In this document: positions 1-59,630 of the stretch, piece after piece
How the letters are laid out: the number at the start of each line of letters is the position of its first letter
Position numbering within the stretch: the stretch's first letter is position 1
NCBI GenBank assembly: GCA_945889015.1
Contig: CAMDBL010000004.1
Span: forward strand, 1-59,630
Length of the DNA: 59,630 nucleotides
Direction of reading: 5' to 3'
Source: Devosia equisanguinis
Lineage (GTDB): Bacteria > Pseudomonadota > Alphaproteobacteria > Rhizobiales > Hyphomicrobiaceae
Notes under the pieces: generated by a model
Told to the model about the DNA's origin: nothing
The model's database searches: none
Seen by the model: only the letters and a program-made list of their open reading frames with translations
Translations under genes and position numbers: made by a program

Positions 1-2
1 CG

Positions 3-515
3 GGCGAGCCGTGGCTGCAGGAAGTCAAAATTCCGCAGAATTTGCCGTGGGACCAAGCCGACCTCGCGGTCAAGCATCCCCGCTCCTACTGGGCGAGCAA
101 GGGCGTCAAGCTCGCCGACGGCTCGCCGCTGCCGTCCGACAACGTGCCGGTCTCATTGCTGCTGCTGCAGAGCCGTTTCGGCCCGGCGTTTCTGGCCTAT
201 CCGAACTTCTCCGCGTTCACGGAGTGGAACCAGTCGCTCAACTACGCGACGACGGCCGCCTATCTGGCGACGCGCATCGCGGGGGCTCCGGCGATGAACC
301 GGGGCACCGCAGGCGCCGTGCCGATGCTCGAGGAGGCGTCCATGAAAGAGCTGCAGACGCTGCTCGCCAAGCGCGGCTATCCGATGGGTGAGATCGACGG
401 CCGGCTCGGCGCCGCGACCAGAGCCGCCGTGCGGCAGGTCCAGCTCAAGCTCCGCATGCCCGCCGACAGCTATCCGACGGTCGAGCTGCTGGAGCGGCTG
501 AGGGGCGGGCGGTAG
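3..515 (+). CDS. Lytic murein transglycosylase, C-terminal part (cut by window start)
   Basis: The reading frame is open from the first bases and ends at 515, so this is the last ~170 residues of a larger protein. The first ~90 visible residues resemble the end of an MltB/SLT-type transglycosylase domain, with a W-N-Q-S-L-N-Y-A stretch and conserved aromatics. The last ~65 residues form a peptidoglycan-binding domain (M-K-E-L-Q-T-L-L then I-D-G-R-L-G-A-A-T-R-A-A-V). Such enzymes cleave the MurNAc-GlcNAc bond in the periplasm and release 1,6-anhydro products. The catalytic glutamate and the signal peptide would lie upstream of the window and cannot be checked. The family call rests on domain order and motif resemblance. 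Confidence 0.85.
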   Translation, partial: GEPWLQEVKIPQNLPWDQADLAVKHPRSYWASKGVKLADGSPLPSDNVPVSLLLLQSRFGPAFLAYPNFSAFTEWNQSLNYATTAAYLATRIAGAPAMNRGTAGAVPMLEEASMKELQTLLAKRGYPMGEIDGRLGAATRAAVRQVQLKLRMPADSYPTVELLERLRGGR

Positions 516-531
516 TCAGGGTGCGCGCGGC

Positions 532-1137
532 ATGAGTGTTTCGACCGAGCAGCGCAACGCGGCGATCGAGCTTTCCCGATCGAGACCCGCGGAAGCATTG
601 AAAACCGCAATTGGCATCGAGGAGGCTTGGTTCCGCGTTCAGGCGCTGGCCTCGGTGGCACGCTACGCGGGAGCCGACATCGCACGTAACGCCTTCGCCG
701 CGGCGGCCCTGTCTTCCTCCGAAGGCAAGGACCCTTACCAACGCGCCGCCGTGCTCGCATGGCCCATGCGTGCGGCTCTCGAAGTCGGCGACCAGAACCG
801 CGCCGAAATGCTGATTGCCGAAGCGCGGCGCGAGCTTCCGAGAATCGAGCTCCACTGCTCGCGCGCCGAGGCTTATGCCGTCGTCTTTCAGGCGGCGTTC
901 ATTGCACCGCGCCTGTTTTGGGGGCCTCTGCTGGACGATCTTGTCCGGTTCTGCCCGCCCGACGCCCACTGGCGCTCGGAAAGACTATACCGCACCGTCG
1001 CGGCGATCCTCCGGCAATGGGATGGGGCCACGGCACGCACGTTCATCGACCGCATACCCGCCGGCCGGGCTCGGACGCGGTGCGAGCGGGACGACAGCAA
1101 TGGAGTGAAGATGCCGCCCCGCTCCTTCTTCTGGTAG
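532..1137 (+). CDS. Unknown protein of 201 residues
   Basis: An ATG frame starts 17 bases after the transglycosylase stop and runs convergently towards the acyl-CoA dehydrogenase. The protein is helix-rich and soluble-looking, with Ala/Arg/Glu-rich segments, no signal peptide and no membrane segment. Repeated A-x-x-x-A-R patterns suggest a helical-repeat (TPR-like) fold, but I do not recognise a family. The ribosome binding site is poor, so the start is uncertain. The last ~25 residues are Arg-rich and look less conserved. No function is proposed. Confidence 0.5.
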   Translation: MSVSTEQRNAAIELSRSRPAEALKTAIGIEEAWFRVQALASVARYAGADIARNAFAAAALSSSEGKDPYQRAAVLAWPMRAALEVGDQNRAEMLIAEARRELPRIELHCSRAEAYAVVFQAAFIAPRLFWGPLLDDLVRFCPPDAHWRSERLYRTVAAILRQWDGATARTFIDRIPAGRARTRCERDDSNGVKMPPRSFFW

Positions 1138-1141
1138 CGGT

Positions 1142-2839
1142 TCAATTCGCCCCCTCCAGCAGCCGGCGCGCGATGACCTGCGCCTGGATCTCGGCGGCGC
1201 CTTCGAAGATGTTGAGGATGCGGGCGTCGCAGAGTACGCGGCTGACCGGATACTCGAGCGCGAAGCCGTTACCGCCGTGGATCTGCAGTGCGTTGTCGGC
1301 GTTGGCCCAGGCGATCCGGGCGGCGAGCAGCTTCGCCATGCCGGCCTCGAGATCGCAGCGGCGGCCCTCGTCCTTCTCGCGCGCGGCATAGTACGTGATC
1401 TGGCGGGCGATCATGGTCTCGACCGCCATCATCGCGATCTTGTTTGAGACACGCGGGAAGGCGTAGATCGCCTTGCCGAACTGGTTGCGGTCGAGCGCGT
1501 ACTTGAGCGCCAGATCCATCGCGCACTGCGCGACGCCGACGGCACGCGCCGCGGTCTGGATGCGGGCCGCCTCGAAGGTATTCATCAGCTGCTTGAAGCC
1601 CTGGCCTTCCTCGCCGCCGAGGAGCTGCGACACCGGCACCTCGAAGCCGTCGAAGGAGATGTCGAACTCCTTCATGCCGCGATAGCCCAGCACCTCGATC
1701 TCGCCGCCGGTCATGCCCTTGGCCGGAAACGGGTTCTCGTCCGTGCCGCGCGGCTTCTCGGCGAGCAGCATCGACAGGCCTTTGTAGCCCTTCTCGTTCG
1801 GGTTGGTGCGCACCAGCAGCGTCATGATGTCGGCGCGAACGGGATGCGTGATCCAGGTCTTCTGCCCCGTCACCTTGTAGACGTCGCCCTCGCGAACCGC
1901 CCGCGTCTTCAGCGAGGCAAGGTCGGAGCCGGTGTTGGGCTCGGTGAACACCGCCGTCGGCAGGATCTCGCCCGAGGCGATCAAGGGCAGGTACTTCGCC
2001 TTCTGCTCGGGCGTGCCGTTGTTGAGGATCAGTTCGCCTGCGATCTCGGAACGCGTGCCGAGCGAGCCGACGCCGATGTAGCCACGCGACAGCTCCTCGG
2101 AGACGATGCACATGCTCTCCTTGCCGAGCGCGAGGCCACCGTGCTCTTCGGGCAGCGTCAGCCCGAACACACCCATCTCGGCGCACTTTCCGATCACGTC
2201 GAGCGGGATGTAGTTGTTCTGGAGGTGCCACTCGTGCGCATGCGGCGCGACCTCGGCCTCCGAGAACTTGTGCATCTGCACGCGCATCTCGGTCAGCGTC
2301 TCGTCGAGACCGGTGTCGCCGTAGGTGGTGGCGCCGGCGGCGGCGGCCTCCGAGATCAGCGCGGCGAGGCGGGCTTTCAGCGCATCGGACGAGCCCTCCT
2401 CGACGAGACCCGCGACGGCATCCTCGAAGTGGCGCACGTCGGCGGTCGGAATGCCGAGGGCCGAGGGGCGGACGACCTCGACCTGGCTCATCGGAATGCC
2501 GCCCGCGATCTGCGCGAGATACTCGGCGAAGCCGGCGAGCAGGATGAGCCGCTCGATCTCACCATAGCGGCCCTGGCCCTGCAGTCGATCGGCCCAGCCG
2601 GCGAGCTGGCGCAGGGCCTCCACCGTGGTCGCGAGCCAGGCGAGGCCGTGCGCGTTGTGCTGCGCTGCATCAATACCGCCGGCCGCCTCGATCCGCTTGC
2701 GCACGCCGGTCCGCGCCAGCGCCAGCAGCTTGTCGGCGGCCGCGACCGCATCCTTGCAGCGCGCAATCAGCTTGCCCGCGTCGTCCGCCGCAACTGCCAC
2801 GTTCGCGACCTGCGCTGCGCTCGCCATGCCCTGCTCCAT
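1142..2839 (-). CDS. mcd: Acyl-CoA dehydrogenase with N-terminal extension, probable (2S)-methylsuccinyl-CoA dehydrogenase
   Basis: The protein has 565 residues, far longer than a typical acyl-CoA dehydrogenase (~380). Residues ~1-165 form an extra helical domain; the usual N-terminal, beta and C-terminal domains follow. Visible signatures are the FAD/substrate segment around T-E-P-N-T-G-S-D, the K-T-W-I-T motif, and the C-terminal I-H-G-G-N-G-F and N-I-F-E-G-A-A-E-I-Q, whose first Glu is the expected catalytic base. A ~150-residue N-terminal extension on a ~550-residue FAD dehydrogenase is the hallmark of methylsuccinyl-CoA dehydrogenase, which oxidises (2S)-methylsuccinyl-CoA to mesaconyl-CoA in the ethylmalonyl-CoA pathway. 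No other pathway gene (ccr, mch, ecm, mcl) is in the window, so the substrate is inferred from architecture. Confidence 0.75.
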   Translation of the reverse strand: MEQGMASAAQVANVAVAADDAGKLIARCKDAVAAADKLLALARTGVRKRIEAAGGIDAAQHNAHGLAWLATTVEALRQLAGWADRLQGQGRYGEIERLILLAGFAEYLAQIAGGIPMSQVEVVRPSALGIPTADVRHFEDAVAGLVEEGSSDALKARLAALISEAAAAGATTYGDTGLDETLTEMRVQMHKFSEAEVAPHAHEWHLQNNYIPLDVIGKCAEMGVFGLTLPEEHGGLALGKESMCIVSEELSRGYIGVGSLGTRSEIAGELILNNGTPEQKAKYLPLIASGEILPTAVFTEPNTGSDLASLKTRAVREGDVYKVTGQKTWITHPVRADIMTLLVRTNPNEKGYKGLSMLLAEKPRGTDENPFPAKGMTGGEIEVLGYRGMKEFDISFDGFEVPVSQLLGGEEGQGFKQLMNTFEAARIQTAARAVGVAQCAMDLALKYALDRNQFGKAIYAFPRVSNKIAMMAVETMIARQITYYAAREKDEGRRCDLEAGMAKLLAARIAWANADNALQIHGGNGFALEYPVSRVLCDARILNIFEGAAEIQAQVIARRLLEGAN

Positions 2840-2963
2840 CTGCCGGCGGTGAAACTATGCTGCACCGCAAGATAACGGCTCGCAGGCGCAAGGCAATGGG
2901 GCTTTTGAGGGGGAGTGGAGGTGGATGGCGCGGCAGCGATCACGACCAGTGAGCGCCTTCCCT

Positions 2964-4109
2964 CTACCCGTACGGGCCGCGATAACGCCCGTCGAGGTCG
3001 AAGATCTGGACGTTTCCGGGCTGGGGCGCCTTGCGGCGGAGCCAATCGGGATGCTTCAGCGAGGTCTCGACGTCGGTGCGCCCCGCGATCCAGTGCGCCT
3101 CCAGCGAGCCGCGCGAGAAGTCGTAGTCCTTCGAGAACGAGGCATCGTGCTTCGACTTGTAGATCAGGTGCACGATCGTCATCGAGGGCACGTCCGGAAG
3201 CGACGTCAGGTAGGCGAGGTCTGGATCCTGGCTGAGCTCCGGCGCCTTCGCCGCCAGCCGCTTGGCCGCCGCGCTGATCAGCTCGCGCTGCTTCAGCATG
3301 TCGGTGTTGAGCCGCGTCCGGCTGGAATAGCGGATATCCTTCTCGCGCTCGGCCGCATCCAGAAGATTCTGTGGCATCGGTCCGCGGGCGCTGAACAGGT
3401 CCACCTGGAAGGCGAGCAGCGAGTCCGGCCCGTCCTGGTCGATGACGTACTGCAGCGGCGTGTTGGAGACGAGGCCGCCGTCCCAGTAGTATTCGCCCTC
3501 GATGGCGATCGGCGGCAGGCCGGGCGGCAGCGCGCCGCTCGCCATCACATGCTCGGGCCCGATCCGCATCCGCGTGTTGTCGAAGTAGGTGAAATTGCCC
3601 GAGGTGATGCTCACGGCGCCGAGACTGAGCCGCACCTCGCGGCGATTGATGCGGTCGAAATCGACGAGGCGCTCCAGCGTGCTTTTCAACTCGGAGGTGT
3701 CATAATAGCTCAGCGCCGCCGGTGTGCCCGGCGGCTGGGCGAACGGCGGGATGATCCACGGCCTGAAGAAGCCCGGCACGCCGAATGACAGCGTATTCTG
3801 CGCCGCGACCTGGTTGCAGGCCTGCTCGATCCACTCCTCGAAGGCCGGGAACGGCGTCACGCTGGAGGATACCAGCGACCAGAAGTCGTGCAGTCGTTCC
3901 AGCGCCTTCTCGCGCGCATTGCCGGCGATGATCGCACCGTTGATGGCGCCGATGGAGATGCCGCAGATCCAATCCGGGCACACATCCGCGGCCTCCAGCG
4001 CCTCGTAGACGCCCGCTTGATAGGAGCCGAGCGAGCCGCCGCCTTGCAGCAGCAGGGCGACTTTCACGCGCGTCTCGCCGCCGGGCGCGGACTTGCCATC
4101 TATCGACAC
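2964..4109 (-). CDS. Patatin-like phospholipase
   Basis: This 381-residue protein has the patatin catalytic set. The Gly-rich oxyanion loop G-G-G-S-L-G-S-Y lies near residue 24, the nucleophile elbow G-I-S-I-G-A-I-N near residue 50, and the W-D-G-G aspartate near residue 210. These give the Ser-Asp dyad of bacterial patatin hydrolases, which act on phospholipid or other acyl esters. The C-terminal ~120 residues resemble the DUF3734 extension often found on this subfamily. The predicted start is GTG, and no signal peptide is visible, so it is probably cytoplasmic or membrane-associated. The next gene on the same strand ends 33 bases upstream, so the two may be co-transcribed. Confidence 0.88.
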   Translation of the reverse strand: MSIDGKSAPGGETRVKVALLLQGGGSLGSYQAGVYEALEAADVCPDWICGISIGAINGAIIAGNAREKALERLHDFWSLVSSSVTPFPAFEEWIEQACNQVAAQNTLSFGVPGFFRPWIIPPFAQPPGTPAALSYYDTSELKSTLERLVDFDRINRREVRLSLGAVSITSGNFTYFDNTRMRIGPEHVMASGALPPGLPPIAIEGEYYWDGGLVSNTPLQYVIDQDGPDSLLAFQVDLFSARGPMPQNLLDAAEREKDIRYSSRTRLNTDMLKQRELISAAAKRLAAKAPELSQDPDLAYLTSLPDVPSMTIVHLIYKSKHDASFSKDYDFSRGSLEAHWIAGRTDVETSLKHPDWLRRKAPQPGNVQIFDLDGRYRGPYG

Positions 4110-4141
4110 TCGGGGATCCCCTGCCTCATCCTGACGGCACC

Positions 4142-5551
4142 TTACGATGTGCCGGCGCCCGCCTTGCCGCCGGATGGACCCGAGGCTCTGCCAGCGGACC
4201 TGCCCGCCGGCTTCGTCTCAGCCGATCCACCTTCGCCCGACGGGGCTCGCTGCGAGGAGCGGCGAACCACGATCTCGACGCTCGCCTCCTCGATCGCGCC
4301 CCGGAAGGCGGCGACGCTGCGCGGATCGTAATCCTCGCCGCCCTGCGCCTCGTGATCGACGAACAGGATGGCATCGGTCCGATCCTCGGAGGCTGCAGGT
4401 GGCCTCGACCGTGAAGGCCTTCTCGCGCCATTGCCGGAGCGCTTGACGATCGCCACCTCGGCCTCGTCCTCGATCGGCGCGACCACCGGCCGCTCGCCCG
4501 AGACCGGTAACCGTGCGGTGCCGGATTTGTCATGTCTGTCCGAACGCGGTGCCCGCCCTCTTGGTTCGACCACGGCAGACCCTGCGACATCGAGGTCTTC
4601 AGATGGGCCATGCGCCGGGGTATCATCGGACGGCAGTGGTGCCGACGACGAGGGCGGATCGGCGAACACGATCTCCGTTTCAGCGGCCGCGGGCTCGAAC
4701 TCGATCGCCTCGGATGCGACCGGCGAGGGACGTAGCCGCGCCTGCTCGGCAGCCTCGATCGCCGAAAGCAGGGAGCGCTGTGGGCTGGTGATCGGGGTTC
4801 GCTCGAACAGGCGCGCCGTCAGCGAAGCCGGCCTCGGGGACGTCGCGAGCGGACGAGCGGACGGCACCGGTTTGGTGACCTCGGGTGACGCTGTGGACAC
4901 GTCGCCCGGTGGCGGATCGACTCCGGGCAGCGCCACCGTCGAAACGGCCGGCGCAACGGTCGTCCGGGCCGAGGCTGCCGCCACGGCCTCGTCCGCATCG
5001 CGCCTCGCCAGCAGCGCCGCCTGCTCGATCCACCCCTGCTGCGACAGCCGCCGCCCGAGCCCGAGCTGTTTGCGCAAAGCCTTCACGTCCGCGGCGGTGA
5101 AGGCCGCGACCTGGGCGAGCGTCGCCACACCCGCGCCGGCGAGGCGGCCCGCCGTCTCCTCGTCCATGCCGACGATGCACATCAGCGGCGACGCGCCAGT
5201 GGCACCTTCAGCGGCAGCCAAACGCGGCTCGGGCACATTCTCGGCGCCGCGCACGGGGCGGGGCAGGACGACCGGCTCGGAGGCGATCAAGGGTGCGGGC
5301 GTCGTCGGCTCCAGCAAATCGATGACCTCGCCGAGCTTCTTCCAGGCCAGATAGACCCTGTCGACCGACAGCGCCGCTTCGAGCGACTTGCGCTCGGTGG
5401 CACGCTCGGCGCCGTCCACCCACTCGCCCCGCGCCTCGCGAGCGGCGAGCTCCTTCAGCGCGCGCCAGCCCGGCTTCAGCTCCAGCGTTTCGGCCAGCCG
5501 GTTGCGCTCGCGGGTCAGCACCTGAAGCTGGTCAGCAGTGTCGACCTTCAA
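4142..5551 (-). CDS. Helix-hairpin-helix domain protein of unknown role
   Basis: I place the start at a TTG (5551) because a GGGAG ribosome site lies ~8 bases upstream and the frame before it looks non-coding; this gives 469 residues. Residues 1-60 look helical or coiled-coil. Residues ~122-184 form an HHH module (I-V-G-M-D-E-E-T-A-G-R-L then V-A-T-L-A-Q-V-A-A-F-T-A-A-D-V) ending in W-I-E-Q-A-A-L-L. Most of the rest is low-complexity Pro/Ala/Ser/Arg sequence, probably disordered. The same HHH type occurs in the L19 gene of this window. It is usually described as a non-specific nucleic-acid-binding fold, so DNA or RNA binding is possible but unproven. Confidence 0.7.
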   Translation of the reverse strand: MKVDTADQLQVLTRERNRLAETLELKPGWRALKELAAREARGEWVDGAERATERKSLEAALSVDRVYLAWKKLGEVIDLLEPTTPAPLIASEPVVLPRPVRGAENVPEPRLAAAEGATGASPLMCIVGMDEETAGRLAGAGVATLAQVAAFTAADVKALRKQLGLGRRLSQQGWIEQAALLARRDADEAVAAASARTTVAPAVSTVALPGVDPPPGDVSTASPEVTKPVPSARPLATSPRPASLTARLFERTPITSPQRSLLSAIEAAEQARLRPSPVASEAIEFEPAAAETEIVFADPPSSSAPLPSDDTPAHGPSEDLDVAGSAVVEPRGRAPRSDRHDKSGTARLPVSGERPVVAPIEDEAEVAIVKRSGNGARRPSRSRPPAASEDRTDAILFVDHEAQGGEDYDPRSVAAFRGAIEEASVEIVVRRSSQRAPSGEGGSAETKPAGRSAGRASGPSGGKAGAGTS

Positions 5552-5793
5552 TGCCTGCTCTCCCGGGTTGCATCGACACGACGTCGCGGCTGGCCGCCGA
5601 GCCGATTTCGTGAGCCGTTCCCGAACTTTAGTGATCCAAGGCTCGGGCGGCAAGGCGGTGGACAGGCCGGAGGATCGACCGGTGCCTGCGCATCGCACGG
5701 TCTGCGGCGTTTTGACGGGCGGCGTGGCTTGAGGGACATCGACCCTGCGCTCGCCGCCCGCTACGACTGACGCTGGAGTTCACGGAGAGGCTC

Positions 5794-6684
5794 ATGAAGC
5801 GGTCCACCACCCTGTATCAGGCGCTGTGGCGATTGTACGAGGACAGCGGCATCACGCTGGCAGGCGCGGTGGCCTATTCCTTCCTGCTGTCGCTGTTTCC
5901 ATTCTGCATCTTCCTCGGCTCGCTCGCCGGCTATTTCGGCGGCCGCGATCTCGCCGAGCGGGCCGCTGCCCAGATGGTCGAGATCCTGCCGCAGCGCGTC
6001 GCGGAGGCTCTGGCGCCCGAGGTCGAGGCGATCATGAGCACCACCCGCTACGACCTGATGACGTTCAGTGCGCTGCTGGCCCTGCTGTTCGCGACCGGCG
6101 CCATCGAGACGCTGCGCGAGGCGTTGAACAGCGCCTACCGGGTCGGCGAGACCAGGGGCTACTTCAAGCACTTGTTCGTCAGCATGCTGTTTGTTCTATT
6201 TGGCGCGGCCCTGATCCTGGTGCTCACCGCCGGCCTCGTCGTCTGGCCCGCGGTCGTCAAACGCCTCGAGCCCGACTGGCTCGCGAGGCCGGAAGTGGCA
6301 TGGCTCAAGGCCTGGCTCGACTCCCACTGGCTCGATTTCGCCCGCTACGGGTCCGCATTCGCGTTGATCACCATCCTGCTGACCTCCATGCACAAGTGGC
6401 TGGCGGCAGGCCACCGCTACCTGCGCGAGATCTGGCCCGGGCTGGCGCTGACCGTGACGCTGCTGACCGTGATCGTCGTCTTCTACTCGGGCTATGTCGA
6501 TCTCAACGACTACACCCGGTTCTATGCAGGACTGTCGCAGGTGATGGCGACGCTGATCTTCTTCTGGCTGACCGCCGTCGTCATCATCCTCGGCGCCGAG
6601 CTCAACCGCGGACTGATCGAGCTCAAGAAGTTGCAGCTCGATCAGCAGGACGTCGATCACGGGCCGCAGGCGCCGCAGCCGTGA
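5794..6684 (+). CDS. YihY/BrkB family inner-membrane protein
   Basis: The 296-residue protein has about six hydrophobic segments and the family pattern: L-Y-E-D-S-G-I-T-L-A-G-A-V-A-Y-S-F at the N-terminus, then helices near residues 30, 90, 130, 190, 220 and 250. The family (UPF0761, once miscalled RNase BN) is of uncertain function, with envelope or transport roles suggested. GGAGAGG precedes the ATG at good spacing. The TGA stop overlaps the GTG of the NHL gene by four bases, suggesting translational coupling. Confidence 0.88.
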   Translation: MKRSTTLYQALWRLYEDSGITLAGAVAYSFLLSLFPFCIFLGSLAGYFGGRDLAERAAAQMVEILPQRVAEALAPEVEAIMSTTRYDLMTFSALLALLFATGAIETLREALNSAYRVGETRGYFKHLFVSMLFVLFGAALILVLTAGLVVWPAVVKRLEPDWLARPEVAWLKAWLDSHWLDFARYGSAFALITILLTSMHKWLAAGHRYLREIWPGLALTVTLLTVIVVFYSGYVDLNDYTRFYAGLSQVMATLIFFWLTAVVIILGAELNRGLIELKKLQLDQQDVDHGPQAPQP

Positions 6685-7655
6685 CCGCTCCCGTCGCAAC
6701 CATCGTCGGCGAAGGCGCCTTCCGTTACGAGGTCGACGAGACGTGGGCGCGCCTGCCGGACGGCTGGTCGCTGCACGAGGTCGCCGCCGTCGGCGTCGAC
6801 AGCCGAGACAACGTCTATGTGTTCAATCGCGGCGCTCACCCCGTCATCGTGCTCGACCGGGAAGGACGTTTTCTGCGGTCCTGGGGCGAAGGCGTGTTCA
6901 AGCGGCCGCACGGGCTTCACGTCGCGCCGGACGACACGCTGTTCCTGACCGACGACGGCGACCATTCCGTCCGCCACTGCACACCCGAGGGCCGCGTGCT
7001 ACTGACGCTCGGCACACCGGGCCAGCCGAGCCCGTTCATGAGCGGCACACCGTTCCACCGGTGCACGCATTCGGCGCTGACACCCAACGGCGATATTCTT
7101 GTCTCGGACGGGTACGGCAATGCCCGCATCCACAAATTCGCGCCGGACGGCCGCCATCTGCTCTCGTGGGGAACGTGCGGCATCGATCCCGGCCAGTTCA
7201 ACATTCCCCACAACATCGTCTGCGATGCCGACGGCTGGGTCTACGTCGCCGACCGCGAGAGCCACCGCATCCAGGTGTTCAATGTCAACGGCCGCTTCGA
7301 GACGCAGTGGAACACCGTCCATCGCCCGAGCGCGCTGTGCCTGTCGCGCTGCGGCTGTCCACTCTGCTACGTCGGCGAGCTTGGTCCGGCGCTGTCGTTG
7401 ACGCGCGATTTCCCCAACCTCGGTCCGCGCCTCAGCGTTCTCGACATGAGCGGCAAGGTACTGGCCCGCGTCGGCGCCTCGCGACCGGGACTGGCACCCG
7501 ATCAATTCATCGGCCCGCACGGCTTGGCGGTCGACTCCCACGGCGATCTCTACGTCGGCGAGGTCTCGCGCACGTTCTGGAGCGGCTTCTGGCCGGATAC
7601 GCCGATCCCCGATAACGTGCGCTCGCTGCGCAAGCTGCGCCGCCTCACGGGTTGA
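6681..7655 (+). CDS. NHL-repeat beta-propeller protein
   Basis: It begins with GTG overlapping the yihY-like stop (GTGA) and encodes 324 residues. Repeated units of the type G-x-V-x-D-S-x-x-x-V-Y-V appear at least six times, for example D-S-R-D-N-V-Y-V-F, D-A-D-G-W-V-Y-V-A-D and D-S-H-G-D-L-Y-V-G-E. This predicts a six-bladed NHL propeller like the C-terminal lyase domain of peptidylglycine monooxygenase or other sugar- or ligand-binding propellers. No signal peptide is evident. The flavin monooxygenase gene starts 19 bases downstream, so the protein may serve that pathway, but the ligand is unknown. Confidence 0.82.
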   Translation: MTAPVATIVGEGAFRYEVDETWARLPDGWSLHEVAAVGVDSRDNVYVFNRGAHPVIVLDREGRFLRSWGEGVFKRPHGLHVAPDDTLFLTDDGDHSVRHCTPEGRVLLTLGTPGQPSPFMSGTPFHRCTHSALTPNGDILVSDGYGNARIHKFAPDGRHLLSWGTCGIDPGQFNIPHNIVCDADGWVYVADRESHRIQVFNVNGRFETQWNTVHRPSALCLSRCGCPLCYVGELGPALSLTRDFPNLGPRLSVLDMSGKVLARVGASRPGLAPDQFIGPHGLAVDSHGDLYVGEVSRTFWSGFWPDTPIPDNVRSLRKLRRLTG

Positions 7656-7674
7656 CGTCAACGGAGCCGGACCG

Positions 7675-8979
7675 ATGACACGGCAGATCCACCTCGGCGT
7701 ATTCGTGCTCGGCACCGGCAACCACTTCGCCGGCTGGCGGATGCCCGGCGCCACCGACGACTTCCAGGATCTCGCGGTGTCGCAGACGATCGCGCGCATC
7801 GCCGAGCGCGGCAAGTTCGACCTGCTGTTCTTCGGCGACACGCCGGGCGTCACACCGGGCATGCACCCCTCCTACATGGTGCGTCCCGATCCGCTGCTGA
7901 TCCTTTCGGCGCTGGCCGCCACCACCACGCACATCGGCCTCGGCGCCACGGCGTCCACCACCTACAGCGAGCCGTTCACGGTGGCCCGCTCGTTCGCCTC
8001 GCTCGACCACTTGAGCCGCGGCCGCGCCGCCTGGAACGCCGTAACCACGAGCATCGCCAACTCGTCGCGCAACTTCGGCCGCGAGCACCCCCCGCACGAC
8101 AAGCGCTACGAGATCGCTGAGGAATTCGTCGCGGTGGTGAGAGGCCTGTGGGACTGCTGGGACGACGACGCCATCGTCATCGATCGCGCCACCGGCCACT
8201 ACGTCGACTGGTCCAAGGTGCATCCGCTCGATCATCGGGGTACGTATTTCTCGGTCAAGGGACCGCTCAACGTCGGGCGTCCGCCGCAGGGCCAGCCGAT
8301 CATCCTGCAGGCCGGCGGCTCGGATCGCGGGCAGGATCTCGCCGCACGCACCGCCGACGTGGTGTTCTCCGTGGTGCAGGATCTCGACGAGGCAAAAGCC
8401 GCCTACGCGTCGTTCAAGGCGCGGGTGGCGGAGCATGGCCGTAACCCCGGCGACGTCTGCCTGATGCCCGGGATCATGCCGATCGTCGGGCGCACCGACG
8501 CTGACGCGCGCGACATCCTCAATCGGCTGCAGTCCTGGGTCGACGACAGCAGCGGCATGGGCCTGCTCTCCGCGCGGCTGGGCTGCGACCTCTCCGGCTA
8601 CGCTCTCGACCAGCCGGTGCCGGACCTGTCGCTGCCGGACAGCTCGCACAGCTTCGCGCGCACGCTGCTCGCAAAGGCGCGGCGCGAGAGCATGACGTTG
8701 CGCGATCTCTACAATGTCACGGTCGCCGCCCGCGGCCACCTCGTCGTCTGCGGCTCGGCCGAGACGATCGCCGACACGCTGGAGCGCTGGTTCGTGGAGC
8801 GCGCCGCCGACGGCTTCAACGTCATGCCGGCCTGGTTCCCCGGAGCCTTCGACGCGTTCGTCGACGAGGTCGTGCCCCTTCTCCAGCAGCGCGGGCTCTA
8901 CCGCCACGACTACACCGGCCGCACCCTGCGCGATCACCTGGGCCTGCCACGTCCGGCCGTGCAGCGGCGGCAGGGCTGA
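7675..8979 (+). CDS. LLM-class flavin-dependent monooxygenase (NtaA/SnaA/DszA type)
   Basis: The 434-residue protein has the bacterial luciferase-like TIM barrel of the NtaA/SnaA/SoxA/DszA branch. The N-terminus H-L-G-V-F-V-L-G-T-G-N-H-F-A-G-W-R is typical. Also present are the R-A-A-W-N-A-V-T-T segment, the N-F-G-R-E insertion and the flavin-site pattern Q-P-I-I-L-Q-A-G-G-S-D-R-G. Members take FMNH2 from a separate reductase and cleave C-N or C-S bonds, for example in nitrilotriacetate or dibenzothiophene sulfone. No flavin reductase is adjacent. GGAGCC precedes the ATG. The next genes encode a decarboxylase pair, suggesting one degradative pathway. Confidence 0.88.
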   Translation: MTRQIHLGVFVLGTGNHFAGWRMPGATDDFQDLAVSQTIARIAERGKFDLLFFGDTPGVTPGMHPSYMVRPDPLLILSALAATTTHIGLGATASTTYSEPFTVARSFASLDHLSRGRAAWNAVTTSIANSSRNFGREHPPHDKRYEIAEEFVAVVRGLWDCWDDDAIVIDRATGHYVDWSKVHPLDHRGTYFSVKGPLNVGRPPQGQPIILQAGGSDRGQDLAARTADVVFSVVQDLDEAKAAYASFKARVAEHGRNPGDVCLMPGIMPIVGRTDADARDILNRLQSWVDDSSGMGLLSARLGCDLSGYALDQPVPDLSLPDSSHSFARTLLAKARRESMTLRDLYNVTVAARGHLVVCGSAETIADTLERWFVERAADGFNVMPAWFPGAFDAFVDEVVPLLQQRGLYRHDYTGRTLRDHLGLPRPAVQRRQG

Positions 8980-9056
8980 GCGCCGCCTTCTCCGGTTGAC
9001 GCCGCCCGCCGCTTCGGGTTCGTTGACGGCGGTTTTTCGAACATCAGGGGCGCCGC

Positions 9057-9584
9057 GTGACCAATTCGACCCATCACTGGTCCGACGACGTGCTGCGCGA
9101 GATGAAGACGCGCAGCATCAGGACGGTGTGCACCATTCCCGACGGCGGGCTGATCAAGCTCCTGAACATGGTCAAGGCCGACCCGGCCCATCGCCTCGTC
9201 ACGCTGACGACCGAGGAGGAGGGCGTCGGCATCGCCACCGGCTGCTGGCTCGGCGGCGAGAAGGCGATGATCGCGATGCAGTCGTCAGGCGTCGGCAACT
9301 GCATCAACGCCCTCGGTCTCGCCACCGCCTACAACGCGCCGTGCCTGATGGTGGTGACGATGCGCGGCATGTGGGGCGAGTTCAACCCCTGGCAGGTGCA
9401 GATGGGCATGGGGGCCAAGCCCGCGCTCGAGGCCGTCGGGGTGCGGTGCTTCCCGGTGGAGCATGCCGATCAGGTCGGCGAGACCTTCGCCGCCGCCGCC
9501 GACATCGCCTTCAACGGCCGCCTCTCCGCCGCCGTTCTCGTCAGCCAGCGCATCATCGGCGCCAAGGGCTTCGGCCAGAAATGA
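9057..9584 (+). CDS. Thiamine-diphosphate enzyme, PYR-domain subunit (sulfopyruvate/phosphonopyruvate decarboxylase alpha-like)
   Basis: This 175-residue protein is a free-standing pyrimidine-binding domain. T-E-E-E-G-V-G-I-A-T-G carries the activating glutamate, and S-G-V-G-N-C-I-N-A-L plus M-R-G-M-W-G-E-F-N are typical of the ComD/phosphonopyruvate decarboxylase group. The start is a GTG preceded by AGGGG. The stop overlaps the next ATG by four bases (ATGA), and that gene supplies the diphosphate-binding half, so the two should form one enzyme. Substrates in the family are 2-oxo acids carrying a sulfonate or phosphonate group. The actual substrate here is not determined. Confidence 0.85.
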   Translation: MTNSTHHWSDDVLREMKTRSIRTVCTIPDGGLIKLLNMVKADPAHRLVTLTTEEEGVGIATGCWLGGEKAMIAMQSSGVGNCINALGLATAYNAPCLMVVTMRGMWGEFNPWQVQMGMGAKPALEAVGVRCFPVEHADQVGETFAAAADIAFNGRLSAAVLVSQRIIGAKGFGQK

Positions 9585-10207
9585 GTGACGCCATGAGCAA
9601 AGCCAGCAGCAGCGCGGGCTCGACCCGCTCCAACAAGATCTCGCGCCGCCCCTTCGTCGCCCGGCTGATGGAGCAGCGCAACGGCGCCCTGATCGTGCCC
9701 GGCCTCGGCAGCCCGACGTGGGACACGTTCGCGTCCGGCGACACGCCCGAGTGCCTCTACTCCTGGGGCGGCATGGGCCTCGCCGTCTCGACCGCGCTCG
9801 GCATCGCCCTGGCGCAGCCGAAGAAGCGCGTCACCTGCATCACCGGCGACGGCGAGATCATGATGGGCATCGGCACGCTCGCCGTGGTCGCCGATCAGGC
9901 GCCAGGCAACCTTTCGATCCTCGTCCTCGACAACGAGAGCTTCGGCGAGACCGGCCGCCAGACGGGCCTCACCTCCAACAAGGCCGACCTCACCGCCGTC
10001 GCGCGCGGCTTCGGCATCGCCCACACGATGGCCGTGACGAGCGAAGGCGAAGTGGACGCGCTCGCCGACTTCCTGTTCCACAAGCCCGGCCCCTGTCTCG
10101 CGGTTGCCAAGATCGCGCTGACCGAGGATCCCTGGCAACTGCCGGAGAAGAACGGCGCCGCCATCGCGCGCCGCTTCCGCATCGCCCTCGGCATCGAGCA
10201 GGCCTGA
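9581..10207 (+). CDS. Thiamine-diphosphate enzyme, PP-domain subunit (sulfopyruvate decarboxylase beta-like)
   Basis: The 208-residue product contains the ThDP/Mg motif GDG-x26-N, beginning at G-D-G-E-I-M-M-G and ending at L-V-L-D-N, followed by F-G-E-T-G-R-Q-T-G, which is common in ComE-like proteins. It starts at ATG 9581, overlapping the PYR subunit stop; the 4-base overlap implies coupled translation of the two halves. It resembles the beta subunit of archaeal sulfopyruvate decarboxylase and the C-terminal half of phosphonopyruvate decarboxylase. The residues before the first core motif (~1-25) look flexible. Confidence 0.85.
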   Translation: MSDAMSKASSSAGSTRSNKISRRPFVARLMEQRNGALIVPGLGSPTWDTFASGDTPECLYSWGGMGLAVSTALGIALAQPKKRVTCITGDGEIMMGIGTLAVVADQAPGNLSILVLDNESFGETGRQTGLTSNKADLTAVARGFGIAHTMAVTSEGEVDALADFLFHKPGPCLAVAKIALTEDPWQLPEKNGAAIARRFRIALGIEQA

Positions 10208-10250
10208 ACGGAGCAGCGCGGGCCGCAGCCAGCGACGGAGAGCGTGTCCG

Positions 10251-11057
10251 ATGTCCGGCAACCTATCCTGCATCGGCTTCTCGTTCGCGCCGGAGGTCGT
10301 CGAGGAAGCCTTCACCGGCGCCGTCGAGCGGATGGCCAACGAGGCGACCGAGCGGCTCTCCTGCAACGCCGGCGACTACGCCATCTGGCGCTCGCGCAGC
10401 GGCGCAGAGGTCTGGGTGCATCTCACGCCCGGGGACGCCGGCGGCGAGCGCGAGATCGTCGGGCTGACCCCGTTCTTCGAGGGCCGCAGCGAGGTGCCTG
10501 TGCGCCTCGTCGAACATGTGCGCCGCGAGGATGACAACGCGTTCGAAGGGGCGTGGTCGGCCTGGATCGCGCCCGACGAGGACGGCGCCGGCAGCTACCC
10601 GATGGTGCTCGACGCCGTCGACTGGGCCGCGCGATCCGACGAGCCCCTGCCACGCGACGCGACGCTGCGGATCGCCTGCTTCGCGCGCGAACTCACCGCC
10701 TTCGCGTCCGAAACCGCGTTCCTCGCGGCTCCCCACCCGGTGGAACTCGCCGCACAGGCGTTCATCCCGATCGGCCTCTTCGCCGCCGCAGACACGGAGG
10801 CTCGCGACGCAGACGAAGACGGCGCCCGGACGCAACCCTTGCCGCCGCCCACCTCGACCGGCTTGTTCACGGGCCGCGTGCTCGAGCACGTCACGCTCGT
10901 CAACGAGATGATGGGTCTGCCGTTCGAATGGCTGCTCGTGGAAAGCCTCGACGCGACGTTCGACGTGGTCGCCGATCCCGCAGTCGTGTCCGGAGCGATC
11001 ACGGTGGGCGGCACCGTCCAAGTCGCCGGCTGGCTGGTCGGCCGCGTCCTCGACTGA
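10251..11057 (+). CDS. Unknown protein of 268 residues
   Basis: The ATG lies 44 bases after the PP-subunit gene with GGAGAG upstream, so it may be the last gene of the decarboxylase cluster. The protein is acidic and soluble-looking, without signal peptide or membrane helices. It reads as an N-terminal alpha/beta region (1-190), an acidic linker (A-D-E-D-G), and a C-terminal segment in which a large aliphatic stretch ends with V-Q-V-A-G-W-L-V-G-R. I recognise no family or catalytic motif. A perfect hairpin follows its stop codon. Confidence 0.6.
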   Translation: MSGNLSCIGFSFAPEVVEEAFTGAVERMANEATERLSCNAGDYAIWRSRSGAEVWVHLTPGDAGGEREIVGLTPFFEGRSEVPVRLVEHVRREDDNAFEGAWSAWIAPDEDGAGSYPMVLDAVDWAARSDEPLPRDATLRIACFARELTAFASETAFLAAPHPVELAAQAFIPIGLFAAADTEARDADEDGARTQPLPPPTSTGLFTGRVLEHVTLVNEMMGLPFEWLLVESLDATFDVVADPAVVSGAITVGGTVQVAGWLVGRVLD

Positions 11058-11076
11058 CACACATCCGCTATGCGCG

Positions 11077-11105
11077 AAGCCCCGGATCGTGGAGATCCGG
11101 GGCTT
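11077..11105. terminator. Bidirectional terminator-like hairpin between convergent genes
   Basis: A perfect 12-bp stem (11077-11088 with 11094-11105) encloses a 5-base loop GTGGA. It lies between two convergent stop codons (11057 and 11132) and could end transcription from both sides. There is no clear T-run, so termination strength is uncertain. Confidence 0.7.
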
Positions 11106-11131
11106 GCCCAAGTCGTCGTAAAGGCGTGAGC

Positions 11132-13069
11132 TTATCCGCGCAGCCTCGTGCGCACGATCCGCGGGAACTCTTCCTCGGCCATCGCGGCTGGCGGGGCGGC
11201 TGCGGCCGGCGGCGGCGCATAGCCGTAATTGGGCGCGGCGCGCGGCGCGGGCTCGGCGGGCCGGTATTCCTGCTGCGCCGCGGGACGTGCCACCGGCTGC
11301 TGGGGCTGGCTCGCAAACGCCGGCTGCTGCGGCGCGCCGGCCACGAACCAGGCCTCGATCAGATCCATCTCGTCGGCCGACAGATTGAGCCCCTGACTGC
11401 GGCAGCGGGCGACGACGAAGTTGCGGAACCGACCGGCGAACAAGGTCGCCGAGGCGCCCTGCTCGAACCACGGGTCGGACTCGCTCACCACCTCGAGCAC
11501 GAAGCGGATGTCGTCGCGGCACAGGTCGACGGCCTGCTCCTGGGCGCGCTGCACGATATTGGTCAGCGTCTGCGAGCCGGCCAGTCCGCGCTCGGTGATC
11601 TCGCGCGCCATCACGTCGAACAGCACGCGATACTCGGGCGGCGACAGCGGCGGCGCCTGGCAGGCCTCGTGGATTCGGGCGATCGACTGCTGCAGGGCGG
11701 TCGCGGTGCTGACGTCCGGAGCCCGTGCCGGGGGCTGCTGTTGCGGCGGGCGCTGCGGTGCCATCTGCGGCGGCGCGGACTGAACCGGCGGCATCGGAGC
11801 GGCTGGCGCGTAGCCCGTCGGCAGCCCGCCGAAGGTCGGCATCGGCGGCTGCATGCTGGACGCCTGCGGCGGGGCGTGCTGCGGCGGAGCCGAAGCCTGC
11901 GGCGGAGCCACCGGCCTCATCGCGGCCGGATCCTGCGAGGACAGAGTCGCGGCCATCGGCGGCAACGTCGAGCGGAACAGATTGCCGAGTGCACCGGATG
12001 CACCGGCGTTACCAGCGGCCGGCGCCGCCATCGGCTCGGGAGCCTGCTGCGGCGGCATCGGCTGATGCTGGACCTGATGATGCGCCTGATAAGGCTGCGG
12101 CTGGCGCGAAGCAGCCGCCTCGGACTGCGCCGCCGTGCTCTCGGGCGCGGGAGCGGCGATTTCGACACGGCGCGGTGTCTCGGCGAGCTGGCGGCTCGTG
12201 TCGAACACCAGGAACGGCGGCTGCTCGCCGATGCGGAGCGCATCGGGCGCTGCCTGGAGCAGCAGCTCGCGCAGCGAGCCGGCACCCGCCCAGCCGCTGC
12301 CGACGGTTTCGGCTTGACCGAGCAGGCGGACCGCGCGGTCGGCCAGCAGGTCTAGCGGAATCGGATGGCGCGAGGCCCGAACGGCGCCGATCACCTCGTC
12401 GACGATGGCGCGGCGGCGATCCTCGATCTGCGGCACGGCAGGCGCGGCGGAGATGGCCGGCTCGGCCACCGGTGCCGCCACGGCCTTCTCCTCGGTGAGC
12501 AGGGCGATGAGGTCGCTTTCACGCACCTCACCGTCGCAGATCGCTTTGTAGGGGACCGCAGTGTGATCATTGGCGAAGATCACGGTGCGGCGGGCATGCG
12601 CACGCAGCCGGTGCAGCACTGGCGTGAAGTCCGCATCGCCGGAAAGGATGATGAACTCGTCGAAGTAGGTGTCGTGCAGCAGGAAATCTCGCACGTCCAT
12701 CACCATGCGGATATCGGACGAGTTCTTCAGCTGCGCGGTGAGCGGGGGGCAATCGACGACCTCGAATCCCGAGCGCAGGAAATGGTGGCGCACGAACGGA
12801 AACGAGTTCATGTCCGTCGAGTTGTCGTGCGTGTTGCGGCGTGGCACGGGGTTGCCGTAGCAGCGATTGAGCACGATCCGGCGATTGGCCTTGCCGAACA
12901 CGCTGTTGGTCGGCGTGATCAGCGATCCGGATTCGATCTCGCGCAGCCACAGAGCGGCGTCCTTGGCGAAAAGACGGGCCGCCTCCTCGCTCTTCCGGCG
13001 GAGCGCAAGGTAGATATTGTCGTAATCGACCAGGACGGCCGTGAGAATTTGACCCTGCTTGCGCTTCAT
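11132..13069 (-). CDS. NYN (PIN-like) domain protein with possible LOTUS domain and disordered Q/P-rich linker
   Basis: I start at ATG 13069 because GGGGG lies just upstream and the sequence opens directly into the domain (A-V-L-V-D-Y-D-N-I-Y-L-A-L); this gives 645 residues. Residues ~8-165 are a NYN/LabA-type PIN-fold domain with acidic residues in V-D-Y-D-N and S-G-D-A-D-F. Residues ~200-280 (I-V-D-E-V-I-G-A-V-R through P-F-L-V-F-D-T) look like a winged-helix OST-HTH/LOTUS domain, a known partner of NYN in bacteria. A long Ala/Pro/Gln-rich region follows. A second folded helical domain lies near residues 470-600, and the tail is disordered. NYN proteins are candidate ribonucleases; the RNA target is unknown. 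Confidence 0.82.
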   Translation of the reverse strand: MKRKQGQILTAVLVDYDNIYLALRRKSEEAARLFAKDAALWLREIESGSLITPTNSVFGKANRRIVLNRCYGNPVPRRNTHDNSTDMNSFPFVRHHFLRSGFEVVDCPPLTAQLKNSSDIRMVMDVRDFLLHDTYFDEFIILSGDADFTPVLHRLRAHARRTVIFANDHTAVPYKAICDGEVRESDLIALLTEEKAVAAPVAEPAISAAPAVPQIEDRRRAIVDEVIGAVRASRHPIPLDLLADRAVRLLGQAETVGSGWAGAGSLRELLLQAAPDALRIGEQPPFLVFDTSRQLAETPRRVEIAAPAPESTAAQSEAAASRQPQPYQAHHQVQHQPMPPQQAPEPMAAPAAGNAGASGALGNLFRSTLPPMAATLSSQDPAAMRPVAPPQASAPPQHAPPQASSMQPPMPTFGGLPTGYAPAAPMPPVQSAPPQMAPQRPPQQQPPARAPDVSTATALQQSIARIHEACQAPPLSPPEYRVLFDVMAREITERGLAGSQTLTNIVQRAQEQAVDLCRDDIRFVLEVVSESDPWFEQGASATLFAGRFRNFVVARCRSQGLNLSADEMDLIEAWFVAGAPQQPAFASQPQQPVARPAAQQEYRPAEPAPRAAPNYGYAPPPAAAAPPAAMAEEEFPRIVRTRLRG

Positions 13070-13326
13070 TGTCAGGCCCCCGAGGCACGCGAATCTATTG
13101 CCGCGCACTGTTGGTGAGTCGTGATTCCCGTGCAAGCGCAGGACGTTGCCGCTCGGACACGGTTCAAATAATCACGCAAAATCAGTGTGTTGGAGGTCAA
13201 CTATAGGATTGCAAACCGTGGATAACCGCTTTTGCGCGCCGTGATGCGTCGGCAACGATGCCTTGCCCGGAGGGAAGTGCAGCAATTTCGGAGGGTTCGC
13301 CGTGACATAACCGGCGGCCCTCCGAC

Positions 13327-13749
13327 TCACTCCGGCTCGAACCCATGCGGCGCCATCTCGAAGCCGGCGAACTCGAAGGCGGGCGCCACGGTGCAGCCGA
13401 CCAGGGTGTAGTCCCCCGTGCTGCGGGCCAGCTGCCACGCGCCCGCGGGCACGACGATCTGGGGCCGTTGCCCCGCCACGATGTCGGTGCCGAGCACCAG
13501 CGGTGCGCCGGCATAGAAGTGCCACACCTCGGCGGCATCGACGCGATGCCAGCGTGAGACCTCACCGCGCTTCAGCAGGAAATAGATCGCGGTCGAGAGG
13601 GCGCGCCCACTGCCGGGTCCGAGACGGGCATCACGAAACGTCTCGCGGTAATGCCCGCCCTCGGGATGAGGGGCAAGCCCGAGCGCACGGATCAGGCGGT
13701 CCGCCTCCTCGCTGGCCGCGGTCCGGCCGGGATGATCGCTGGCGGCCAT
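13327..13749 (-). CDS. Cupin-fold protein, DUF985 (Cupin_5) family
   Basis: This 140-residue protein shows the DUF985 pattern: A-D-R-L-I-R-A-L-G-L, H-P-E-G-G-H-Y-R-E-T, T-A-I-Y-F-L-L, S-R-W-H-R-V-D-A-A-E-V-W-H-F-Y and the C-terminal G-C-T-V-A-P-A-F-E-F. The His/Glu residues in S-R-W-H and E-V-W-H fit a small-molecule or metal-binding pocket. The biochemical role of the family is not settled. It ends 18 bases upstream of the gloB stop region on the same strand, so it is probably read after gloB in one transcript. Confidence 0.87.
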   Translation of the reverse strand: MAASDHPGRTAASEEADRLIRALGLAPHPEGGHYRETFRDARLGPGSGRALSTAIYFLLKRGEVSRWHRVDAAEVWHFYAGAPLVLGTDIVAGQRPQIVVPAGAWQLARSTGDYTLVGCTVAPAFEFAGFEMAPHGFEPE

Positions 13750-13767
13750 CGCCGTTCCTGTGTCCGA

Positions 13768-14538
13768 TCAGCTCTTGTTTTTGCGCTCACGGACCTCGCC
13801 GAACACCTGCCAGTCCGCCGATTTCTCCATGCCGAGGCGGCGGCGGATGCCGGCATTCGGCGCCCTGAGGAACGGATTGGTGGCGAGTTCGTCGGCGAGC
13901 AGTGTCGGCAGCGTCGGCTTGCCGGCGGCGCGCAGAGCCTCCACCTCGGCCGCGCGCCGGACGAGGGCGGCGTTGTCGGGCTCGATCGTCAGTGCGAACC
14001 GGGCGTTGGCGACGGTATACTCGTGGCCGCAGTAGATGCGCGTCTCAGCCGGCAGCCTGGCGATCTTCTGCAGCGACGTCCACATCATCTCCGGATCGCC
14101 CTCGATGATGCGGCCGCAGCCCATCGCGAACAGCGTATCGCCGACGAACGCGACGCCGGCCGCCGGGATCACGTAGCTGATGTGGCCGGCGGTATGGCCG
14201 GGCGTATCCAGCACCTCGACGTCGAAGCTGCCGAACTTGAAGCGGTCGCCCTGGCCGACTTGAGTATCGATGCCGGGGATGCGGGCCGCCTCGGCCCGCG
14301 GGCCGATGACGGTGCAGCCGGTCTCGGCCTTGATCTCGAGGTTGCCGGCGGTGTGGTCGTTGTGGTGGTGCGTGGCCAGGATGTGGGTCAGCTTCCAGCC
14401 CTTGGCCGCGAGCGCGTCCCGCACCTTGCCGGCCTCCGGCACGTCGATCGCCGCCGTCACGCCGGTGTCTGGATCCCGGATCAGAACGCCGTAATTGTCG
14501 GACAGACAGGGGAACTGATGGATCTCGAGGGCAGCCAT
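13768..14538 (-). CDS. gloB: Hydroxyacylglutathione hydrolase (glyoxalase II)
   Basis: The 256-residue metallo-beta-lactamase-fold protein carries the dinuclear metal motif T-H-H-H-N-D-H-T-A-G, then G-H-T-A-G-H, the bridging aspartate in F-V-G-D-T-L-F and the C-terminal Y-C-G-H-E-Y-T. The C-terminal half has the glutathione-binding L-R-A-x-N region typical of glyoxalase II. It hydrolyses S-D-lactoylglutathione in the cytoplasm, the second step of methylglyoxal detoxification. It is divergent from the methyltransferase gene, an arrangement often seen in Alphaproteobacteria. Confidence 0.95.
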   Translation of the reverse strand: MAALEIHQFPCLSDNYGVLIRDPDTGVTAAIDVPEAGKVRDALAAKGWKLTHILATHHHNDHTAGNLEIKAETGCTVIGPRAEAARIPGIDTQVGQGDRFKFGSFDVEVLDTPGHTAGHISYVIPAAGVAFVGDTLFAMGCGRIIEGDPEMMWTSLQKIARLPAETRIYCGHEYTVANARFALTIEPDNAALVRRAAEVEALRAAGKPTLPTLLADELATNPFLRAPNAGIRRRLGMEKSADWQVFGEVRERKNKS

Positions 14539-14707
14539 GAAGGCCTCATGTAGGGGAAGGGGCGATGTAGTCGGTACATAGACCGAAGCCCCACCGTTTT
14601 CAACGACGCGGCCAGCGTCTAGTGTCTAGTGTCCAGGCGACTGGACTTGTACGGTGGTCTCACCGCATGGTGGCTCTATCCGGGGGTGCTGTGGACCGGA
14701 GGACGTG

Positions 14708-15457
14708 ATGCAGCTCGACGTCGAGGCCCTGCGCGACTTCTATGCGACGCCGCTCGGCCAGCTCGTGCGGCGGCTGCTCGCCCAGCGCATCCGCGCACGC
14801 TGGCGCCACCTGCCGGGCTGTACGCTGATGGGCATGGGCTTCCCGACCCCGTATCTCGGCTCGTTCCGGGGGGAAGTGACCCGTCTCGGGGCCTTGATGC
14901 CGGCCGGCCAGGGGGCACTGGTGTGGCCGCCCGCGGGCGACGTCGCGAGCGCGCTCGTGGAGAGCGACCAGCTGCCGCTGCCGGACAACTCGGTCGACCG
15001 CATTCTCGCCGTCCATTGCCTCGAGACGGCCGAGCTCGCCCGCACCGTGCTCCGCGAGATGTGGCGGGTGCTGGCGCCCGAGGGCCGCGTGCTGCTGATC
15101 GTCCCCAACCGGCGGGGCGTGTGGGCACGGATCGACACGACCCCGTTCGGCCAGGGCCAGCCCTACAGCCGCGCACAGCTCGAGCGGCTGCTTGCCGATG
15201 CCCTCTTCACCCCGCTCGACTGGTCGACCGCGCTGTATCTGCCGCCGCTCGACTGGCGCGTGCTGCTGCGCGCGGCGATGGCGTTCGAGCGGATCGGCGC
15301 CCGCGTCTCGCCAGCCTTCGCCGGCGTCATCATCGTCGAGGCGCGCAAGGAGATGGTGGCCCCGATCGGCACCGCGGTGCCCGCCAAGCGGCTGCGCGAC
15401 CTCGTACCGGTCCGCGGCACCGGCGGTGTGATGAAGGGCGAGGTCCGCAAGAGCTGA
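14708..15457 (+). CDS. Class I SAM-dependent methyltransferase
   Basis: The start is ATG 14708 with GGA just upstream, giving 249 residues. The opening D-F-Y-A-T-P-L-G-Q-L-V-R-R-L-L belongs to the methyltransferase group usually paired with gloB. A degenerate SAM-binding loop lies at G-M-G-F-P-T-P-Y, followed by L-P-D-N-S-V-D-R-I-L-A-V-H-C-L-E-T (acidic and post-motif), and E-G-R-V-L-L-I-V-P-N-R-R-G-V-W-A-R. The C-terminal part has a Trp-rich, membrane-facing look. The substrate is unknown. It shares a ~170-base divergent promoter region with gloB. Confidence 0.85.
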   Translation: MQLDVEALRDFYATPLGQLVRRLLAQRIRARWRHLPGCTLMGMGFPTPYLGSFRGEVTRLGALMPAGQGALVWPPAGDVASALVESDQLPLPDNSVDRILAVHCLETAELARTVLREMWRVLAPEGRVLLIVPNRRGVWARIDTTPFGQGQPYSRAQLERLLADALFTPLDWSTALYLPPLDWRVLLRAAMAFERIGARVSPAFAGVIIVEARKEMVAPIGTAVPAKRLRDLVPVRGTGGVMKGEVRKS

Positions 15458-15593
15458 TCAGCCAACGTCTGCACGATGCGGATGACTGACCTTGCAGCGA
15501 TGCGGGTTGCGCCGGCCGAGCCGGTCCAGGCACACTGTCGTATACACTCGGACAGCACCCAAAACGGGCTGGCAAGGCAGGGAGCACCGCCGC

Positions 15594-16523
15594 ATGACGC
15601 TCGACCAATTCCGTGTCGTCACGACGGGGCTGCGGTTTCCCGAAGGGCCCGTTGCGATGGCGGACGGCTCGATCATCCTGGTCGAGATCGAAGGCGGGCG
15701 GCTGACGCGGGTTTCGCCCGACGGCAGCAAGACCACCATCGCCGATCTCGGCGGCGGCCCCAACGGCGCCGCGGTCGGTCCCGACGGCAAGATCTACGTC
15801 TGCAACCACGGCGGCTCGAAGTGGTACGAGGACGCCGAGAACGGGCTGAGGCCCAACGGCGTGCCGGACGGCTTCACCGGCGGCGCAATCCAGCGGGTCG
15901 ATCCGGCCACGGGCGCATTCGAGACGCTCTACACGCATTGCGGCCCGCGCCGGCTGATCGGCCCCAACGACTTGGTGTTCGACACCGCCGGCGGCTTCTA
16001 TTTCACCGACCTCGGCAAAGCCACGCACGACCGCTTCGATCGCTGCTGCCTCTACTATGCGACCACCGACGGATCGTCGATCAAGGCGGTCACCGGCCCG
16101 ACGCTGACCGCGAACGGCTGCGCGCTCTCGCCCGACGGCAAGATCCTGTATTTCGTCGAGGGCGAGCCCGCGCGGCTGTGGGCGATCGACATCGTCTCGC
16201 CCGGCGTCACCCGCCGCGAGCCGTGGCCGTCACCGCACGGCGCCCGTCTGATCCATGCCGCCGGCATGCCCTATCAGCGCTACGACAGCATGGCCGTCGA
16301 CAGCGCCGGCAACATCATGATCGCCACGCTCTACCGCGGCGGCATCACCGTGGTCAGTCCCGACGGGAAGACCATCCGCCATCTGCCCATTGACGACAAG
16401 TGGACCACCAATCTGTGTTTCGGCGGCCCCGATCTGAAGACCTGCTACGTGACGCTCGCACAATGGGGCAAGCTGGTCGCGTTCGAATGGGAGCGGCCGG
16501 GGTTGAAGCTCAACTGGCAATAA
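15594..16523 (+). CDS. SMP-30/gluconolactonase family protein
   Basis: The start at ATG 15594 is chosen because GGGAG lies 6-10 bases upstream; this gives 309 residues. Propeller motifs F-P-E-G-P-V, G-G-P-N-G-A-A-V-G, the metal-binding I-G-P-N-D-L-V-F-D and the L-T-A-N-G-C-A-L-S-P-D-G signature place it in the SMP-30/LRE family of six-bladed metal-dependent lactonases. The expected metal ligands (Glu in F-P-E-G, Asn in P-N-D, Asn in A-N-G) are present. It probably opens a sugar lactone, but no sugar pathway gene is adjacent. Confidence 0.87.
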   Translation: MTLDQFRVVTTGLRFPEGPVAMADGSIILVEIEGGRLTRVSPDGSKTTIADLGGGPNGAAVGPDGKIYVCNHGGSKWYEDAENGLRPNGVPDGFTGGAIQRVDPATGAFETLYTHCGPRRLIGPNDLVFDTAGGFYFTDLGKATHDRFDRCCLYYATTDGSSIKAVTGPTLTANGCALSPDGKILYFVEGEPARLWAIDIVSPGVTRREPWPSPHGARLIHAAGMPYQRYDSMAVDSAGNIMIATLYRGGITVVSPDGKTIRHLPIDDKWTTNLCFGGPDLKTCYVTLAQWGKLVAFEWERPGLKLNWQ

Positions 16524-16541
16524 GCCGGGAAGCGCATCCCG

Positions 16542-16568
16542 CGTTCGGACTTGCCCCGTTCGGACTTG
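16542..16568. repeat. 12-bp direct repeat, period 15
   Basis: CGTTCGGACTTG occurs at 16542-16553 and again at 16557-16568, in the gap after the SMP-30 gene and ~130 bases before the DUF4112 gene. It could be a regulator site or a small duplication; nothing else supports either reading. Confidence 0.4.
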
Positions 16569-16699
16569 AACAACCCCGCGTGCACCCTACATAGAATTCA
16601 GCGCCGGACCGCCGCGTTCGACTCTCCTCCCCCAGAGGCTTCTCCAGAGACACCTGCGGCACGATCCGTGCGCGTGAGCTTTTCCCATGAGGCCGGAAC

Positions 16700-17134
16700 G
16701 TGACAAACGTGGGCGTCCGTAGCGGCGCCTTCCAGCGCTACGACCATGCCGACACCGCCGCCGCGCTCGCCCGTGTCGAGGCGCTGGCCAAGCTGATGGA
16801 CAGCGCGTTCGCGATCCCCGGCAGCAACATCCGCATCGGCCTCGACGCCGTCATCGGCATCGTGCCGGTGATCGGCGACCTGATCAGCCAGGCCATCTCG
16901 AGCTACATCATCTGGGAAGCGCGCCGCCTCGGCGTCTCGCGCTGGACGATGGGCCGCATGATCGCCAACAGCGCGGTCGATACCGTGGTCGGCGTGGTGC
17001 CGTTCATCGGCGACCTGTTCGACATCGGGTTCCGTGCCAACATGAAGAACTTGGCGCTGCTGAAGGCGCATCTCGCCCGCAACGGCTACGTCGCCGGCGG
17101 ACAGGTGATCGAGGGCACGGCAGAGCGCGTCTAG
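16700..17134 (+). CDS. DUF4112 membrane protein
   Basis: This 144-residue protein starts at GTG. It carries the family pattern twice: G-L-D-A-V-I-G-I-V-P-V-I-G-D-L near residue 50 and V-D-T-V-V-G-V-V-P-F-I-G-D-L-F-D near residue 100, each a hydrophobic hairpin, with A-L-A-K-L-M-D-S-A-F at the front. A conserved K-A-N/R-A-N-x-K-N-type motif (F-R-A-N-M-K-N-L-A-L-L) closes the domain. Function is unknown; the protein is probably membrane-inserted. Confidence 0.88.
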   Translation: MTNVGVRSGAFQRYDHADTAAALARVEALAKLMDSAFAIPGSNIRIGLDAVIGIVPVIGDLISQAISSYIIWEARRLGVSRWTMGRMIANSAVDTVVGVVPFIGDLFDIGFRANMKNLALLKAHLARNGYVAGGQVIEGTAERV

Positions 17135-17256
17135 GACTTGAACCGCACGACTGCGGAGATTCCTGATCCCCCCGTGCCAAATTGTCCCCAAAATGTCGAT
17201 TGCCGAGGTCGGATCGTTGCCTATAGCTTGAGCAGCGTCCGGGAGGCAGGCTCGCA

Positions 17257-17664
17257 GTGGCACGTCGCAAGAGCATCGTGTGTTGGTTGGCGTTGATCGG
17301 CGTGCTGCTGAATGCGGCCCTGGTCGTGCGCCACAATGCGCGCATGCTCGAGACACGCCTTGCGCCCCAGTCGCTCGATCAGTCGCTCGAGGCGTCCCTG
17401 GCCGTGATCTGTCACGGCGGCTCCGAGGCCCTCTCTGATCCGGCCGGCGCCGTGCCGGGCGCACCGGCGCGGGCACCCGGCGGACTTGGCGAATGTCCGA
17501 TCTGCATGGGCAGCTGCCCCGCCGTCGCCGTCATGTGGCAACCGCCGCTGATCGCCCCCGTCAGGCTCGCCGCCTCCGAGCGCGTCGTCGTCATCGCCGA
17601 GGTGATCGCACCGCGTATCGCTGGCGTGCTGCCGCCACCGCGCGGCCCTCCGCACCTCGCCTGA
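17257..17664 (+). CDS. DUF2946-like small exported protein
   Basis: The GTG start has GGGAGG upstream. The product (135 residues) has one N-terminal hydrophobic helix (residues ~8-24) and then a Cys motif E-C-P-I-C-M-G-S-C, resembling the C-P-x-C region of DUF2946 proteins, which accompany copper and cytochrome oxidase genes. It is the first gene of a co-directional run that includes a PCu(A)C chaperone and SCO, so a role in periplasmic copper handling is inferred. The assignment is by motif and context, not certain homology. Confidence 0.65.
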   Translation: MARRKSIVCWLALIGVLLNAALVVRHNARMLETRLAPQSLDQSLEASLAVICHGGSEALSDPAGAVPGAPARAPGGLGECPICMGSCPAVAVMWQPPLIAPVRLAASERVVVIAEVIAPRIAGVLPPPRGPPHLA

Positions 17665-17784
17665 AACTGCCTCGCTCCTGCAGCCGGTGCCGATGATGCC
17701 GCTCAGGTCCGCCGTACGCGGACCAGCAGCCTCGGCTCCGCCGCAGGATCAGCACCGTTTTCAGCCGATCGCGGAACCTTGGAC

Positions 17785-17985
17785 ATGCCGACCATCGACA
17801 CTGAGGCGCGACAGCGCCTCTCGACACGCAGCGTGCGCCTTCAACTGACGTTCGCCTGCTCGCTCAGCATTCTCGCCATCTTCGCCGCTGCGTCTAGCGC
17901 GCGCGCCCAGCAAGGCCAAGGACAGTTGCCGACGGTTCCGATCGAGCGCCAGCCGCATTGCCCCGCCGATGCTTTCCCTCAGTAG
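17785..17985 (+). CDS. Small putative exported peptide
   Basis: An in-frame ATG at 17785 gives 66 residues with a convincing signal peptide: a basic N-region, a hydrophobic core S-L-S-I-L-A-I-F-A-A-A, and a cleavage site after S-A-R-A. The mature part is only ~25 residues with one Cys and one His (P-H-C-P-A-D-A). It sits between the DUF2946-like and PCu(A)C genes on the same strand. It may be a small copper-related peptide, a leader peptide or chance. No family is recognised. Confidence 0.4.
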   Translation: MPTIDTEARQRLSTRSVRLQLTFACSLSILAIFAAASSARAQQGQGQLPTVPIERQPHCPADAFPQ

Positions 17986-18091
17986 CGTGCGCGATCCCCA
18001 GTCGCCGCGCGCTGCCGACCGGCGGACGGGCCCCCGTCCGTCCGCCGGCACTCTTCACCACCAGCCCACGTGCAACACAGGAGCATCACTC

Positions 18092-18583
18092 ATGAAACGG
18101 ACGATCATACTGGCTCTCGGCCTCGCGGTCCTCGCCGGAGCGCCCGCCGTCGCCCAGGACTACACCGTCGGCGCGATCAAGATCGAGGCCCCGTGGACCC
18201 GCGCCACACCTGCCGGCGCCGGTGTCGCCGGCGGGTTCATGAAGATCGAGAACAAGGGCAAGGAGCCCGACCGCCTGATCGGCGGCTCCGCCACCGTGGC
18301 CGGCAGGTTCGAAGTCCACGAGATGGCGATGGAGAACAACGTCATGAAGATGCGCGAGCTGGAGAAGGGCCTCGAGGTGAAGCCCGGCCAGAGCGTCGAG
18401 CTCAAGCCCGGCTCCTATCACGTCATGTTCATGGCGCTGAAAGGCCAGCTCAAGGAGGGCGACAAGGTCAAGGGCACGCTGGTGTTCGAGAAGGCCGGCA
18501 AGGTGGACGTCGAATACACCGTCAAGCCGATGGGTAGCACCGGCGGCATGGGCGCCAAGGGTCACGGAGCGATGAAGCACTGA
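18092..18583 (+). CDS. Periplasmic copper chaperone PCu(A)C
   Basis: The start at ATG 18092 follows AGGAG and opens a signal peptide (M-K-R-T-I-I-L-A-L-G-L cleaved after A-V-A). Length is 163 residues. The copper motif is present: H in E-V-H-E-M, Met residues in M-A-M and M-K-M, and the distal H-V-M-F-M, matching H(M)-x10-M-x21-H-x-M. A Met/His-rich tail (G-G-M-G-A-K-G-H-G-A-M-K-H) could also bind copper. The family delivers Cu(I) to the CuA site of cytochrome oxidase together with SCO. The next gene, SCO, starts on the last base of its stop codon. Confidence 0.92.
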   Translation: MKRTIILALGLAVLAGAPAVAQDYTVGAIKIEAPWTRATPAGAGVAGGFMKIENKGKEPDRLIGGSATVAGRFEVHEMAMENNVMKMRELEKGLEVKPGQSVELKPGSYHVMFMALKGQLKEGDKVKGTLVFEKAGKVDVEYTVKPMGSTGGMGAKGHGAMKH

Positions 18584-19179
18584 TGACCAGGATCAGCAAG
18601 CTGGCATGGGCGGCAGTCGCCGCCCTCGTCCTCGTCGTCGCCGCGACCGGCATCTATCGCTGGATCGCGTCGGCGTCGCGACCGCTCGAGCAACTCGCCG
18701 CCAAGGTCGGTGGACCGTTCGAGCTGACCACGCACGAGGGCAAGCGGCTTTCGAGCCGCGACCTCGAGGGCAAGCCGTTCGCCGTGTTCTTCGGCTTCAC
18801 GCATTGTCCCGACGTCTGCCCGACGGCCCTGCTCGAGCTGTCGAACATCCTCCAGAAGCTCGGACCCGACGCCGACAAGATGCGCTACCTGTTCATCAGC
18901 GTCGATCACGAGCAGGACACGCCCGCACATCTGAAGACCTACCTGTCGAGCTTCGACAGCCGGATCACCGGGCTCACCGGAACGGCGCAGGAGATCGCCG
19001 ACGTCGCCAGGGCCTATCGCGCCTATTACGCGAAAGTACCGACCAAGGAAGGCTTTACCTACAATCACACCGCGCTGACCTACCTGATGGGACGCGACGG
19101 CCGCTACGTCGATCACATCGGCTATCAGGAGGCGGAGGATCGCCAGATCGCGAAGCTGCGCCGGCTCGTCGCGCAATAA
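18583..19179 (+). CDS. SCO family copper metallochaperone
   Basis: This 198-residue thioredoxin-fold protein is anchored by an N-terminal helix (residues ~5-22). The copper-binding/redox pair is in T-H-C-P-D-V-C-P-T (Cys-x3-Cys), with the third ligand His in Y-N-H-T-A-L. V-D-H-E-Q-D-T-P is the usual V-D-P-E-R-D-T-P-type motif. It assembles the CuA centre of cytochrome c oxidase, and its neighbour is the PCu(A)C chaperone. The start ATG overlaps the upstream TGA by one base, so the pair is probably translationally coupled. Confidence 0.93.
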   Translation: MTRISKLAWAAVAALVLVVAATGIYRWIASASRPLEQLAAKVGGPFELTTHEGKRLSSRDLEGKPFAVFFGFTHCPDVCPTALLELSNILQKLGPDADKMRYLFISVDHEQDTPAHLKTYLSSFDSRITGLTGTAQEIADVARAYRAYYAKVPTKEGFTYNHTALTYLMGRDGRYVDHIGYQEAEDRQIAKLRRLVAQ

Positions 19180-19233
19180 CGGCGGCCTCGCCCTGACCGC
19201 CTCTATCGATGATCGAACCATGCAAGGTTTGCC

Positions 19234-20172
19234 ATGACATCGTATGCCCTTCGCCTGCACCGCTGGCTGGCGCTGATCTTCGCGCTGCCGCTGGCCGCCC
19301 TGATCGTGACCGGCTTTTTTCTCGCCTTCGAGCCCACCGTACATCTCTTCCATCGTGCGCCGGGAAGCCTCAGCGCCGGTCAGGTCCTGGATATTCTGAA
19401 GACGCACGATCCAGGCGGCGCCGCACGCGCGATCACTTACCGCAACTACGAAGGCACGCTCGAGATCCACACCGCGATGCAGGGCCGTCCGATCCTCGTC
19501 GATGTCGAATCGCGGGCGGCGAAGACCGCGCCGGGCACACTGGCGGCCGCGTTGGGAATCGCCCGGCGCATCCACGTCTCGCTGCTCTACGATCTGAGAC
19601 CTCTGGTCACCACCACGACGATCGCGCTGCTGGCGCTGATCGGGCTCGGACTTGCGATGGGCCTGCCGAGGGTATCGGGCACGCTGTCGGGCTGGCACAA
19701 GATGACGGCCTGGATCGGCTTACCGCTGCTGATCGCCAGCCCGCTGACCGGTGCTCTGATGGCCTTCAACGTCACCATGGGGGGCGGCGGCGCGGCACCG
19801 ATGACGATGGGAGCCCCGGCGGCGAAGCTGACGATGATCGACGTGGTCCAGGCCGCGGGCGCCAACCGCGATTTGAGCAATATGGTCTGGATACGCACGA
19901 TGTGGCTGCGCCACATGATGCGCTACATGGAGAACGGTCAGTTCCAGGGCTATTTCGTCACGCCGAAGGCGCTCGTCCCGGTGCCGCGCAACTGGCCGCG
20001 CAGCATTCATGAAGGTCTTTGGATCGGCAGCACGGGCTCGGTCCTGAACGTTGTCGTCTCGCTGATGCTCGCCGGCCTGCTCACGACCGGCCTGCTACTG
20101 TGGCTGCGCCGCCAGGGACGCCGCGGCCGCAGGCTGCAACAGGATCGAAGCGGCTTGGCGGCCTCGACCTGA
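19234..20172 (+). CDS. PepSY-associated transmembrane protein
   Basis: The 312-residue protein opens with L-H-R-W-L-A-L-I-F-A-L-P-L-A, a typical PepSY_TM first helix, and has further helices near residues 130, 165 and 265. Between helices 1 and 2 is a periplasmic PepSY-like domain. R-R-I-H-V-S-L-L and S-G-W-H-K-M carry the conserved His residues found in this family of possible haem- or metal-linked reductases. It follows the SCO gene by 54 bases and probably belongs to the copper cluster. The precise role is unknown. Confidence 0.8.
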   Translation: MTSYALRLHRWLALIFALPLAALIVTGFFLAFEPTVHLFHRAPGSLSAGQVLDILKTHDPGGAARAITYRNYEGTLEIHTAMQGRPILVDVESRAAKTAPGTLAAALGIARRIHVSLLYDLRPLVTTTTIALLALIGLGLAMGLPRVSGTLSGWHKMTAWIGLPLLIASPLTGALMAFNVTMGGGGAAPMTMGAPAAKLTMIDVVQAAGANRDLSNMVWIRTMWLRHMMRYMENGQFQGYFVTPKALVPVPRNWPRSIHEGLWIGSTGSVLNVVVSLMLAGLLTTGLLLWLRRQGRRGRRLQQDRSGLAAST

Positions 20173-20181
20173 CCGCCTCGT

Positions 20182-21204
20182 TCAATTGCCCTTTGCCACG
20201 GCCTCGGTCGTGGCGGGAGCGTCGAGCACGAGCTTGCACGCCGCGGGAAGCTGCTCGAGCGTCATCGGCGGCTTTGGCGGACCGCCGGGCTTCGGCGGCG
20301 CCTTGAGCAACGCGAACCAGTCCTCGAGCTCCTTTCCGCAGCCATCGTCGCCGGTCACCGCCTTCTGCGGCTCGCAGCCCTGCGAGCCTTTCGGGCAGGC
20401 GATGCGGACATGGAAATGAAAGTTGTGTCCCCACATCGGGCGCACCTTGGCGAGCCAAGGCCGATTGGCGGGGCCGCCGGCCGCCTTGCACAGCGCCTGC
20501 TTGATGCCGGGGTGGACGAAGATGCGCTCGACCTCGGGATAGCTCGCTGCGCGCCGGATCAGCGCCAGATGCCGCGGCGTCCAGATCCTGGGGTCGACGG
20601 TCAGCTCGCCGGCGGCCAGCATCGACGTCGCCGAGATCTCCTCGCGCTCCTTGGTGGTCAGCTTGCGGTCGGGCATCGGCGTCAGCCAGATGTCGGCGTC
20701 GAGCCCGAGCTGGTGGCTGGCGTGCCCCGTCAGCATCGGACCGCCACGTGGCTGGGACATGTCGCCGAGCAACAATCCAGGCCAGCCGTCCCTCGCCTTG
20801 GCCTCGACGGCGAGCCGCTCGACCAGCGCGACCAGGGCGGGATGTCCCCAGTTGCGGTTGCGCGACAGCCGCATCGCCTGCCACGCGGGACCGTCCGTCG
20901 CGATCGGACGGGCGCCGGCGAGGCAGCCGCGTGCATAGCTGCCGATGGCGCGTGCCTCGAGCGCGGCCGGCACCTTGGCAGCCCCGAAAAGCTGCTTGGC
21001 CGGTGGCCCCGCCGGTGCCGACGGCGCAGATGCGGCCTGTGCCGCTCCAGCCAGGGCCGGCTTGGCGGTCATGGCGGGCGAGGGCGCAGCTTTCGTGCTG
21101 GACGCGCCCGGGAAGACGCCAGGAACGTCGCTGAATTGGGCGGCGGCCGGCGTCGCGGCGGCCAGCACGAGCAGCATCGTCAGCACGAGACAGCGGGCCG
21201 TCAT
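20182..21204 (-). CDS. mepA: Penicillin-insensitive murein endopeptidase MepA
   Basis: I start at ATG 21204 because GGGGAGGGGG lies just upstream and a signal peptide follows (hydrophobic core then A-T-P-A-A-A-Q); the result is 340 residues. LAS-peptidase metal motifs are visible: G-H-A-S-H-Q-L-G-L-D-A-D (His and Asp ligands) and the C-terminal G-H-N-F-H-F-H-V-R (His). L-S-R-N-R-N-W-G-H and the late Cys pair (I-A-C-P-K-G and G-C-E-P) also fit. It cuts D-Ala-mDAP cross-links in the periplasm. It is convergent with the PepSY gene, only 9 bases apart. Confidence 0.93.
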   Translation of the reverse strand: MTARCLVLTMLLVLAAATPAAAQFSDVPGVFPGASSTKAAPSPAMTAKPALAGAAQAASAPSAPAGPPAKQLFGAAKVPAALEARAIGSYARGCLAGARPIATDGPAWQAMRLSRNRNWGHPALVALVERLAVEAKARDGWPGLLLGDMSQPRGGPMLTGHASHQLGLDADIWLTPMPDRKLTTKEREEISATSMLAAGELTVDPRIWTPRHLALIRRAASYPEVERIFVHPGIKQALCKAAGGPANRPWLAKVRPMWGHNFHFHVRIACPKGSQGCEPQKAVTGDDGCGKELEDWFALLKAPPKPGGPPKPPMTLEQLPAACKLVLDAPATTEAVAKGN

Positions 21205-21379
21205 GCCCCCTCCCCTGGATGAAAGCCACCGATCGGGCGATGGTAGCGAAGCGCATCGGGCCGAATTGGGGCATGCCACTCCTGGACCGGCATGTCTCCA
21301 TATCATTCGATACCCGGCGACGGCCCCGCCTGTCGAGACCATCGCCTCGCCGCACGCAAAGTCCGCGAAGGATACCCGC

Positions 21380-22273
21380 ATGGCAGACCGAGATCAGCCC
21401 TCAGCCCCAATCGCCGGCAACGCCAAACCCAGCGCGGAACCAAGCGCGGAACCAAGCGCCGGACTGGCCGCGCCGGTCGCGCCCATCACCGTCGTCACGG
21501 GCGGCTCGGAGGGCATCGGCCTCGCCCTGGCGCACCGGTTCGCCAAAGCCGGCGATCATGTCGCGATCGTCGCGCGCAATCCCGAGCGCCTCGCCCGCGC
21601 CGCCAGCGAGCTCCGCGCGGCGGGCGCCACGGTGGTCGAGATCGCCGCCGACGTGACCGCGCCGGACACGCCGGCCGTGATCGACGCCGCGCTTGCCGCG
21701 CGCGGCTACTATGCCGACGTGCTGATCAACAATGCCGGTATTGGCCTCTCGGGCGCATTCGCCGACGAGCCCGAAGCCGCAATCGAGCGCGCCATGGCCA
21801 CCAACGTCACCGCGCTGACCCGGCTCACGCGCCACATGCTGCCGGCGATGCTGAACCGGCGGCGCGGCGGCATCCTCAACGTCGCCTCGATGGGCGGGTT
21901 CATGCCGGGCCCCTACCAAGCGCTCTACTATGCCTCGAAGGCCTACGTGCTGTCGCTCACCGAGGCGCTGGCCTTCGAGGCCGCCGGCAACGGCGTCAGG
22001 ATCGCCGTGCTGGCGCCGGGCCCAGTCGAGACCCGGTTTCATGCCCGCATGGGTGCCGAGCGCGCCCGCTACCGGACGCTGATGCACGCGATGTCTCCCG
22101 CCCGTGTGGCGGGCTTCGGCTACTGGGGCTTCCGTGTCGGCCGACGCGTGATCGTGCCCGGCTTCGTCTGGCCGGTGGTGGCGCTGGCTGCGCGGATCAC
22201 CCCGCATGTCCTGCTCAACCCGATGATGGCGTGGCTGCTGTACACGGAGCCGAGACAGCCCCTACCAAAGTGA
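21380..22273 (+). CDS. Short-chain dehydrogenase/reductase
   Basis: With the ATG at 21380 (GAAGGA upstream) the protein has 297 residues. The first ~30 are a Pro/Ala tail containing an A-E-P-S direct repeat. The Rossmann signature T-G-G-S-E-G-I-G is followed by N-N-A-G, the catalytic Ser region N-V-A-S-M-G-G-F and the catalytic Y-Y-A-S-K (Tyr-x3-Lys). The P-G-P-V-E-T motif and a hydrophobic C-terminal end fit the DltE/SDR-type subgroup with a membrane-proximal tail. NAD(P) specificity and substrate are not clear. Confidence 0.88.
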   Translation: MADRDQPSAPIAGNAKPSAEPSAEPSAGLAAPVAPITVVTGGSEGIGLALAHRFAKAGDHVAIVARNPERLARAASELRAAGATVVEIAADVTAPDTPAVIDAALAARGYYADVLINNAGIGLSGAFADEPEAAIERAMATNVTALTRLTRHMLPAMLNRRRGGILNVASMGGFMPGPYQALYYASKAYVLSLTEALAFEAAGNGVRIAVLAPGPVETRFHARMGAERARYRTLMHAMSPARVAGFGYWGFRVGRRVIVPGFVWPVVALAARITPHVLLNPMMAWLLYTEPRQPLPK

Positions 22274-22638
22274 CGCGGTGAATTCTTGGGCACGTTTGCA
22301 ATCCTGCAACACATTTGGGGTCAAATGCAGTGTCGCCGCGAATTCCGGTTTCTGCGTATCGCGGCGCGATTCAACGGTGGAGCCATGGCTGGCCGCATTG
22401 ACCATAGGCCACGGCTCCACCGGCACACCCTTCATTCATCCAATATCGTGCTCGTCCGGATCATCGGCCGGCGCCATTAGACGTCGTTCAGGATGGAGCT
22501 GTTTCGCCGCCGGACGATGGTTTGACCCCCATCGCCCGTTTTCCAGGCATGGCGCGCCAATGCTTTGGACTTGAACATGCGCCTGTGCTGCTGCTTAACT
22601 TTGCGGCGGACATGCACGCGTTCAAGGGAGTGGCGCGA
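22274..22638. other. Intergenic region with a 15-bp imperfect inverted repeat
   Basis: This 365-bp gap lies before the ABC importer. It is lower in GC than its flanks, and I see no convincing gene. An inverted repeat (22375-22389 with 22408-22422; one mismatch in 15) could terminate transcription of the upstream dehydrogenase. The promoter of the importer should lie in the right half, but I cannot assign boxes with confidence. Confidence 0.5.
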
Positions 22639-23664
22639 ATGATGATGAAAACGACACGTTGGGCAGGCAGCGTGACGGCGTTGGCGATGGCCACGCTGGC
22701 GACAGCCGCCTCTGCGCAGACCGACATCCGGTTCACGCTCGACTGGAAATTCGAAGGACCGGCGGCGCCGTTCTTCGTCGCCATCGACAAGGGCTACTTC
22801 AAGGAGGAAGGCCTCAACGTCACCATCGACACCGGCAACGGCTCGCGCGAGGCCATTCCGCGGGTCGCCACCGGCACCTATCCAATGGGCTTCGGCGACA
22901 TCAACTCGCTGGTCAAGGCGATCGACGAGCAGCCCGACCTCAAGGTCAAGGCCGTGATGATGGTCTACGAGCGGCCGCCGTTCGCCGTGATCGGCCGCAA
23001 GAGCCTCGGCGTCACCACCGATCCCAAGTCGCTGGAAGGCAAGACGCTCGGCGCGCCGCCGCCGGACGGCGCCTTCGCCCAGTGGAAGGCGTTCGCCCAG
23101 GTCGCCAAGCTCGACCTGTCGAAGATCACCATCGAGAGCGTCGGCTTCCCGGTGCGCGAGCCGATGCTGGCGCAGGGCAAGGTGCAGGGCATCTTCGGCT
23201 TCTCGTTCTCCTCGGTGCTGAACCTCAAGTCTCAGGGCGTCGCCGCCGACGACATCTCGCTGATCCTGATGGCCGAGAATGGTCTCGACCTCTACGGCAA
23301 CGCGATCATGGTCAACTCCGACTTCGCGGCGAAGAATCCCGCCGCCGTGAAGGGGTTCCTGAAGGCGATGGTCAAGGGCGTGCGCGACACCGTCAAGGAT
23401 CCGGCCGCCGCGGTCGAGGGCGTGCTGAAGCGCAACGACGTAGTCAAGAAGGACGTCGAGCTCGAGCGTCTGAAGATGGCGCTGGCGCAGAACTTCGTCA
23501 CCCCCGCGGTGAAGAAGAACGGCTTCGGTGGCGTCGAGGAGGCCAAGATGGCGAAGTCGATCGAGCTGCTGAAGGTCTCGATCGGCCTCAAGGACGCACC
23601 CAAGCCAAGCCGCGTGTTCGACGGCTCGTTCCTGGGTGCCGCAGCTGACCGCAAGGTGGATTGA
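22639..23664 (+). CDS. ABC importer substrate-binding protein, NMT1/SsuA-like
   Basis: The start at ATG 22639 is chosen for its AAGGGAG site ~8 bases upstream and the signal peptide that follows (cleaved near A-S-A-Q-T). The 341-residue product carries the NMT1/ThiY fold: F-T-L-D-W-K-F-E-G-P-A-A-P-F-F-V-A, D-K-G-Y-F-K-E-E-G-L-N-V, and G-F-G-D-I-N-S-L. Related proteins bind taurine, sulfonates, nitrate or pyrimidine thiamine precursors; the D-W-x-x-x-x-x-x-x-P start is shared with thiamine-precursor and riboflavin binders. The ligand is not decided. The ATPase and permease follow on the same strand. Confidence 0.9.
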   Translation: MMMKTTRWAGSVTALAMATLATAASAQTDIRFTLDWKFEGPAAPFFVAIDKGYFKEEGLNVTIDTGNGSREAIPRVATGTYPMGFGDINSLVKAIDEQPDLKVKAVMMVYERPPFAVIGRKSLGVTTDPKSLEGKTLGAPPPDGAFAQWKAFAQVAKLDLSKITIESVGFPVREPMLAQGKVQGIFGFSFSSVLNLKSQGVAADDISLILMAENGLDLYGNAIMVNSDFAAKNPAAVKGFLKAMVKGVRDTVKDPAAAVEGVLKRNDVVKKDVELERLKMALAQNFVTPAVKKNGFGGVEEAKMAKSIELLKVSIGLKDAPKPSRVFDGSFLGAAADRKVD

Positions 23665-23677
23665 GGTTCGAACCACC

Positions 23678-23703
23678 GGCGGGGCCAGATCCCAGGCCCC
23701 GCC
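23678..23703 (+). terminator. Intercistronic stem-loop after the binding-protein gene
   Basis: A perfect 9-bp stem (23678-23686 with 23695-23703) with an 8-base loop lies 14 bases after the binding-protein stop. Such structures often stabilise the upstream mRNA or reduce read-through, so that binding protein exceeds ATPase and permease. There is no T-run. Confidence 0.55.
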
Positions 23704-23731
23704 GCGACTTCCAAGAGTTAGAGCTTACGGG

Positions 23732-23750
23732 CCAGGGGTCTGACCCCAGG
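23732..23750. repeat. Near-perfect palindrome containing GGGGTCTGACCCC
   Basis: The 19-base sequence is symmetric about 23741 except for one A-A pair. It ends 14 bases before the ATPase start codon. Related GTCTGAC-type palindromes occur in the 34.6-35.4 kb island. It may be a dispersed intergenic element or an operator. Confidence 0.5.
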
Positions 23751-23764
23751 CGGATGGGGGACTC

Positions 23765-24553
23765 GTGTCCGGTTTCGTCACGCTCGACAACGTCGCACTG
23801 ACTTATGGTGGTGCCGGCGGCACGCTCGCCGTCGATGGCCTCACCATGACGGTGCCGAAAGGCGAGTTCACCGCCGTCGTCGGCCCATCGGGTTGCGGCA
23901 AGTCCACCCTGATGAAGCTGACCACCGGCCTCGTCCGGCCGAGCAAGGGCAGCGTCACGGTCGCCGGAAAGGCCGTCGATGGCCCGGTTTCGATCGCCGG
24001 CATGGCGTTCCAGAACCCCTCGCTGCTGCCATGGCGCAAGACGCTCGACAACGTCCTGCTGCCGCTCGAGATCGTCGAGCCGCATCGGCGCACGTTCCGC
24101 CGTGACCACTCGGCCAACGTCGAGAAGGCGGAGGCACTGCTGAAGATGGTCGGCCTCGCCGGCTTCGGCGAAAAGTTTCCCTGGCAGCTCTCGGGCGGCA
24201 TGCAGCAGCGCTCGAACCTGTGCCGCGCGCTCATCCACCAGCCTGAGCTGCTGATGCTCGACGAGCCGTTCGGGGCGCTCGACGCGTTCACGCGCGAAGA
24301 GCTGTGGGCCGTGATCCGCGACCTGCACCAGGAGAAGCGTTTCACCGTCATTCTGGTGACGCACGATCTGCGCGAGGCGATCTATCTCGCCGACCGCGTG
24401 TTCGTGATGAGCGCCAGGCCGGGCCGCATCATCCAGGAGAGGGTGATCGACTTCCCCCGGCCGCGGCCGAGGGATCTGATCTACACCAACGAGTTCAACT
24501 CGATCGTGCACGACCTGAGGGCGCTGATCGCCGAGGCGAGGACCACAGCATGA
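23765..24553 (+). CDS. ABC importer ATP-binding protein
   Basis: This 262-residue protein starts at GTG with GGGGGA upstream. It shows Walker A G-P-S-G-C-G-K-S-T, Q-loop Q-N-P-S-L-L-P-W, signature L-S-G-G-M-Q-Q-R, Walker B L-L-M-L-D-E-P-F-G-A-L-D and the switch His in V-T-H-D-L. The Q-N-P-x-L-L-P-W Q-loop is typical of the nitrate/sulfonate/taurine (TauB/SsuB) importer class. It energises the binding protein and permease encoded on either side. Its stop overlaps the permease start by four bases. Confidence 0.94.
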   Translation: MSGFVTLDNVALTYGGAGGTLAVDGLTMTVPKGEFTAVVGPSGCGKSTLMKLTTGLVRPSKGSVTVAGKAVDGPVSIAGMAFQNPSLLPWRKTLDNVLLPLEIVEPHRRTFRRDHSANVEKAEALLKMVGLAGFGEKFPWQLSGGMQQRSNLCRALIHQPELLMLDEPFGALDAFTREELWAVIRDLHQEKRFTVILVTHDLREAIYLADRVFVMSARPGRIIQERVIDFPRPRPRDLIYTNEFNSIVHDLRALIAEARTTA

Positions 24554-25323
24554 GCGCCGGCAACGACAGCTTCGGCCTCAAGGCCGCGCCCTGGATCTAC
24601 ACGATCGCGCTGTTCGCGCTCTGGGAGGCGAGCGTCTGGATCTTCAAGATCCCGAAGTTCATCCTGCCGGCACCGAGCGTCGTCGCCCAGGCAACGATCG
24701 AGTATTGGCCGGCGATCTGGAAGAACTCGCTGCAGACCCTGTTCACGACGACGGCGGGATTCCTGCTGGCCGTCGTCGGCGGCATGGCGCTCGGCCTGCT
24801 GGTCGGCTGGTCGCGCTCGATCTACGCCGGTCTCTATCCGCTGATGGTCGGCTTCAACTCGGTGCCCAAAGTCGCGGTGGTGCCGATCCTCGTGATTTGG
24901 TTCGGCATCGGCACCATCCCCGCGATCCTCACCGCGTTCCTGATCGCGTTCTTCCCGATCGTCGTCAACGTCGCGACCGGCCTCGCCACCATCGAACCCG
25001 AACTCGAGGACGTGCTGCGCGCGCTCGGGGCGAAGAAGATGGACATCATGCTGAAGGTCGGCATTCCGCGCGCGCTGCCGTACTTCTTCGGCTCGTTGAA
25101 GGTGGCGATCACGCTCGCCTTCGTCGGCTCGGTGGTGTCGGAGACGGTCGCGGCCAATTCGGGCGTCGGCCACATGATGCTCGCGGCACAGAGCCAGTTC
25201 AACGTGCCGCTGGTGTTCGCCGGCCTGCTCGCGCTGGCGGTCGAGGGCATCGTCATGTACGCGATCATGGCTTGGCTCGAGATGCGCATGACCGGCTGGG
25301 CGCATCGCTCGACGTTCGCCTGA
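24550..25323 (+). CDS. ABC importer permease (TauC/SsuC class)
   Basis: The start at ATG 24550 overlaps the ATPase stop (ATGA), giving 257 residues with about six membrane helices. The EAA loop contacting the ATPase is A-L-G-A-K-K-M-D-I-M-L-K-V-G-I-P-R-A-L-P. The pattern W-x-x-x-x-x-x-P-x-F-I-L-P-A-P near the N-terminus is typical of this permease class. It completes a three-gene importer with the upstream genes. Confidence 0.93.
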   Translation: MSAGNDSFGLKAAPWIYTIALFALWEASVWIFKIPKFILPAPSVVAQATIEYWPAIWKNSLQTLFTTTAGFLLAVVGGMALGLLVGWSRSIYAGLYPLMVGFNSVPKVAVVPILVIWFGIGTIPAILTAFLIAFFPIVVNVATGLATIEPELEDVLRALGAKKMDIMLKVGIPRALPYFFGSLKVAITLAFVGSVVSETVAANSGVGHMMLAAQSQFNVPLVFAGLLALAVEGIVMYAIMAWLEMRMTGWAHRSTFA

Positions 25324-25337
25324 CGCACGCTCTTCTT

Positions 25338-25360
25338 CTCCTCCCCTTCAGGGGGAGGAG
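25338..25360. terminator. Hairpin between convergent permease and cyclodeaminase genes
   Basis: A 9-bp stem (25338-25346 with 25352-25360) with a 5-base loop follows the permease stop and overlaps the last codons of the convergent gene. It probably ends transcription of the importer operon. Confidence 0.55.
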
Positions 25361-26325
25361 GCATCCGAGACACCTTCAAAGACCTCGATCGCGGCGGCGA
25401 GATCCTCGATCGAGGCGCCGACGGACTTGAACAAGGTGATCTCGCCCTCGCTCGAGCGGCCGGCCACCTCGCCGCGCACCAACTCGGCCAGCTCGGCGCG
25501 TATCGCGTCGGCTGCGAGCACGCCCGAGGCCAGCGGCTGGGTGATGTCGCCCGCCTCCTTCATCGCGCCGGCGCGGGTGTCGACATAGACCCGCGCCCGC
25601 CGGATCGTCTCGTCGTCGGCCTCCCGCATCGTCGGGCGGAAGCCGCCGACGAGATCGACGTGCGTCCCCGGCCGCAGCCAGCGCCCCTCGATCAACGGCG
25701 TCGCCGACAAAGTGGCGGCGGACACCACATCGGCCGCCCCGACCGCCGGTTCGAGATCGTCCGCCACCGTTGCGTTCAGCCCGTCGCCCCGCAACGCCGC
25801 CGCCACCGCCTCGGCACGCGGCCGGCTGCGGTTCCAGATCACCGTCTCGCGGATCGGACGTACGGACGCATGCGCCTTCGCCAGGAACGGCGCCAGCGCC
25901 CCGGCACCGATGATCAGATGGCGGCACGACTCAGGCCGCGCGAGATGACGGGCGGCGAGCGCCGATGCCGCCGCCGTACGCCAGGCGGTGAGGGCCGGGG
26001 CATCGATCAGGGCCAGCGGTGCTCCGCTCTCGGTGTCGAACAGCAGGTAGACGCCCTGCACCGCCGGCTTGGCGATGCGGCCCGCGTCGGGAAACACGGT
26101 CACGGATTTGACGCCGGCATAACGTCCGGCGGACTCGGTACCCGGAGCAGCCCTGGACCATGCCGGCATCAGCAGCAGCGTCGCGTCGGGTCGGCCGTCG
26201 AGGGCGATGGTGTGATGATGCCGTGGTGGGGCGATCGCACCCGTCCGGAACATCTCCGCGAGCACGTCGACCAAGCGGGGATAGCTCAGGGTGTGGCCCA
26301 CCGAAGCCGCGTCGATGATGCGCAA
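25348..26325 (-). CDS. Ornithine cyclodeaminase/mu-crystallin family protein
   Basis: This 325-residue Rossmann-fold protein starts at TTG, preceded by a strong GAGGAGG site. Visible motifs are K-S-V-T-V-F-P (substrate-side Lys region), the T-A-W-R-T-A-A-A-S-A-L-A-A segment, the dinucleotide loop I-I-G-A-G-A-L-A and D-L-V-G-G-F-R-P-T-M-R-E near the catalytic Asp. The family includes ornithine cyclodeaminase, alanine dehydrogenase and ketimine reductase. The exact reaction is unclear because substrate-specific residues differ within the family. It is convergent with the importer and is the first member of a long minus-strand block. Confidence 0.85.
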   Translation of the reverse strand: MRIIDAASVGHTLSYPRLVDVLAEMFRTGAIAPPRHHHTIALDGRPDATLLLMPAWSRAAPGTESAGRYAGVKSVTVFPDAGRIAKPAVQGVYLLFDTESGAPLALIDAPALTAWRTAAASALAARHLARPESCRHLIIGAGALAPFLAKAHASVRPIRETVIWNRSRPRAEAVAAALRGDGLNATVADDLEPAVGAADVVSAATLSATPLIEGRWLRPGTHVDLVGGFRPTMREADDETIRRARVYVDTRAGAMKEAGDITQPLASGVLAADAIRAELAELVRGEVAGRSSEGEITLFKSVGASIEDLAAAIEVFEGVSDASSP

Positions 26326-26358
26326 GTCACCTCCTCGCGGCCGGCGAGAGGGAACGTC

Positions 26359-26712
26359 TCAGCGAGCGACCGTCAATTGCTTGCCGCGCGACGCCTGGGC
26401 GACCTCGATGTCGCGCTCCCGCGACAGCCGCTCCGCCTCGGCCTGCCAGCGCAACGCGTCCTGCGCGCGGTTACGCGCGCGCCGGCGCCAGTGCGCCTGA
26501 CCGAACCACGTCACCAGCCCGCCGATGATCGCGCCGGCCACCAGCATGCCGAACAGGTAGTAGTAGAACGGCATCGACAGCGAGACGACCGGCGTCTCGG
26601 GCTTGAACGGATCGAGCACCAGCCGTACGGGATGGCGATTGATCACGGCGATCGTGACCATCAGCGCCACGGCGGGAAAGCCGAGCAAAATCCAGATGAT
26701 GCGCTTGAGCAA
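26359..26712 (-). CDS. lapA: LapA-domain membrane protein
   Basis: The TTG start at 26712 follows GAGGGCGG and yields 117 residues. Two membrane helices (residues ~4-22 and ~48-70) flank a short periplasmic loop with N-R-H-P-V-R-L-V-L-D-P-F, the LapA (DUF1049) signature. A basic, coiled-coil-like cytoplasmic tail follows (R-R-R-A-R-N-R-A-Q-D-A-L). In E. coli LapA works with LapB in controlling LPS synthesis. Its position right after ihfB matches the conserved order rpsA-ihfB-lapA, which strengthens the call. Confidence 0.85.
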   Translation of the reverse strand: MLKRIIWILLGFPAVALMVTIAVINRHPVRLVLDPFKPETPVVSLSMPFYYYLFGMLVAGAIIGGLVTWFGQAHWRRRARNRAQDALRWQAEAERLSRERDIEVAQASRGKQLTVAR

Positions 26713-26787
26713 GACGTCCGCCCTCGGAATTTGCGGCCTACGGTGATCGAGGCCCGGAAGTGGTCATCGTCCCGCGGCTCGCCGCTG

Positions 26788-27096
26788 TCAGTTCTTGCGC
26801 TTCCCGCGCGGGGCATCGCCCGCGTTGAGCTTCTCGCGCAGTTCCTTGCCGGTCTTGAAGAACGGCACGAACTTCTCGGCCACCGGCACCGGTGTGCCGG
26901 TGCGCGGATTGCGACCCAGGCGCGCCGCCCGGTGCTTCACCGTGAACGCACCGAAACCGCGCAGCTCCACCCGATCCCCCCGCGCGAGCGCGTCCACGAT
27001 CTCATCGAAGATCACGTTGACGATCCGCTCGATGTCGCGGTGATAGAGATGCTGGTTGGTCGCCGCGATCTTCTGAATCAACTCGGACTTGATCAC
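26788..27096 (-). CDS. ihfB: Integration host factor, beta subunit
   Basis: This 102-residue DNABII protein starts at GTG (GAGAGGC upstream). It has the family signature [15 protein letters not shown], the flank [16 protein letters not shown] and the final helix [19 protein letters not shown] and H-R-A-A-R-L fit the beta rather than the alpha subunit, as does its position next to rpsA and sppA. It bends DNA and supports nucleoid structure, replication and sigma54 promoters as a heterodimer with IHF-alpha, which is not in the window. Confidence 0.93.
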
Positions 27097-27129
27097 AGGC
27101 CTCTCCCGCCCGAAAGATATTGTATTTCC

Positions 27130-28095
27130 TCAATTTTCGGCAGGTTGCCAAACCGAGACGAGGCCGTCAAGCCCAAGACGCCCGAATAGTCCGTCTTGGC
27201 CTATAATTCGTGCCAGAATGGTATTTTCGAGCCCCAACGCCTCGACCGCGGCACTCGTGATCGAGCCTGTCAGCCCGCCCCAGCTCGATTCCGGCTTAGG
27301 TTTCCAGTCGACGACCTTGGCCTGTTTCGGTACGCCCTTGCCCTCGAGCCAGGTGACGGCCTCGCTCTCGCCGCCGATCTCGTCGACCAGCTTGTAGCTC
27401 AGAGCCTCGCGACCCGAGAAGACGCGGCCTTCCTTGAGGCCAGGCACCATGGCGACGTCGACACCACGGCGGCTCGTGACGAGGCCTTGGAACCATGCGA
27501 AGCCGTCCTCGACCATCGCCTGTGCCGCCTTGCGGCCAGGCTCGTCGATCGGCGCGAACAGCGAGGGATTGGCCTTCAACGGACCGGTCTTGATCTCGCT
27601 GACCTTGACGCCAACCTTGTCGAGCAGCCCGGAGACCTCCGCCCACTGAAAGATGACGCCCATCGAGCCGGTGATCGAGTTGCCGCGGGCGACGATGTGA
27701 TCGGTGCCGAGACCAGCGATATAGGCGGCGGACGCCGCGACCGTGCCGAATTGGGCGACGACGGGCTTCTTCTTGGACAGCTTGCGCAGCGCCTCGTACA
27801 GCGCCTCACCGCCGGTAGTGGTGCCGCCACCGCTGTTGACGAAGACGATGACGCCCGCGACCTTCTTGTCGTCCTCGAGCTTCTTGATCATGCGCAACTG
27901 GTCGCGGCTCTCGGTGACGAGGCCCTCGACGGTGATGCGGGCGATCTGCTGGCTTTCCCCGAGCTTCAACAAGTCCGAGCCCGCGAACGTCGCGGCCAGC
28001 ACGGCGACGACGCCGAGAATGGCCAAGGTGCGCCACAGCGAAAGCGAGCGCCTCAGACGACGGCGATCGATGACGGCTTCAGTCTCGAGCGACAT
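27130..28095 (-). CDS. sppA: Signal peptide peptidase SppA, short (36K) type
   Basis: I use ATG 28095, giving 321 residues and a single N-terminal anchor helix (W-R-T-L-A-I-L-G-V-V-A-V-L). The S49 peptidase motifs are S-G-G-G-T-T-T-G-G-E-A, the nucleophile region N-S-I-T-G-S-M-G-V-I, and the expected general-base lysine in I-K-T-G-P-L-K-A-N-P-S. It degrades cleaved signal peptides in the inner membrane. It lies between rpsA and ihfB, as in other Alphaproteobacteria. Confidence 0.92.
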   Translation of the reverse strand: MSLETEAVIDRRRLRRSLSLWRTLAILGVVAVLAATFAGSDLLKLGESQQIARITVEGLVTESRDQLRMIKKLEDDKKVAGVIVFVNSGGGTTTGGEALYEALRKLSKKKPVVAQFGTVAASAAYIAGLGTDHIVARGNSITGSMGVIFQWAEVSGLLDKVGVKVSEIKTGPLKANPSLFAPIDEPGRKAAQAMVEDGFAWFQGLVTSRRGVDVAMVPGLKEGRVFSGREALSYKLVDEIGGESEAVTWLEGKGVPKQAKVVDWKPKPESSWGGLTGSITSAAVEALGLENTILARIIGQDGLFGRLGLDGLVSVWQPAEN

Positions 28096-28218
28096 GGAAC
28101 GAGCTACTCCGGTGAACAGGATGGGTCTTTGCGTACGATTATGGCGCAAACCTAGGCCGATCGCGCTGCTGGCTCAACTGGTGAACCCTGTCCTGCAAGG
28201 AGCCTGCCGGAACTGAAA

Positions 28219-28246
28219 CGCGCGGGGAAGACTGCCTCCCCGCGCG
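28219..28246 (-). terminator. Rho-independent terminator after rpsA
   Basis: A perfect 10-bp GC-rich stem (28219-28228 with 28237-28246) with an 8-base loop lies ~95 bases after the rpsA stop on the minus strand. It is followed there by TTTCAG, a short T-tract. It should separate rpsA from sppA transcription. Confidence 0.8.
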
Positions 28247-28339
28247 CTCACATAAACCTTACCGGCCGGGCACTCTGGGTGGTGCGGGCGCCCGCCATCC
28301 GGCGCGCACCCTCACTACCTCGATCGAGCCCGCTGGTCC

Positions 28340-30055
28340 TTACTTGTCGTCGCCCTCGCGCTTCTTGATGGCGGCCTTGAAGATATCGCCGAGCGAGGCG
28401 CCGCTGTCGGTCGAGCCGAACTGCGCGACGGCCTGCTTCTCCTCGGCGAGCTCCAGGCTCTTGACCGAAACGGCGATGCGGCGCGTGGCCTTGTCGACGT
28501 TGGTGACGGCGGCATCGACCTTGTCGCCGACGTTGTAGCGCTCGGGGCGCTGCTCGGCGCGGTCACGCGACAGGTCCGAGCGCTTGATGAAGCTCGTGAT
28601 GTCGGTGCCGGTGATCTTCACCTCGATGCCGTTCTCCTGGACGCTCGTCACCTCGCAGGTGACCTGATCGCCCTTCTTGTACTTGGCGAGCGTGTCGAGC
28701 GGGTCGCCCGAGACCTGCTTGATGCCGAGCGAGATCCGCTCCTTGGCGCTGTCGACGTCGAGGACGACGGCCTTGACGTTGTCGCCCTTCTTGAACTCCT
28801 TGATCACCTCGTCGCCGGAGCGGTTCCAGTCGAGGTCCGACAGGTGGACCATGCCGTCCACGCCGCCGTCGAGGCCGATGAACAGGCCGAACTCGGTGAT
28901 GTTGCGGATCGGGCCCTCGACCACGGTGCCCTTCGGGTGCTGGGCGAGGAACGCATCCCAGGGATTGTCCTGGGTCTGCTTGAGGCCGAGCGAGATGCGG
29001 CGCTTGGTGGGATCGACCTCGAGGATCTGCACTTCCACCTGCTGGCTCGTCGAGACGATCTTGCCGGGGTGGATGTTCTTCTTGGTCCAGCTCATCTCGG
29101 AGACGTGGATCAGGCCCTCGACGCCCGGCTCCAGCTCGACGAACGCACCGTAGTCGGCGATGTTGGTGACGGTGCCGCTGAAGCGGGCCTGCACCGGATA
29201 CTTCGCCTCGATGCCCTGCCACGGATCGGACTGCAGCTGCTTCATGCCGAGGCTGATGCGCTGCGTCTCCGGGTTGATGCGGATGATTTGCACCTTCACG
29301 GTGTCGCCGACGTTGACGATCTCGCTCGGGTGATTGACGCGGCGCCAGGCCATGTCGGTCACGTGCAGCAGGCCGTCGATGCCGCCGAGGTCGATGAACG
29401 CACCATAGTCGGTGATGTTCTTGACCAGACCCTCGATGACCTGGCCCTCCTCGAGGCGAGCCACGATGTCGGCGCGCTGCTCGGCCCGTGTCTCCTCGAG
29501 CACCGAGCGGCGCGAGACGACGATGTTGCCGCGGCGGCGGTCCATCTTGAGGATCTGGAACGGCTGGTTCTGGTGCATCAGCGGGCCGATGTCGCGGACC
29601 GGGCGGATGTCGACTTGCGAGCCCGGCAGGAACGCAACGGCACCGTCGAGGTCGACGGTGAAGCCGCCCTTGACCTTGTTGAAGATCACGCCGGAGACCT
29701 TTTCGCCCTTCTCGAACTGCTTCTCGAGACGGGTCCAGCTCTCTTCGCGGCGGGCCTTGTCACGGCTCAGCACGGCCTCGCCCAGCGCATTCTCGACGCG
29801 CTCCAGGTAGACCTCGACCTCGTCGCCGACCTTGAGCTCGGCCGACTTGCCGGCGACCGCGAACTCGCGCAGCGGCACGCGGCCTTCCATCTTCATGCCG
29901 ACGTCGATGACGGCGAGGTCCTTCTCGATCCCGACGATCCTGCCCTTGACGACGCTGCCCTCGAGCGCCTCGTCGTTCTGCAGGCTCTCGGTGAAGAGGG
30001 CGGCGAAGTCCTCCGTCGTCGGGTTCATCTCTTTATTGGGTGCGATATCGGCCAT
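28340..30055 (-). CDS. rpsA: 30S ribosomal protein S1
   Basis: The 571-residue product carries six S1 (OB-fold) repeats spaced about 85 residues apart. Each has the G-x-V-x-x-I-x-x-Y/F-G-A/L-F-I/V-x-L pattern; clear examples are N-I-T-D-Y-G-A-F-I-D-L-G, N-I-A-D-Y-G-A-F-V-E-L and N-I-T-E-F-G-L-F-I-G-L. W-S-R-D-K-A-type linkers and R-R-I-S-L-G-L-K-Q strands close several repeats. S1 binds mRNA leaders and helps load structured messages on the 30S subunit. Its position just downstream of cmk is the classic arrangement. Length is normal for the family. Confidence 0.97.
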   Translation of the reverse strand: MADIAPNKEMNPTTEDFAALFTESLQNDEALEGSVVKGRIVGIEKDLAVIDVGMKMEGRVPLREFAVAGKSAELKVGDEVEVYLERVENALGEAVLSRDKARREESWTRLEKQFEKGEKVSGVIFNKVKGGFTVDLDGAVAFLPGSQVDIRPVRDIGPLMHQNQPFQILKMDRRRGNIVVSRRSVLEETRAEQRADIVARLEEGQVIEGLVKNITDYGAFIDLGGIDGLLHVTDMAWRRVNHPSEIVNVGDTVKVQIIRINPETQRISLGMKQLQSDPWQGIEAKYPVQARFSGTVTNIADYGAFVELEPGVEGLIHVSEMSWTKKNIHPGKIVSTSQQVEVQILEVDPTKRRISLGLKQTQDNPWDAFLAQHPKGTVVEGPIRNITEFGLFIGLDGGVDGMVHLSDLDWNRSGDEVIKEFKKGDNVKAVVLDVDSAKERISLGIKQVSGDPLDTLAKYKKGDQVTCEVTSVQENGIEVKITGTDITSFIKRSDLSRDRAEQRPERYNVGDKVDAAVTNVDKATRRIAVSVKSLELAEEKQAVAQFGSTDSGASLGDIFKAAIKKREGDDK

Positions 30056-30396
30056 GGGTGTCGTGGTCTCCAGAAAATCGGGAGCCCGGGTGCGCCGGGC
30101 GATCGGGATTGCGATGGGTCGGCCGGAAACGCGTGCGGCCGCATGGCATGCGCCAGCGGACCGGATCGAGCCGGCGCCCCTAAGGGTGTGGTGTGGTCTC
30201 GGTGCCGCGTGATGGGCGCACAGCCCGCCAATGGGAATTTGAGCGCACGTCCGGTCGCCCGGTATGCACCCTATTGGCCGATCTTCCTCTTGACCGATCC
30301 GACTGCGGCGTCGAATGCGGGCGTTATAGACAAGTTGCGGGCGGGTATCAACCGGCAGATGCGTAAAAACGCAGCATGCGCGGGTGCAGCGTCGGA
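30056..30396. other. rpsA leader and promoter region
   Basis: This 341-bp gap lies between cmk and rpsA on the minus strand. I see no gene. It probably contains the rpsA promoter and an mRNA leader, which in many bacteria mediates autogenous control by S1. No box is assigned with confidence. Confidence 0.45.
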
Positions 30397-31029
30397 TCAG
30401 CCCGCCGCCCGCTCCTCCACCACGCGCAGGGCAGCGGCGAAGGCTTCCTCGATGCCGAGTTCGCTCGTGTCCAGCAGCACGGCGTCGGCGGCGGCCTTCA
30501 TCGGGGCGTCGGCGCGGCTCGAGTCGCGCTCGTCGCGGTCCCGGATGTCCTTGAGCACGACCTCGTAGGAGACCTCCTCGCCGCGCCCCTGCAATTCGAG
30601 GAAGCGCCGGCGGGCCCGCACCTCGGCGCTGGCGGTGACGAAGATCTTCACGTCGGCGTCCGGGCAGACCACGGTGCCGATGTCGCGGCCGTCGAGCACG
30701 GCGCCGCCGGGCTGGCGTGCGAAAGCGCGCTGAAACTCGAGCAGCGCCGCGCGGACTCCGGGAATGCGCGCGACGATCGAGGCGCCCTCACCGGCCTTGG
30801 CGCCGCGCAGCGCGGGATCGTCCAGTGTGCCGGGGTCGAGCACGCGCGCGGCGGCCTCGGCTGTGGCCGCATCGTCCAGCGGCCGGCCGCGCGCCGCCGT
30901 GTCCCGAGCCACCGCCCGGTACAGCAGGCCGGTGTCGAGCACCGGCACCTGGAAGTGCCCGGCGACGAGCTTGGCGATGGTGCCCTTGCCGGAAGCGGCG
31001 GGGCCGTCGATGGCGATGATCATGGACAT
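30397..31029 (-). CDS. cmk: Cytidylate kinase
   Basis: This 210-residue P-loop kinase opens with [13 protein letters not shown] (Walker A). It continues with [10 protein letters not shown], the NMP-binding D-G-R-D-I-G-T-V-V segment, and [13 protein letters not shown] (LID-side Arg residues). It phosphorylates CMP and dCMP with ATP. Either of two close ATGs (31029 or 31023) could be the start. It precedes rpsA, as in most proteobacteria, but aroA is not upstream; a LysR gene is. Confidence 0.95.
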
Positions 31030-31095
31030 TCGTTCGCAGCGCTGATGACCGGCGCAGAGCTAGGGCAATTCGCTCCTGACAGCAATCCGCCCGTG

Positions 31096-31989
31096 TCACG
31101 CCGCCGCCGCGGGCTCGCCGAAGCGGGCGCGGAACTCGAGGCGGATGTGGCGGGCGAGCTCGCGGGCGATGTCGGTGCCGCCGGTGGCGGGCAACGACAG
31201 GTTGATCGCGAACTGAGGCAGCGCCGGCAGCCCGGCCTCGGGGCCGAGCTCGACCAGGGCAGGCGGGATCGAATCGCGCAAGTCCGCGCCGATCGCGATA
31301 TCGGCGTGCACCACCGCCTTCTGCGCCAGCTCGTTGCTGACCTCGGTGACGAGGCGCCAGGACCGGCCGGCCTTGCGCAGCGCGTCCAGCGCCGCCGGTC
31401 GGAACCGGCAGCTGCGGCTGCCGACCGCCAGCGGCAACGGCTCCTGCCGCCAGCTGCGTCCGCCCGGCGCGCCGACCCAGACCAGCCGGTCCATGCGCAG
31501 CGTCTCGGTCAGCCGTGCGCCCGGTTGATGATCGCCGGTGTCCGTCGTCAGCGCCAGATCGATCTCGCCCCGGTCGACCGCCTCCAGCAGATCGTACGAA
31601 TTACGGCAATCGACGCTGACCTCGACGTGCGGCCAGGCCTGATTGAAGCGGCGCAGCACCGGGGGGATGTAGGTCGGGATGATGTCCATCGGCACGCCGA
31701 GGCTGACGCTGCCCTTGAAGGCCGGCGTCGTCATCGCGCTCCACAGCTCGTCGTTCATCTCGACCAGCTTGTGGGCGCCCGCGACCAGCCGCTCGCCGGC
31801 CGCCGTCAACGCCAGCCGCCGGTGCTCGCGCGCGAACAGCTCCACGCCGAGCTGGTCTTCCAGCCGCTTGATCTGGAGGCTGACGGCGGCCTGGGTGCGA
31901 CCGAGCAGGCGGGCTGCGCCAGTGACGCTGCCGGTCTCGACGACGGAGGTGAAAGCGCGCAGCAGGGCGATATCGATGTCACGCGGCAT
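31096..31989 (-). CDS. LysR-family transcriptional regulator
   Basis: The start at ATG 31989 opens directly into the helix-turn-helix (L-L-R-A-F-T-S-V-V-E-T-G-S-V-T-G-A-A, then R-T-Q-A-A-V-S-L-Q-I-K-R-L-E-D), giving 297 residues. The C-terminal part is the usual two-lobed co-inducer-binding domain. It is divergent from a small DUF1127 gene. The 120-bp gap between them contains an ATAAC-N10-GTTAT dyad that fits a LysR site, so it probably regulates the small gene and itself. The inducer is unknown. Confidence 0.9.
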   Translation of the reverse strand: MPRDIDIALLRAFTSVVETGSVTGAARLLGRTQAAVSLQIKRLEDQLGVELFAREHRRLALTAAGERLVAGAHKLVEMNDELWSAMTTPAFKGSVSLGVPMDIIPTYIPPVLRRFNQAWPHVEVSVDCRNSYDLLEAVDRGEIDLALTTDTGDHQPGARLTETLRMDRLVWVGAPGGRSWRQEPLPLAVGSRSCRFRPAALDALRKAGRSWRLVTEVSNELAQKAVVHADIAIGADLRDSIPPALVELGPEAGLPALPQFAINLSLPATGGTDIARELARHIRLEFRARFGEPAAAA

Positions 31990-32029
31990 GGGACAGCCAT
32001 CGAATAACAGATGCCTATGATCCCCATTA

Positions 32030-32049
32030 ATAACATTCGATATCGTTAT
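32030..32049. promoter_or_regulatory. Putative LysR-type operator ATAAC-N10-GTTAT
   Basis: An exact dyad of 5-bp arms (32030-32034 and 32045-32049) lies midway between the divergent LysR and DUF1127 starts, in a locally AT-rich stretch. It contains the T-N11-A pattern typical of LysR-type sites. A related half-site (CGAATAAC) lies near 32000. Confidence 0.55.
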
Positions 32050-32109
32050 GGAAAAGGGGGACGTATCAAAGGACCACTGCCTCGATTCCAAAAAACAGGA
32101 ACGATGATC

Positions 32110-32367
32110 ATGAGCCCGACCTTTACCGCCAGGACCGCGCCGGCCGATGCCGGCTATGCCTCGCCGCTCTCCCTGATCGGCCGGCTCGCGTCCCGCCTGC
32201 TTCTCGCGATGCAGATCTACCGGGAGCGACGGGCGCTGCAGGCCCTGTCCGACCACATGCTGAAAGACATTGGCCTGTCGCGGTCGCAAATCGAAGCCGA
32301 AGTGATGCGCGGCCTGTTCGACCTGCCCGACCAGCGGCCCGGCGACCGCCGACGGCGCTGCGACTGA
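32110..32367 (+). CDS. DUF1127 small protein
   Basis: I choose ATG 32110 because AGGA lies 9 bases upstream; an earlier ATG at 32104 is too close to it. The product has 85 residues. The DUF1127 core is R-E-R-R-A-L-Q-A-L-S-D-H-M-L-K-D-I-G-L-S-R-S-Q-I at residues ~40-65, with the usual Arg-rich helix and the D-I-G-(L/I)-S-R motif. Members with this core affect phosphate, carbon or RNA metabolism in Alphaproteobacteria. Divergence from a LysR gene suggests regulated expression. Confidence 0.88.
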   Translation: MSPTFTARTAPADAGYASPLSLIGRLASRLLLAMQIYRERRALQALSDHMLKDIGLSRSQIEAEVMRGLFDLPDQRPGDRRRRCD

Positions 32368-32391
32368 CGCCACGCACGGCATGAACGCAAA

Positions 32392-32417
32392 ACGCCCCGG
32401 CGCTGCGGCCGGGGCGT
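32392..32417. terminator. Bidirectional terminator between DUF1127 and rplS
   Basis: A perfect 10-bp stem (32392-32401 with 32408-32417) with a 6-base loop lies between two convergent stops. It is preceded by AAA and followed by CGTCGTTT, so it could act in both directions. Confidence 0.75.
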
Positions 32418-32457
32418 CGTCGTTTCAGAGGATCTCAGCGGACGGCTGATAACCCGA

Positions 32458-33168
32458 TCAGGCCTTCGCATCCTCGGCGGGCACTTCCGCGGCGGCCTTC
32501 TCGGCGACCAGACGCTGAGCCTGTCCGGCCCAGTCTTCCTTCTCGATGCGGCCGTTGAGGTTCAGCGCGTCGTCGATGTTGGCGATATCGTCGTCGCTGA
32601 GGTTGGCGATCTGCTCGAGCTTGTAGCAGTTGAGCTGCCGCAGGCGGCCCATCAGCTCGGCGTTGATGCCCGTGATCCCCGTCAGATCCTCGGGCTCGCC
32701 CTTCGGCTTCTTGAAGCCCTTCCAGGCGGCGTTGAGGCGCTTGGCGCGGGCGTCGGTCCGCTCCAGGATGCGGGCGGCCTTGCCGCGGCGGCCGCGGAGA
32801 TAATACAGCTTGGCGCGGCGCACGCGGCCACGGCGGACGACCTCGATCTCGGCGATGAAGGGCGAGTAGAGCGGGACCACGCGCTCGACGCCTTCGCCGT
32901 AGGAAATCTTGCGGACGGTGAAGCTCTCGTTGATGCCGCCGCCGTCACGGGCGATCACCACGCCCTCGTAGGCCTGCAGGCGGAACTCGGCGGCCGCCCT
33001 CTTCGACGCGTCGGCCTTGGCGCCCTTCTTCTTGGCCTTGGGGTCCTCGACCTCGTCGAACACCTTGACCATGATCTTGACGGTGTCACCCGGCTCGAAC
33101 TCCGGTACGCCGCGCTTGGCCAGCAGAGCATTGATCTGCTCGCGGTCGATTTCTTGAATGATGTTCAT
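32458..33168 (-). CDS. rplS: 50S ribosomal protein L19 with C-terminal HHH extension
   Basis: The start is ATG 33168, opening with the L19 N-terminus ([12 protein letters not shown]). The core (residues 1-135) contains [28 protein letters not shown] and [15 protein letters not shown] Lys/Ala-rich insertion sits near residues 42-60. Total length is 236 residues against the usual 115-130. The extra ~100 residues hold a helix-hairpin-helix module (residues ~162-221) ending [14 protein letters not shown] similar module is known on alphaproteobacterial L21. The usual rpsP-rimM-trmD neighbours are absent, so rplS is a separate unit. Confidence 0.95.
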
Positions 33169-33357
33169 TGTTGATTGACCCTGGTTCTTGGACATCAGGC
33201 AGAGGAGCTGAGCACTGGAGCCGGCCATGACAGCCGGGCAGAAAAGCTCGTGCAGCCCTCGAGGGGCACCCTTGACGGGAAGGCGGCTTGATAACCGAAA
33301 CGGGATGGCTTGTCGATGGGGATAGATCGGGGGTGCGGCGGCGGATACTCTGAAGTC

Positions 33358-33795
33358 ATGCCAAAAGCGCTTCACACCACCAATGTCCGCGACACGTTCA
33401 TCGCCGTCGCGCCCGATTGCAAGGCCGAGACGGGCCTCGTTCCCGAGCCGCGCGGCGGCAAGCCGACGGTCGCCACCCTGCAATACGCGATGCTCGCGGC
33501 GGCCCCTTATACCCTGACCTCCGACGACGTGATCTTCGCCACCTCGGCCGCCGGACGTGCGCTGGCGGCCGGTGCCGCGGATGCCGAGCGCGAACAGGCC
33601 CGGGCCGCGTTTTTCTCCAAAGGCCAGGCCTGCATGCGCGCTTCCCCGCTCACCAAGAGCCACGGCTGGGGCGTCCACGCCGACGGCGAGGGCCGGCTGG
33701 CGCTGGTGGCCCGCGAGAGCGCGCGGTATCGGCAGCTCACGGGCGCAGACTCACAGCTCGCCCAGACACAAGCCATGCGGTCGAGGAAGGCGTGA
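33358..33795 (+). CDS. DUF6157 family protein
   Basis: The ATG at 33358 opens with [16 protein letters not shown], the typical start of this family, and gives 145 residues. Further conserved elements are [44 protein letters not shown], and the final Y-R-Q-L. The protein is small and soluble, with no known activity. It is divergent from rplS. Confidence 0.88.
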
Positions 33796-34109
33796 GAGCG
33801 GGGAGGGGAACCGGGCTGAAATTCTCAACGGGCGGACGACGTGCGGGCAAAAAATTGGGTGCCCAGACGGGGCCAAGCTACAATATGTAGAATTTTATAG
33901 ACCGCTGGCGGGAATCGGTGGAAAATTTTGCGCACGAGTTGCCAGTGGCTGCCCCAATCAGCCACCGACAGCGTCTCGTAAGTTCTCAGCCAGTTGTTGC
34001 GTCGCGTTCCGCTCCACTTGGGCGGCGGCGACTTATGATTCCTCCGCGATTCGGAGATTCGCCGTCAAGCCTTCGTGGTCTCAGAACACGCGAATTGAGG
34101 CAGACGACG
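33796..34109. other. Lower-GC intergenic region before the HNH-like gene
   Basis: This 314-bp stretch has clear A/T-rich tracts (around 33850-33900) unlike the surrounding DNA, and a small dyad CTACA-ATA-TGTAG at 33878-33890. I see no convincing gene. It may mark the left edge of an acquired segment and probably holds the promoter of the next gene. Confidence 0.45.
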
Positions 34110-34544
34110 ATGAAGAATGCACTCCTCCCTGATGGCTGGCACTGGCATACCCAGGCAAGTCCATTCAAGACAAGCCAATCACACAATGGTCTCATGTCTG
34201 CGTGGCCAGCCGCCGAAGCGACGCGTTCCGTTCTGGATCCAATTGTTCTATATCGCACTCGCCTTGAGCCTGCGCTGTGGGTCAGGAACGTCGCAGGTAC
34301 CAGCGGTTACACATGTGGATGCTGTAGAGGCTGGCTTGAGCACCATGCCCGCCACGCAGGATACTTCTCGAACTGCTCCGCTTTCGACTGTGAGGGCATT
34401 GCATCGGTCGGCGCCCACTTGGCCATTGTCCAGCGCGCCGATAATCGCTGGTGGATTGCCCCTCTCTGTCACAGGTGCAATCACCGCACTGAAGTTTTTC
34501 AGCTGCGGCGCGCGGTTCCCTTGGTAAGGGCACGGCATTGCTAA
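34110..34544 (+). CDS. Small Cys-rich HNH/zinc-ribbon-like protein
   Basis: An ATG at 34110 with GAGG ~9 bases upstream gives 144 residues. Cysteines pair as C69/C72 (C-G-C-C-R-G-W-L-E-H-H), C89/C94 (N-C-S-A-F-D-C) and C120/C123 (P-L-C-H-R-C-N-H), with V-G-A-H-L before R-W-W-I-A-P-L-C. This spacing of two C-x2-C knuckles, G-A-H and a late C-x2-C-N-H resembles small HNH-like proteins I recall ending in W-Y-I-V-P-L-C-x-x-H-N. The family call is from memory, not a search. GC is visibly lower than in neighbouring genes, suggesting transfer. No partner gene is evident, and a hairpin-rich non-coding island follows. Confidence 0.6.
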   Translation: MKNALLPDGWHWHTQASPFKTSQSHNGLMSAWPAAEATRSVLDPIVLYRTRLEPALWVRNVAGTSGYTCGCCRGWLEHHARHAGYFSNCSAFDCEGIASVGAHLAIVQRADNRWWIAPLCHRCNHRTEVFQLRRAVPLVRARHC

Positions 34545-34580
34545 CGATAGCGGGCCCTACGAAAGTATCGCCGGCGCCAA

Positions 34581-34597
34581 TCTGACCTCTAGTCAGA
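34581..34597. repeat. TCTGAC/GTCAGA dyad at the left edge of the island
   Basis: Arms 34581-34586 and 34592-34597 are perfect with a 5-base spacer. The same TCTGACC core recurs in the right-hand repeat (35353-35444) and before the ABC ATPase gene (23732-23750). Confidence 0.5.
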
Positions 34598-34629
34598 CTA
34601 TCATCCCGGCGGCTGTAGGAGAGCCGGGC

Positions 34630-34671
34630 CCCAGGGGCCGCAGTCGAACCGTTCGACAAGCGGCCCCTGGG
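34630..34671. repeat. Strong hairpin with 12-bp perfect outer stem
   Basis: Arms 34630-34641 and 34660-34671 are perfectly complementary, and an inner TCGAA/TTCGA stem caps the structure. A stem of this strength is compatible with a REP-like element or a terminator for the upstream HNH-like gene. Confidence 0.7.
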
Positions 34672-34765
34672 TTCCGGATGGCCTTCTCGCGTGCCGCGCA
34701 CCGGCGTCCAGGACACACGCGCGGGATCATCGAGACGGCCGCTCTGATTTCGCCCCCCCTGCGCT

Positions 34766-34921
34766 CGTTTTCCCGGAAGCCGCGACAGACGTCGCCTGTG
34801 TGCGCGTCGTCAGCGGCGCGGCTATCCGGGACCTTTACCCGGTGAGGATCGATGGTGTGCGCATGCCACTGCCGGAAAGGTCCCGGATCTTCGCCGCTGC
34901 GCGGCTTCGTCCGGGAAAACG
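34766..34921. repeat. Long nested inverted repeat, outer 12-bp arms
   Basis: CGTTTTCCCGGA (34766-34777) is perfectly complementary to 34910-34921. Further inward matches (AGCGGCG-type, then a 13-bp pair) suggest one long imperfect inverted repeat of ~155 bp. A small hairpin TCCCGGA...TCCGGGA (34881-34916) overlaps the right arm. Confidence 0.65.
34824..34888. repeat. Inner perfect 13-bp inverted repeat
   Basis: ATCCGGGACCTTT (34824-34836) is perfectly complementary to 34876-34888, with 39 bases between. It is nested inside the 34766-34921 pair. Confidence 0.7.
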
Positions 34922-35128
34922 GAGGTGGTGAAATGGCCTGCGCGAGTAACCATTTCGGAGACGCCGGTTTGCAAAGTAATCCCCGCCCCATCCGCCTCCC
35001 GCATACTCCTCCAGCTCGCGCCGCTCGGGGTCGTCTTCCGGAAGGCAGGCCGTCAGGCGAGGCGCGGGCTCGGGTTCTCAGGTCGTCGGCTGCGATCCGG
35101 CGGGCTGGGCGGATGACAAAAGTCCCCA

Positions 35129-35146
35129 CTGCCGGGTGACCGGCAG
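35129..35146. repeat. 7-bp hairpin with GTGA (GNRA) loop
   Basis: CTGCCGG (35129-35135), loop GTGA, CCGGCAG (35140-35146). A GNRA tetraloop is a common feature of structured RNA, so this is a small argument that part of the island is transcribed. Confidence 0.5.
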
Positions 35147-35219
35147 CACCCCAGGGCCAGGGGTAGCGAGGGGGAGCATCCCGCAGGCGGATAGTCCCCC
35201 GCCGTTCAAATGCCCGAAA

Positions 35220-35291
35220 GCGGAGCGGCGGGAGCCGCATAAACCAGCCGGTCGTAAGGCCGGCAGTCACTCGCGGCCTCCGCCGCTCCGC
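35220..35291. repeat. 19-bp near-perfect inverted repeat
   Basis: Arms 35220-35238 and 35273-35291 match at about 17 of 19 positions and enclose a smaller GCCGG/CCGGC hairpin, giving a long two-tier stem. Confidence 0.65.
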
Positions 35292-35352
35292 GCCCCGAAC
35301 CCAGCATCGTATCGAGGTCCGTCATGGCGCGTGTATCTACATGCGACGTCGA

Positions 35353-35444
35353 GGTGTCTGACCTTTGGTCTGGACGCCCTGCTCGGCGACAGACCGACCC
35401 GCGACCGGTGTCGTGTGCCGGTGTCAGACCAGAGGTCAGACACC
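35353..35444. repeat. 20-bp inverted repeat with GTGTCTGACC core
   Basis: Arms 35353-35372 and 35425-35444 differ at one position of 20 and flank 52 bases. Each arm itself contains short GGTCTG/CAGACC symmetry. This closes the island on the right, ~120 bases before the MFS gene. Confidence 0.7.
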
Positions 35445-35561
35445 GGAAACGCGCTCCCACCGCGACGCAGACGAGCCCAGCTCAGATGGCACTTGCGCTC
35501 GTCGTCACCGCCCGGGAGATTGGCGCCAACCAGAACATGCAACGGGCGGAGCGCGGGCGGC

Positions 35562-36794
35562 ATGACGAGCATCGAGACGAGAGCCTCGTGGGTGGTCGCC
35601 GTCGTCGCCGTGCTGGTGCTCGCGGTCTCGTTCGGGGCGATCTACATCATCGTCGTCGCCATGAAGCCGATCGCGGCCGAGATGGGCGGCCAGCGCTCGA
35701 TCCCGTCCCTCGCCCACTCGCTCGCCTGGACCTCGGCCGCGCTCGGCGCCGTCGTCATGTCGCCGATCGCCGAGCGGATCGGCGTCCGCCTGACGGCGAT
35801 GTTCGGCGCCTGCATGGTGGCGATCGGCCTCGCCATCTCCTCGCTCGGCGAACCCTGGCAGCTCTACCTGGGCCACGGCCTGTTCATCGGTCTGATCGGC
35901 AACGCCGGCATCAATGCGCCGCTGTACGTCTACATCACGCGCTGGTTCGACAAGAACCGCGGCGCGGCGCTGGCGCTGATCACCTCGGGGCAATATCTCG
36001 CCGGCGCGTTCTGGCCACCGATTTTCGAGAGAACCATCGCCACATACGGCTGGCAAAAGACGATGCTGTATTATGGCCTCATCGAGATCTGCCTGGTGCT
36101 GCCGCTGGCCGCGATCTTCTTCCGCAAGCCTCCGGCCACGCCGGCGCTTGCGGCGGGCGCGCGGCCGGCAGGCCCACAGCCCGGCGAGAAAGTGCTCGGC
36201 CTCAATCCCAAGCTGGTGTTCTGCCTGATGGCCGTCGCCAATTTCACGTGCTGCGTGCCGATGGCCATGCCGTCCGCGCACATGGTGGCGTTCTGCGGGG
36301 ATCTCGGCATGACCGCGGCGTCTGGTGCGGCAATGCTGTCCCTGCTGCTCGTCTGCGCCATGATCAGCCGGCAATTCTGGGGCTGGCTGTCGGACCGGAT
36401 CGGCGGGCTGATGACGATCCTGATCTGCTCGGCGGCGCAGGCAGCCGCCATCGCCGGATTCGCGCTGACGCAGGACGAGGCCGGACTTTACTTCGTCGCC
36501 GCCGCGTTCGGCCTCGGCTTCTCGGGCCTGATCCCCGCCTACGTGCTGGTGGTGCGCGAACTCTTTCCAGCCTCGGAAGCGAGCTGGCGGGTGCCGGTTC
36601 TGCTGCTGTCGGGCGGCCTCGGCATGGGCATCGGCGGCTGGGTCGCCGGATACATCTACGACCATGCCGGCTACTACGCGCCGGCCTTCACCACCGGCCT
36701 CGCGTTCAATCTGGTCAACCTGATGATTGCCGCCTTCCTGGTCTGGCGGTGGCGCGGCTGGCGCACGGCGCCGGCACGGGCGGTGACCGCTTGA
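35562..36794 (+). CDS. MFS transporter
   Basis: The ATG at 35562 opens directly into the first helix and gives 410 residues with ~12 membrane segments. The MFS loop-2/3 signature is degenerate here (P-I-A-E-R-I-G-V-R), with R-W-F-D-K-N-R-G-A-A-L-A after helix 4 and W-G-W-L-S-D-R-I-G-G between helices 8 and 9. The latter two are typical of the oxalate/formate antiporter-like and monocarboxylate transporter branch. The substrate is unknown. Its promoter must lie in or next to the hairpin-rich island. Confidence 0.87.
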   Translation: MTSIETRASWVVAVVAVLVLAVSFGAIYIIVVAMKPIAAEMGGQRSIPSLAHSLAWTSAALGAVVMSPIAERIGVRLTAMFGACMVAIGLAISSLGEPWQLYLGHGLFIGLIGNAGINAPLYVYITRWFDKNRGAALALITSGQYLAGAFWPPIFERTIATYGWQKTMLYYGLIEICLVLPLAAIFFRKPPATPALAAGARPAGPQPGEKVLGLNPKLVFCLMAVANFTCCVPMAMPSAHMVAFCGDLGMTAASGAAMLSLLLVCAMISRQFWGWLSDRIGGLMTILICSAAQAAAIAGFALTQDEAGLYFVAAAFGLGFSGLIPAYVLVVRELFPASEASWRVPVLLLSGGLGMGIGGWVAGYIYDHAGYYAPAFTTGLAFNLVNLMIAAFLVWRWRGWRTAPARAVTA

Positions 36795-36962
36795 TCCTCC
36801 AGATCGCGGAACGATTGCGCTTCGGCCACGGTTACTCATGCCGGGGCCGCGGGGGAACCCATTTGCCTCATTTCGGGCGCGTTTCACCGCGCTGCTGGCC
36901 GGCGTGATAAGCTGGCATGAGAACAATGCCGTCCGGCCAGGGGAACAGGCGCACCGACCCGC

Positions 36963-38357
36963 ATGACCATCGAGAGCACCAGCCCTGACGTCACGGAGAG
37001 CGTGGAGCCGGCGCCAACGCCAGCCTCGCTCGGCGAGCGGCTGGACGCGATCGCCGCCCAGGTTTCTTACGCGATGTCGCTGGCGATGCTGGCATCGCCG
37101 TTGCTGCTGATGGCGATGATGCCCGCGGTGCAGGGACGGCCCTCGGAGCGTCTGTCGGCGGCTTCGCAGGTCTCGCCGTCGCGCGCGGGCCCTCAATCCA
37201 GCGCTTCGCCTCGCAGTGCCGCCGTCGCAGTCTGGGTCGGTGGCGATGCCAACCGCGCCGCGACCGCACCGGCCGTGACGACGCGCGCGATCCCGGTGAT
37301 CGAGGTCAAAGTGCCGCGCGAGTCCAAGCCGCGAGCCGAAACCACGACCGAGCCGGCCGCTGCAAAACCGTCGAAGCCGGCCCTCACCATCCAGCCTCCT
37401 GTCGCCAGGCCGGTCCCTGTGTCGCCTCCGGCTGTTGCTCCAGTTCCGGCAGCGGCGGCGTCCGCCGCGCCAACGGCGGCTCCGGCTCCGGCGGCCGCGA
37501 CGCCCGACACGCCGCCGATCGCAGCTCCGGCCCCACCGGCCTGGACCGAGACCGAGGTGTCCGTGGCTCTGCGCGCTTGCCTGACGACTCTGGCACCGCT
37601 GAGCATCGAGATGGAGGCTCGGCCGCCGATCCGGGAGAACACCTGCGGGCTGCCGGCGCCGATCGCGATCCGGCGCATCGGAGCCGACAAGGTGGAAATC
37701 CAGCCCGCCGCGCTGGTCAACTGCGGCATGGCCGCTGCGATCGACGACTGGATCGTCAAGGTGGCGCAGCCGGCGGCACGCGAGGCGTTCGGGTCGCCGA
37801 TCGTCAAGCTGACGGGCACGTCGGGTTGTGCGTGCCGCAACCGCAATGGCGCGGCGACCGGCCCGATCAGCGAGCATGCGTTCGGCAACGCGCTCGACGT
37901 CTCGGGCTTCGTCCTGGCCGATGGACGCACGATCGGCGTCAAGAGCCACTGGGGCGCGACGGCGAAGGACGCCAAGACGCCTTTGCCAGCGGGAAGTGCC
38001 GGCGAGAGTGCGGCCAAAAAGCCGGCGGAGTCCCCGTCCCAGGTTGCATCCACCAAGGTGGCGGGCAAGGCCGAGCGTGCGGCGGCATCGGCCGCCGACA
38101 AGCGACGCAGCAGCCTCGGCGGGCCGCCCGCCGCCGCCAGCCCGGCATCATCACCAGCCGTCGTGACGGTGCCGGAGGCGACGCCGGGCGAACGGTCGCC
38201 GGCAGAACGGTCGAAGGAGGCGATGTTCCTGCGCCGGGTGCATGCCGGCGCCTGCGGCGTGTTCGGCACCGTGCTGGGACCCGAGGCCAACGAGGCCCAC
38301 CGCGACCACCTCCACATCGACCTCAAGGGACGCAAACGGAAGGGGATCTGCGAATAG
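36963..38357 (+). CDS. Extensin-like family protein
   Basis: This 464-residue protein has an N-terminal hydrophobic segment (residues ~38-55) and then ~140 residues of Pro/Ala/Thr-rich disordered sequence. The C-terminal half is the extensin-like domain: L-R-A-C-L, C-G-L-P-A-P-I, L-V-N-C-G-M, G-S-P-I-V-K-L-T-G-T-S-G-C-A-C-R-N, S-E-H-A-F-G-N-A-L-D-V-S-G-F and H-R-D-H-L-H-I-D-L-K. The H-x6-D and D-H-L-H-x-D patterns match LAS-type metallopeptidases, so a murein-trimming role in the periplasm is likely. A second low-complexity insert splits the domain (residues ~340-415). Confidence 0.87.
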   Translation: MTIESTSPDVTESVEPAPTPASLGERLDAIAAQVSYAMSLAMLASPLLLMAMMPAVQGRPSERLSAASQVSPSRAGPQSSASPRSAAVAVWVGGDANRAATAPAVTTRAIPVIEVKVPRESKPRAETTTEPAAAKPSKPALTIQPPVARPVPVSPPAVAPVPAAAASAAPTAAPAPAAATPDTPPIAAPAPPAWTETEVSVALRACLTTLAPLSIEMEARPPIRENTCGLPAPIAIRRIGADKVEIQPAALVNCGMAAAIDDWIVKVAQPAAREAFGSPIVKLTGTSGCACRNRNGAATGPISEHAFGNALDVSGFVLADGRTIGVKSHWGATAKDAKTPLPAGSAGESAAKKPAESPSQVASTKVAGKAERAAASAADKRRSSLGGPPAAASPASSPAVVTVPEATPGERSPAERSKEAMFLRRVHAGACGVFGTVLGPEANEAHRDHLHIDLKGRKRKGICE

Positions 38358-38397
38358 GCCGCGCCCGGCGCCGTGTCCGCGCCCAGCCCCCGCCAGA

Positions 38398-40695
38398 CTA
38401 GACCGGGCCGGCCGTCGCCAGCGACGGCAGCGGCGCGTTGCCCTCGTAGCGCACGATGCCGACGAGACAGGTGTGCGCGGCGCAGCCCTGCGAAAAGCCG
38501 GAGCTGCCGACATCCAGCGTCAACACGTTCGGATTGCCGGCGATGTCCAGGCTGCCGTCCGCGGTCTCGATCGCCTCGTGCCACGCCCCTGTCGGGAGCA
38601 CCGCCACGCCCGGCCGGACATCGTCCGTTATCCGCACACCGGCGAGACAACGGCCGCGATCGTTGTGCAGCAGAGCGGTGTCGCCGGCCACCATCCCGAG
38701 GCGTGTCGCGTCGATGGGATTGAGCAGCACGGTCTCGCGCCCCGCCGTCTTTCCCGCCCGGCTGGTGCAGCCGAAATCGAGCTGGCTGTGCAGTCGCCCC
38801 TCGGGTTGCGCCGTGATCAGATGAAACGGATAGGTCGCGGCCCGGGTGGCTCTCAGCCCCTCCGGCTTGCCGATCCAGGCGGGATGCGGTGGACAATCCG
38901 GCAGGGCCAGTGCGGCAAGCTTGTCCGAGTACAGCACGATGCGGCCGCTCTCGGTGCCGAGCTTGTGCGCCTCGGGATCACGGCGGAACTCCGCGAGATG
39001 AACGATGTGTCCCCGCGTCGGCACCTCGACGAAGCCCTGCTCCCAGAATGTCTCGAACGGCGGCATGGCGAAATCGAGCCGCACCGCCGCGTCCGTCCGG
39101 CTGTCCTCGTACAGATGGCGCAGCCAGCCGATCTCGTCGCGGCCCTCCGTGAACGCCGCCTCGACACCGAGACGGCCCGCGATGTCCCGCATGATGTCGA
39201 AATCCGAGCGCGACTGGGCGAGCGGCTGCACCGCCTGGCGCATGGCGAAGACGTGATCGGACCGGCGCGTGCCGGCGATGTCGTTGCGCTCGAGCGAGGA
39301 GCAGGCCGGAAGCACGATGTCGGCGCGGCGCGCGGTCGGCGTCCAGACGAGATCCTGCACCACGATGGTCTCGGGCGCCGCCCAGGCGCGCTCGAGTCGG
39401 GCGAGATCCTGGTGATGATGGAACGGATTGCCGCCGGCCCAGTAGACGAGCCGCGCATCGGGATAACGGTGGACGCCGCCGTCGTAGGTGAAGGGCTGTC
39501 CGGGATTGAGCAGCATGTCGGCGATGCGCGCCACCGGAATGAAGCTCTTGTTCGGCTTCACCCCCTGCGGCAGCGCCGGCGCCTTGGTCAGCGACTGCGG
39601 CGCTCCGACCCCGCCAACCGAGGCGACGCCGAACGTTACGCCGCCGCCGGGCTTGCCCATGTGGCCCGCGACGGAGGCGAGGCCGACGGCCGACCACCAC
39701 GGCTGCTCGCCGTGCACCGCGCGCTGCAGGCTCCAGCTCATGGTGATGAACGTCCGCCGGCTCGCGATCTCCGCCGCCAGCGCCCGAATTTTAGGTGCGG
39801 GAATGTCGGTGATCGTCTGTGCCCACTCCGCAGTCTTGGCGGTCCCGTCCTCCGCGCCGCCGAGATAGGCGAGGAACCGATCGGCGCCGCTGCAGCAGCG
39901 CTCCAGGAAGTCGCGATCGTGCCGGCCGGCGGCGACGATCTCCTGGGCGAGCGCCAGCAGCAGCGCACTGTCCGTGTTCGGCGCGATCGGCCACCATTCG
40001 GCGTCGACCCACTCGGGAATGTCGTCGCGGCGCGGCGAGACGAGAACGACGCGAACGCCGCTGGCCTTGATCCTGCGCAGGTTGTCCTCGAGCGCGTGAC
40101 GCGCGATGCCGCCGGCTTCAACCTGCGCTGTCCGCGGTGAGAGCCCGCCGAACACCAGCAGCAGCTTGGCGTGCTCGGCGACCGTGTCGAGGCCGGACGC
40201 GCGGCCGTAGAAGATCGAATCGTCGCCGGTGACGTGCCGCATGATGACGGCGCCCGCTCCGACGCTGTAGGTCTCGACGTGGCCGGTGTAGCCGCCGGCG
40301 CAGTTCATCAGCCGCCGCACCTGCGATTGTGCGTTGTGAAAGCGGCCGGCGCTGCCCCAGCCGTACGAGCCAGCAAAGATGCTGTCGTTGCCGAAGGTCG
40401 TACGCACGCGGTCGATTTCACCGGCGACGAGACGGGCGGCCTCGTCCCAGCCGACGGCAACGAAGCGGTCGCGGCCGCGCTGCTTCCTCCGCTCGCCGTC
40501 GCGGCTGCCCTGCAGCCAGCCCTCCCGCACCATCGGCTCGTGGATGCGGACGGAGGGATCGAGCCAATCCGGAACCGACGCCAGAATCGGAGACGGCGCC
40601 GGATCGAGGCCGAACGGCTCGATGCCGGCGATACGGCCGCCGTCGACGAGGACTGTGAAGGCGCCCCAGTGGGCACAGTGGGGAATGCGCTGCAT
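38398..40695 (-). CDS. Molybdopterin-dependent oxidoreductase, BisC/DMSO reductase type
   Basis: The ATG at 40695 is where the conserved frame begins, giving 765 residues. Motifs include G-S-Y-G-W-G-S-A-G-R-F-H-N-A-Q, the probable Mo-ligand serine in V-E-T-Y-S-V-G-A-G, G-G-N-P-F-H-H-H-Q-D, W-T-P-T-A-R-R-A-D-I-V-L-P-A and the dinucleotide-binding C-terminal H-S-Q-L-D-F. No N-terminal Cys motif for an Fe-S cluster is seen, as in BisC/TorA. No twin-arginine signal is visible, so it should be cytoplasmic, like biotin or methionine sulfoxide reductase. No electron donor gene is adjacent. The next gene, divergent, is rpoE. Confidence 0.9.
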   Translation of the reverse strand: MQRIPHCAHWGAFTVLVDGGRIAGIEPFGLDPAPSPILASVPDWLDPSVRIHEPMVREGWLQGSRDGERRKQRGRDRFVAVGWDEAARLVAGEIDRVRTTFGNDSIFAGSYGWGSAGRFHNAQSQVRRLMNCAGGYTGHVETYSVGAGAVIMRHVTGDDSIFYGRASGLDTVAEHAKLLLVFGGLSPRTAQVEAGGIARHALEDNLRRIKASGVRVVLVSPRRDDIPEWVDAEWWPIAPNTDSALLLALAQEIVAAGRHDRDFLERCCSGADRFLAYLGGAEDGTAKTAEWAQTITDIPAPKIRALAAEIASRRTFITMSWSLQRAVHGEQPWWSAVGLASVAGHMGKPGGGVTFGVASVGGVGAPQSLTKAPALPQGVKPNKSFIPVARIADMLLNPGQPFTYDGGVHRYPDARLVYWAGGNPFHHHQDLARLERAWAAPETIVVQDLVWTPTARRADIVLPACSSLERNDIAGTRRSDHVFAMRQAVQPLAQSRSDFDIMRDIAGRLGVEAAFTEGRDEIGWLRHLYEDSRTDAAVRLDFAMPPFETFWEQGFVEVPTRGHIVHLAEFRRDPEAHKLGTESGRIVLYSDKLAALALPDCPPHPAWIGKPEGLRATRAATYPFHLITAQPEGRLHSQLDFGCTSRAGKTAGRETVLLNPIDATRLGMVAGDTALLHNDRGRCLAGVRITDDVRPGVAVLPTGAWHEAIETADGSLDIAGNPNVLTLDVGSSGFSQGCAAHTCLVGIVRYEGNAPLPSLATAGPV

Positions 40696-40821
40696 CGGGT
40701 GGGGTCCGGAACTGAAAGGACGAGATCGCCACGAGGAGACCGGCTGGTCCGGCGAAAGCCAGCCGCATAAGAGCCGAGCCGGCCTGGCCTGTCGAGGCCA
40801 TATGCCCGCGAGCATTCCCTG

Positions 40822-40850
40822 TGATCCGGCCGGCGCAACGGCGCGTAACC
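40822..40850 (+). promoter_or_regulatory. RpoE-type promoter TGATCC-N18-TAACC
   Basis: TGATCC (40822-40827) and TAACC (40846-40850) are separated by exactly 18 bases, matching the RpoE (ECF11) consensus TGATCC-N18-TAAGA known from Rhodobacter except in the last two -10 bases. It lies 26 bases before the rpoE start, so it should give autoregulation of rpoE-chrR. Confidence 0.75.
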
Positions 40851-40875
40851 TTGGCTTGACCCAGAGAGAGCAGCT

Positions 40876-41490
40876 ATGTTCCAACCCTCGCTTGCCATGC
40901 GGCCGGTCGATCCACCAGCCGATCGCCCGATACGCATCACTGCCCGGGGGCCAATGTCGGACTTGTTGTCACGTATCGCAATCGATCGAAGCGAGGAGGC
41001 GTTCCGGAAACTGTTCGACGACTTCGCCCCGCGGATCAAAAGCTACATGATGCGTCAAGGGTCGGATCCGGCCCTGGCGGAGGAGCTTGCTCAGGAGACG
41101 CTGCTCACGGTCTGGCGCAAGGCTGCGCTCTATTCGCCCGAAAAGGGCAATCCGAGCACGTGGATCTTCACCATAGCGCGAAATCTGCGGATCGACCGGC
41201 TCCGGCGTCAGACCAATTGGCAGGAGCTGACCGAGGAGCACGCCGCCTCGATCCCTTCCGACGAGACGCCGCCCGACGACCGCGTCTCGCAGAGGCAGCG
41301 GCAGGCGAGGGTTCAGGCCGTGCTCGGCCAACTGCCACCCGACCAGCTCGAAGCGGTGACGCTGGCGTTCATCGACGGCCTGTCCCACAGCGAGATCGCC
41401 GAACGGCTCGCGCTGCCGCTGGGAACCGTCAAGTCCAGGATTCGTCTTGCGTATCAAAAAGTGCGGCTCGCGCTCGAGGATTTGAGATGA
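40876..41490 (+). CDS. rpoE: ECF sigma factor RpoE (ChrR-partner type)
   Basis: The 204-residue protein has sigma region 2 (F-R-K-L-F-D-D-F-A-P-R-I-K, A-E-E-L-A-Q-E-T-L-L-T-V-W, W-I-F-T-I-A-R-N-L-R-I-D-R-L-R) and region 4 (L-P-P-D-Q-L-E-A-V-T-L, Y/S-H-S-E-I-A-E-R-L-A-L-P-L-G-T-V-K-S-R). I keep the first ATG because AGAGAG lies ~7 bases upstream; ATG 40912 and 40954 are alternatives. The cupin anti-sigma ChrR follows with a 4-base overlap. In Rhodobacter this pair controls the singlet-oxygen response. Confidence 0.93.
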   Translation: MFQPSLAMRPVDPPADRPIRITARGPMSDLLSRIAIDRSEEAFRKLFDDFAPRIKSYMMRQGSDPALAEELAQETLLTVWRKAALYSPEKGNPSTWIFTIARNLRIDRLRRQTNWQELTEEHAASIPSDETPPDDRVSQRQRQARVQAVLGQLPPDQLEAVTLAFIDGLSHSEIAERLALPLGTVKSRIRLAYQKVRLALEDLR

Positions 41491-42149
41491 GCACGACGAT
41501 CACACGGCATCTCGAGGCCGAAACTTTGATGAGCTACGCCGCCGGCGGCCTCGCCGAGCCGCTCGCCGCCGTGGTCAGCGCGCATCTGGCGCTGTGTCCC
41601 GCCTGCCGCGCGGAACTCGCCGACATGGAGCTGATGGGCGCCTGCCTGCTTGGCGCCCGCGCCAACCAGCCAGTGCATGGCGGCGTCGCCGTTCCGGCAC
41701 GGCCTCGCGACACGGCCATGGCCGCACCGTCACTGTCCGCCCCGTCACTGACCGCCGGGCACGACCGCCTTCCGGGTCCGATCGCGCGCCGCTATGGCCT
41801 GTCGCTCGAGACCATCCCCTGGAAGCGGCTCGGGCCGGGCGTGATGCATCACCGGCTCCCCCTCTCCGGCAGCGCCACTGGCGATTTGCGGCTGCTCAAG
41901 ATCGCCGCCGGCCGCCGCATGCCCGAGCACGGCCACGCCGGTGGCGAGCTGACGCTTGTGCTCGATGGTGCCTATGGCGACGAGACCGGAACCTATTTCG
42001 CCGGCGACATACAGGACGTCGGCGAGGAGATCGAGCACACCCCGATCGCCGACAAGGAGCTCGGTTGCATCTGCCTCGTCGCCAGCGAGCGGCCGGCACA
42101 TTTCAAGGGTCTTTTCGCCCGGCTGTTGCAGCCGCTGACCGGGATGTGA
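41487..42149 (+). CDS. chrR: Zinc-binding anti-sigma factor ChrR
   Basis: ATG 41487 overlaps the rpoE stop (ATGA) and gives 220 residues. The N-terminal anti-sigma domain has the zinc ligands H8, H33, C37 and C40 (A-H-L-A-L-C-P-A-C). The C-terminal cupin carries P-E-H-G-H-A-G-G-E-L and further acidic/His residues (E-I-E-H-T-P) for a second metal. This is the ChrR architecture, in which the first domain sequesters RpoE and the cupin is needed for the singlet-oxygen response. A ~40-residue Ala/Pro linker joins them. Confidence 0.93.
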   Translation: MSTTITRHLEAETLMSYAAGGLAEPLAAVVSAHLALCPACRAELADMELMGACLLGARANQPVHGGVAVPARPRDTAMAAPSLSAPSLTAGHDRLPGPIARRYGLSLETIPWKRLGPGVMHHRLPLSGSATGDLRLLKIAAGRRMPEHGHAGGELTLVLDGAYGDETGTYFAGDIQDVGEEIEHTPIADKELGCICLVASERPAHFKGLFARLLQPLTGM

Positions 42150-42175
42150 GGGCCGTCCAGGCGGCTCGCCCGGGC

Positions 42176-43186
42176 CTAATGGCCGACCGCCACCACTTTA
42201 CCGCTCTTGGCCGACGCCACGATCGCATCGAACACGCTCATGCCGTGCAGCACCTCCTCGATGGCGACGGGAGAGGGTGCGCCGGTGGTGATCGACTGAG
42301 CAAGCGCCTCGAGCTGGGCCCGCAGCATGTCGACTCCCACGTGCTCGCGAACCTCCGCCGGTGGCGCGGTGACGGGTCCGGTCGGCGCCGCATCGGGTGC
42401 GGGCACGAAGCGGAAGTCCTTGAGGGTGTTGTGCGATATCTCGACAAGCCCCTTCGAGCCGTACATCGTGAACGAGAAATTCGGCGCCGTGGACAGCGAG
42501 TGTGCCATCAGGCCGGTGACACCGCTCTCGAATGTCAGATGCACCGTCGTCGTGTCGTCGGCGTGGTCGATGCCGCGCCGCCCGGTCACGCAGTAGACCT
42601 CGCGTACCGGCCCGGCGAGCTCGATCATGTGGTCGAGGCCGTGCACGCCGACCGCGGTCAGCGCGCCGGCCGGCGACTCCTCGGGATCGAGCCGCCATTC
42701 GCCCGGCGGCAGGAACGGCCCGGTGCCCGAGGTTTGCTGGCTGACGATCATCACGAGCTTGCCGAGGCGACCGTCCTTCACGCGCGTCCTCAGCTCCACG
42801 ATCGAAGGGTGGAAGCGCCGGTTGAAACCGACCGCCAGCACCACGCCCGCCTTGCGCGCGGCGGCGACCTGCACCTCGGCACTGGCCCGCGTCAGCGCGA
42901 TCGGCTTCTCGACGTGGATGTGCTTGCCGGCGGCGGCCGCGAGGCGGACCTGCTCCTCGTGCTGGCTGTGCGGGGTCGCCAGCACGACGACCTGCACCGT
43001 GGGGTCGCGAAGAATCGCCTCGTAGCTGTCGGCAAGCGGAAGACCATGCTCGGCGCAGAAGCCGCGCACCTTGTCGGGCGAGCGGGTGTGGGCGGCGACG
43101 AACCGGAACGTCTCGCTCTTGCCCTGCACCGAGCGCACGAACGACTGGCCCCAGCGGCCGAGCCCTACGATGGCGGCGTTGATCAT
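42176..43186 (-). CDS. Gfo/Idh/MocA family oxidoreductase
   Basis: This 336-residue protein has an N-terminal Rossmann domain (A-I-V-G-L-G-R-W-G-Q) and the family E-K-P-I-A-L-T motif carrying the conserved Lys. After it comes the C-terminal alpha/beta dimerisation domain, with G-V-H-G-L-D-H-M-I-E-L in the substrate region. Members oxidise or reduce sugars, inositol or other polyols with NAD(P). No sugar operon is adjacent, so the substrate is open. It is convergent with chrR. Confidence 0.9.
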   Translation of the reverse strand: MINAAIVGLGRWGQSFVRSVQGKSETFRFVAAHTRSPDKVRGFCAEHGLPLADSYEAILRDPTVQVVVLATPHSQHEEQVRLAAAAGKHIHVEKPIALTRASAEVQVAAARKAGVVLAVGFNRRFHPSIVELRTRVKDGRLGKLVMIVSQQTSGTGPFLPPGEWRLDPEESPAGALTAVGVHGLDHMIELAGPVREVYCVTGRRGIDHADDTTTVHLTFESGVTGLMAHSLSTAPNFSFTMYGSKGLVEISHNTLKDFRFVPAPDAAPTGPVTAPPAEVREHVGVDMLRAQLEALAQSITTGAPSPVAIEEVLHGMSVFDAIVASAKSGKVVAVGH

Positions 43187-43307
43187 GGTCGTTTCCTCGC
43201 GAGTTCCAGGCGGTGATCGCAGCAGAAGACGCGGTGGTCAAGCCGCGACGAGGGCGGGAAGCGCGGGCATCATTGAGCCATCGATGTCGCGATGCTAAGA
43301 TGGCTCC

Positions 43308-43583
43308 ATGACTGAGCATGTCACCATTTCGCTGGATGAAATGGCACTCGCCGAGGCACGGCAGCGGGCGTCGGACCTTGGGGTTTCGCTCGATGACTAC
43401 CTTCATCGACTGATCATTGACGACATGGCGGCCCGGCAAGCACACAAGGCGCAGGGGTTGGCGGGCTTGATCGGCATGATACCCGCCAGCGCAGGCCCTG
43501 CACCCGACATCGCCAAGGACAAGGATCAAATGATCGGCGAGGCAGTCGGACGAGAGCACGACCGCAGCATTTCGAGACCATGA
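43308..43583 (+). CDS. VapB-like antitoxin, ribbon-helix-helix type
   Basis: The 91-residue protein begins T-E-H-V-T-I-S-L-D-E-M-A-L-A-E-A-R-Q-R-A, a ribbon-helix-helix DNA-binding start (beta strand V-T-I-S-L then two helices). The C-terminal half would wrap the toxin. Its stop overlaps the start of a PIN-domain gene (ATGA), the usual VapBC layout. It should repress its own promoter together with the toxin, if the toxin is made. Confidence 0.8.
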   Translation: MTEHVTISLDEMALAEARQRASDLGVSLDDYLHRLIIDDMAARQAHKAQGLAGLIGMIPASAGPAPDIAKDKDQMIGEAVGREHDRSISRP

Positions 43584-43992
43584 AACTCTTCGTCGATACG
43601 TCGATCTGGTACGCCGCTGCTTTTGCGGGGGACAGGTATCATGAGCGCGCTCGCCAGATTTTCGCGACCGATGACGACTTGGTGACTGGAGATCATGTGC
43701 TCGTAGAAACGTGGCTGCTGATCAACAGTCCCTTCGGACATGCACGCGCGCATGCCTCTGGCGCGAGCTATCCGGAAGCCGCGTTCACATTGAATTCGCA
43801 TCGAGAGCCGACACCGAGAAGGCTTGGCAGCACGCGACGGCCTTCCCCGATCAGACGTTTTCGCTCGTCGATCTGATCAGCTTCGCGATGATGGAGAGAA
43901 TGCAGGTGCTCCGAGCCGCATCCCTCGATCATCATTTCTCCATTTTCCGCTTCGGCGTCCGACGAGAGCGGGCATTCGACATCGTCTGCTAG
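43580..43992 (+). pseudogene. VapC-like PIN-domain toxin, broken by frameshift
   Basis: The N-terminal half (frame of 43580: L-F-V-D-T-S-I-W-Y-A-A, then L-V-E-T-W-L-L-I-N) carries the first PIN acids D6 and E43. The C-terminal half reads in another frame from about 43757 (W-R-E-L-S-G-S-R-V-H-I-E-F through L-V-D-L-I-S-F-A-M-M and S-L-D-H-H-F) and has the remaining acids. The switch lies near 43751-43760 and fits a single-base deletion. The intact gene would be ~137 residues, normal for VapC. It may be an inactivated toxin, a sequencing error or, less likely, programmed frameshifting. Confidence 0.8.
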
Positions 43993-44118
43993 CTGGGACT
44001 GCCTCAATGCGCGCCGATTTCTGCATGGCTCACGCGCTCGTTGCCTGTGCCATCTCGACAAGTTCACGCCCCCGTGCTCGTCTCCCGGCCAAAGACGTAA
44101 TCGAATTTGGGGACGGAC

Positions 44119-45315
44119 ATGACCAAGCCGCTCGAGGGCATCCGGGTATTGGAGCTCGCCAACTTCATCGCGGGGCCGTTCGCAGGCACACTGCTCGCCG
44201 ACATGGGCGCCGACGTCATCAAGGTCGAGCCGCCGAAGGGCGACATGGCCCGCGCGACGCCGCCGATCCGCAATGGCGAGAGCGTCAGCTTCATGTCGCT
44301 GAACCGGAACAAGCGCTCGATCGTGCTCGACCTGAAGCAGCCGGAAGCGCGCGATGCGCTGCTGAAGCTCGCCGCCACCTCGGATGCCGTGATCGAGGCC
44401 TACCGCCCCGGCGCGCTCGAGAAGATGGGCCTCGGCGCGGACGCGATGAAGAAGGTCAACCCCAAGATCGTCTATGCCGCCGTCTCCGGCTTCGGCCAGA
44501 CCGGGCCCTATCGCCGCCGTGCGGGCGTCAACCTGATCGCGGAGGCGTTCTCGGGCGCCCTGTCGGTCAACGGCTATCCGGGCCAGATGCCGCTCCGGCC
44601 AGGCGTGCAGACGGCGGACGTGTTCGGCGCGCTGTTCACGACGTACTCGGTGCTCTGCGGGCTGCTCGGGGCGGCGCGCCTCAAGGAAGGCCGCGTCGCC
44701 GACATCTCCCTCGTCGAGGCCTCGATCGCGGCGGCGGCGTGGGAAGCGGCCGAGTATTTGGAAACCAGCAAGGTGCCCCAGCCGCTCGGCGACAAACATC
44801 GTCTGAATGCGCCCTATCAGCTGTTCGAGACCAAGGACAAGCGCTACGTCGCCATCGGCGCCCCCAACGACGACCTGTTCAAGAAGTTCATGGCGACGCT
44901 CGGCCTGGAGCGGCATCTGGCCGATCCGCGCTTCAACACCTACTCCGGCCGCAAGATCAACGAGGACGCGCTGATCGAGGAGTGCGCGCCGATCCTCAAG
45001 TCCATGACCTGCGCCGAGATCGAGGCGAAGCTGATGGAGGCGGGCGTTCCCTGCGCGCGGGCGAACACCTTCGAGGAGGTGTTCAATGACCCGCACATGG
45101 TGGAGCGCAAGATGGTGGCCGAGGTCGATCACCCCAAGCTCGGCCGCATCCGCGTGGCCCGCAACCCGGTGTTGATGGACCACGACGGGCCGGGCCTGCC
45201 CAAGCCCGCGCCGGTGCTCGGCCAGCACTCGGCGGAGATCTTGTCCGCGGTTGGATATTCGGAAAGCGCCATCGCCGCGATGATCAAGTCCGGCGCGACG
45301 AAGATCGGGACCTGA
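44119..45315 (+). CDS. Class III CoA transferase (CaiB/BaiF family)
   Basis: I use ATG 44119 (GGGGACGG upstream), giving 398 residues. Typical motifs are G-I-R-V-L-E-L-A-N-F-I-A-G-P-F, A-D-M-G-A-D-V-I-K-V-E, N-R-N-K-R-S-I-V-L-D-L-K, Y-A-A-V-S-G-F-G-Q-T-G and the T-A-D-V-F-G-A region with the expected catalytic Asp. The family moves CoA between carboxylic acids such as formate, carnitine, succinate or mesaconate. The specific acids cannot be told. A palindromic repeat follows the stop codon by seven bases. Confidence 0.92.
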   Translation: MTKPLEGIRVLELANFIAGPFAGTLLADMGADVIKVEPPKGDMARATPPIRNGESVSFMSLNRNKRSIVLDLKQPEARDALLKLAATSDAVIEAYRPGALEKMGLGADAMKKVNPKIVYAAVSGFGQTGPYRRRAGVNLIAEAFSGALSVNGYPGQMPLRPGVQTADVFGALFTTYSVLCGLLGAARLKEGRVADISLVEASIAAAAWEAAEYLETSKVPQPLGDKHRLNAPYQLFETKDKRYVAIGAPNDDLFKKFMATLGLERHLADPRFNTYSGRKINEDALIEECAPILKSMTCAEIEAKLMEAGVPCARANTFEEVFNDPHMVERKMVAEVDHPKLGRIRVARNPVLMDHDGPGLPKPAPVLGQHSAEILSAVGYSESAIAAMIKSGATKIGT

Positions 45316-45321
45316 GCGGCA

Positions 45322-45423
45322 CCGTAGGTCGGAGCGAGCGCACAGCGCGAGGTCCGGCATGACGGGCAAGGAGCGTCGGACCGCGGCCGGCGAGCGCAGA
45401 GCCGGCCTCGCTCCGACCTACGG
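45322..45423. repeat. 102-bp element with 17-bp perfect terminal inverted repeats
   Basis: CCGTAGGTCGGAGCGAG (45322-45338) is perfectly complementary to 45407-45423. The internal sequence also has partial symmetry (GGTCCG/CGGACC). The right arm provides the last Pro codon and TAG stop of truA. It resembles the GTAGGTCGGAGCGAG-type intergenic repeats common in Alphaproteobacteria and may act as a bidirectional terminator. Confidence 0.8.
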
Positions 45424-46164
45424 CGTGTCGTAGTCCACCTGCACCAGGTACAGCCCCGTCGACGGCGCCACCGCACCGCAGGCCTTGCGGTCGGCCGCCT
45501 CCAGCGCCCGGCGAAGTTGATAGGGCGTCCACTTGCCCTCGCCGACGAGCTTCAGCGAGCCGACCATCGAGCGCACCTGATGGTGCAGGAACGAGCGGGC
45601 CGAGGCGCGCACCTGGATCTCGTCGCCGAACCGCGCGACGTCCAGCCGTTCGAGCGTCTTCATCGGTGACGGCGCCTGGCAGGCCGAGGCGCGGAAGGTC
45701 GTGAAGTCGTGATGACCGACCAGTTCCTGCGCCGCGCGATGCATGATGTCCGCATCGAGCGGCCGCGACAGCCACCACACCCGGTCGCGGTCGAGCGCGG
45801 GCGGCGAGCGGCGCGTCAGGATGCGATAGAGATAGTGCCGTCCCGTGGCGCTGAACCGGGCATCGAAATCCGGCCCCGTGCGCTCGCAGTCGAGCACCAC
45901 GACGGGTGCCGGCCGCAGGTGAAAGTTCATCGCCTCTCGCACCCGGAACGGCTCCCACTCCCGCTCGAGTTCGAAATGCGCGACCTGACCCATCGCGTGC
46001 ACGCCGGCATCCGTCCGGCCAGCGCCGCGCACGAACGGGCTTTCGCCCGTGAACCGCCGGATGGCTTCCTCCAGCGCACCCTGAACGGTCGGTGCGCCGG
46101 GCTGCGTCTGCCAGCCCTGGAACGGCGTGCCGTCGTACTCGATGTCGATGCGATAGCGCGGCAT
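45418..46164 (-). CDS. truA: tRNA pseudouridine synthase A
   Basis: This 248-residue protein opens [19 protein letters not shown], typical of TruA. The catalytic Asp is in [25 protein letters not shown] and the final G-L-Y-L-V-Q-V-D-Y also match. It makes pseudouridine at positions 38-40 of tRNA anticodon stems. In many Alphaproteobacteria truA sits right next to fmt; here fmt lies ~5.6 kb away. Confidence 0.96.
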
Positions 46165-46236
46165 TGCGCGGCCGTGAGCTCCAAAAAAATGCGTCCGCGG
46201 CTCGGCGAGCCACGGACGCCTCTAGCTCTCATCGTG

Positions 46237-46258
46237 CGCGATCTCAAGCGAGATCGCG
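46237..46258 (-). terminator. Hairpin between a small exported-protein gene and truA
   Basis: A perfect 9-bp stem (46237-46245 with 46250-46258) with a 4-base loop lies just after the stop of the upstream minus-strand gene (46265). It could limit read-through into truA. There is no T-run. Confidence 0.5.
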
Positions 46259-46264
46259 AAACAT

Positions 46265-46651
46265 CTAGCGGGTCGGCATGCCGACCGGGCCAGCCGGCGC
46301 CGCACGGCCGCCGCCGTGGTGGCCGGCACGGCGCGCCACGTAGTAGCCGCCGGTCGTGGACGGCGCGCGCGCGACGTCGCCGGCACCGTTGTGATTGATG
46401 TTGATGTTGCGCTCCTCGTGGACGCGCACGTCCTCGACGTAGAGGTTCAGCGGCGTGCGGCCCTGCGGATTGATGATCATGTGGCGCGTCGGCGGCAGCG
46501 GACGGAACACGCGCACGCCCTCCTCCAGCGTGACGGTGGCGCCGTAGAACGGCCGCGGCTCGATGCGCGTCGTGTAGCTGTCGGCCGCGGCGGGGAGGGC
46601 GATCGCCGTGAACAGGCCGGCGGCGGCGGCAACGGTGGCAAGACGCAACAT
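46265..46651 (-). CDS. Small exported protein of unknown function
   Basis: I start at ATG 46651 because GAGGTG lies just upstream; this gives 128 residues with a signal peptide (L-A-T-V-A-A-A-A-G-L-F, cut near A-A-A-D-S). The mature part has a Y-T-T-R-I-E-P-R-P-F-Y-G-A-T-V-T-L-E-E-G-V-R-V-F stretch, conserved in small periplasmic proteins of Hyphomicrobiales. It ends in a Gly/His/Arg-rich tail. No enzymatic motif is seen. It precedes truA on the same strand. Confidence 0.7.
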   Translation of the reverse strand: MLRLATVAAAAGLFTAIALPAAADSYTTRIEPRPFYGATVTLEEGVRVFRPLPPTRHMIINPQGRTPLNLYVEDVRVHEERNININHNGAGDVARAPSTTGGYYVARRAGHHGGGRAAPAGPVGMPTR

Positions 46652-46829
46652 CGGGGGCACCTCGGGCATAGAACTCGGACTGCCGCGAGTGTAATCCCAG
46701 CGGCCCCGCCGCGGCACCTCGTCGTTAAGACTTCCTTAATGTCTCGCATTCGAGACAAATGCGCCGTACTTCACCGGCCGGACGCAGAGCGCGATCCTGC
46801 GGACGAGCGAGAAGACCGGCGGGGACCAC

Positions 46830-47444
46830 ATGGCGGACAACCAGGACGAGATCGACCTTCGGCAGGCGCTGCCCGCCGAGATCGCACAATGGCGAGGGCG
46901 TCCCTCCGAGATGGTCACCTCGATCATCGAGCATACGGCGAAGCGCGGGGCGGAGGCGCAGTACGAGGCCTGGCTGAAGCGGATCGCAGCCATCGCCGAG
47001 CGCTTTCCCGGCCACCTCGGCATCAGCTACGTCGCCCCTCCGGCCGGCTCGACCACCTACAAGCTGGTGCTGCGGTTCGACACCCTCGATCACGCCCAGG
47101 ACTGGTTTCAGTCGGCGGCCCGCAAGACCTTGATCGCCGAGGTCCAGCCGCATCTCGAGACGATCGAGACCATCGACATCAAGACCGGGCTCGAGTTCTG
47201 GTTTCGCAGTCCGCCCGGCGCGAGGCAGCCCTCGCGCTTGAAGCAATCCGTGGTGACGCTCGCCGTGCTCTATCCGCTGACGCTGATCCTGCCGCCGGCC
47301 GTGGGCCATCTCGTCGGGCGGATTCCCCCGCTCGACCACCATCTCGTGCGCGTGCTCGTCACCGACGCACTGGTCGTCGGCCTGCTCAGCTATGTGCTGA
47401 TGCCGAGGGTCACGCGCTGGCTGGCACGCTGGATCTACGCGTGA
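46830..47444 (+). CDS. Antibiotic biosynthesis monooxygenase-like membrane protein
   Basis: The 204-residue protein has an N-terminal ABM-type ferredoxin-like domain (S-I-I-E-H-T-A-K-R-G-A-E-A-Q-Y-E-A-W, then F-P-G-H-L-G-I-S-Y-V, Y-K-L-V-L-R-F-D). Two membrane helices follow near residues 142-160 and 172-192. This ABM-plus-membrane-tail arrangement is common in bacteria, but no substrate is known. It is followed on the same strand by another small alpha/beta protein. Confidence 0.8.
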   Translation: MADNQDEIDLRQALPAEIAQWRGRPSEMVTSIIEHTAKRGAEAQYEAWLKRIAAIAERFPGHLGISYVAPPAGSTTYKLVLRFDTLDHAQDWFQSAARKTLIAEVQPHLETIETIDIKTGLEFWFRSPPGARQPSRLKQSVVTLAVLYPLTLILPPAVGHLVGRIPPLDHHLVRVLVTDALVVGLLSYVLMPRVTRWLARWIYA

Positions 47445-47522
47445 ACCGCCGCGCCGCGTAGCGAGGGAACCCGCCTGCGGCAGCGGAGTTGACTCGGGCA
47501 TCAGCCAAAGGAATGCCGAGCC

Positions 47523-48011
47523 ATGTATGTCGCCCGCTTCTCGTATGACGTCGTACCCACCGATCGACAGCGCGCGCTCGAGTGCATCAACCGCGAGGTG
47601 CAGGCCGCCCGCGACCTCGGCCTCATCGCCCGGCTGCTGGTGCCGCTCACCCGCCCGCCCGGCGGCGCGGCGCTGCAATTCGAGGTGGAGATCGAGAAGC
47701 TCGACCAGTTCCCGATGCTGCGGCACAGCAGCATCGAGGACTCGCAGGCCGCCACCGCGGAGTGGGTGCAGGACCTCACCGAGTTGCTGACGGGCCCGCC
47801 GGAGGTGCAGATCTTCCGGCTCGCGGCCATGGAGCATCAGGCGGTCGAGCAGCCCCACGAGTTGTCGATCGTGGCCGGCGCCGAGCGTGGCGGGCGTCTG
47901 CATCCCGCCGGCCAGCACGCACGCCCCGGTCAGACCGACAAAGGCGCGACACCCGGCGCCGGCACCCTCCCCGACGCGGATCAGCGGACGGTGGAATCGG
48001 GGACGGGGTGA
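47523..48011 (+). CDS. Small alpha/beta-barrel-like protein of unknown function
   Basis: This 162-residue protein begins M-Y-V-A-R-F-S-Y-D-V and continues with L-V-P-L-T-R-P and L-Q-F-E-V-E-I-E-K-L. That alternating beta-alpha pattern suggests a dimeric ferredoxin-like (ABM/NIPSNAP-type) fold, matching its neighbour. The last ~45 residues are Gly/Pro/Arg-rich and probably disordered. No motif gives an activity. Confidence 0.6.
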   Translation: MYVARFSYDVVPTDRQRALECINREVQAARDLGLIARLLVPLTRPPGGAALQFEVEIEKLDQFPMLRHSSIEDSQAATAEWVQDLTELLTGPPEVQIFRLAAMEHQAVEQPHELSIVAGAERGGRLHPAGQHARPGQTDKGATPGAGTLPDADQRTVESGTG

Positions 48012-48061
48012 GCTAACGGAGCGAACCGCGATAGGTCACCCTTGATCTCACCTACGACGCC

Positions 48062-49693
48062 TCACTGATGCAGTCCCGGCGCCTCGTGACCCGTTCGCGC
48101 CACGTATTCCGTATACCCGCCACCGTAGACATGCGCGCCGTCGGGCGTCAGCTCCAGCACGCGATTGGAGAGCGCTGCCAGGAAATGCCGGTCGTGGCTG
48201 ACGAACAGCATGGTGCCCTCGTACTCCGACAGCGCCTTGATCAGCATCTCCTTGGTGGCCATGTCCAAATGGTTGGTCGGCTCGTCCAGCACCAGGAAAT
48301 TCGGCGGGTCGTAGAGCATCAGCGCCATCACGAGGCGCGCCTTCTCGCCGCCAGACAGCACGCGGCAGCGCTTCTCGACATCGTCGCCCGAGAACCCGAA
48401 GCAGCCGGCGAGCGTCCGGAGCGAGCCCTGCCCAGCCTGCGGATAGACGTACTCCATCTGCTCGAACACGGTGCGCTCGCCGTCGAGCAGGTCCATCGCG
48501 TGCTGGGCGAAATAGCCCATCTTGACGCTGGCGCCGACGCTGACCGAGCCGGCGTCGGGCTTGGTGTCGCCGGCGACCAGCTTCAGCAGCGTCGACTTGC
48601 CGGCGCCATTGATTCCCATCACGCACCAGCGATCCTTGCGGCGGATCGAGAAATCGAAGCCGTCGTAGATCGTTCGTGAACCATATGTCTTGGCGACGCT
48701 CTTCAGGCTCGCCACGTCCTCGCCCGAGCGTGGCGGCACCGGGAAATCGAACTGCACCGTCTGGCGGCGCTTGGGCGGCTCGACCTTGTCGATCTTCTCG
48801 AGCTTCTTGACGCGGCTCTGCACCTGGGCTGCGTGCGAGGCGCGCGCCTTGAAGCGCTCGATGAACTTGATCTCCTTGGCCAGCATCGCCTGCTGGCGCT
48901 CGAACTGCGCCTGCTGCTGCTTGTCGGCGAGCGCGCGCTGGCCCTCATAGAACGCGTAGTTGCCGCCATACGTGGTGAGGCTGCCAGCGTCGATCTCGAC
49001 GATCTTGGTGACGATGCGGTTCATGAACTCGCGGTCGTGCGAGGTCATGAACAGCATGCCGTCGTAGGCGCGCAGGAAGTTCTCGAGCCAGATCAGACTT
49101 TCGAGATCGAGGTGGTTCGAGGGCTCGTCGAGCAGCATGGCGTCGGGGCGCATCAGCAGGATCCGGGCCAGGGCCACGCGCATCTTCCAGCCGCCCGACA
49201 GCTTGCCGACGTCGCCGTCCATCATCTCGTTGGAGAAGCTCAAGCCCGCCAGCACCTCGCGCGCACGGCTTTCGAGCGCGTAGCCGTCGAGCTCCTCGAA
49301 GCGGGCCTGCACCTCGCCGTAGCGGGTGACGATTCCGTCCATCTTGTCGGCGTCCTCGTAGACGGCGGGATCGGCCATTGCCGCCTCCAGCGTCTTCAGC
49401 TCGGCCGCCACCTCGCTGACGGGGCCGACGCCGTCCATCACCTCGGCGACCGCGCTGCGCCCGGACATCTCGCCGACGTCCTGGCTGAAGTAGCCGATGG
49501 TGATGCCGCGATCGACGCTGACCTGTCCTTCGTCCGGCTCGTCCTCGCCGATGATCATGCGGAACAGCGAGGTCTTGCCCGAGCCGTTGGGGCCGACGAG
49601 CCCGACCTTCTCGCCTCGGTTCAACGCGGCCGAGGCCTCGATGAACAGGATCTGGTGGCCGTTCTGCTTGGAGATGTTGTCGAGACGGATCAT
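48062..49693 (-). CDS. ABC-F family ATPase (ribosome-associated type)
   Basis: The ATG at 49693 opens M-I-R-L-D-N-I-S-K and gives 543 residues with two ATPase domains and no membrane segment. Walker A motifs are G-P-N-G-S-G-K-T and G-I-N-G-A-G-K-S. Signatures are L-S-G-G-W-K-M-R and L-S-G-G-E-K-A-R. Walker B motifs end D-E-P-S-N-H-L-D and D-E-P-T-N-H-L-D. Between them is a charged helical linker (A-D-K-Q-Q-Q-A-Q-F-E-R-Q-Q) like the P-site tRNA-interaction motif. Such proteins act on stalled or initiating ribosomes; size and linker are closest to YbiT. No resistance context is seen. Confidence 0.92.
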   Translation of the reverse strand: MIRLDNISKQNGHQILFIEASAALNRGEKVGLVGPNGSGKTSLFRMIIGEDEPDEGQVSVDRGITIGYFSQDVGEMSGRSAVAEVMDGVGPVSEVAAELKTLEAAMADPAVYEDADKMDGIVTRYGEVQARFEELDGYALESRAREVLAGLSFSNEMMDGDVGKLSGGWKMRVALARILLMRPDAMLLDEPSNHLDLESLIWLENFLRAYDGMLFMTSHDREFMNRIVTKIVEIDAGSLTTYGGNYAFYEGQRALADKQQQAQFERQQAMLAKEIKFIERFKARASHAAQVQSRVKKLEKIDKVEPPKRRQTVQFDFPVPPRSGEDVASLKSVAKTYGSRTIYDGFDFSIRRKDRWCVMGINGAGKSTLLKLVAGDTKPDAGSVSVGASVKMGYFAQHAMDLLDGERTVFEQMEYVYPQAGQGSLRTLAGCFGFSGDDVEKRCRVLSGGEKARLVMALMLYDPPNFLVLDEPTNHLDMATKEMLIKALSEYEGTMLFVSHDRHFLAALSNRVLELTPDGAHVYGGGYTEYVARTGHEAPGLHQ

Positions 49694-49865
49694 GGGGACT
49701 CTTCGGTCTCCCTCTCCCCGTAGCGAAGCGAAGCGCGCGGGAAGAGGGGGCATGTCGGAGGCATGCCTCAGGCATGCTGTGAGGGGCGGGTTCTGGCGAT
49801 GGAGCGAATGGCCGCCCCTCACCCTAGCCCTCTCGCCGCTTGCGGGGAGAGGGGACAGCGTCGGT
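49694..49865. repeat. Mosaic of palindromic intergenic repeats
   Basis: The gap holds a CCCTCTCGCCGC/GCGGGGAGAGGG hairpin (49828-49839 with 49842-49853; one mismatch) and a 10-bp perfect inverted repeat TGAGGGGCGG/CCGCCCCTCA (49780-49789 with 49812-49821). A GCATGC-rich small hairpin lies near 49760-49777. The sequence matches the C-C-C-T-C-A-C-C-C-T-A-G-type repeats widespread in Alphaproteobacteria. The promoter of the ABC-F gene must lie in or near it. Confidence 0.65.
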
Positions 49866-51206
49866 CTACATCGCGAACGCCTTCTCCATCTCGCGGCGGA
49901 AGCGCACGGCGCTGTCGGTGTCGTCGATCTCGACGTCGGCCCATCGCACCGGCGCGCCCTCGGCGATGTCCGTCTTGAGCTTGACGTGGCTGGCGAGGCC
50001 GAGGGGGAGAAGACCGTCCTCGAGCGAACGCGCGGCCGGAGTCTGCTTGCCCCAGACGGTGAACCCGCCCTCGCCGTCGAGCATCTCGCCCTTCTTCAGC
50101 GCGCACTTGGCGGTGGCGACGACGTCGGAGGTGAAGCAGACGGGCGATCCCGTCGGCTCCTTGCGCAGCGCCGCAGACGCGACGGAGATACCGAGCTCCA
50201 TGCCGATCATGTGGATCGGCCGGTAGAGCGCGGCGTAGCGGCCCGAGCTGTCGGGGAGCATGTGGTATTCCTTGAAGCAGCGGCGGGCATACTCGGTGTC
50301 ACCCTCGATCACGACGTAGGTGCCGAGGGCCAGGTGATGCGGCACATCGCGGCCGTCGTGGGTGCGCGAGGACACGACCTCGGTGACACCGGCCTTCTCC
50401 AGCGTGCCGCCGTCCGCCTTCGGCTTGCACACCTCGGCCAGTTCGAACCGCGTCGCCGGCGGGAAGGCGAGGCCGTTCGACTGCGGGACGAGGCCGGTGG
50501 CGTTGCAGATCGCCGTCATCTCGATGCCGGACTTGGTGCCGTCGATGAACGAGTTGAACATCTTCGGGTTGATCGAGCCCCGATCCGCGATCTGGAGATA
50601 CTGATCGAGGATGCTCCACAGCGTATCGGGCGTGGACCGGTGGTAGCTCGGCTCGTAGCGCGTGCCCTTGCCGGCGGCGACGACCTTGAACCCGCAGGCG
50701 CGCGCCCAGTCGACGTGCTCGCAGACGAGGGCCGGCTGATCCCCCCAGGCGAGCGAATAGACGACGCCCTTCTCTTCCGCCCTGCGCGCGAGCAGGGGCC
50801 CGGCCAGCGCGTCGGCCTCGACGTTGACCATGACGATGTGCTTGCCGTGCTCGATCGTGGCCAAGCAATAGCGGATGCCGGTCGCAGGATCACCCGTCGC
50901 CTCGACGATCACCTCGATGCCGCCGTGGTGGATCAACGACATGGCGTCGTCGGTGACGATCGTGCGGCCGGTTTTCAGCGCGTCGTCGATGCTGGTGGCA
51001 TCCGCGCGACCGCTCTCCCAGCCGCAGACGGCCATGCGCTCGCGGGCGCGGTCGGGCATCAGGTCGGCGACGCCTGCGAGGTGCATGCCGACGGTGGAGC
51101 GCGCCTGCGTCATGAACATCGAGCCGAACTTGCCGGCGCCGATCAGCGCGACGGTGACGGGCTTGCCGGCGGCCGCGCGCCTGGCGAGCATGCGGGACAG
51201 GTTCAT
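49866..51206 (-). CDS. NAD(P)-dependent oxidoreductase with SAF domain (homoserine dehydrogenase-like)
   Basis: The ATG at 51206 gives 446 residues. The Rossmann start is V-A-L-I-G-A-G-K-F-G. V-I-V-E-A-T-G-D-P and the A-W-G-D-Q-P-A-L segment follow, and the C-terminal ~90 residues form an SAF-like domain (T-S-D-V-V-A-T-A-K-C-A-L-K-K-G-E-M-L). This matches the COG4091 predicted homoserine dehydrogenase-type family, which may act on branched or rare sugar-derived compounds; the substrate is not known here. An open stretch upstream of the ATG is Arg/Ser-rich and not part of the protein. Confidence 0.85.
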   Translation of the reverse strand: MNLSRMLARRAAAGKPVTVALIGAGKFGSMFMTQARSTVGMHLAGVADLMPDRARERMAVCGWESGRADATSIDDALKTGRTIVTDDAMSLIHHGGIEVIVEATGDPATGIRYCLATIEHGKHIVMVNVEADALAGPLLARRAEEKGVVYSLAWGDQPALVCEHVDWARACGFKVVAAGKGTRYEPSYHRSTPDTLWSILDQYLQIADRGSINPKMFNSFIDGTKSGIEMTAICNATGLVPQSNGLAFPPATRFELAEVCKPKADGGTLEKAGVTEVVSSRTHDGRDVPHHLALGTYVVIEGDTEYARRCFKEYHMLPDSSGRYAALYRPIHMIGMELGISVASAALRKEPTGSPVCFTSDVVATAKCALKKGEMLDGEGGFTVWGKQTPAARSLEDGLLPLGLASHVKLKTDIAEGAPVRWADVEIDDTDSAVRFRREMEKAFAM

Positions 51207-51291
51207 CGATCGGACTCCAACGGTCGCAAACGCAGGCAGCGATAGCAGGTTGCCCGCGCCGGGCCAACGGGCGGCGAAGCGCGCCTCGCCG

Positions 51292-51822
51292 TCAGGCCGC
51301 AAGAGCGAACGCGCGCAAGACCTTCTGCGTGAGTTCGCTCTCGAGCGGGGGCTCGTGGACGACGTCGATCGGGACGCAGATGAACGTGCGCTCGAGCGGA
51401 TTGTAGGCATGGACGGGGGAGTATTTCGAAAGCGGGCGCACCGCATACAGCACGAGGCTGATCGCCTGCAGCACCGCATGAACCGGCAGATAGACCGGCC
51501 CGAGCCAGTCATGCTGACGCGTGTGAGCCAGCTCATGGGCCAGCAGCCATGGGCCGTGGTGCTCGGCAAAGCTCGGCTCCACGATCACGACGTGCCCGAT
51601 CGCGATCGCGCTGCAGCCTCGACAGCGTCCGCTCGGCAATCGATACAGCGTCGCGCGCGCGGCAACGCCACCGATGCGTTCCGGCCTTCCGCAGCCTGCC
51701 AGGCGGGCGACGGCGTGACCGACAGCCGACGTCGGAGCGGTCCAAACAGCGCGCAGGACACAGGCGATCCCGCCACTACGAGTTCGCGGCACGAGCAGCT
51801 TGATGTCGCGGGCCGCCTTCAC
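51292..51822 (-). CDS. Small putative metallopeptidase (HExxH), coupled to fmt
   Basis: The GTG at 51822 overlaps the fmt stop by four bases (GTGA) and gives 176 residues. The motif [14 protein letters not shown] (HExxH) lies near residue 95, with a downstream His/Tyr/Asn patch ([11 protein letters not shown]). One hydrophobic helix lies near residues 112-128. This looks like a shortened M56/DUF4157-type zincin fold. The overlap predicts co-translation with fmt, which would be an unusual partner. No family name is certain. Confidence 0.65.
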
Positions 51823-52751
51823 CTTAACGCCAATCCCTTCGGCAACGCGAACCCACGCAGCAGCTCGGTTGCCGACATCGGCTTCTTGCCCGCGCGCTGC
51901 AGCGTGACGAGGCGCACCGCGCCGCTGCCGCAGGCCACCGTCAGCGCGTCGTCGAGGATCGTGCCGGGCACGCCCGCGCCCTCGGCCTCGACGCAGCGCA
52001 GCACCTTGATGCGCTCGGCCTTGCCGGAGACGGCGACCTCGAACCACGCGCCGGGAAACGGCGAAAGACCGCGAATGTGATCGTGAACCTCGGCGGCGGG
52101 CCTGGCGAAGTCGATCCGCGCCTCGGCCTTGTCGATCTTGGCGGCGTAGGTGACCCCTTCGGCCGGCTGCGGCGTCTGCGACAGCGAGCCCCGCTCCAGC
52201 GCCGCCAGTGCCCGCACCATCAGTCCGGCACCGAGCAGCGAAAGGCGGTCGTGCAGCTCGGCGGCGGTCTCGTTCCGGCCGATCGGGGTCCGCTCGGCCA
52301 GGCAGACCGGGCCAGTGTCGAGGCCCTCCTCCATCCGCATCACCATGACGGCGGTCTCGGCATCGCCGGCCATGATGGCCCGCTGGATCGGCGCGGCACC
52401 CCGCCAGCGTGGCAGCGCCGAGGCATGCACGTTGAAGCAGCCGAGGCGGGGGGCGTCGAGGACCGGCTTGGGCAGGATCAGGCCGTAGGCGACGACCACC
52501 GCAACATCCGCCGCGTGCGCGCGGAACTGCTCCTGCGCCTCCGGGGTCCGCAGGCTTTTCGGCGTCAGCACGGTCAGGCCCGACGCCGCCGCGAACCTGT
52601 GCACCGGCGACGGCGTCTCGGCCATGCCGCGCCCTGCGGGCCGGGGCGGTTGCGAATACACAGCCACCACCTCGTGCCCGGCACCCAGGATCTCCGACAG
52701 CGTCGGCACGGAGAAGTCCGGCGTGCCCATGAACACGACACGCAGGCTCAT
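51819..52751 (-). CDS. fmt: Methionyl-tRNA formyltransferase
   Basis: This 310-residue protein opens [15 protein letters not shown] and contains the formyltransferase core [29 protein letters not shown] and the [11 protein letters not shown]-terminal domain motif also match. It formylates Met-tRNAi using 10-formyl-THF. def lies 18 bases upstream on the same strand, so def-fmt form the usual operon; the small metallopeptidase gene follows with an overlap. Confidence 0.97.
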
Positions 52752-52769
52752 CGGCGGTGGACTCCCATG

Positions 52770-53282
52770 TCAGGCCAGATCCTTCGCCTGCTTCTTGAAG
52801 CGGCGCACGATGATGTCGCGCTTCAGCCGCGACAGGAAATCAATGATCAACTTGCCGTTGAGGTGGTCGATCTCGTGCTGCACGGCGGTCGCCAGCAGGC
52901 CGGTCGCGTTCAGCGTCCGAAGCTCGCCGTCGCGGTCGATGTAGCGCACCTCGACCGAACTCGGCCGCTCGATGTCGATCCTGACGTCAGGGATCGACAG
53001 ACAGCCTTCCTCGTAGCTGCGCATGGCGCCGCCGAGCTTGATGATCTCGGGATTGATCATCACCAGCGGCTGGTCCGGCTCGCCCTCTCCGCCCACGTCC
53101 AGCACCAGCATGCGGCGGGCAATGCCGACCTGGATGGCCGCCAGCCCGACACCGGGGGCACCGTACATGGTTGCCAGCATGTCGTCGGCGAGCTTGCGCA
53201 CCTCGTCGTCGACCCGCTCGATCGGATCGGAGACTTGGCGCAGCAGCGGGTCGGGCAGCTTGATGATCGGCAAGATGGACAT
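52770..53282 (-). CDS. def: Peptide deformylase
   Basis: The 170-residue enzyme has the three PDF motifs: [10 protein letters not shown] (motif I), E-E-G-C-L-S-I-P-D (motif II, metal Cys) and H-E-I-D-H-L-N-G (motif III, metal His pair and catalytic Glu). It removes the N-formyl group from new polypeptides. Partnered with fmt 18 bases downstream, it completes the formylation/deformylation unit. Confidence 0.97.
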
Positions 53283-53385
53283 GGCGATTTCAGATAAGCA
53301 AGCCCGCGTGCGCGGTCAATCGGCCGTGTCGCGATCAGGTCCGCCGGCGCGCGGCCCGGTACGATGTCCAGTCTATGCGGCGGCC

Positions 53386-55620
53386 TCAGCCGGTGCCCGC
53401 GCCAGAACGGGCCAGGGCGCCGCCGACCACCTCGAGCAGCCGCTCCGAGGGTAGCGGCTTCTTCAGCAGGATCGCCTGTGGCGCCGCGCGGCCCTGCGGC
53501 CCGTGCCCGTGCTCGCTCATCAGGATCACGGGGACCGCACGCCGCTCGAGCTCGGCCAGCATCGAATCGAGCGGCAACCCCGGCAGATCGATGTCGATCA
53601 GCACCACGTCGAAGGCCGCTTGGGTCAGGCCCTTCACCACCGCCTCGACCGAATGCAGAGGACCAATCGTCAAGTACCCGGCCTCGGTCAGGGTCTCCTC
53701 GACATGGGCGGCATGCAGCGGCTGGTCCTCGACGATCAGAACCCGGCGGGCGCCCGAGAACGGTCGTCGCGAGAAGCGCTTGTCTGCAGATTGCGGGACG
53801 GCCCGTCCGGCCGGATCGAAATAGACCGGCGCACCGGTCCCATCGGCCAACGCCACGGTGGCGATGCACTCGACCCCGTCGGGCGGAAACTTGAGCTCGG
53901 TGCGCAGGTGCGGCAGCCGGCCGGAGCGCTCGATCAAGGCGGTGCCGAAGCCCCGCTGCACCGGCGGCGCCACGGGGGGCCCGTCGCGCTCCTTCCAGAC
54001 CAACTGCAACCGCGATGGCGCGCTTTCCAGCATCCGCCAGGAGATGTCGAGCGCGCCGCGCGGCGTCGACAAGGCCCCGTGCTGCATCGCATTGACGGCG
54101 AGTTCGTGCAGGATCAGCGTCATCTGCAGCGCGGCCTGGGGCGGCAGGAAGATATCGTCGCCCAACAACGCGATGCGATGGGACGGGCTGGCCGTCACCT
54201 CCAGCTCGGCTGCGATCAACCGGCGGATGAACGCCCCCGACCACTGCGATTCGGTGAGCAGATAGTGGGCGCTCGAAAGCGACTGCAGGCGGCCGGTGAA
54301 GCTCGCCAGGAACGTATCGAGATCGCCGGCCGAGCGCGCGGTCTGCGAGGCGATGGATTGGACGATGGCGAGGGTATTGCGCACCCGGTGATTGAGCTCG
54401 GCGACCAACAGGTCGCGCTGCTGATCGGCCTTGCGGCGATCGGTGATGTCGCGATTGGTCTCGAGAATGACGTTGCGGCCGCCGACGGGAATGCATTCCT
54501 GCCGGGTGTCGACCCAGACCTCGTCGCCGTCCTTGTCGATGTGCAGGACCTCACCGGTCCACGAGCCCTCGGCCGCCAGGATACGCTCGAGTTCGGGGAC
54601 GGACATCGGATGCCGCGTCTTCAGCAGTTGGTGGCTGATAGCGCCGACCGCCTCGGCCTTGGTGAATCCGTAGAGCTCCTCGCAGCCCTTGTTCCACATC
54701 AGGATGCCGCCATCCATGTCCCAGGCCATCATCGCCTCGTGCGACAGCTCGATGATGCGCGCGAGCTGCCTCAACCGCTGGCTGACGATGCGCTGCTCGG
54801 TGATGTCGGTGTTCGTGCCGCACCACAGTTGAACCCGGCCGGTCTCGTCGCGGATCGGCATCGCCCGCGACAGAAACCAGCGATATGCGCCGTCCTTGCC
54901 GCGGAGCGGAAACACGTCCTCCCAAACCGTCCCGCTCTCGAAACAAGCGGTGATTTTCTTCACCACGCGGTCGAGATGCTCAGGGTGATGGACGGCCTTC
55001 CAGCCCCATCCCGCCATCTCCGCCATGGTCGTTCCAGTGTAGTCGAACCACCTTTGATTGTACCAGAAAATATAGCCGGAGGCGTCCGCCATCCAGGCGA
55101 ACTGAGCGACGTTGTCGGCCAGCGCGCGGAACCGCTGCTCGCTGATCTCGAGTGACTGCTCGGCCCTGCGATGCGCGGTCACGTCGCGCGAGATGGCCAG
55201 CAGGTAGACGAGCTTGCCGCCGGCATCGAAAACCGGACTGACGACGACGTCCCACCATTTCGGCGTCGAGCGCGCGGTCGGGCAGAATCCCGAAAACTGA
55301 ACGACATCGCCGGTAATGGCGCGGGCGACGGCCTGCTCGACGGCCTGTCTCTCCGACTCGGGCCACAGGCTCGACCAGCGGGCGCCTCGCACCTGCTCGA
55401 CACCGTCGATCTCCAGCAGCCGGCAGGCTTGCTCGGTCATGAAGCAGAGGTTGCCGTCGGGGCTGATCAGCTTCACGCAATCGGGGCTGGCGGCGAGGAA
55501 ATGGCGGCCGAGGTCGTCCTGCAGGGCGGGATCGACGAACTCCGTCGTACCTACCTTTCCAGCGGCGATGTCTCCTGAGACGATGTCCGATTTGCCGGCG
55601 CTATCCTTCGGTCGATTCAT
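53386..55620 (-). CDS. PAS-containing HWE-family hybrid histidine kinase
   Basis: I choose ATG 55620, preceded by GGGAGGGG, over a GTG at 55806 that overlaps phyR; the 744-residue form starts just before the first PAS domain. Three PAS domains span residues ~35-400. The HWE dimerisation/phosphoacceptor block is A-E-L-N-H-R-V-R-N-T-L-A (His ~411), with L-H-E-L-A-V-N-A-M-Q-H-G-A in the ATPase domain. A C-terminal receiver follows (L-I-V-E-D-Q-P and D-V-V-L-I-D-I-D-L-P-G, Asp ~676). HWE/HisKA_2 kinases are the usual activators of PhyR, and the gene lies directly downstream of phyR. Confidence 0.9.
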   Translation of the reverse strand: MNRPKDSAGKSDIVSGDIAAGKVGTTEFVDPALQDDLGRHFLAASPDCVKLISPDGNLCFMTEQACRLLEIDGVEQVRGARWSSLWPESERQAVEQAVARAITGDVVQFSGFCPTARSTPKWWDVVVSPVFDAGGKLVYLLAISRDVTAHRRAEQSLEISEQRFRALADNVAQFAWMADASGYIFWYNQRWFDYTGTTMAEMAGWGWKAVHHPEHLDRVVKKITACFESGTVWEDVFPLRGKDGAYRWFLSRAMPIRDETGRVQLWCGTNTDITEQRIVSQRLRQLARIIELSHEAMMAWDMDGGILMWNKGCEELYGFTKAEAVGAISHQLLKTRHPMSVPELERILAAEGSWTGEVLHIDKDGDEVWVDTRQECIPVGGRNVILETNRDITDRRKADQQRDLLVAELNHRVRNTLAIVQSIASQTARSAGDLDTFLASFTGRLQSLSSAHYLLTESQWSGAFIRRLIAAELEVTASPSHRIALLGDDIFLPPQAALQMTLILHELAVNAMQHGALSTPRGALDISWRMLESAPSRLQLVWKERDGPPVAPPVQRGFGTALIERSGRLPHLRTELKFPPDGVECIATVALADGTGAPVYFDPAGRAVPQSADKRFSRRPFSGARRVLIVEDQPLHAAHVEETLTEAGYLTIGPLHSVEAVVKGLTQAAFDVVLIDIDLPGLPLDSMLAELERRAVPVILMSEHGHGPQGRAAPQAILLKKPLPSERLLEVVGGALARSGAGTG

Positions 55621-55798
55621 GGCCCCTCCCGCGACCAGAGGATCCAGGGCCAGACCAGTCCCCGAAGCGGGCTGCGCCATCTTGGTCGTGACCATCGCCG
55701 GCCCGTCCATTGCCGGCGTGAGACGATCATTGCGTCCGAGCACGACCTCGTTCTTTCGACCAACGTTGCGGCTCCGACCGGCGCCGCCGGCGCTGTTG

Positions 55799-56605
55799 TC
55801 ACGCACTTCCGTTTCCTGCCTTCACGTCGAAGAACAGCGCCTGGCTGATCACAGCCTTGACCATCTCCGGGCGGAACGGCTTGGTGATGAGAAACGCCGG
55901 CTCGGCCCGCTCGCCGGTCAGCAGCCGCTCCGGATACGCCGTGATGAAGATCACAGGCACGTTGATCTGTTTCAGGATATCGTTGACGGCATCGATGCCG
56001 GAGCTGCCGTCGGCGAGCTGAACATCGGCCAGAATCAACTCGGGTCCGGTCTTTGCCGCCAGCTCGACGGCCTCGCGTCGGGTCGTGGCAGAGCCGACGA
56101 CCACGTGACCGATCTCGCTGACGATGGTTTCGAGATCGAGCGCGATCAGCGGCTCATCCTCGATGATCAGCACGCGCGCCTCGATCTGCTCGGCGATCTC
56201 CTTGCCGGCCTTGTCGACCAGAGCACGCACATCGGTCTCGCTGATATCCAGCATCGAGGCGATCTCACTGGTGTTAAACTGTCCGACAGCCGCCAGCACG
56301 AACGCCTGACGGGGCAGCGGCGTCAGTGTCTCGATGCGCCGGTCGGCCACCATCGTCGACCCACCGTCGAACGGCTCGGCGCGATGATTGACCGGCATCG
56401 TGCTCCAAACCTTGAGGAACGCGCGATACAGCGCCGCTCGCGGCGGCATGTTCCGCCGAAAGATGCTCTGATCCGCCACCAGAGCTTCGAGCGTCGCGAC
56501 GGCGTAGGAATCGCCCCGATCCTGAGTGCCGGTCAATGCCCGAGCAAACCGGCGAAGGTAGGGGAGATGCGGTGCCACCAGGTCTGCAAGCGACTGTTCT
56601 GTCAC
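55799..56605 (-). CDS. phyR: General stress response regulator PhyR
   Basis: The GTG start follows GGGGGA; the product has 268 residues. Residues 1-~135 form a sigma-like domain resembling EcfG regions 2 and 4 (L-R-R-F-A-R-A-L-T-G, L-P-R-Q-A-F-V-L, F-N-T-S-E-I-A-S-M-L-D). Residues ~143-260 are a receiver domain with the acidic pair at V-L-I-I-E-D-E-P, phosphoacceptor D194 (A-D-V-Q-L-A-D-G) and the late Lys in I-T-K-P-F. Phosphorylated PhyR binds NepR and frees EcfG. An EcfG-type promoter lies at 56667-56691. Confidence 0.96.
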   Translation of the reverse strand: MTEQSLADLVAPHLPYLRRFARALTGTQDRGDSYAVATLEALVADQSIFRRNMPPRAALYRAFLKVWSTMPVNHRAEPFDGGSTMVADRRIETLTPLPRQAFVLAAVGQFNTSEIASMLDISETDVRALVDKAGKEIAEQIEARVLIIEDEPLIALDLETIVSEIGHVVVGSATTRREAVELAAKTGPELILADVQLADGSSGIDAVNDILKQINVPVIFITAYPERLLTGERAEPAFLITKPFRPEMVKAVISQALFFDVKAGNGSA

Positions 56606-56666
56606 GTTAATCCCCCTTTTGACGCAGCATGCGCCGGATCACGGAGCCACGGGCAACGTAGTGCTG

Positions 56667-56691
56667 AACGTACGAGGCCGGTATCGGTTCC
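56667..56691 (-). promoter_or_regulatory. EcfG-type promoter of phyR (GGAAC-N16-CGTT)
   Basis: On the minus strand GGAAC (56691-56687) and CGTT (56670-56667) are separated by 16 bases, matching the alphaproteobacterial general stress consensus. It lies ~60 bases before the phyR start and predicts positive feedback by EcfG. Confidence 0.85.
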
Positions 56692-56748
56692 ATCGCGGAC
56701 GATCCACGGCCGGCCGACATGCGCCTACCGATCTTTTCACTCTGTCCC

Positions 56749-56805
56749 CAGCAGTGAACACGGCCCACAGCAGTGAACACGGGCCACAGCAGTGAACATG
56801 GGTCG
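56749..56805. repeat. Three tandem 19-bp repeats upstream of phyR
   Basis: CAGCAGTGAACACGGCCCA and two near-copies occur head to tail at 56749-56767, 56768-56786 and 56787-56805; the third is diverged after the first ~11 bases. They lie between ecfG and phyR, upstream of the phyR promoter boxes. The phase (19 bp, nearly two helical turns) would place bound proteins on almost the same face. Confidence 0.75.
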
Positions 56806-56884
56806 GCGGCTAAGGTCAGGCAAGACATGTTTGAGCGCAAGCGCCCGTTCGATCGATGTTGGCGGGTCGCATGCGCCGACGGTC

Positions 56885-57442
56885 TCAGCCGCCGGAGACC
56901 GAGCGGACGGTCGGATGGGAGAAGTCCTCGGCGCCGAACTCCACGGCTTCTTCGATCCCCATGATCTCCGTCAACTTGGCGCGCGCACGATTGACGCGGC
57001 TCTTGATGGTTCCAACCGCGCAGCCGCACATCAACGCGGCATCCTCGTAGGAGAACCCTTCCGCGCCGATCAGCAGCAGCGCCTCGCGTTGGTCGTGGGG
57101 AAGCGTTTCGAACGCCTTGCTGAAATCCAGCAGATCCATGTGACCCGGCTGCTCGCCCTTGACGCTCAACTGCTGCGACAGCAGCCCGTCGTGATCGTGG
57201 ACCTCGTACTTACGCTTGCGCCGCTCGGAGATGTAGGCATTGCGCAATATGGTGAACAGCCAGGCCTTCATGTTGGAGCCCGCCGCGAAACTGGCGCGAT
57301 ACCGCCAGGCCTTGACCAGCGTCTCCTGAACGAGATCGTCGGCATGATCCGCGTTTCCGCACACCGACCGGGCGAACGCGCGCAGATTTGGGATGAGGGC
57401 CGCAAGCTGATCCTGCATGTCGCTCGATCGGCCATCCGTCAT
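56885..57442 (-). CDS. ecfG: General stress response ECF sigma factor EcfG
   Basis: The ATG at 57442 overlaps the nepR stop (ATGA), giving 185 residues. Region 2 is F-A-R-S-V-C-G-N-A-D-H-A-D-D-L-V-Q-E-T-L-V-K-A-W and W-L-F-T-I-L-R-N-A-Y. Region 4 is L-P-H-D-Q-R-E-A-L-L-L-I-G-A-E-G-F-S-Y-E-D-A-A and C-A-V-G-T-I-K-S-R-V-N-R-A-R. These are typical of EcfG (ECF15). It directs transcription from GGAAC-N16-CGTT promoters and is held by NepR until PhyR is phosphorylated. Confidence 0.95.
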   Translation of the reverse strand: MTDGRSSDMQDQLAALIPNLRAFARSVCGNADHADDLVQETLVKAWRYRASFAAGSNMKAWLFTILRNAYISERRKRKYEVHDHDGLLSQQLSVKGEQPGHMDLLDFSKAFETLPHDQREALLLIGAEGFSYEDAALMCGCAVGTIKSRVNRARAKLTEIMGIEEAVEFGAEDFSHPTVRSVSGG

Positions 57443-57696
57443 GAACTGGGCTCCCTCTTCGCCAACTCCTCCAGAAGCCGTGTGAACTTCTCCGGTAGAG
57501 GCTCCGCCAGCATCTCGTCGTAGGCGCGCCGAAGCTGCCGGCCGATCTGGCCTTGCGCCTCCGCCGTCAACCGCGTCTCGGGGCCCGGACCGCCGCCGCT
57601 GTCCGTGCCGTACTCCAGGTTCTGTTCCATTGCCGGATCGACGTCCTGCCCTGTGATCGCCTGCCCCTTGATCGGTAGCCCGTCCTTGTTGGTCAT
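57439..57696 (-). CDS. nepR: Anti-sigma factor NepR
   Basis: The small protein (85 residues; ATG 57696) carries the NepR core near its C-terminus: Q-I-G-R-Q-L-R-R-A-Y-D-E-M-L-A-E-P-L-P-E-K-F-T, followed by R-L-L-E-E-L. Those two helices bind either EcfG or the sigma-like domain of PhyR. The N-terminal ~45 residues are Gly/Asp-rich and probably disordered. It precedes ecfG with a 4-base overlap, fixing their ratio. Confidence 0.93.
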   Translation of the reverse strand: MTNKDGLPIKGQAITGQDVDPAMEQNLEYGTDSGGGPGPETRLTAEAQGQIGRQLRRAYDEMLAEPLPEKFTRLLEELAKREPSS

Positions 57697-57769
57697 TTGC
57701 TGTTCCGCTTCGCCCACCCTGGTCACATGGAACCGCGGCCTCGGCGACGCCAGATTTCCGGTGTCGTAC

Positions 57770-57794
57770 AACGCGCCGTTCCATGATCGGTTCC
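57770..57794 (-). promoter_or_regulatory. EcfG-type promoter of nepR-ecfG (GGAAC-N16-CGTT)
   Basis: GGAAC (57794-57790) and CGTT (57773-57770) on the minus strand have a 16-base spacer and lie ~75 bases before nepR. This predicts autoregulation of the nepR-ecfG operon. A second GGAAC lies inside the spacer, but no CGTT at the right distance accompanies it. Confidence 0.85.
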
Positions 57795-57902
57795 ATACCA
57801 GCCGGTGTTTACGCATGCACTGGGCAACAGCGGTTGGACTGTGTCCAATTCGACCGTCTACAAATTCTTCGCTACTTTCCCGCCGCCGATTCAGCCGCCG
57901 CT

Positions 57903-58403
57903 TCAAGCGTCGGCGCCGGCCTCGGCGTTGGAGGCGCTCTGCTCCTCGGTCTGCCGGGTCATCACGAACACCGCCGCCAGGATCGCCATGACCAGGGGCA
58001 GGTTTCGCATGATCAGGCGCAGAATCATCGGAGCCGCGGACGGCCCCGCGGCGCTCAGCATCGCCGCGGCCACCTCCTTGTCGGTGTCGCTCCACCCGCT
58101 CGCCGGCTTTTCCGGCTCACCGGTGAGCGGTGCGGTCTCGGCATACCCTTCGCCGGCCGTCAGGCTTTCTGGCCCGGTGACCGTCGTATACGCATAAGCG
58201 ATCAATCCGATGACGGCGAAAATCACCGCCATCACCAGATTGCCCAGCTCCGCGCCGAGCTCGCGATTGATCCAGGAACTCAACGCCGCGATACCGAAGC
58301 CGAATGCGATGACGAACGGGACCATGGCCACGGCCTTGCCGAGCATCGTTTCGACGACGCTGTGGATGCCGGACTGGGCACGTTGAATAATGGATTCGAA
58401 CAT
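57903..58403 (-). CDS. Three-helix membrane protein of unknown function
   Basis: The ATG at 58403 has AGGGGA five bases upstream and is preferred to an earlier in-frame ATG; it gives 166 residues. Helices lie near residues 25-45, 55-75 and 135-152. An acidic region between helices 2 and 3 holds T-G-E-P-E-K-P-A-S-G-W. No family is recognised. It is co-directional with the DUF883 gene 77 bases upstream, which has an EcfG promoter, so it may be a stress-response member too. Confidence 0.6.
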   Translation of the reverse strand: MFESIIQRAQSGIHSVVETMLGKAVAMVPFVIAFGFGIAALSSWINRELGAELGNLVMAVIFAVIGLIAYAYTTVTGPESLTAGEGYAETAPLTGEPEKPASGWSDTDKEVAAAMLSAAGPSAAPMILRLIMRNLPLVMAILAAVFVMTRQTEEQSASNAEAGADA

Positions 58404-58480
58404 TGCATTCCCCTGATGCTCAGGCTCGGCCCGAAAGCGCATGACGCGCAGTCATCACGGCGCGCGAAGCGATCACCGCA

Positions 58481-58801
58481 TCAGGACTTCCACAAGGCGC
58501 CGAGCAGGAAGCCCATCGCGGCCGCGACCGCCAGCGTCGCCATCGGTTGATCCTTGACGGACCTGTCGACGGCGGTCTTGAGATTGCCGGCCACCTGCTG
58601 CACCCGCTCCGCGCCCTCGCGGCCACGCTCGGCCACGTCGCGCGCCATATCCTGGCCGCTCTCCATGGCCCGGTCCATCTGATCGCTCGCCTTCGACGCG
58701 AGATCCGACGCCTTCTCCGATACGTTGTTGGCGACGCCGCGCGCACGCTCCTCCGCATCCTTCCGCATGGAACCCTCGCCATAGGGGATGGTGGTCGCCA
58801 T
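58481..58801 (-). CDS. DUF883/ElaB-YqjD-like membrane-anchored stress protein
   Basis: The ATG at 58801 follows GAGGAGAG and gives 106 residues. The bulk is a charged amphipathic helix (A-E-E-R-A-R-G-V-A-N-N-V-S-E-K-A-S-D-L-A), and a single C-terminal membrane segment follows (L-A-V-A-A-A-M-G-F-L-L-G-A-L-W). The final G-F-L-L-G-x-L-W-type motif is typical of YqjD/ElaB-like ribosome-associated proteins. An EcfG promoter lies directly upstream, so it is a probable general stress response target. Confidence 0.83.
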   Translation of the reverse strand: MATTIPYGEGSMRKDAEERARGVANNVSEKASDLASKASDQMDRAMESGQDMARDVAERGREGAERVQQVAGNLKTAVDRSVKDQPMATLAVAAAMGFLLGALWKS

Positions 58802-58841
58802 GGTGCTGCTCTCCTCGATGATGTTTACGTGATGGAGGCAT

Positions 58842-58866
58842 AACGCAGGCTTGCTGGCATCGTTCC
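58842..58866 (-). promoter_or_regulatory. EcfG-type promoter of the DUF883 gene (GGAAC-N16-CGTT)
   Basis: GGAAC (58866-58862) and CGTT (58845-58842) on the minus strand are 16 bases apart and lie ~40 bases before the start codon. It is the third match with identical spacing in this locus. Confidence 0.85.
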
Positions 58867-58896
58867 ATCGGTGCCGGCGATTCGCTCGCTCGATGT

Positions 58897-59630
58897 CTAC
58901 GCGCCCCCACCGCGCTTCTTCCACAACGCGCGCGCCAGCGATCCGGCTGCACTCGTCGCCTGCCATCCGGCCTCGCGCCAGCTCGTGCGCCGCTTCATCC
59001 GATCGATCCGGCGCAGCGTCGCGACGCGCCGAGCACGCGGCAGCGCTTGCTCGATCGCCGACCAGATTTTGTCGCCGCCGTTCCCGGCCTCGAGACTGCC
59101 GACCTCGACAACTGGCGCGACGGTGCCGCCGTAGCAGGCCGCGACAGCCGGCATCAATCCGCTGTCGGATGGCTCGCCGCTCCGCTCGCGCGGGTCATCG
59201 ACCAGCAGCGGGATCAGCACCGGCGCCAGCACCGAAGGCGTCCGGTTGAAATGCTGGGAGGCGGCGGAAAGCACGGCTCGATCCTCGTTGGACAGGCCGG
59301 ACCGGCCCGCGATCAGCAGCACGATGTCGGCTTGCTCCGCCTCGGCGACGATGGTCGCGACGTCGCCGAGGCTGCCGTCGGCAATGCCGGTGGAAAGCAC
59401 GTCGACCGAGACGGGGTCCGAGGTCCGGGGCTGACCTTTGGAGTCGTGCTTCTGAATATTGTCCGGGCGGACACCGGATCTCGCGAGCCACGCCTCGGCG
59501 GCGGCCCGCTCGGCGGACGCGATGAGCGCTGCGACGCTCGCCCGCTCGCCCGCGGTGCGGCCGGTCACGAGAACCTTGACCGGCGCCGGCATCGCCGCGT
59601 CCAACGTCGCGGTGCCCGCGGCAGAGCCCG
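58897..59630 (-). CDS. Degenerate P-loop GTPase-like protein (cut by window end)
   Basis: The frame is open through the right edge, so the true start is beyond 59630. The region V-K-V-L-V-T-G-R-T-A-G-E-R-A-S-V-A-A-L occupies the place of a P-loop but lacks the G-K-S/T core. A-D-I-V-L-L-I-A-G-R and V-L-A-P-V-L-I-P-L-L-V-D-D resemble the later strands of a GTPase domain, with a basic helical C-terminus (R-A-R-R-V-A-T-L-R-R-I-D-R-M-K-R-R). It may be a pseudo-GTPase domain on a larger membrane protein. It is divergent in layout from nothing visible and lies just upstream of the DUF883 gene. Confidence 0.55.
   Translation of the reverse strand, partial: GSAAGTATLDAAMPAPVKVLVTGRTAGERASVAALIASAERAAAEAWLARSGVRPDNIQKHDSKGQPRTSDPVSVDVLSTGIADGSLGDVATIVAEAEQADIVLLIAGRSGLSNEDRAVLSAASQHFNRTPSVLAPVLIPLLVDDPRERSGEPSDSGLMPAVAACYGGTVAPVVEVGSLEAGNGGDKIWSAIEQALPRARRVATLRRIDRMKRRTSWREAGWQATSAAGSLARALWKKRGGGA

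Follow-up and report, generated by a model that had tools for sequence, protein, structure and literature searches.

The island and its dispersed repeats

The stretch of DNA analysed (the window) comprises 59,630 nucleotides of Devosia equisanguinis contig CAMDBL010000004.1 and contains, at positions 34545–35561, an island of about 1 kb. The island is preceded by a possible small ORF ending at 34544 and followed by an MFS transporter gene that starts at 35562. The ORF (33918–34544, + strand) ends exactly at the island start and comprises 208 codons, or 144 if read from the ATG at 34110; its deduced product is rich in cysteine and histidine near the C-terminal end (CGCC...CHRCNH) and had no Pfam or NCBIfam match. 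A scan with the MFS protein recovered one named relative only, from a Filomicrobium MAG. An earlier reading of this DNA (the original prediction) had seen no gene in the island, and the ORFs present there indeed matched no annotated protein family. A protein-coding island was discarded, since the ORFs crossing it lacked Pfam and NCBIfam matches and a 1-nt indel between copies of one of its parts (module C, see below) breaks all reading frames.

The original prediction had described the island as an unusually dense set of inverted repeats, some of them nested, plus a hairpin capped by a GNRA loop, and these were recovered as described. Arms of 12 bp lie at 34630–34641/34660–34671; a second 12-bp pair (34766–34777/34910–34921) encloses a 13-bp one (34824–34836/34876–34888); the 19-bp arms at 35220–35238/35273–35291 are 89% complementary, and the 20-bp arms at 35353–35372/35425–35444 are 95% complementary. 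Counting only perfect arms of at least 12 bp spaced by up to 150 bp, the island contains five inverted repeats (arms of 12–13 bp) versus 0.085 per kb in the rest of the window, and in 1000 dinucleotide shuffles the mean count was 0.028 and the highest one. Using the island as query against its own genome (G000; 4.8 Mb in 360 contigs, 96% complete), 23 matches including itself were obtained, which resolved into four unrelated families, named modules A to D. The original prediction was thus right in denying that a single repeat had been copied over and over, the arms falling into these four different families, and right about the excess density over the rest of the window. Copy numbers given below for this genome come from similarity or model searches of its contigs.

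Modules A and B are quasi-palindromic dispersed repeats to which no strand was assigned. Module A (34595–34726, about 130 bp) has the consensus CTGTCATCCCGGCCG...CCGGGATGACAG, also written CTGTCATCCCGG...CCGGGATGACAG. With its model, 29 matches were obtained in the own genome (both strands counted), corresponding to up to about 20 sites, and 16 of the 30 genomes searched were matched, other genera included. Module B (34761–34936, about 175 bp) is bounded by CGTTTTCCCGGA...TCCGGGAAAACGG, contains a nested hairpin and shows a DNA fold z of -7.9. It is present as four full and several partial copies (about eight sites), and weaker matches were found in six genera other than its own.

Module D is a 24-bp palindrome, GGTGTCTGACCnnnGGTCAGACACC, with about 64 sites in the own genome (model search, E < 0.2), half of which form 16 pairs 8–62 bp apart when pairs are counted within 120 bp. 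In the island, a degenerate left unit (35353–35379, + strand, 27.2 bits) and an inverted right unit (35419–35444, - strand, 41 bits) make up a REPIN-like pair, that is, a doublet of two inverted palindromes, with the 20-bp, 95% complementary arms mentioned above. REPs with their RAYTs, and REPINs, have already been described (PMC2817692, PMC3116915, PMC3733652), and module D resembles them as a short extragenic palindrome that is often paired; it differs in that no RAYT (Y1_Tnp) gene was detected in the own, 96%-complete genome and in that the exact palindrome was absent from all 39 relatives searched. Y1_Tnp was accordingly rejected as the mover of module D. This gene is present in nine relatives, none of which carries the exact palindrome.

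As extragenic palindromes at many dispersed sites, A, B and D all resemble REP/BIME sequences. A unit of 20–40 bp is found only in D (24 bp); A and B, imperfect palindromes between genes, exceed the size of REPs at 130–175 bp, so that they are better named REP/MITE-like. Abundant REP families are known from Bradyrhizobium and R. palustris, with Br-REP1 in B. japonicum (PMC3733652, PMC5082802). Br-REP1 and Br-REP2 are likewise multi-palindrome intergenic repeats from related bacteria and turn over quickly between species (PMC5082802), but the Br-REP1 consensus, CCGGAATCTCGAGATTCCGG, is unlike A, B and D when compared by eye. None of the three modules departs from the usual dispersed intergenic repeats of the REP/MITE kind. 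According to the original prediction, hundreds of intergenic sites per arm, as in ordinary REPs, would have spoken against it. Such numbers were not reached (about 64 sites for D, up to about 20 for A, about eight for B and four for C). Module A is abundant in relatives, one of which has 104 matches (both strands counted).

A second cluster containing modules A, B and C, in an order that differs from that of the island, is located on contig C140 of the same genome (5500–6333). The renewed mixture of these modules indicates that such repeats tend to accumulate together.

A promoter-like motif at the start of module C

Module C (34971–35346, + strand), which is not a palindrome, is proposed to be a structured non-coding RNA gene, with a predicted transcript from about 35014 to at least 35291. 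Near its left end lies a promoter-like bipartite motif, ATCCCCGC-N15-CATACT (34979–35007, + strand), with a predicted +1 at about 35014. When the motif was searched for with a free spacer, it was found in several genera with constant spacing. The pattern, derived from the module C family itself, had 56 exact matches in 30 of 249 Hyphomicrobiales genomes versus four for the reversed pattern. Its distribution is patchy, with exact matches in 22 of the 108 genera of the order and sporadic matches only elsewhere in the class. In 26 lineages it reads A-A-C/G-T-T-ATCCCCGC-(C-rich)-CATACT, with a spacer of 15 nt in 18 and of 16 nt in eight of them (14–17 being allowed); ATCCCC, which is preceded by TT, lies 17–18 bp from CATACT, and a purine is found exactly 7 nt past CATACT in 19 of the 26. 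This spacing, together with the purine at +7, has the geometry of a -35, -10 and +1 promoter, and the motif reads as one, its activity being predicted from that geometry. To our knowledge, none of the RpoH, EcfG, ECF or sigma-54 consensus sequences fits it, either by spacing or by sequence. Literature searches on the motif and on multi-copy RNAs of this kind, which left most subscription journals outside, retrieved nothing relevant.

The motif also occurs about 57 nt ahead of ORFs in genomes G165, G189 and G143 and near cysS in G048. It is thus placed shortly upstream of some protein genes, where a promoter would be. The ORFs behind it (loci L194, L195 and L196) are short, of about 90 aa in G165 and G189, and that of G165 had no Pfam match. 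On contig C82 of the own genome, ATCCCCGC-N16-CATACT is located about 200 nt upstream of groES, where it stands before an apparent housekeeping promoter and the CIRCE-like repeat TTAGCACTC...GAGTGCTAA of that gene.

Predicted structure and distribution of module C

In about 17 lineages the motif opens a structured body of 250–390 nt. In most of them it is the layout downstream of the motif that is shared and not the sequence, the stem sequences being wholly different between genera. The structures were located by folding, a procedure which favours the discovery of stems. A 5' stem of 8–11 bp, enclosing a hairpin, begins 4–9 nt past CATACT in most lineages. In the window it is formed by AGCTCGCGCC (35013–35022) and GGCGCGGGCT (35061–35070) on the + strand, with a second hairpin inside (p 0.01 versus shuffles); the corresponding arms are TCCCCGCC/GGCGGGGA in G194, TCTGACCGC/GTGGTCGGA in G010 and TTGCTTCG/CGAAGCAG in a further element, G010c. 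Compared with shuffles, the significance of this stem is weak in each lineage and strong jointly (Fisher chi2 101, 42 df). The hairpin with the GNRA tetraloop, CTGCCGG-GTGA-CCGGCAG, follows at 35129–35146 (+ strand), its loop being GTAA in the other two full copies.

The 3' part consists of a long hairpin (35220–35291, + strand), formed by the 19-position arms given above and a 34-nt loop that contains a smaller hairpin. Across lineages, its counterpart has 17–21 bp, a loop of 15–34 nt that is poor in G (9%), and a distance of about 180–410 nt from the motif. Scores of at least 40 were reached in 13 of 18 elements versus one of 86 flanking windows, and the long hairpin was far commoner at sites with the full motif than at other matches (Fisher p 0.002), chance matches to the motif lacking it. 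No clear 3' hairpin was found within 480 nt in G037 and G042. A U-run after the hairpin is missing in most members, though present in a few, and therefore no intrinsic terminator is evident.

Among the non-Watson-Crick positions of the stems, G-T (42) exceeded A-C (17), as expected for an RNA made from the + strand. Between G010 and G192, two species of one genus, none of 90 predicted pairs was broken and six were changed on both sides; seven of 500 shuffles paired equally well. Many of the paired changes among Devosiaceae copies pass through G-U, and some pairs break. In G148, the copies have G-C, A-T or G-T at one and the same stem pair. These comparisons argue with moderate strength for a secondary structure of module C that is probably conserved with compensatory change.

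The own genome contains four module C sites: that of the window, full copies on contigs C33 (92% identity) and C140 (94%), and 79 bp at the end of contig C241 (100%). An exact 23-mer of module C was found in none of 84,980 genomes plus viral contigs, which indicates that the primary sequence is confined to its own lineage; the sole outside match of the sequence was a short 5' stretch in G027, a genome of another family. No similarity to plasmid or phage DNA was detected for module C, the phages and viral contigs tested being negative. The element of the Devosiaceae relative G148 had one partial match, in an unannotated intergenic stretch of a Pelagibacterium plasmid, and because of this match the family of G027, G148, G214 and G232 is probably Devosiaceae. 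Eight occurrences of the motif were counted in G027, five each in G148, G232 and the own genome, and four in G214, a single-contig genome. The five copies of G148 (loci L180–L184), about 393 nt long, are 98–100% alike, with 22 variable columns. Eight of these columns fall within the 3' hairpin loop of about 22 nt, the most variable part, whose variability is about tenfold that of the remaining element.

A scan against Rfam, advised in the original prediction, gave no matches for the whole window at gathering thresholds, and with 12 module C-type loci searched up to E 5 nothing but unrelated, chance-level ones appeared. No tRNA or tmRNA was found.

Interpretation of module C and alternative explanations

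Taken together, we give a probability of roughly 60% to the reading that the island is pieced together from four dispersed intergenic elements, three of them (A, B and D) common palindromes of the REP/MITE type and the fourth (C) a structured non-coding RNA gene. Of the three identities first offered for the island (structured RNA, REP/BIME cluster or remains of a mobile element), two would thus each apply to a part of it: that of a REP/BIME cluster to about 350 bp, the dispersed palindromes A, B and D, and that of a structured RNA to module C (about 375 bp), where it fits far better. The best reading of module C itself is a new multi-copy family of structured RNA genes, with transcription and function predicted from motif and fold.

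The main rival to an RNA gene is a mobile element that lacks inverted ends. Module C would then be a non-autonomous element, MITE-like or similar to single-strand transposons, with its hairpins acting as transposase recognition structures and the island as a landing zone. Such an element would explain why module C sits among other dispersed repeats, why copies within a genome are 92–99% alike at different places, with sharp left boundaries in the Devosiaceae copies, and why A, B and C occur together once more, in a changed order, in the cluster on C140. We regard it as unlikely, since the terminal inverted repeats of a MITE were not seen and the flanks of near-identical copies show no obvious shared short target duplication, and since it accounts for neither the promoter geometry with its purine at +7 nor the G-U bias in the stems. 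Spread by phages or plasmids was not seen either, except for the one partial match on the Pelagibacterium plasmid.

The position of one element also bears on this alternative. In G027 and G232, which belong to one genus, and in G148, which belongs to another, an element separates lolC-lolD (FtsX/ABC proteins) from a dnaE-like gene, and these flanks can be aligned across the three genomes (loci L183, L140 and L185). The elements themselves are only about 66% alike after free gapping, whereas the G148 and G027 copies share 91–99% with paralogs at other places of the same genome. Copies that have diverged between species and resemble their paralogs within each genome suggest concerted evolution. 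A position common to two genera despite diverged sequences speaks against a mobile element, and the pattern would fit a family of resident genes that evolve in concert better than recent insertion; repeated insertion at one site is a possible alternative.

That the whole island is ordinary REP/BIME sequence, with the shared motif as a binding site or a coincidence, appears improbable. It agrees with the nature of A, B and D and with the comparable REPs of Bradyrhizobium and Rhodopseudomonas (PMC3733652, PMC5082802), but it leaves aside the 56:4 enrichment of the motif in the order, its fixed spacing and the link between the long 3' hairpin and the full motif (Fisher p 0.002). Less probable still is that module C serves the downstream gene (here the MFS transporter) in cis, as a leader of riboswitch or attenuator type: each of the four copies in the own genome precedes the next gene in the same orientation, but those genes (for an MFS protein, an amidase, an Hsp70-like protein and an unknown product) have no function in common, the next gene faces the element in G027b, G027c, G007 and G018, and genes start at least 300 nt from the motif in several relatives.

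If module C is a structured RNA gene, as we favour, a dedicated -35/-10 promoter, AACTTATCCCCGC-N15/16-CATACT, would start transcription about 7 nt past CATACT, and the nascent RNA would fold at once into the 5' stem around its hairpin. Further helices would follow, among them the GNRA hairpin in the window copy, and the RNA would end in or near the long hairpin, displaying a single-stranded, G-poor loop. We think that this RNA works in trans, either as a regulator or as the scaffold of an RNP, because it is multi-copy, homogenised within each genome and inconstant in position relative to neighbouring genes; promoter activity and transcript ends are likewise predicted.

If module C is transcribed, the order would carry an RNA of large size and ornate fold, with as many as eight copies per genome, that is in no RNA library and was missed by sequence searches because only its promoter and folding are conserved. 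There would also be an unassigned class of promoters, with groES and cysS as possible members of its regulon in some species. On this account, a family of RNA genes recognisable solely through its promoter can lie hidden in a repeat cluster that carries no annotation. We see even odds that module C represents a class of structured RNA not described before, multi-copy in Hyphomicrobiales, with a conserved promoter that no sigma factor known to us explains, rRNA-like homogenisation and the 3' loop as its sole fast-changing part.

Families of alpha-r small RNAs have Rfam models. The trans-acting alpha-r sRNAs of Hyphomicrobiales (PMC3927594) resemble module C in being intergenic, in having their own promoters and in occurring as several copies per genome; by description, module C is set apart by its larger size (250–390 nt), a different promoter motif and the lack of any Rfam match. 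With OLE and the raiA motif (PMC10898510, PMC11706538), module C shares the character of a large and ornate intergenic RNA first known from comparative genomics. It has no sequence or covariance match to either and differs from them in being found within one alphaproteobacterial order, in multiple copies that are homogenised.
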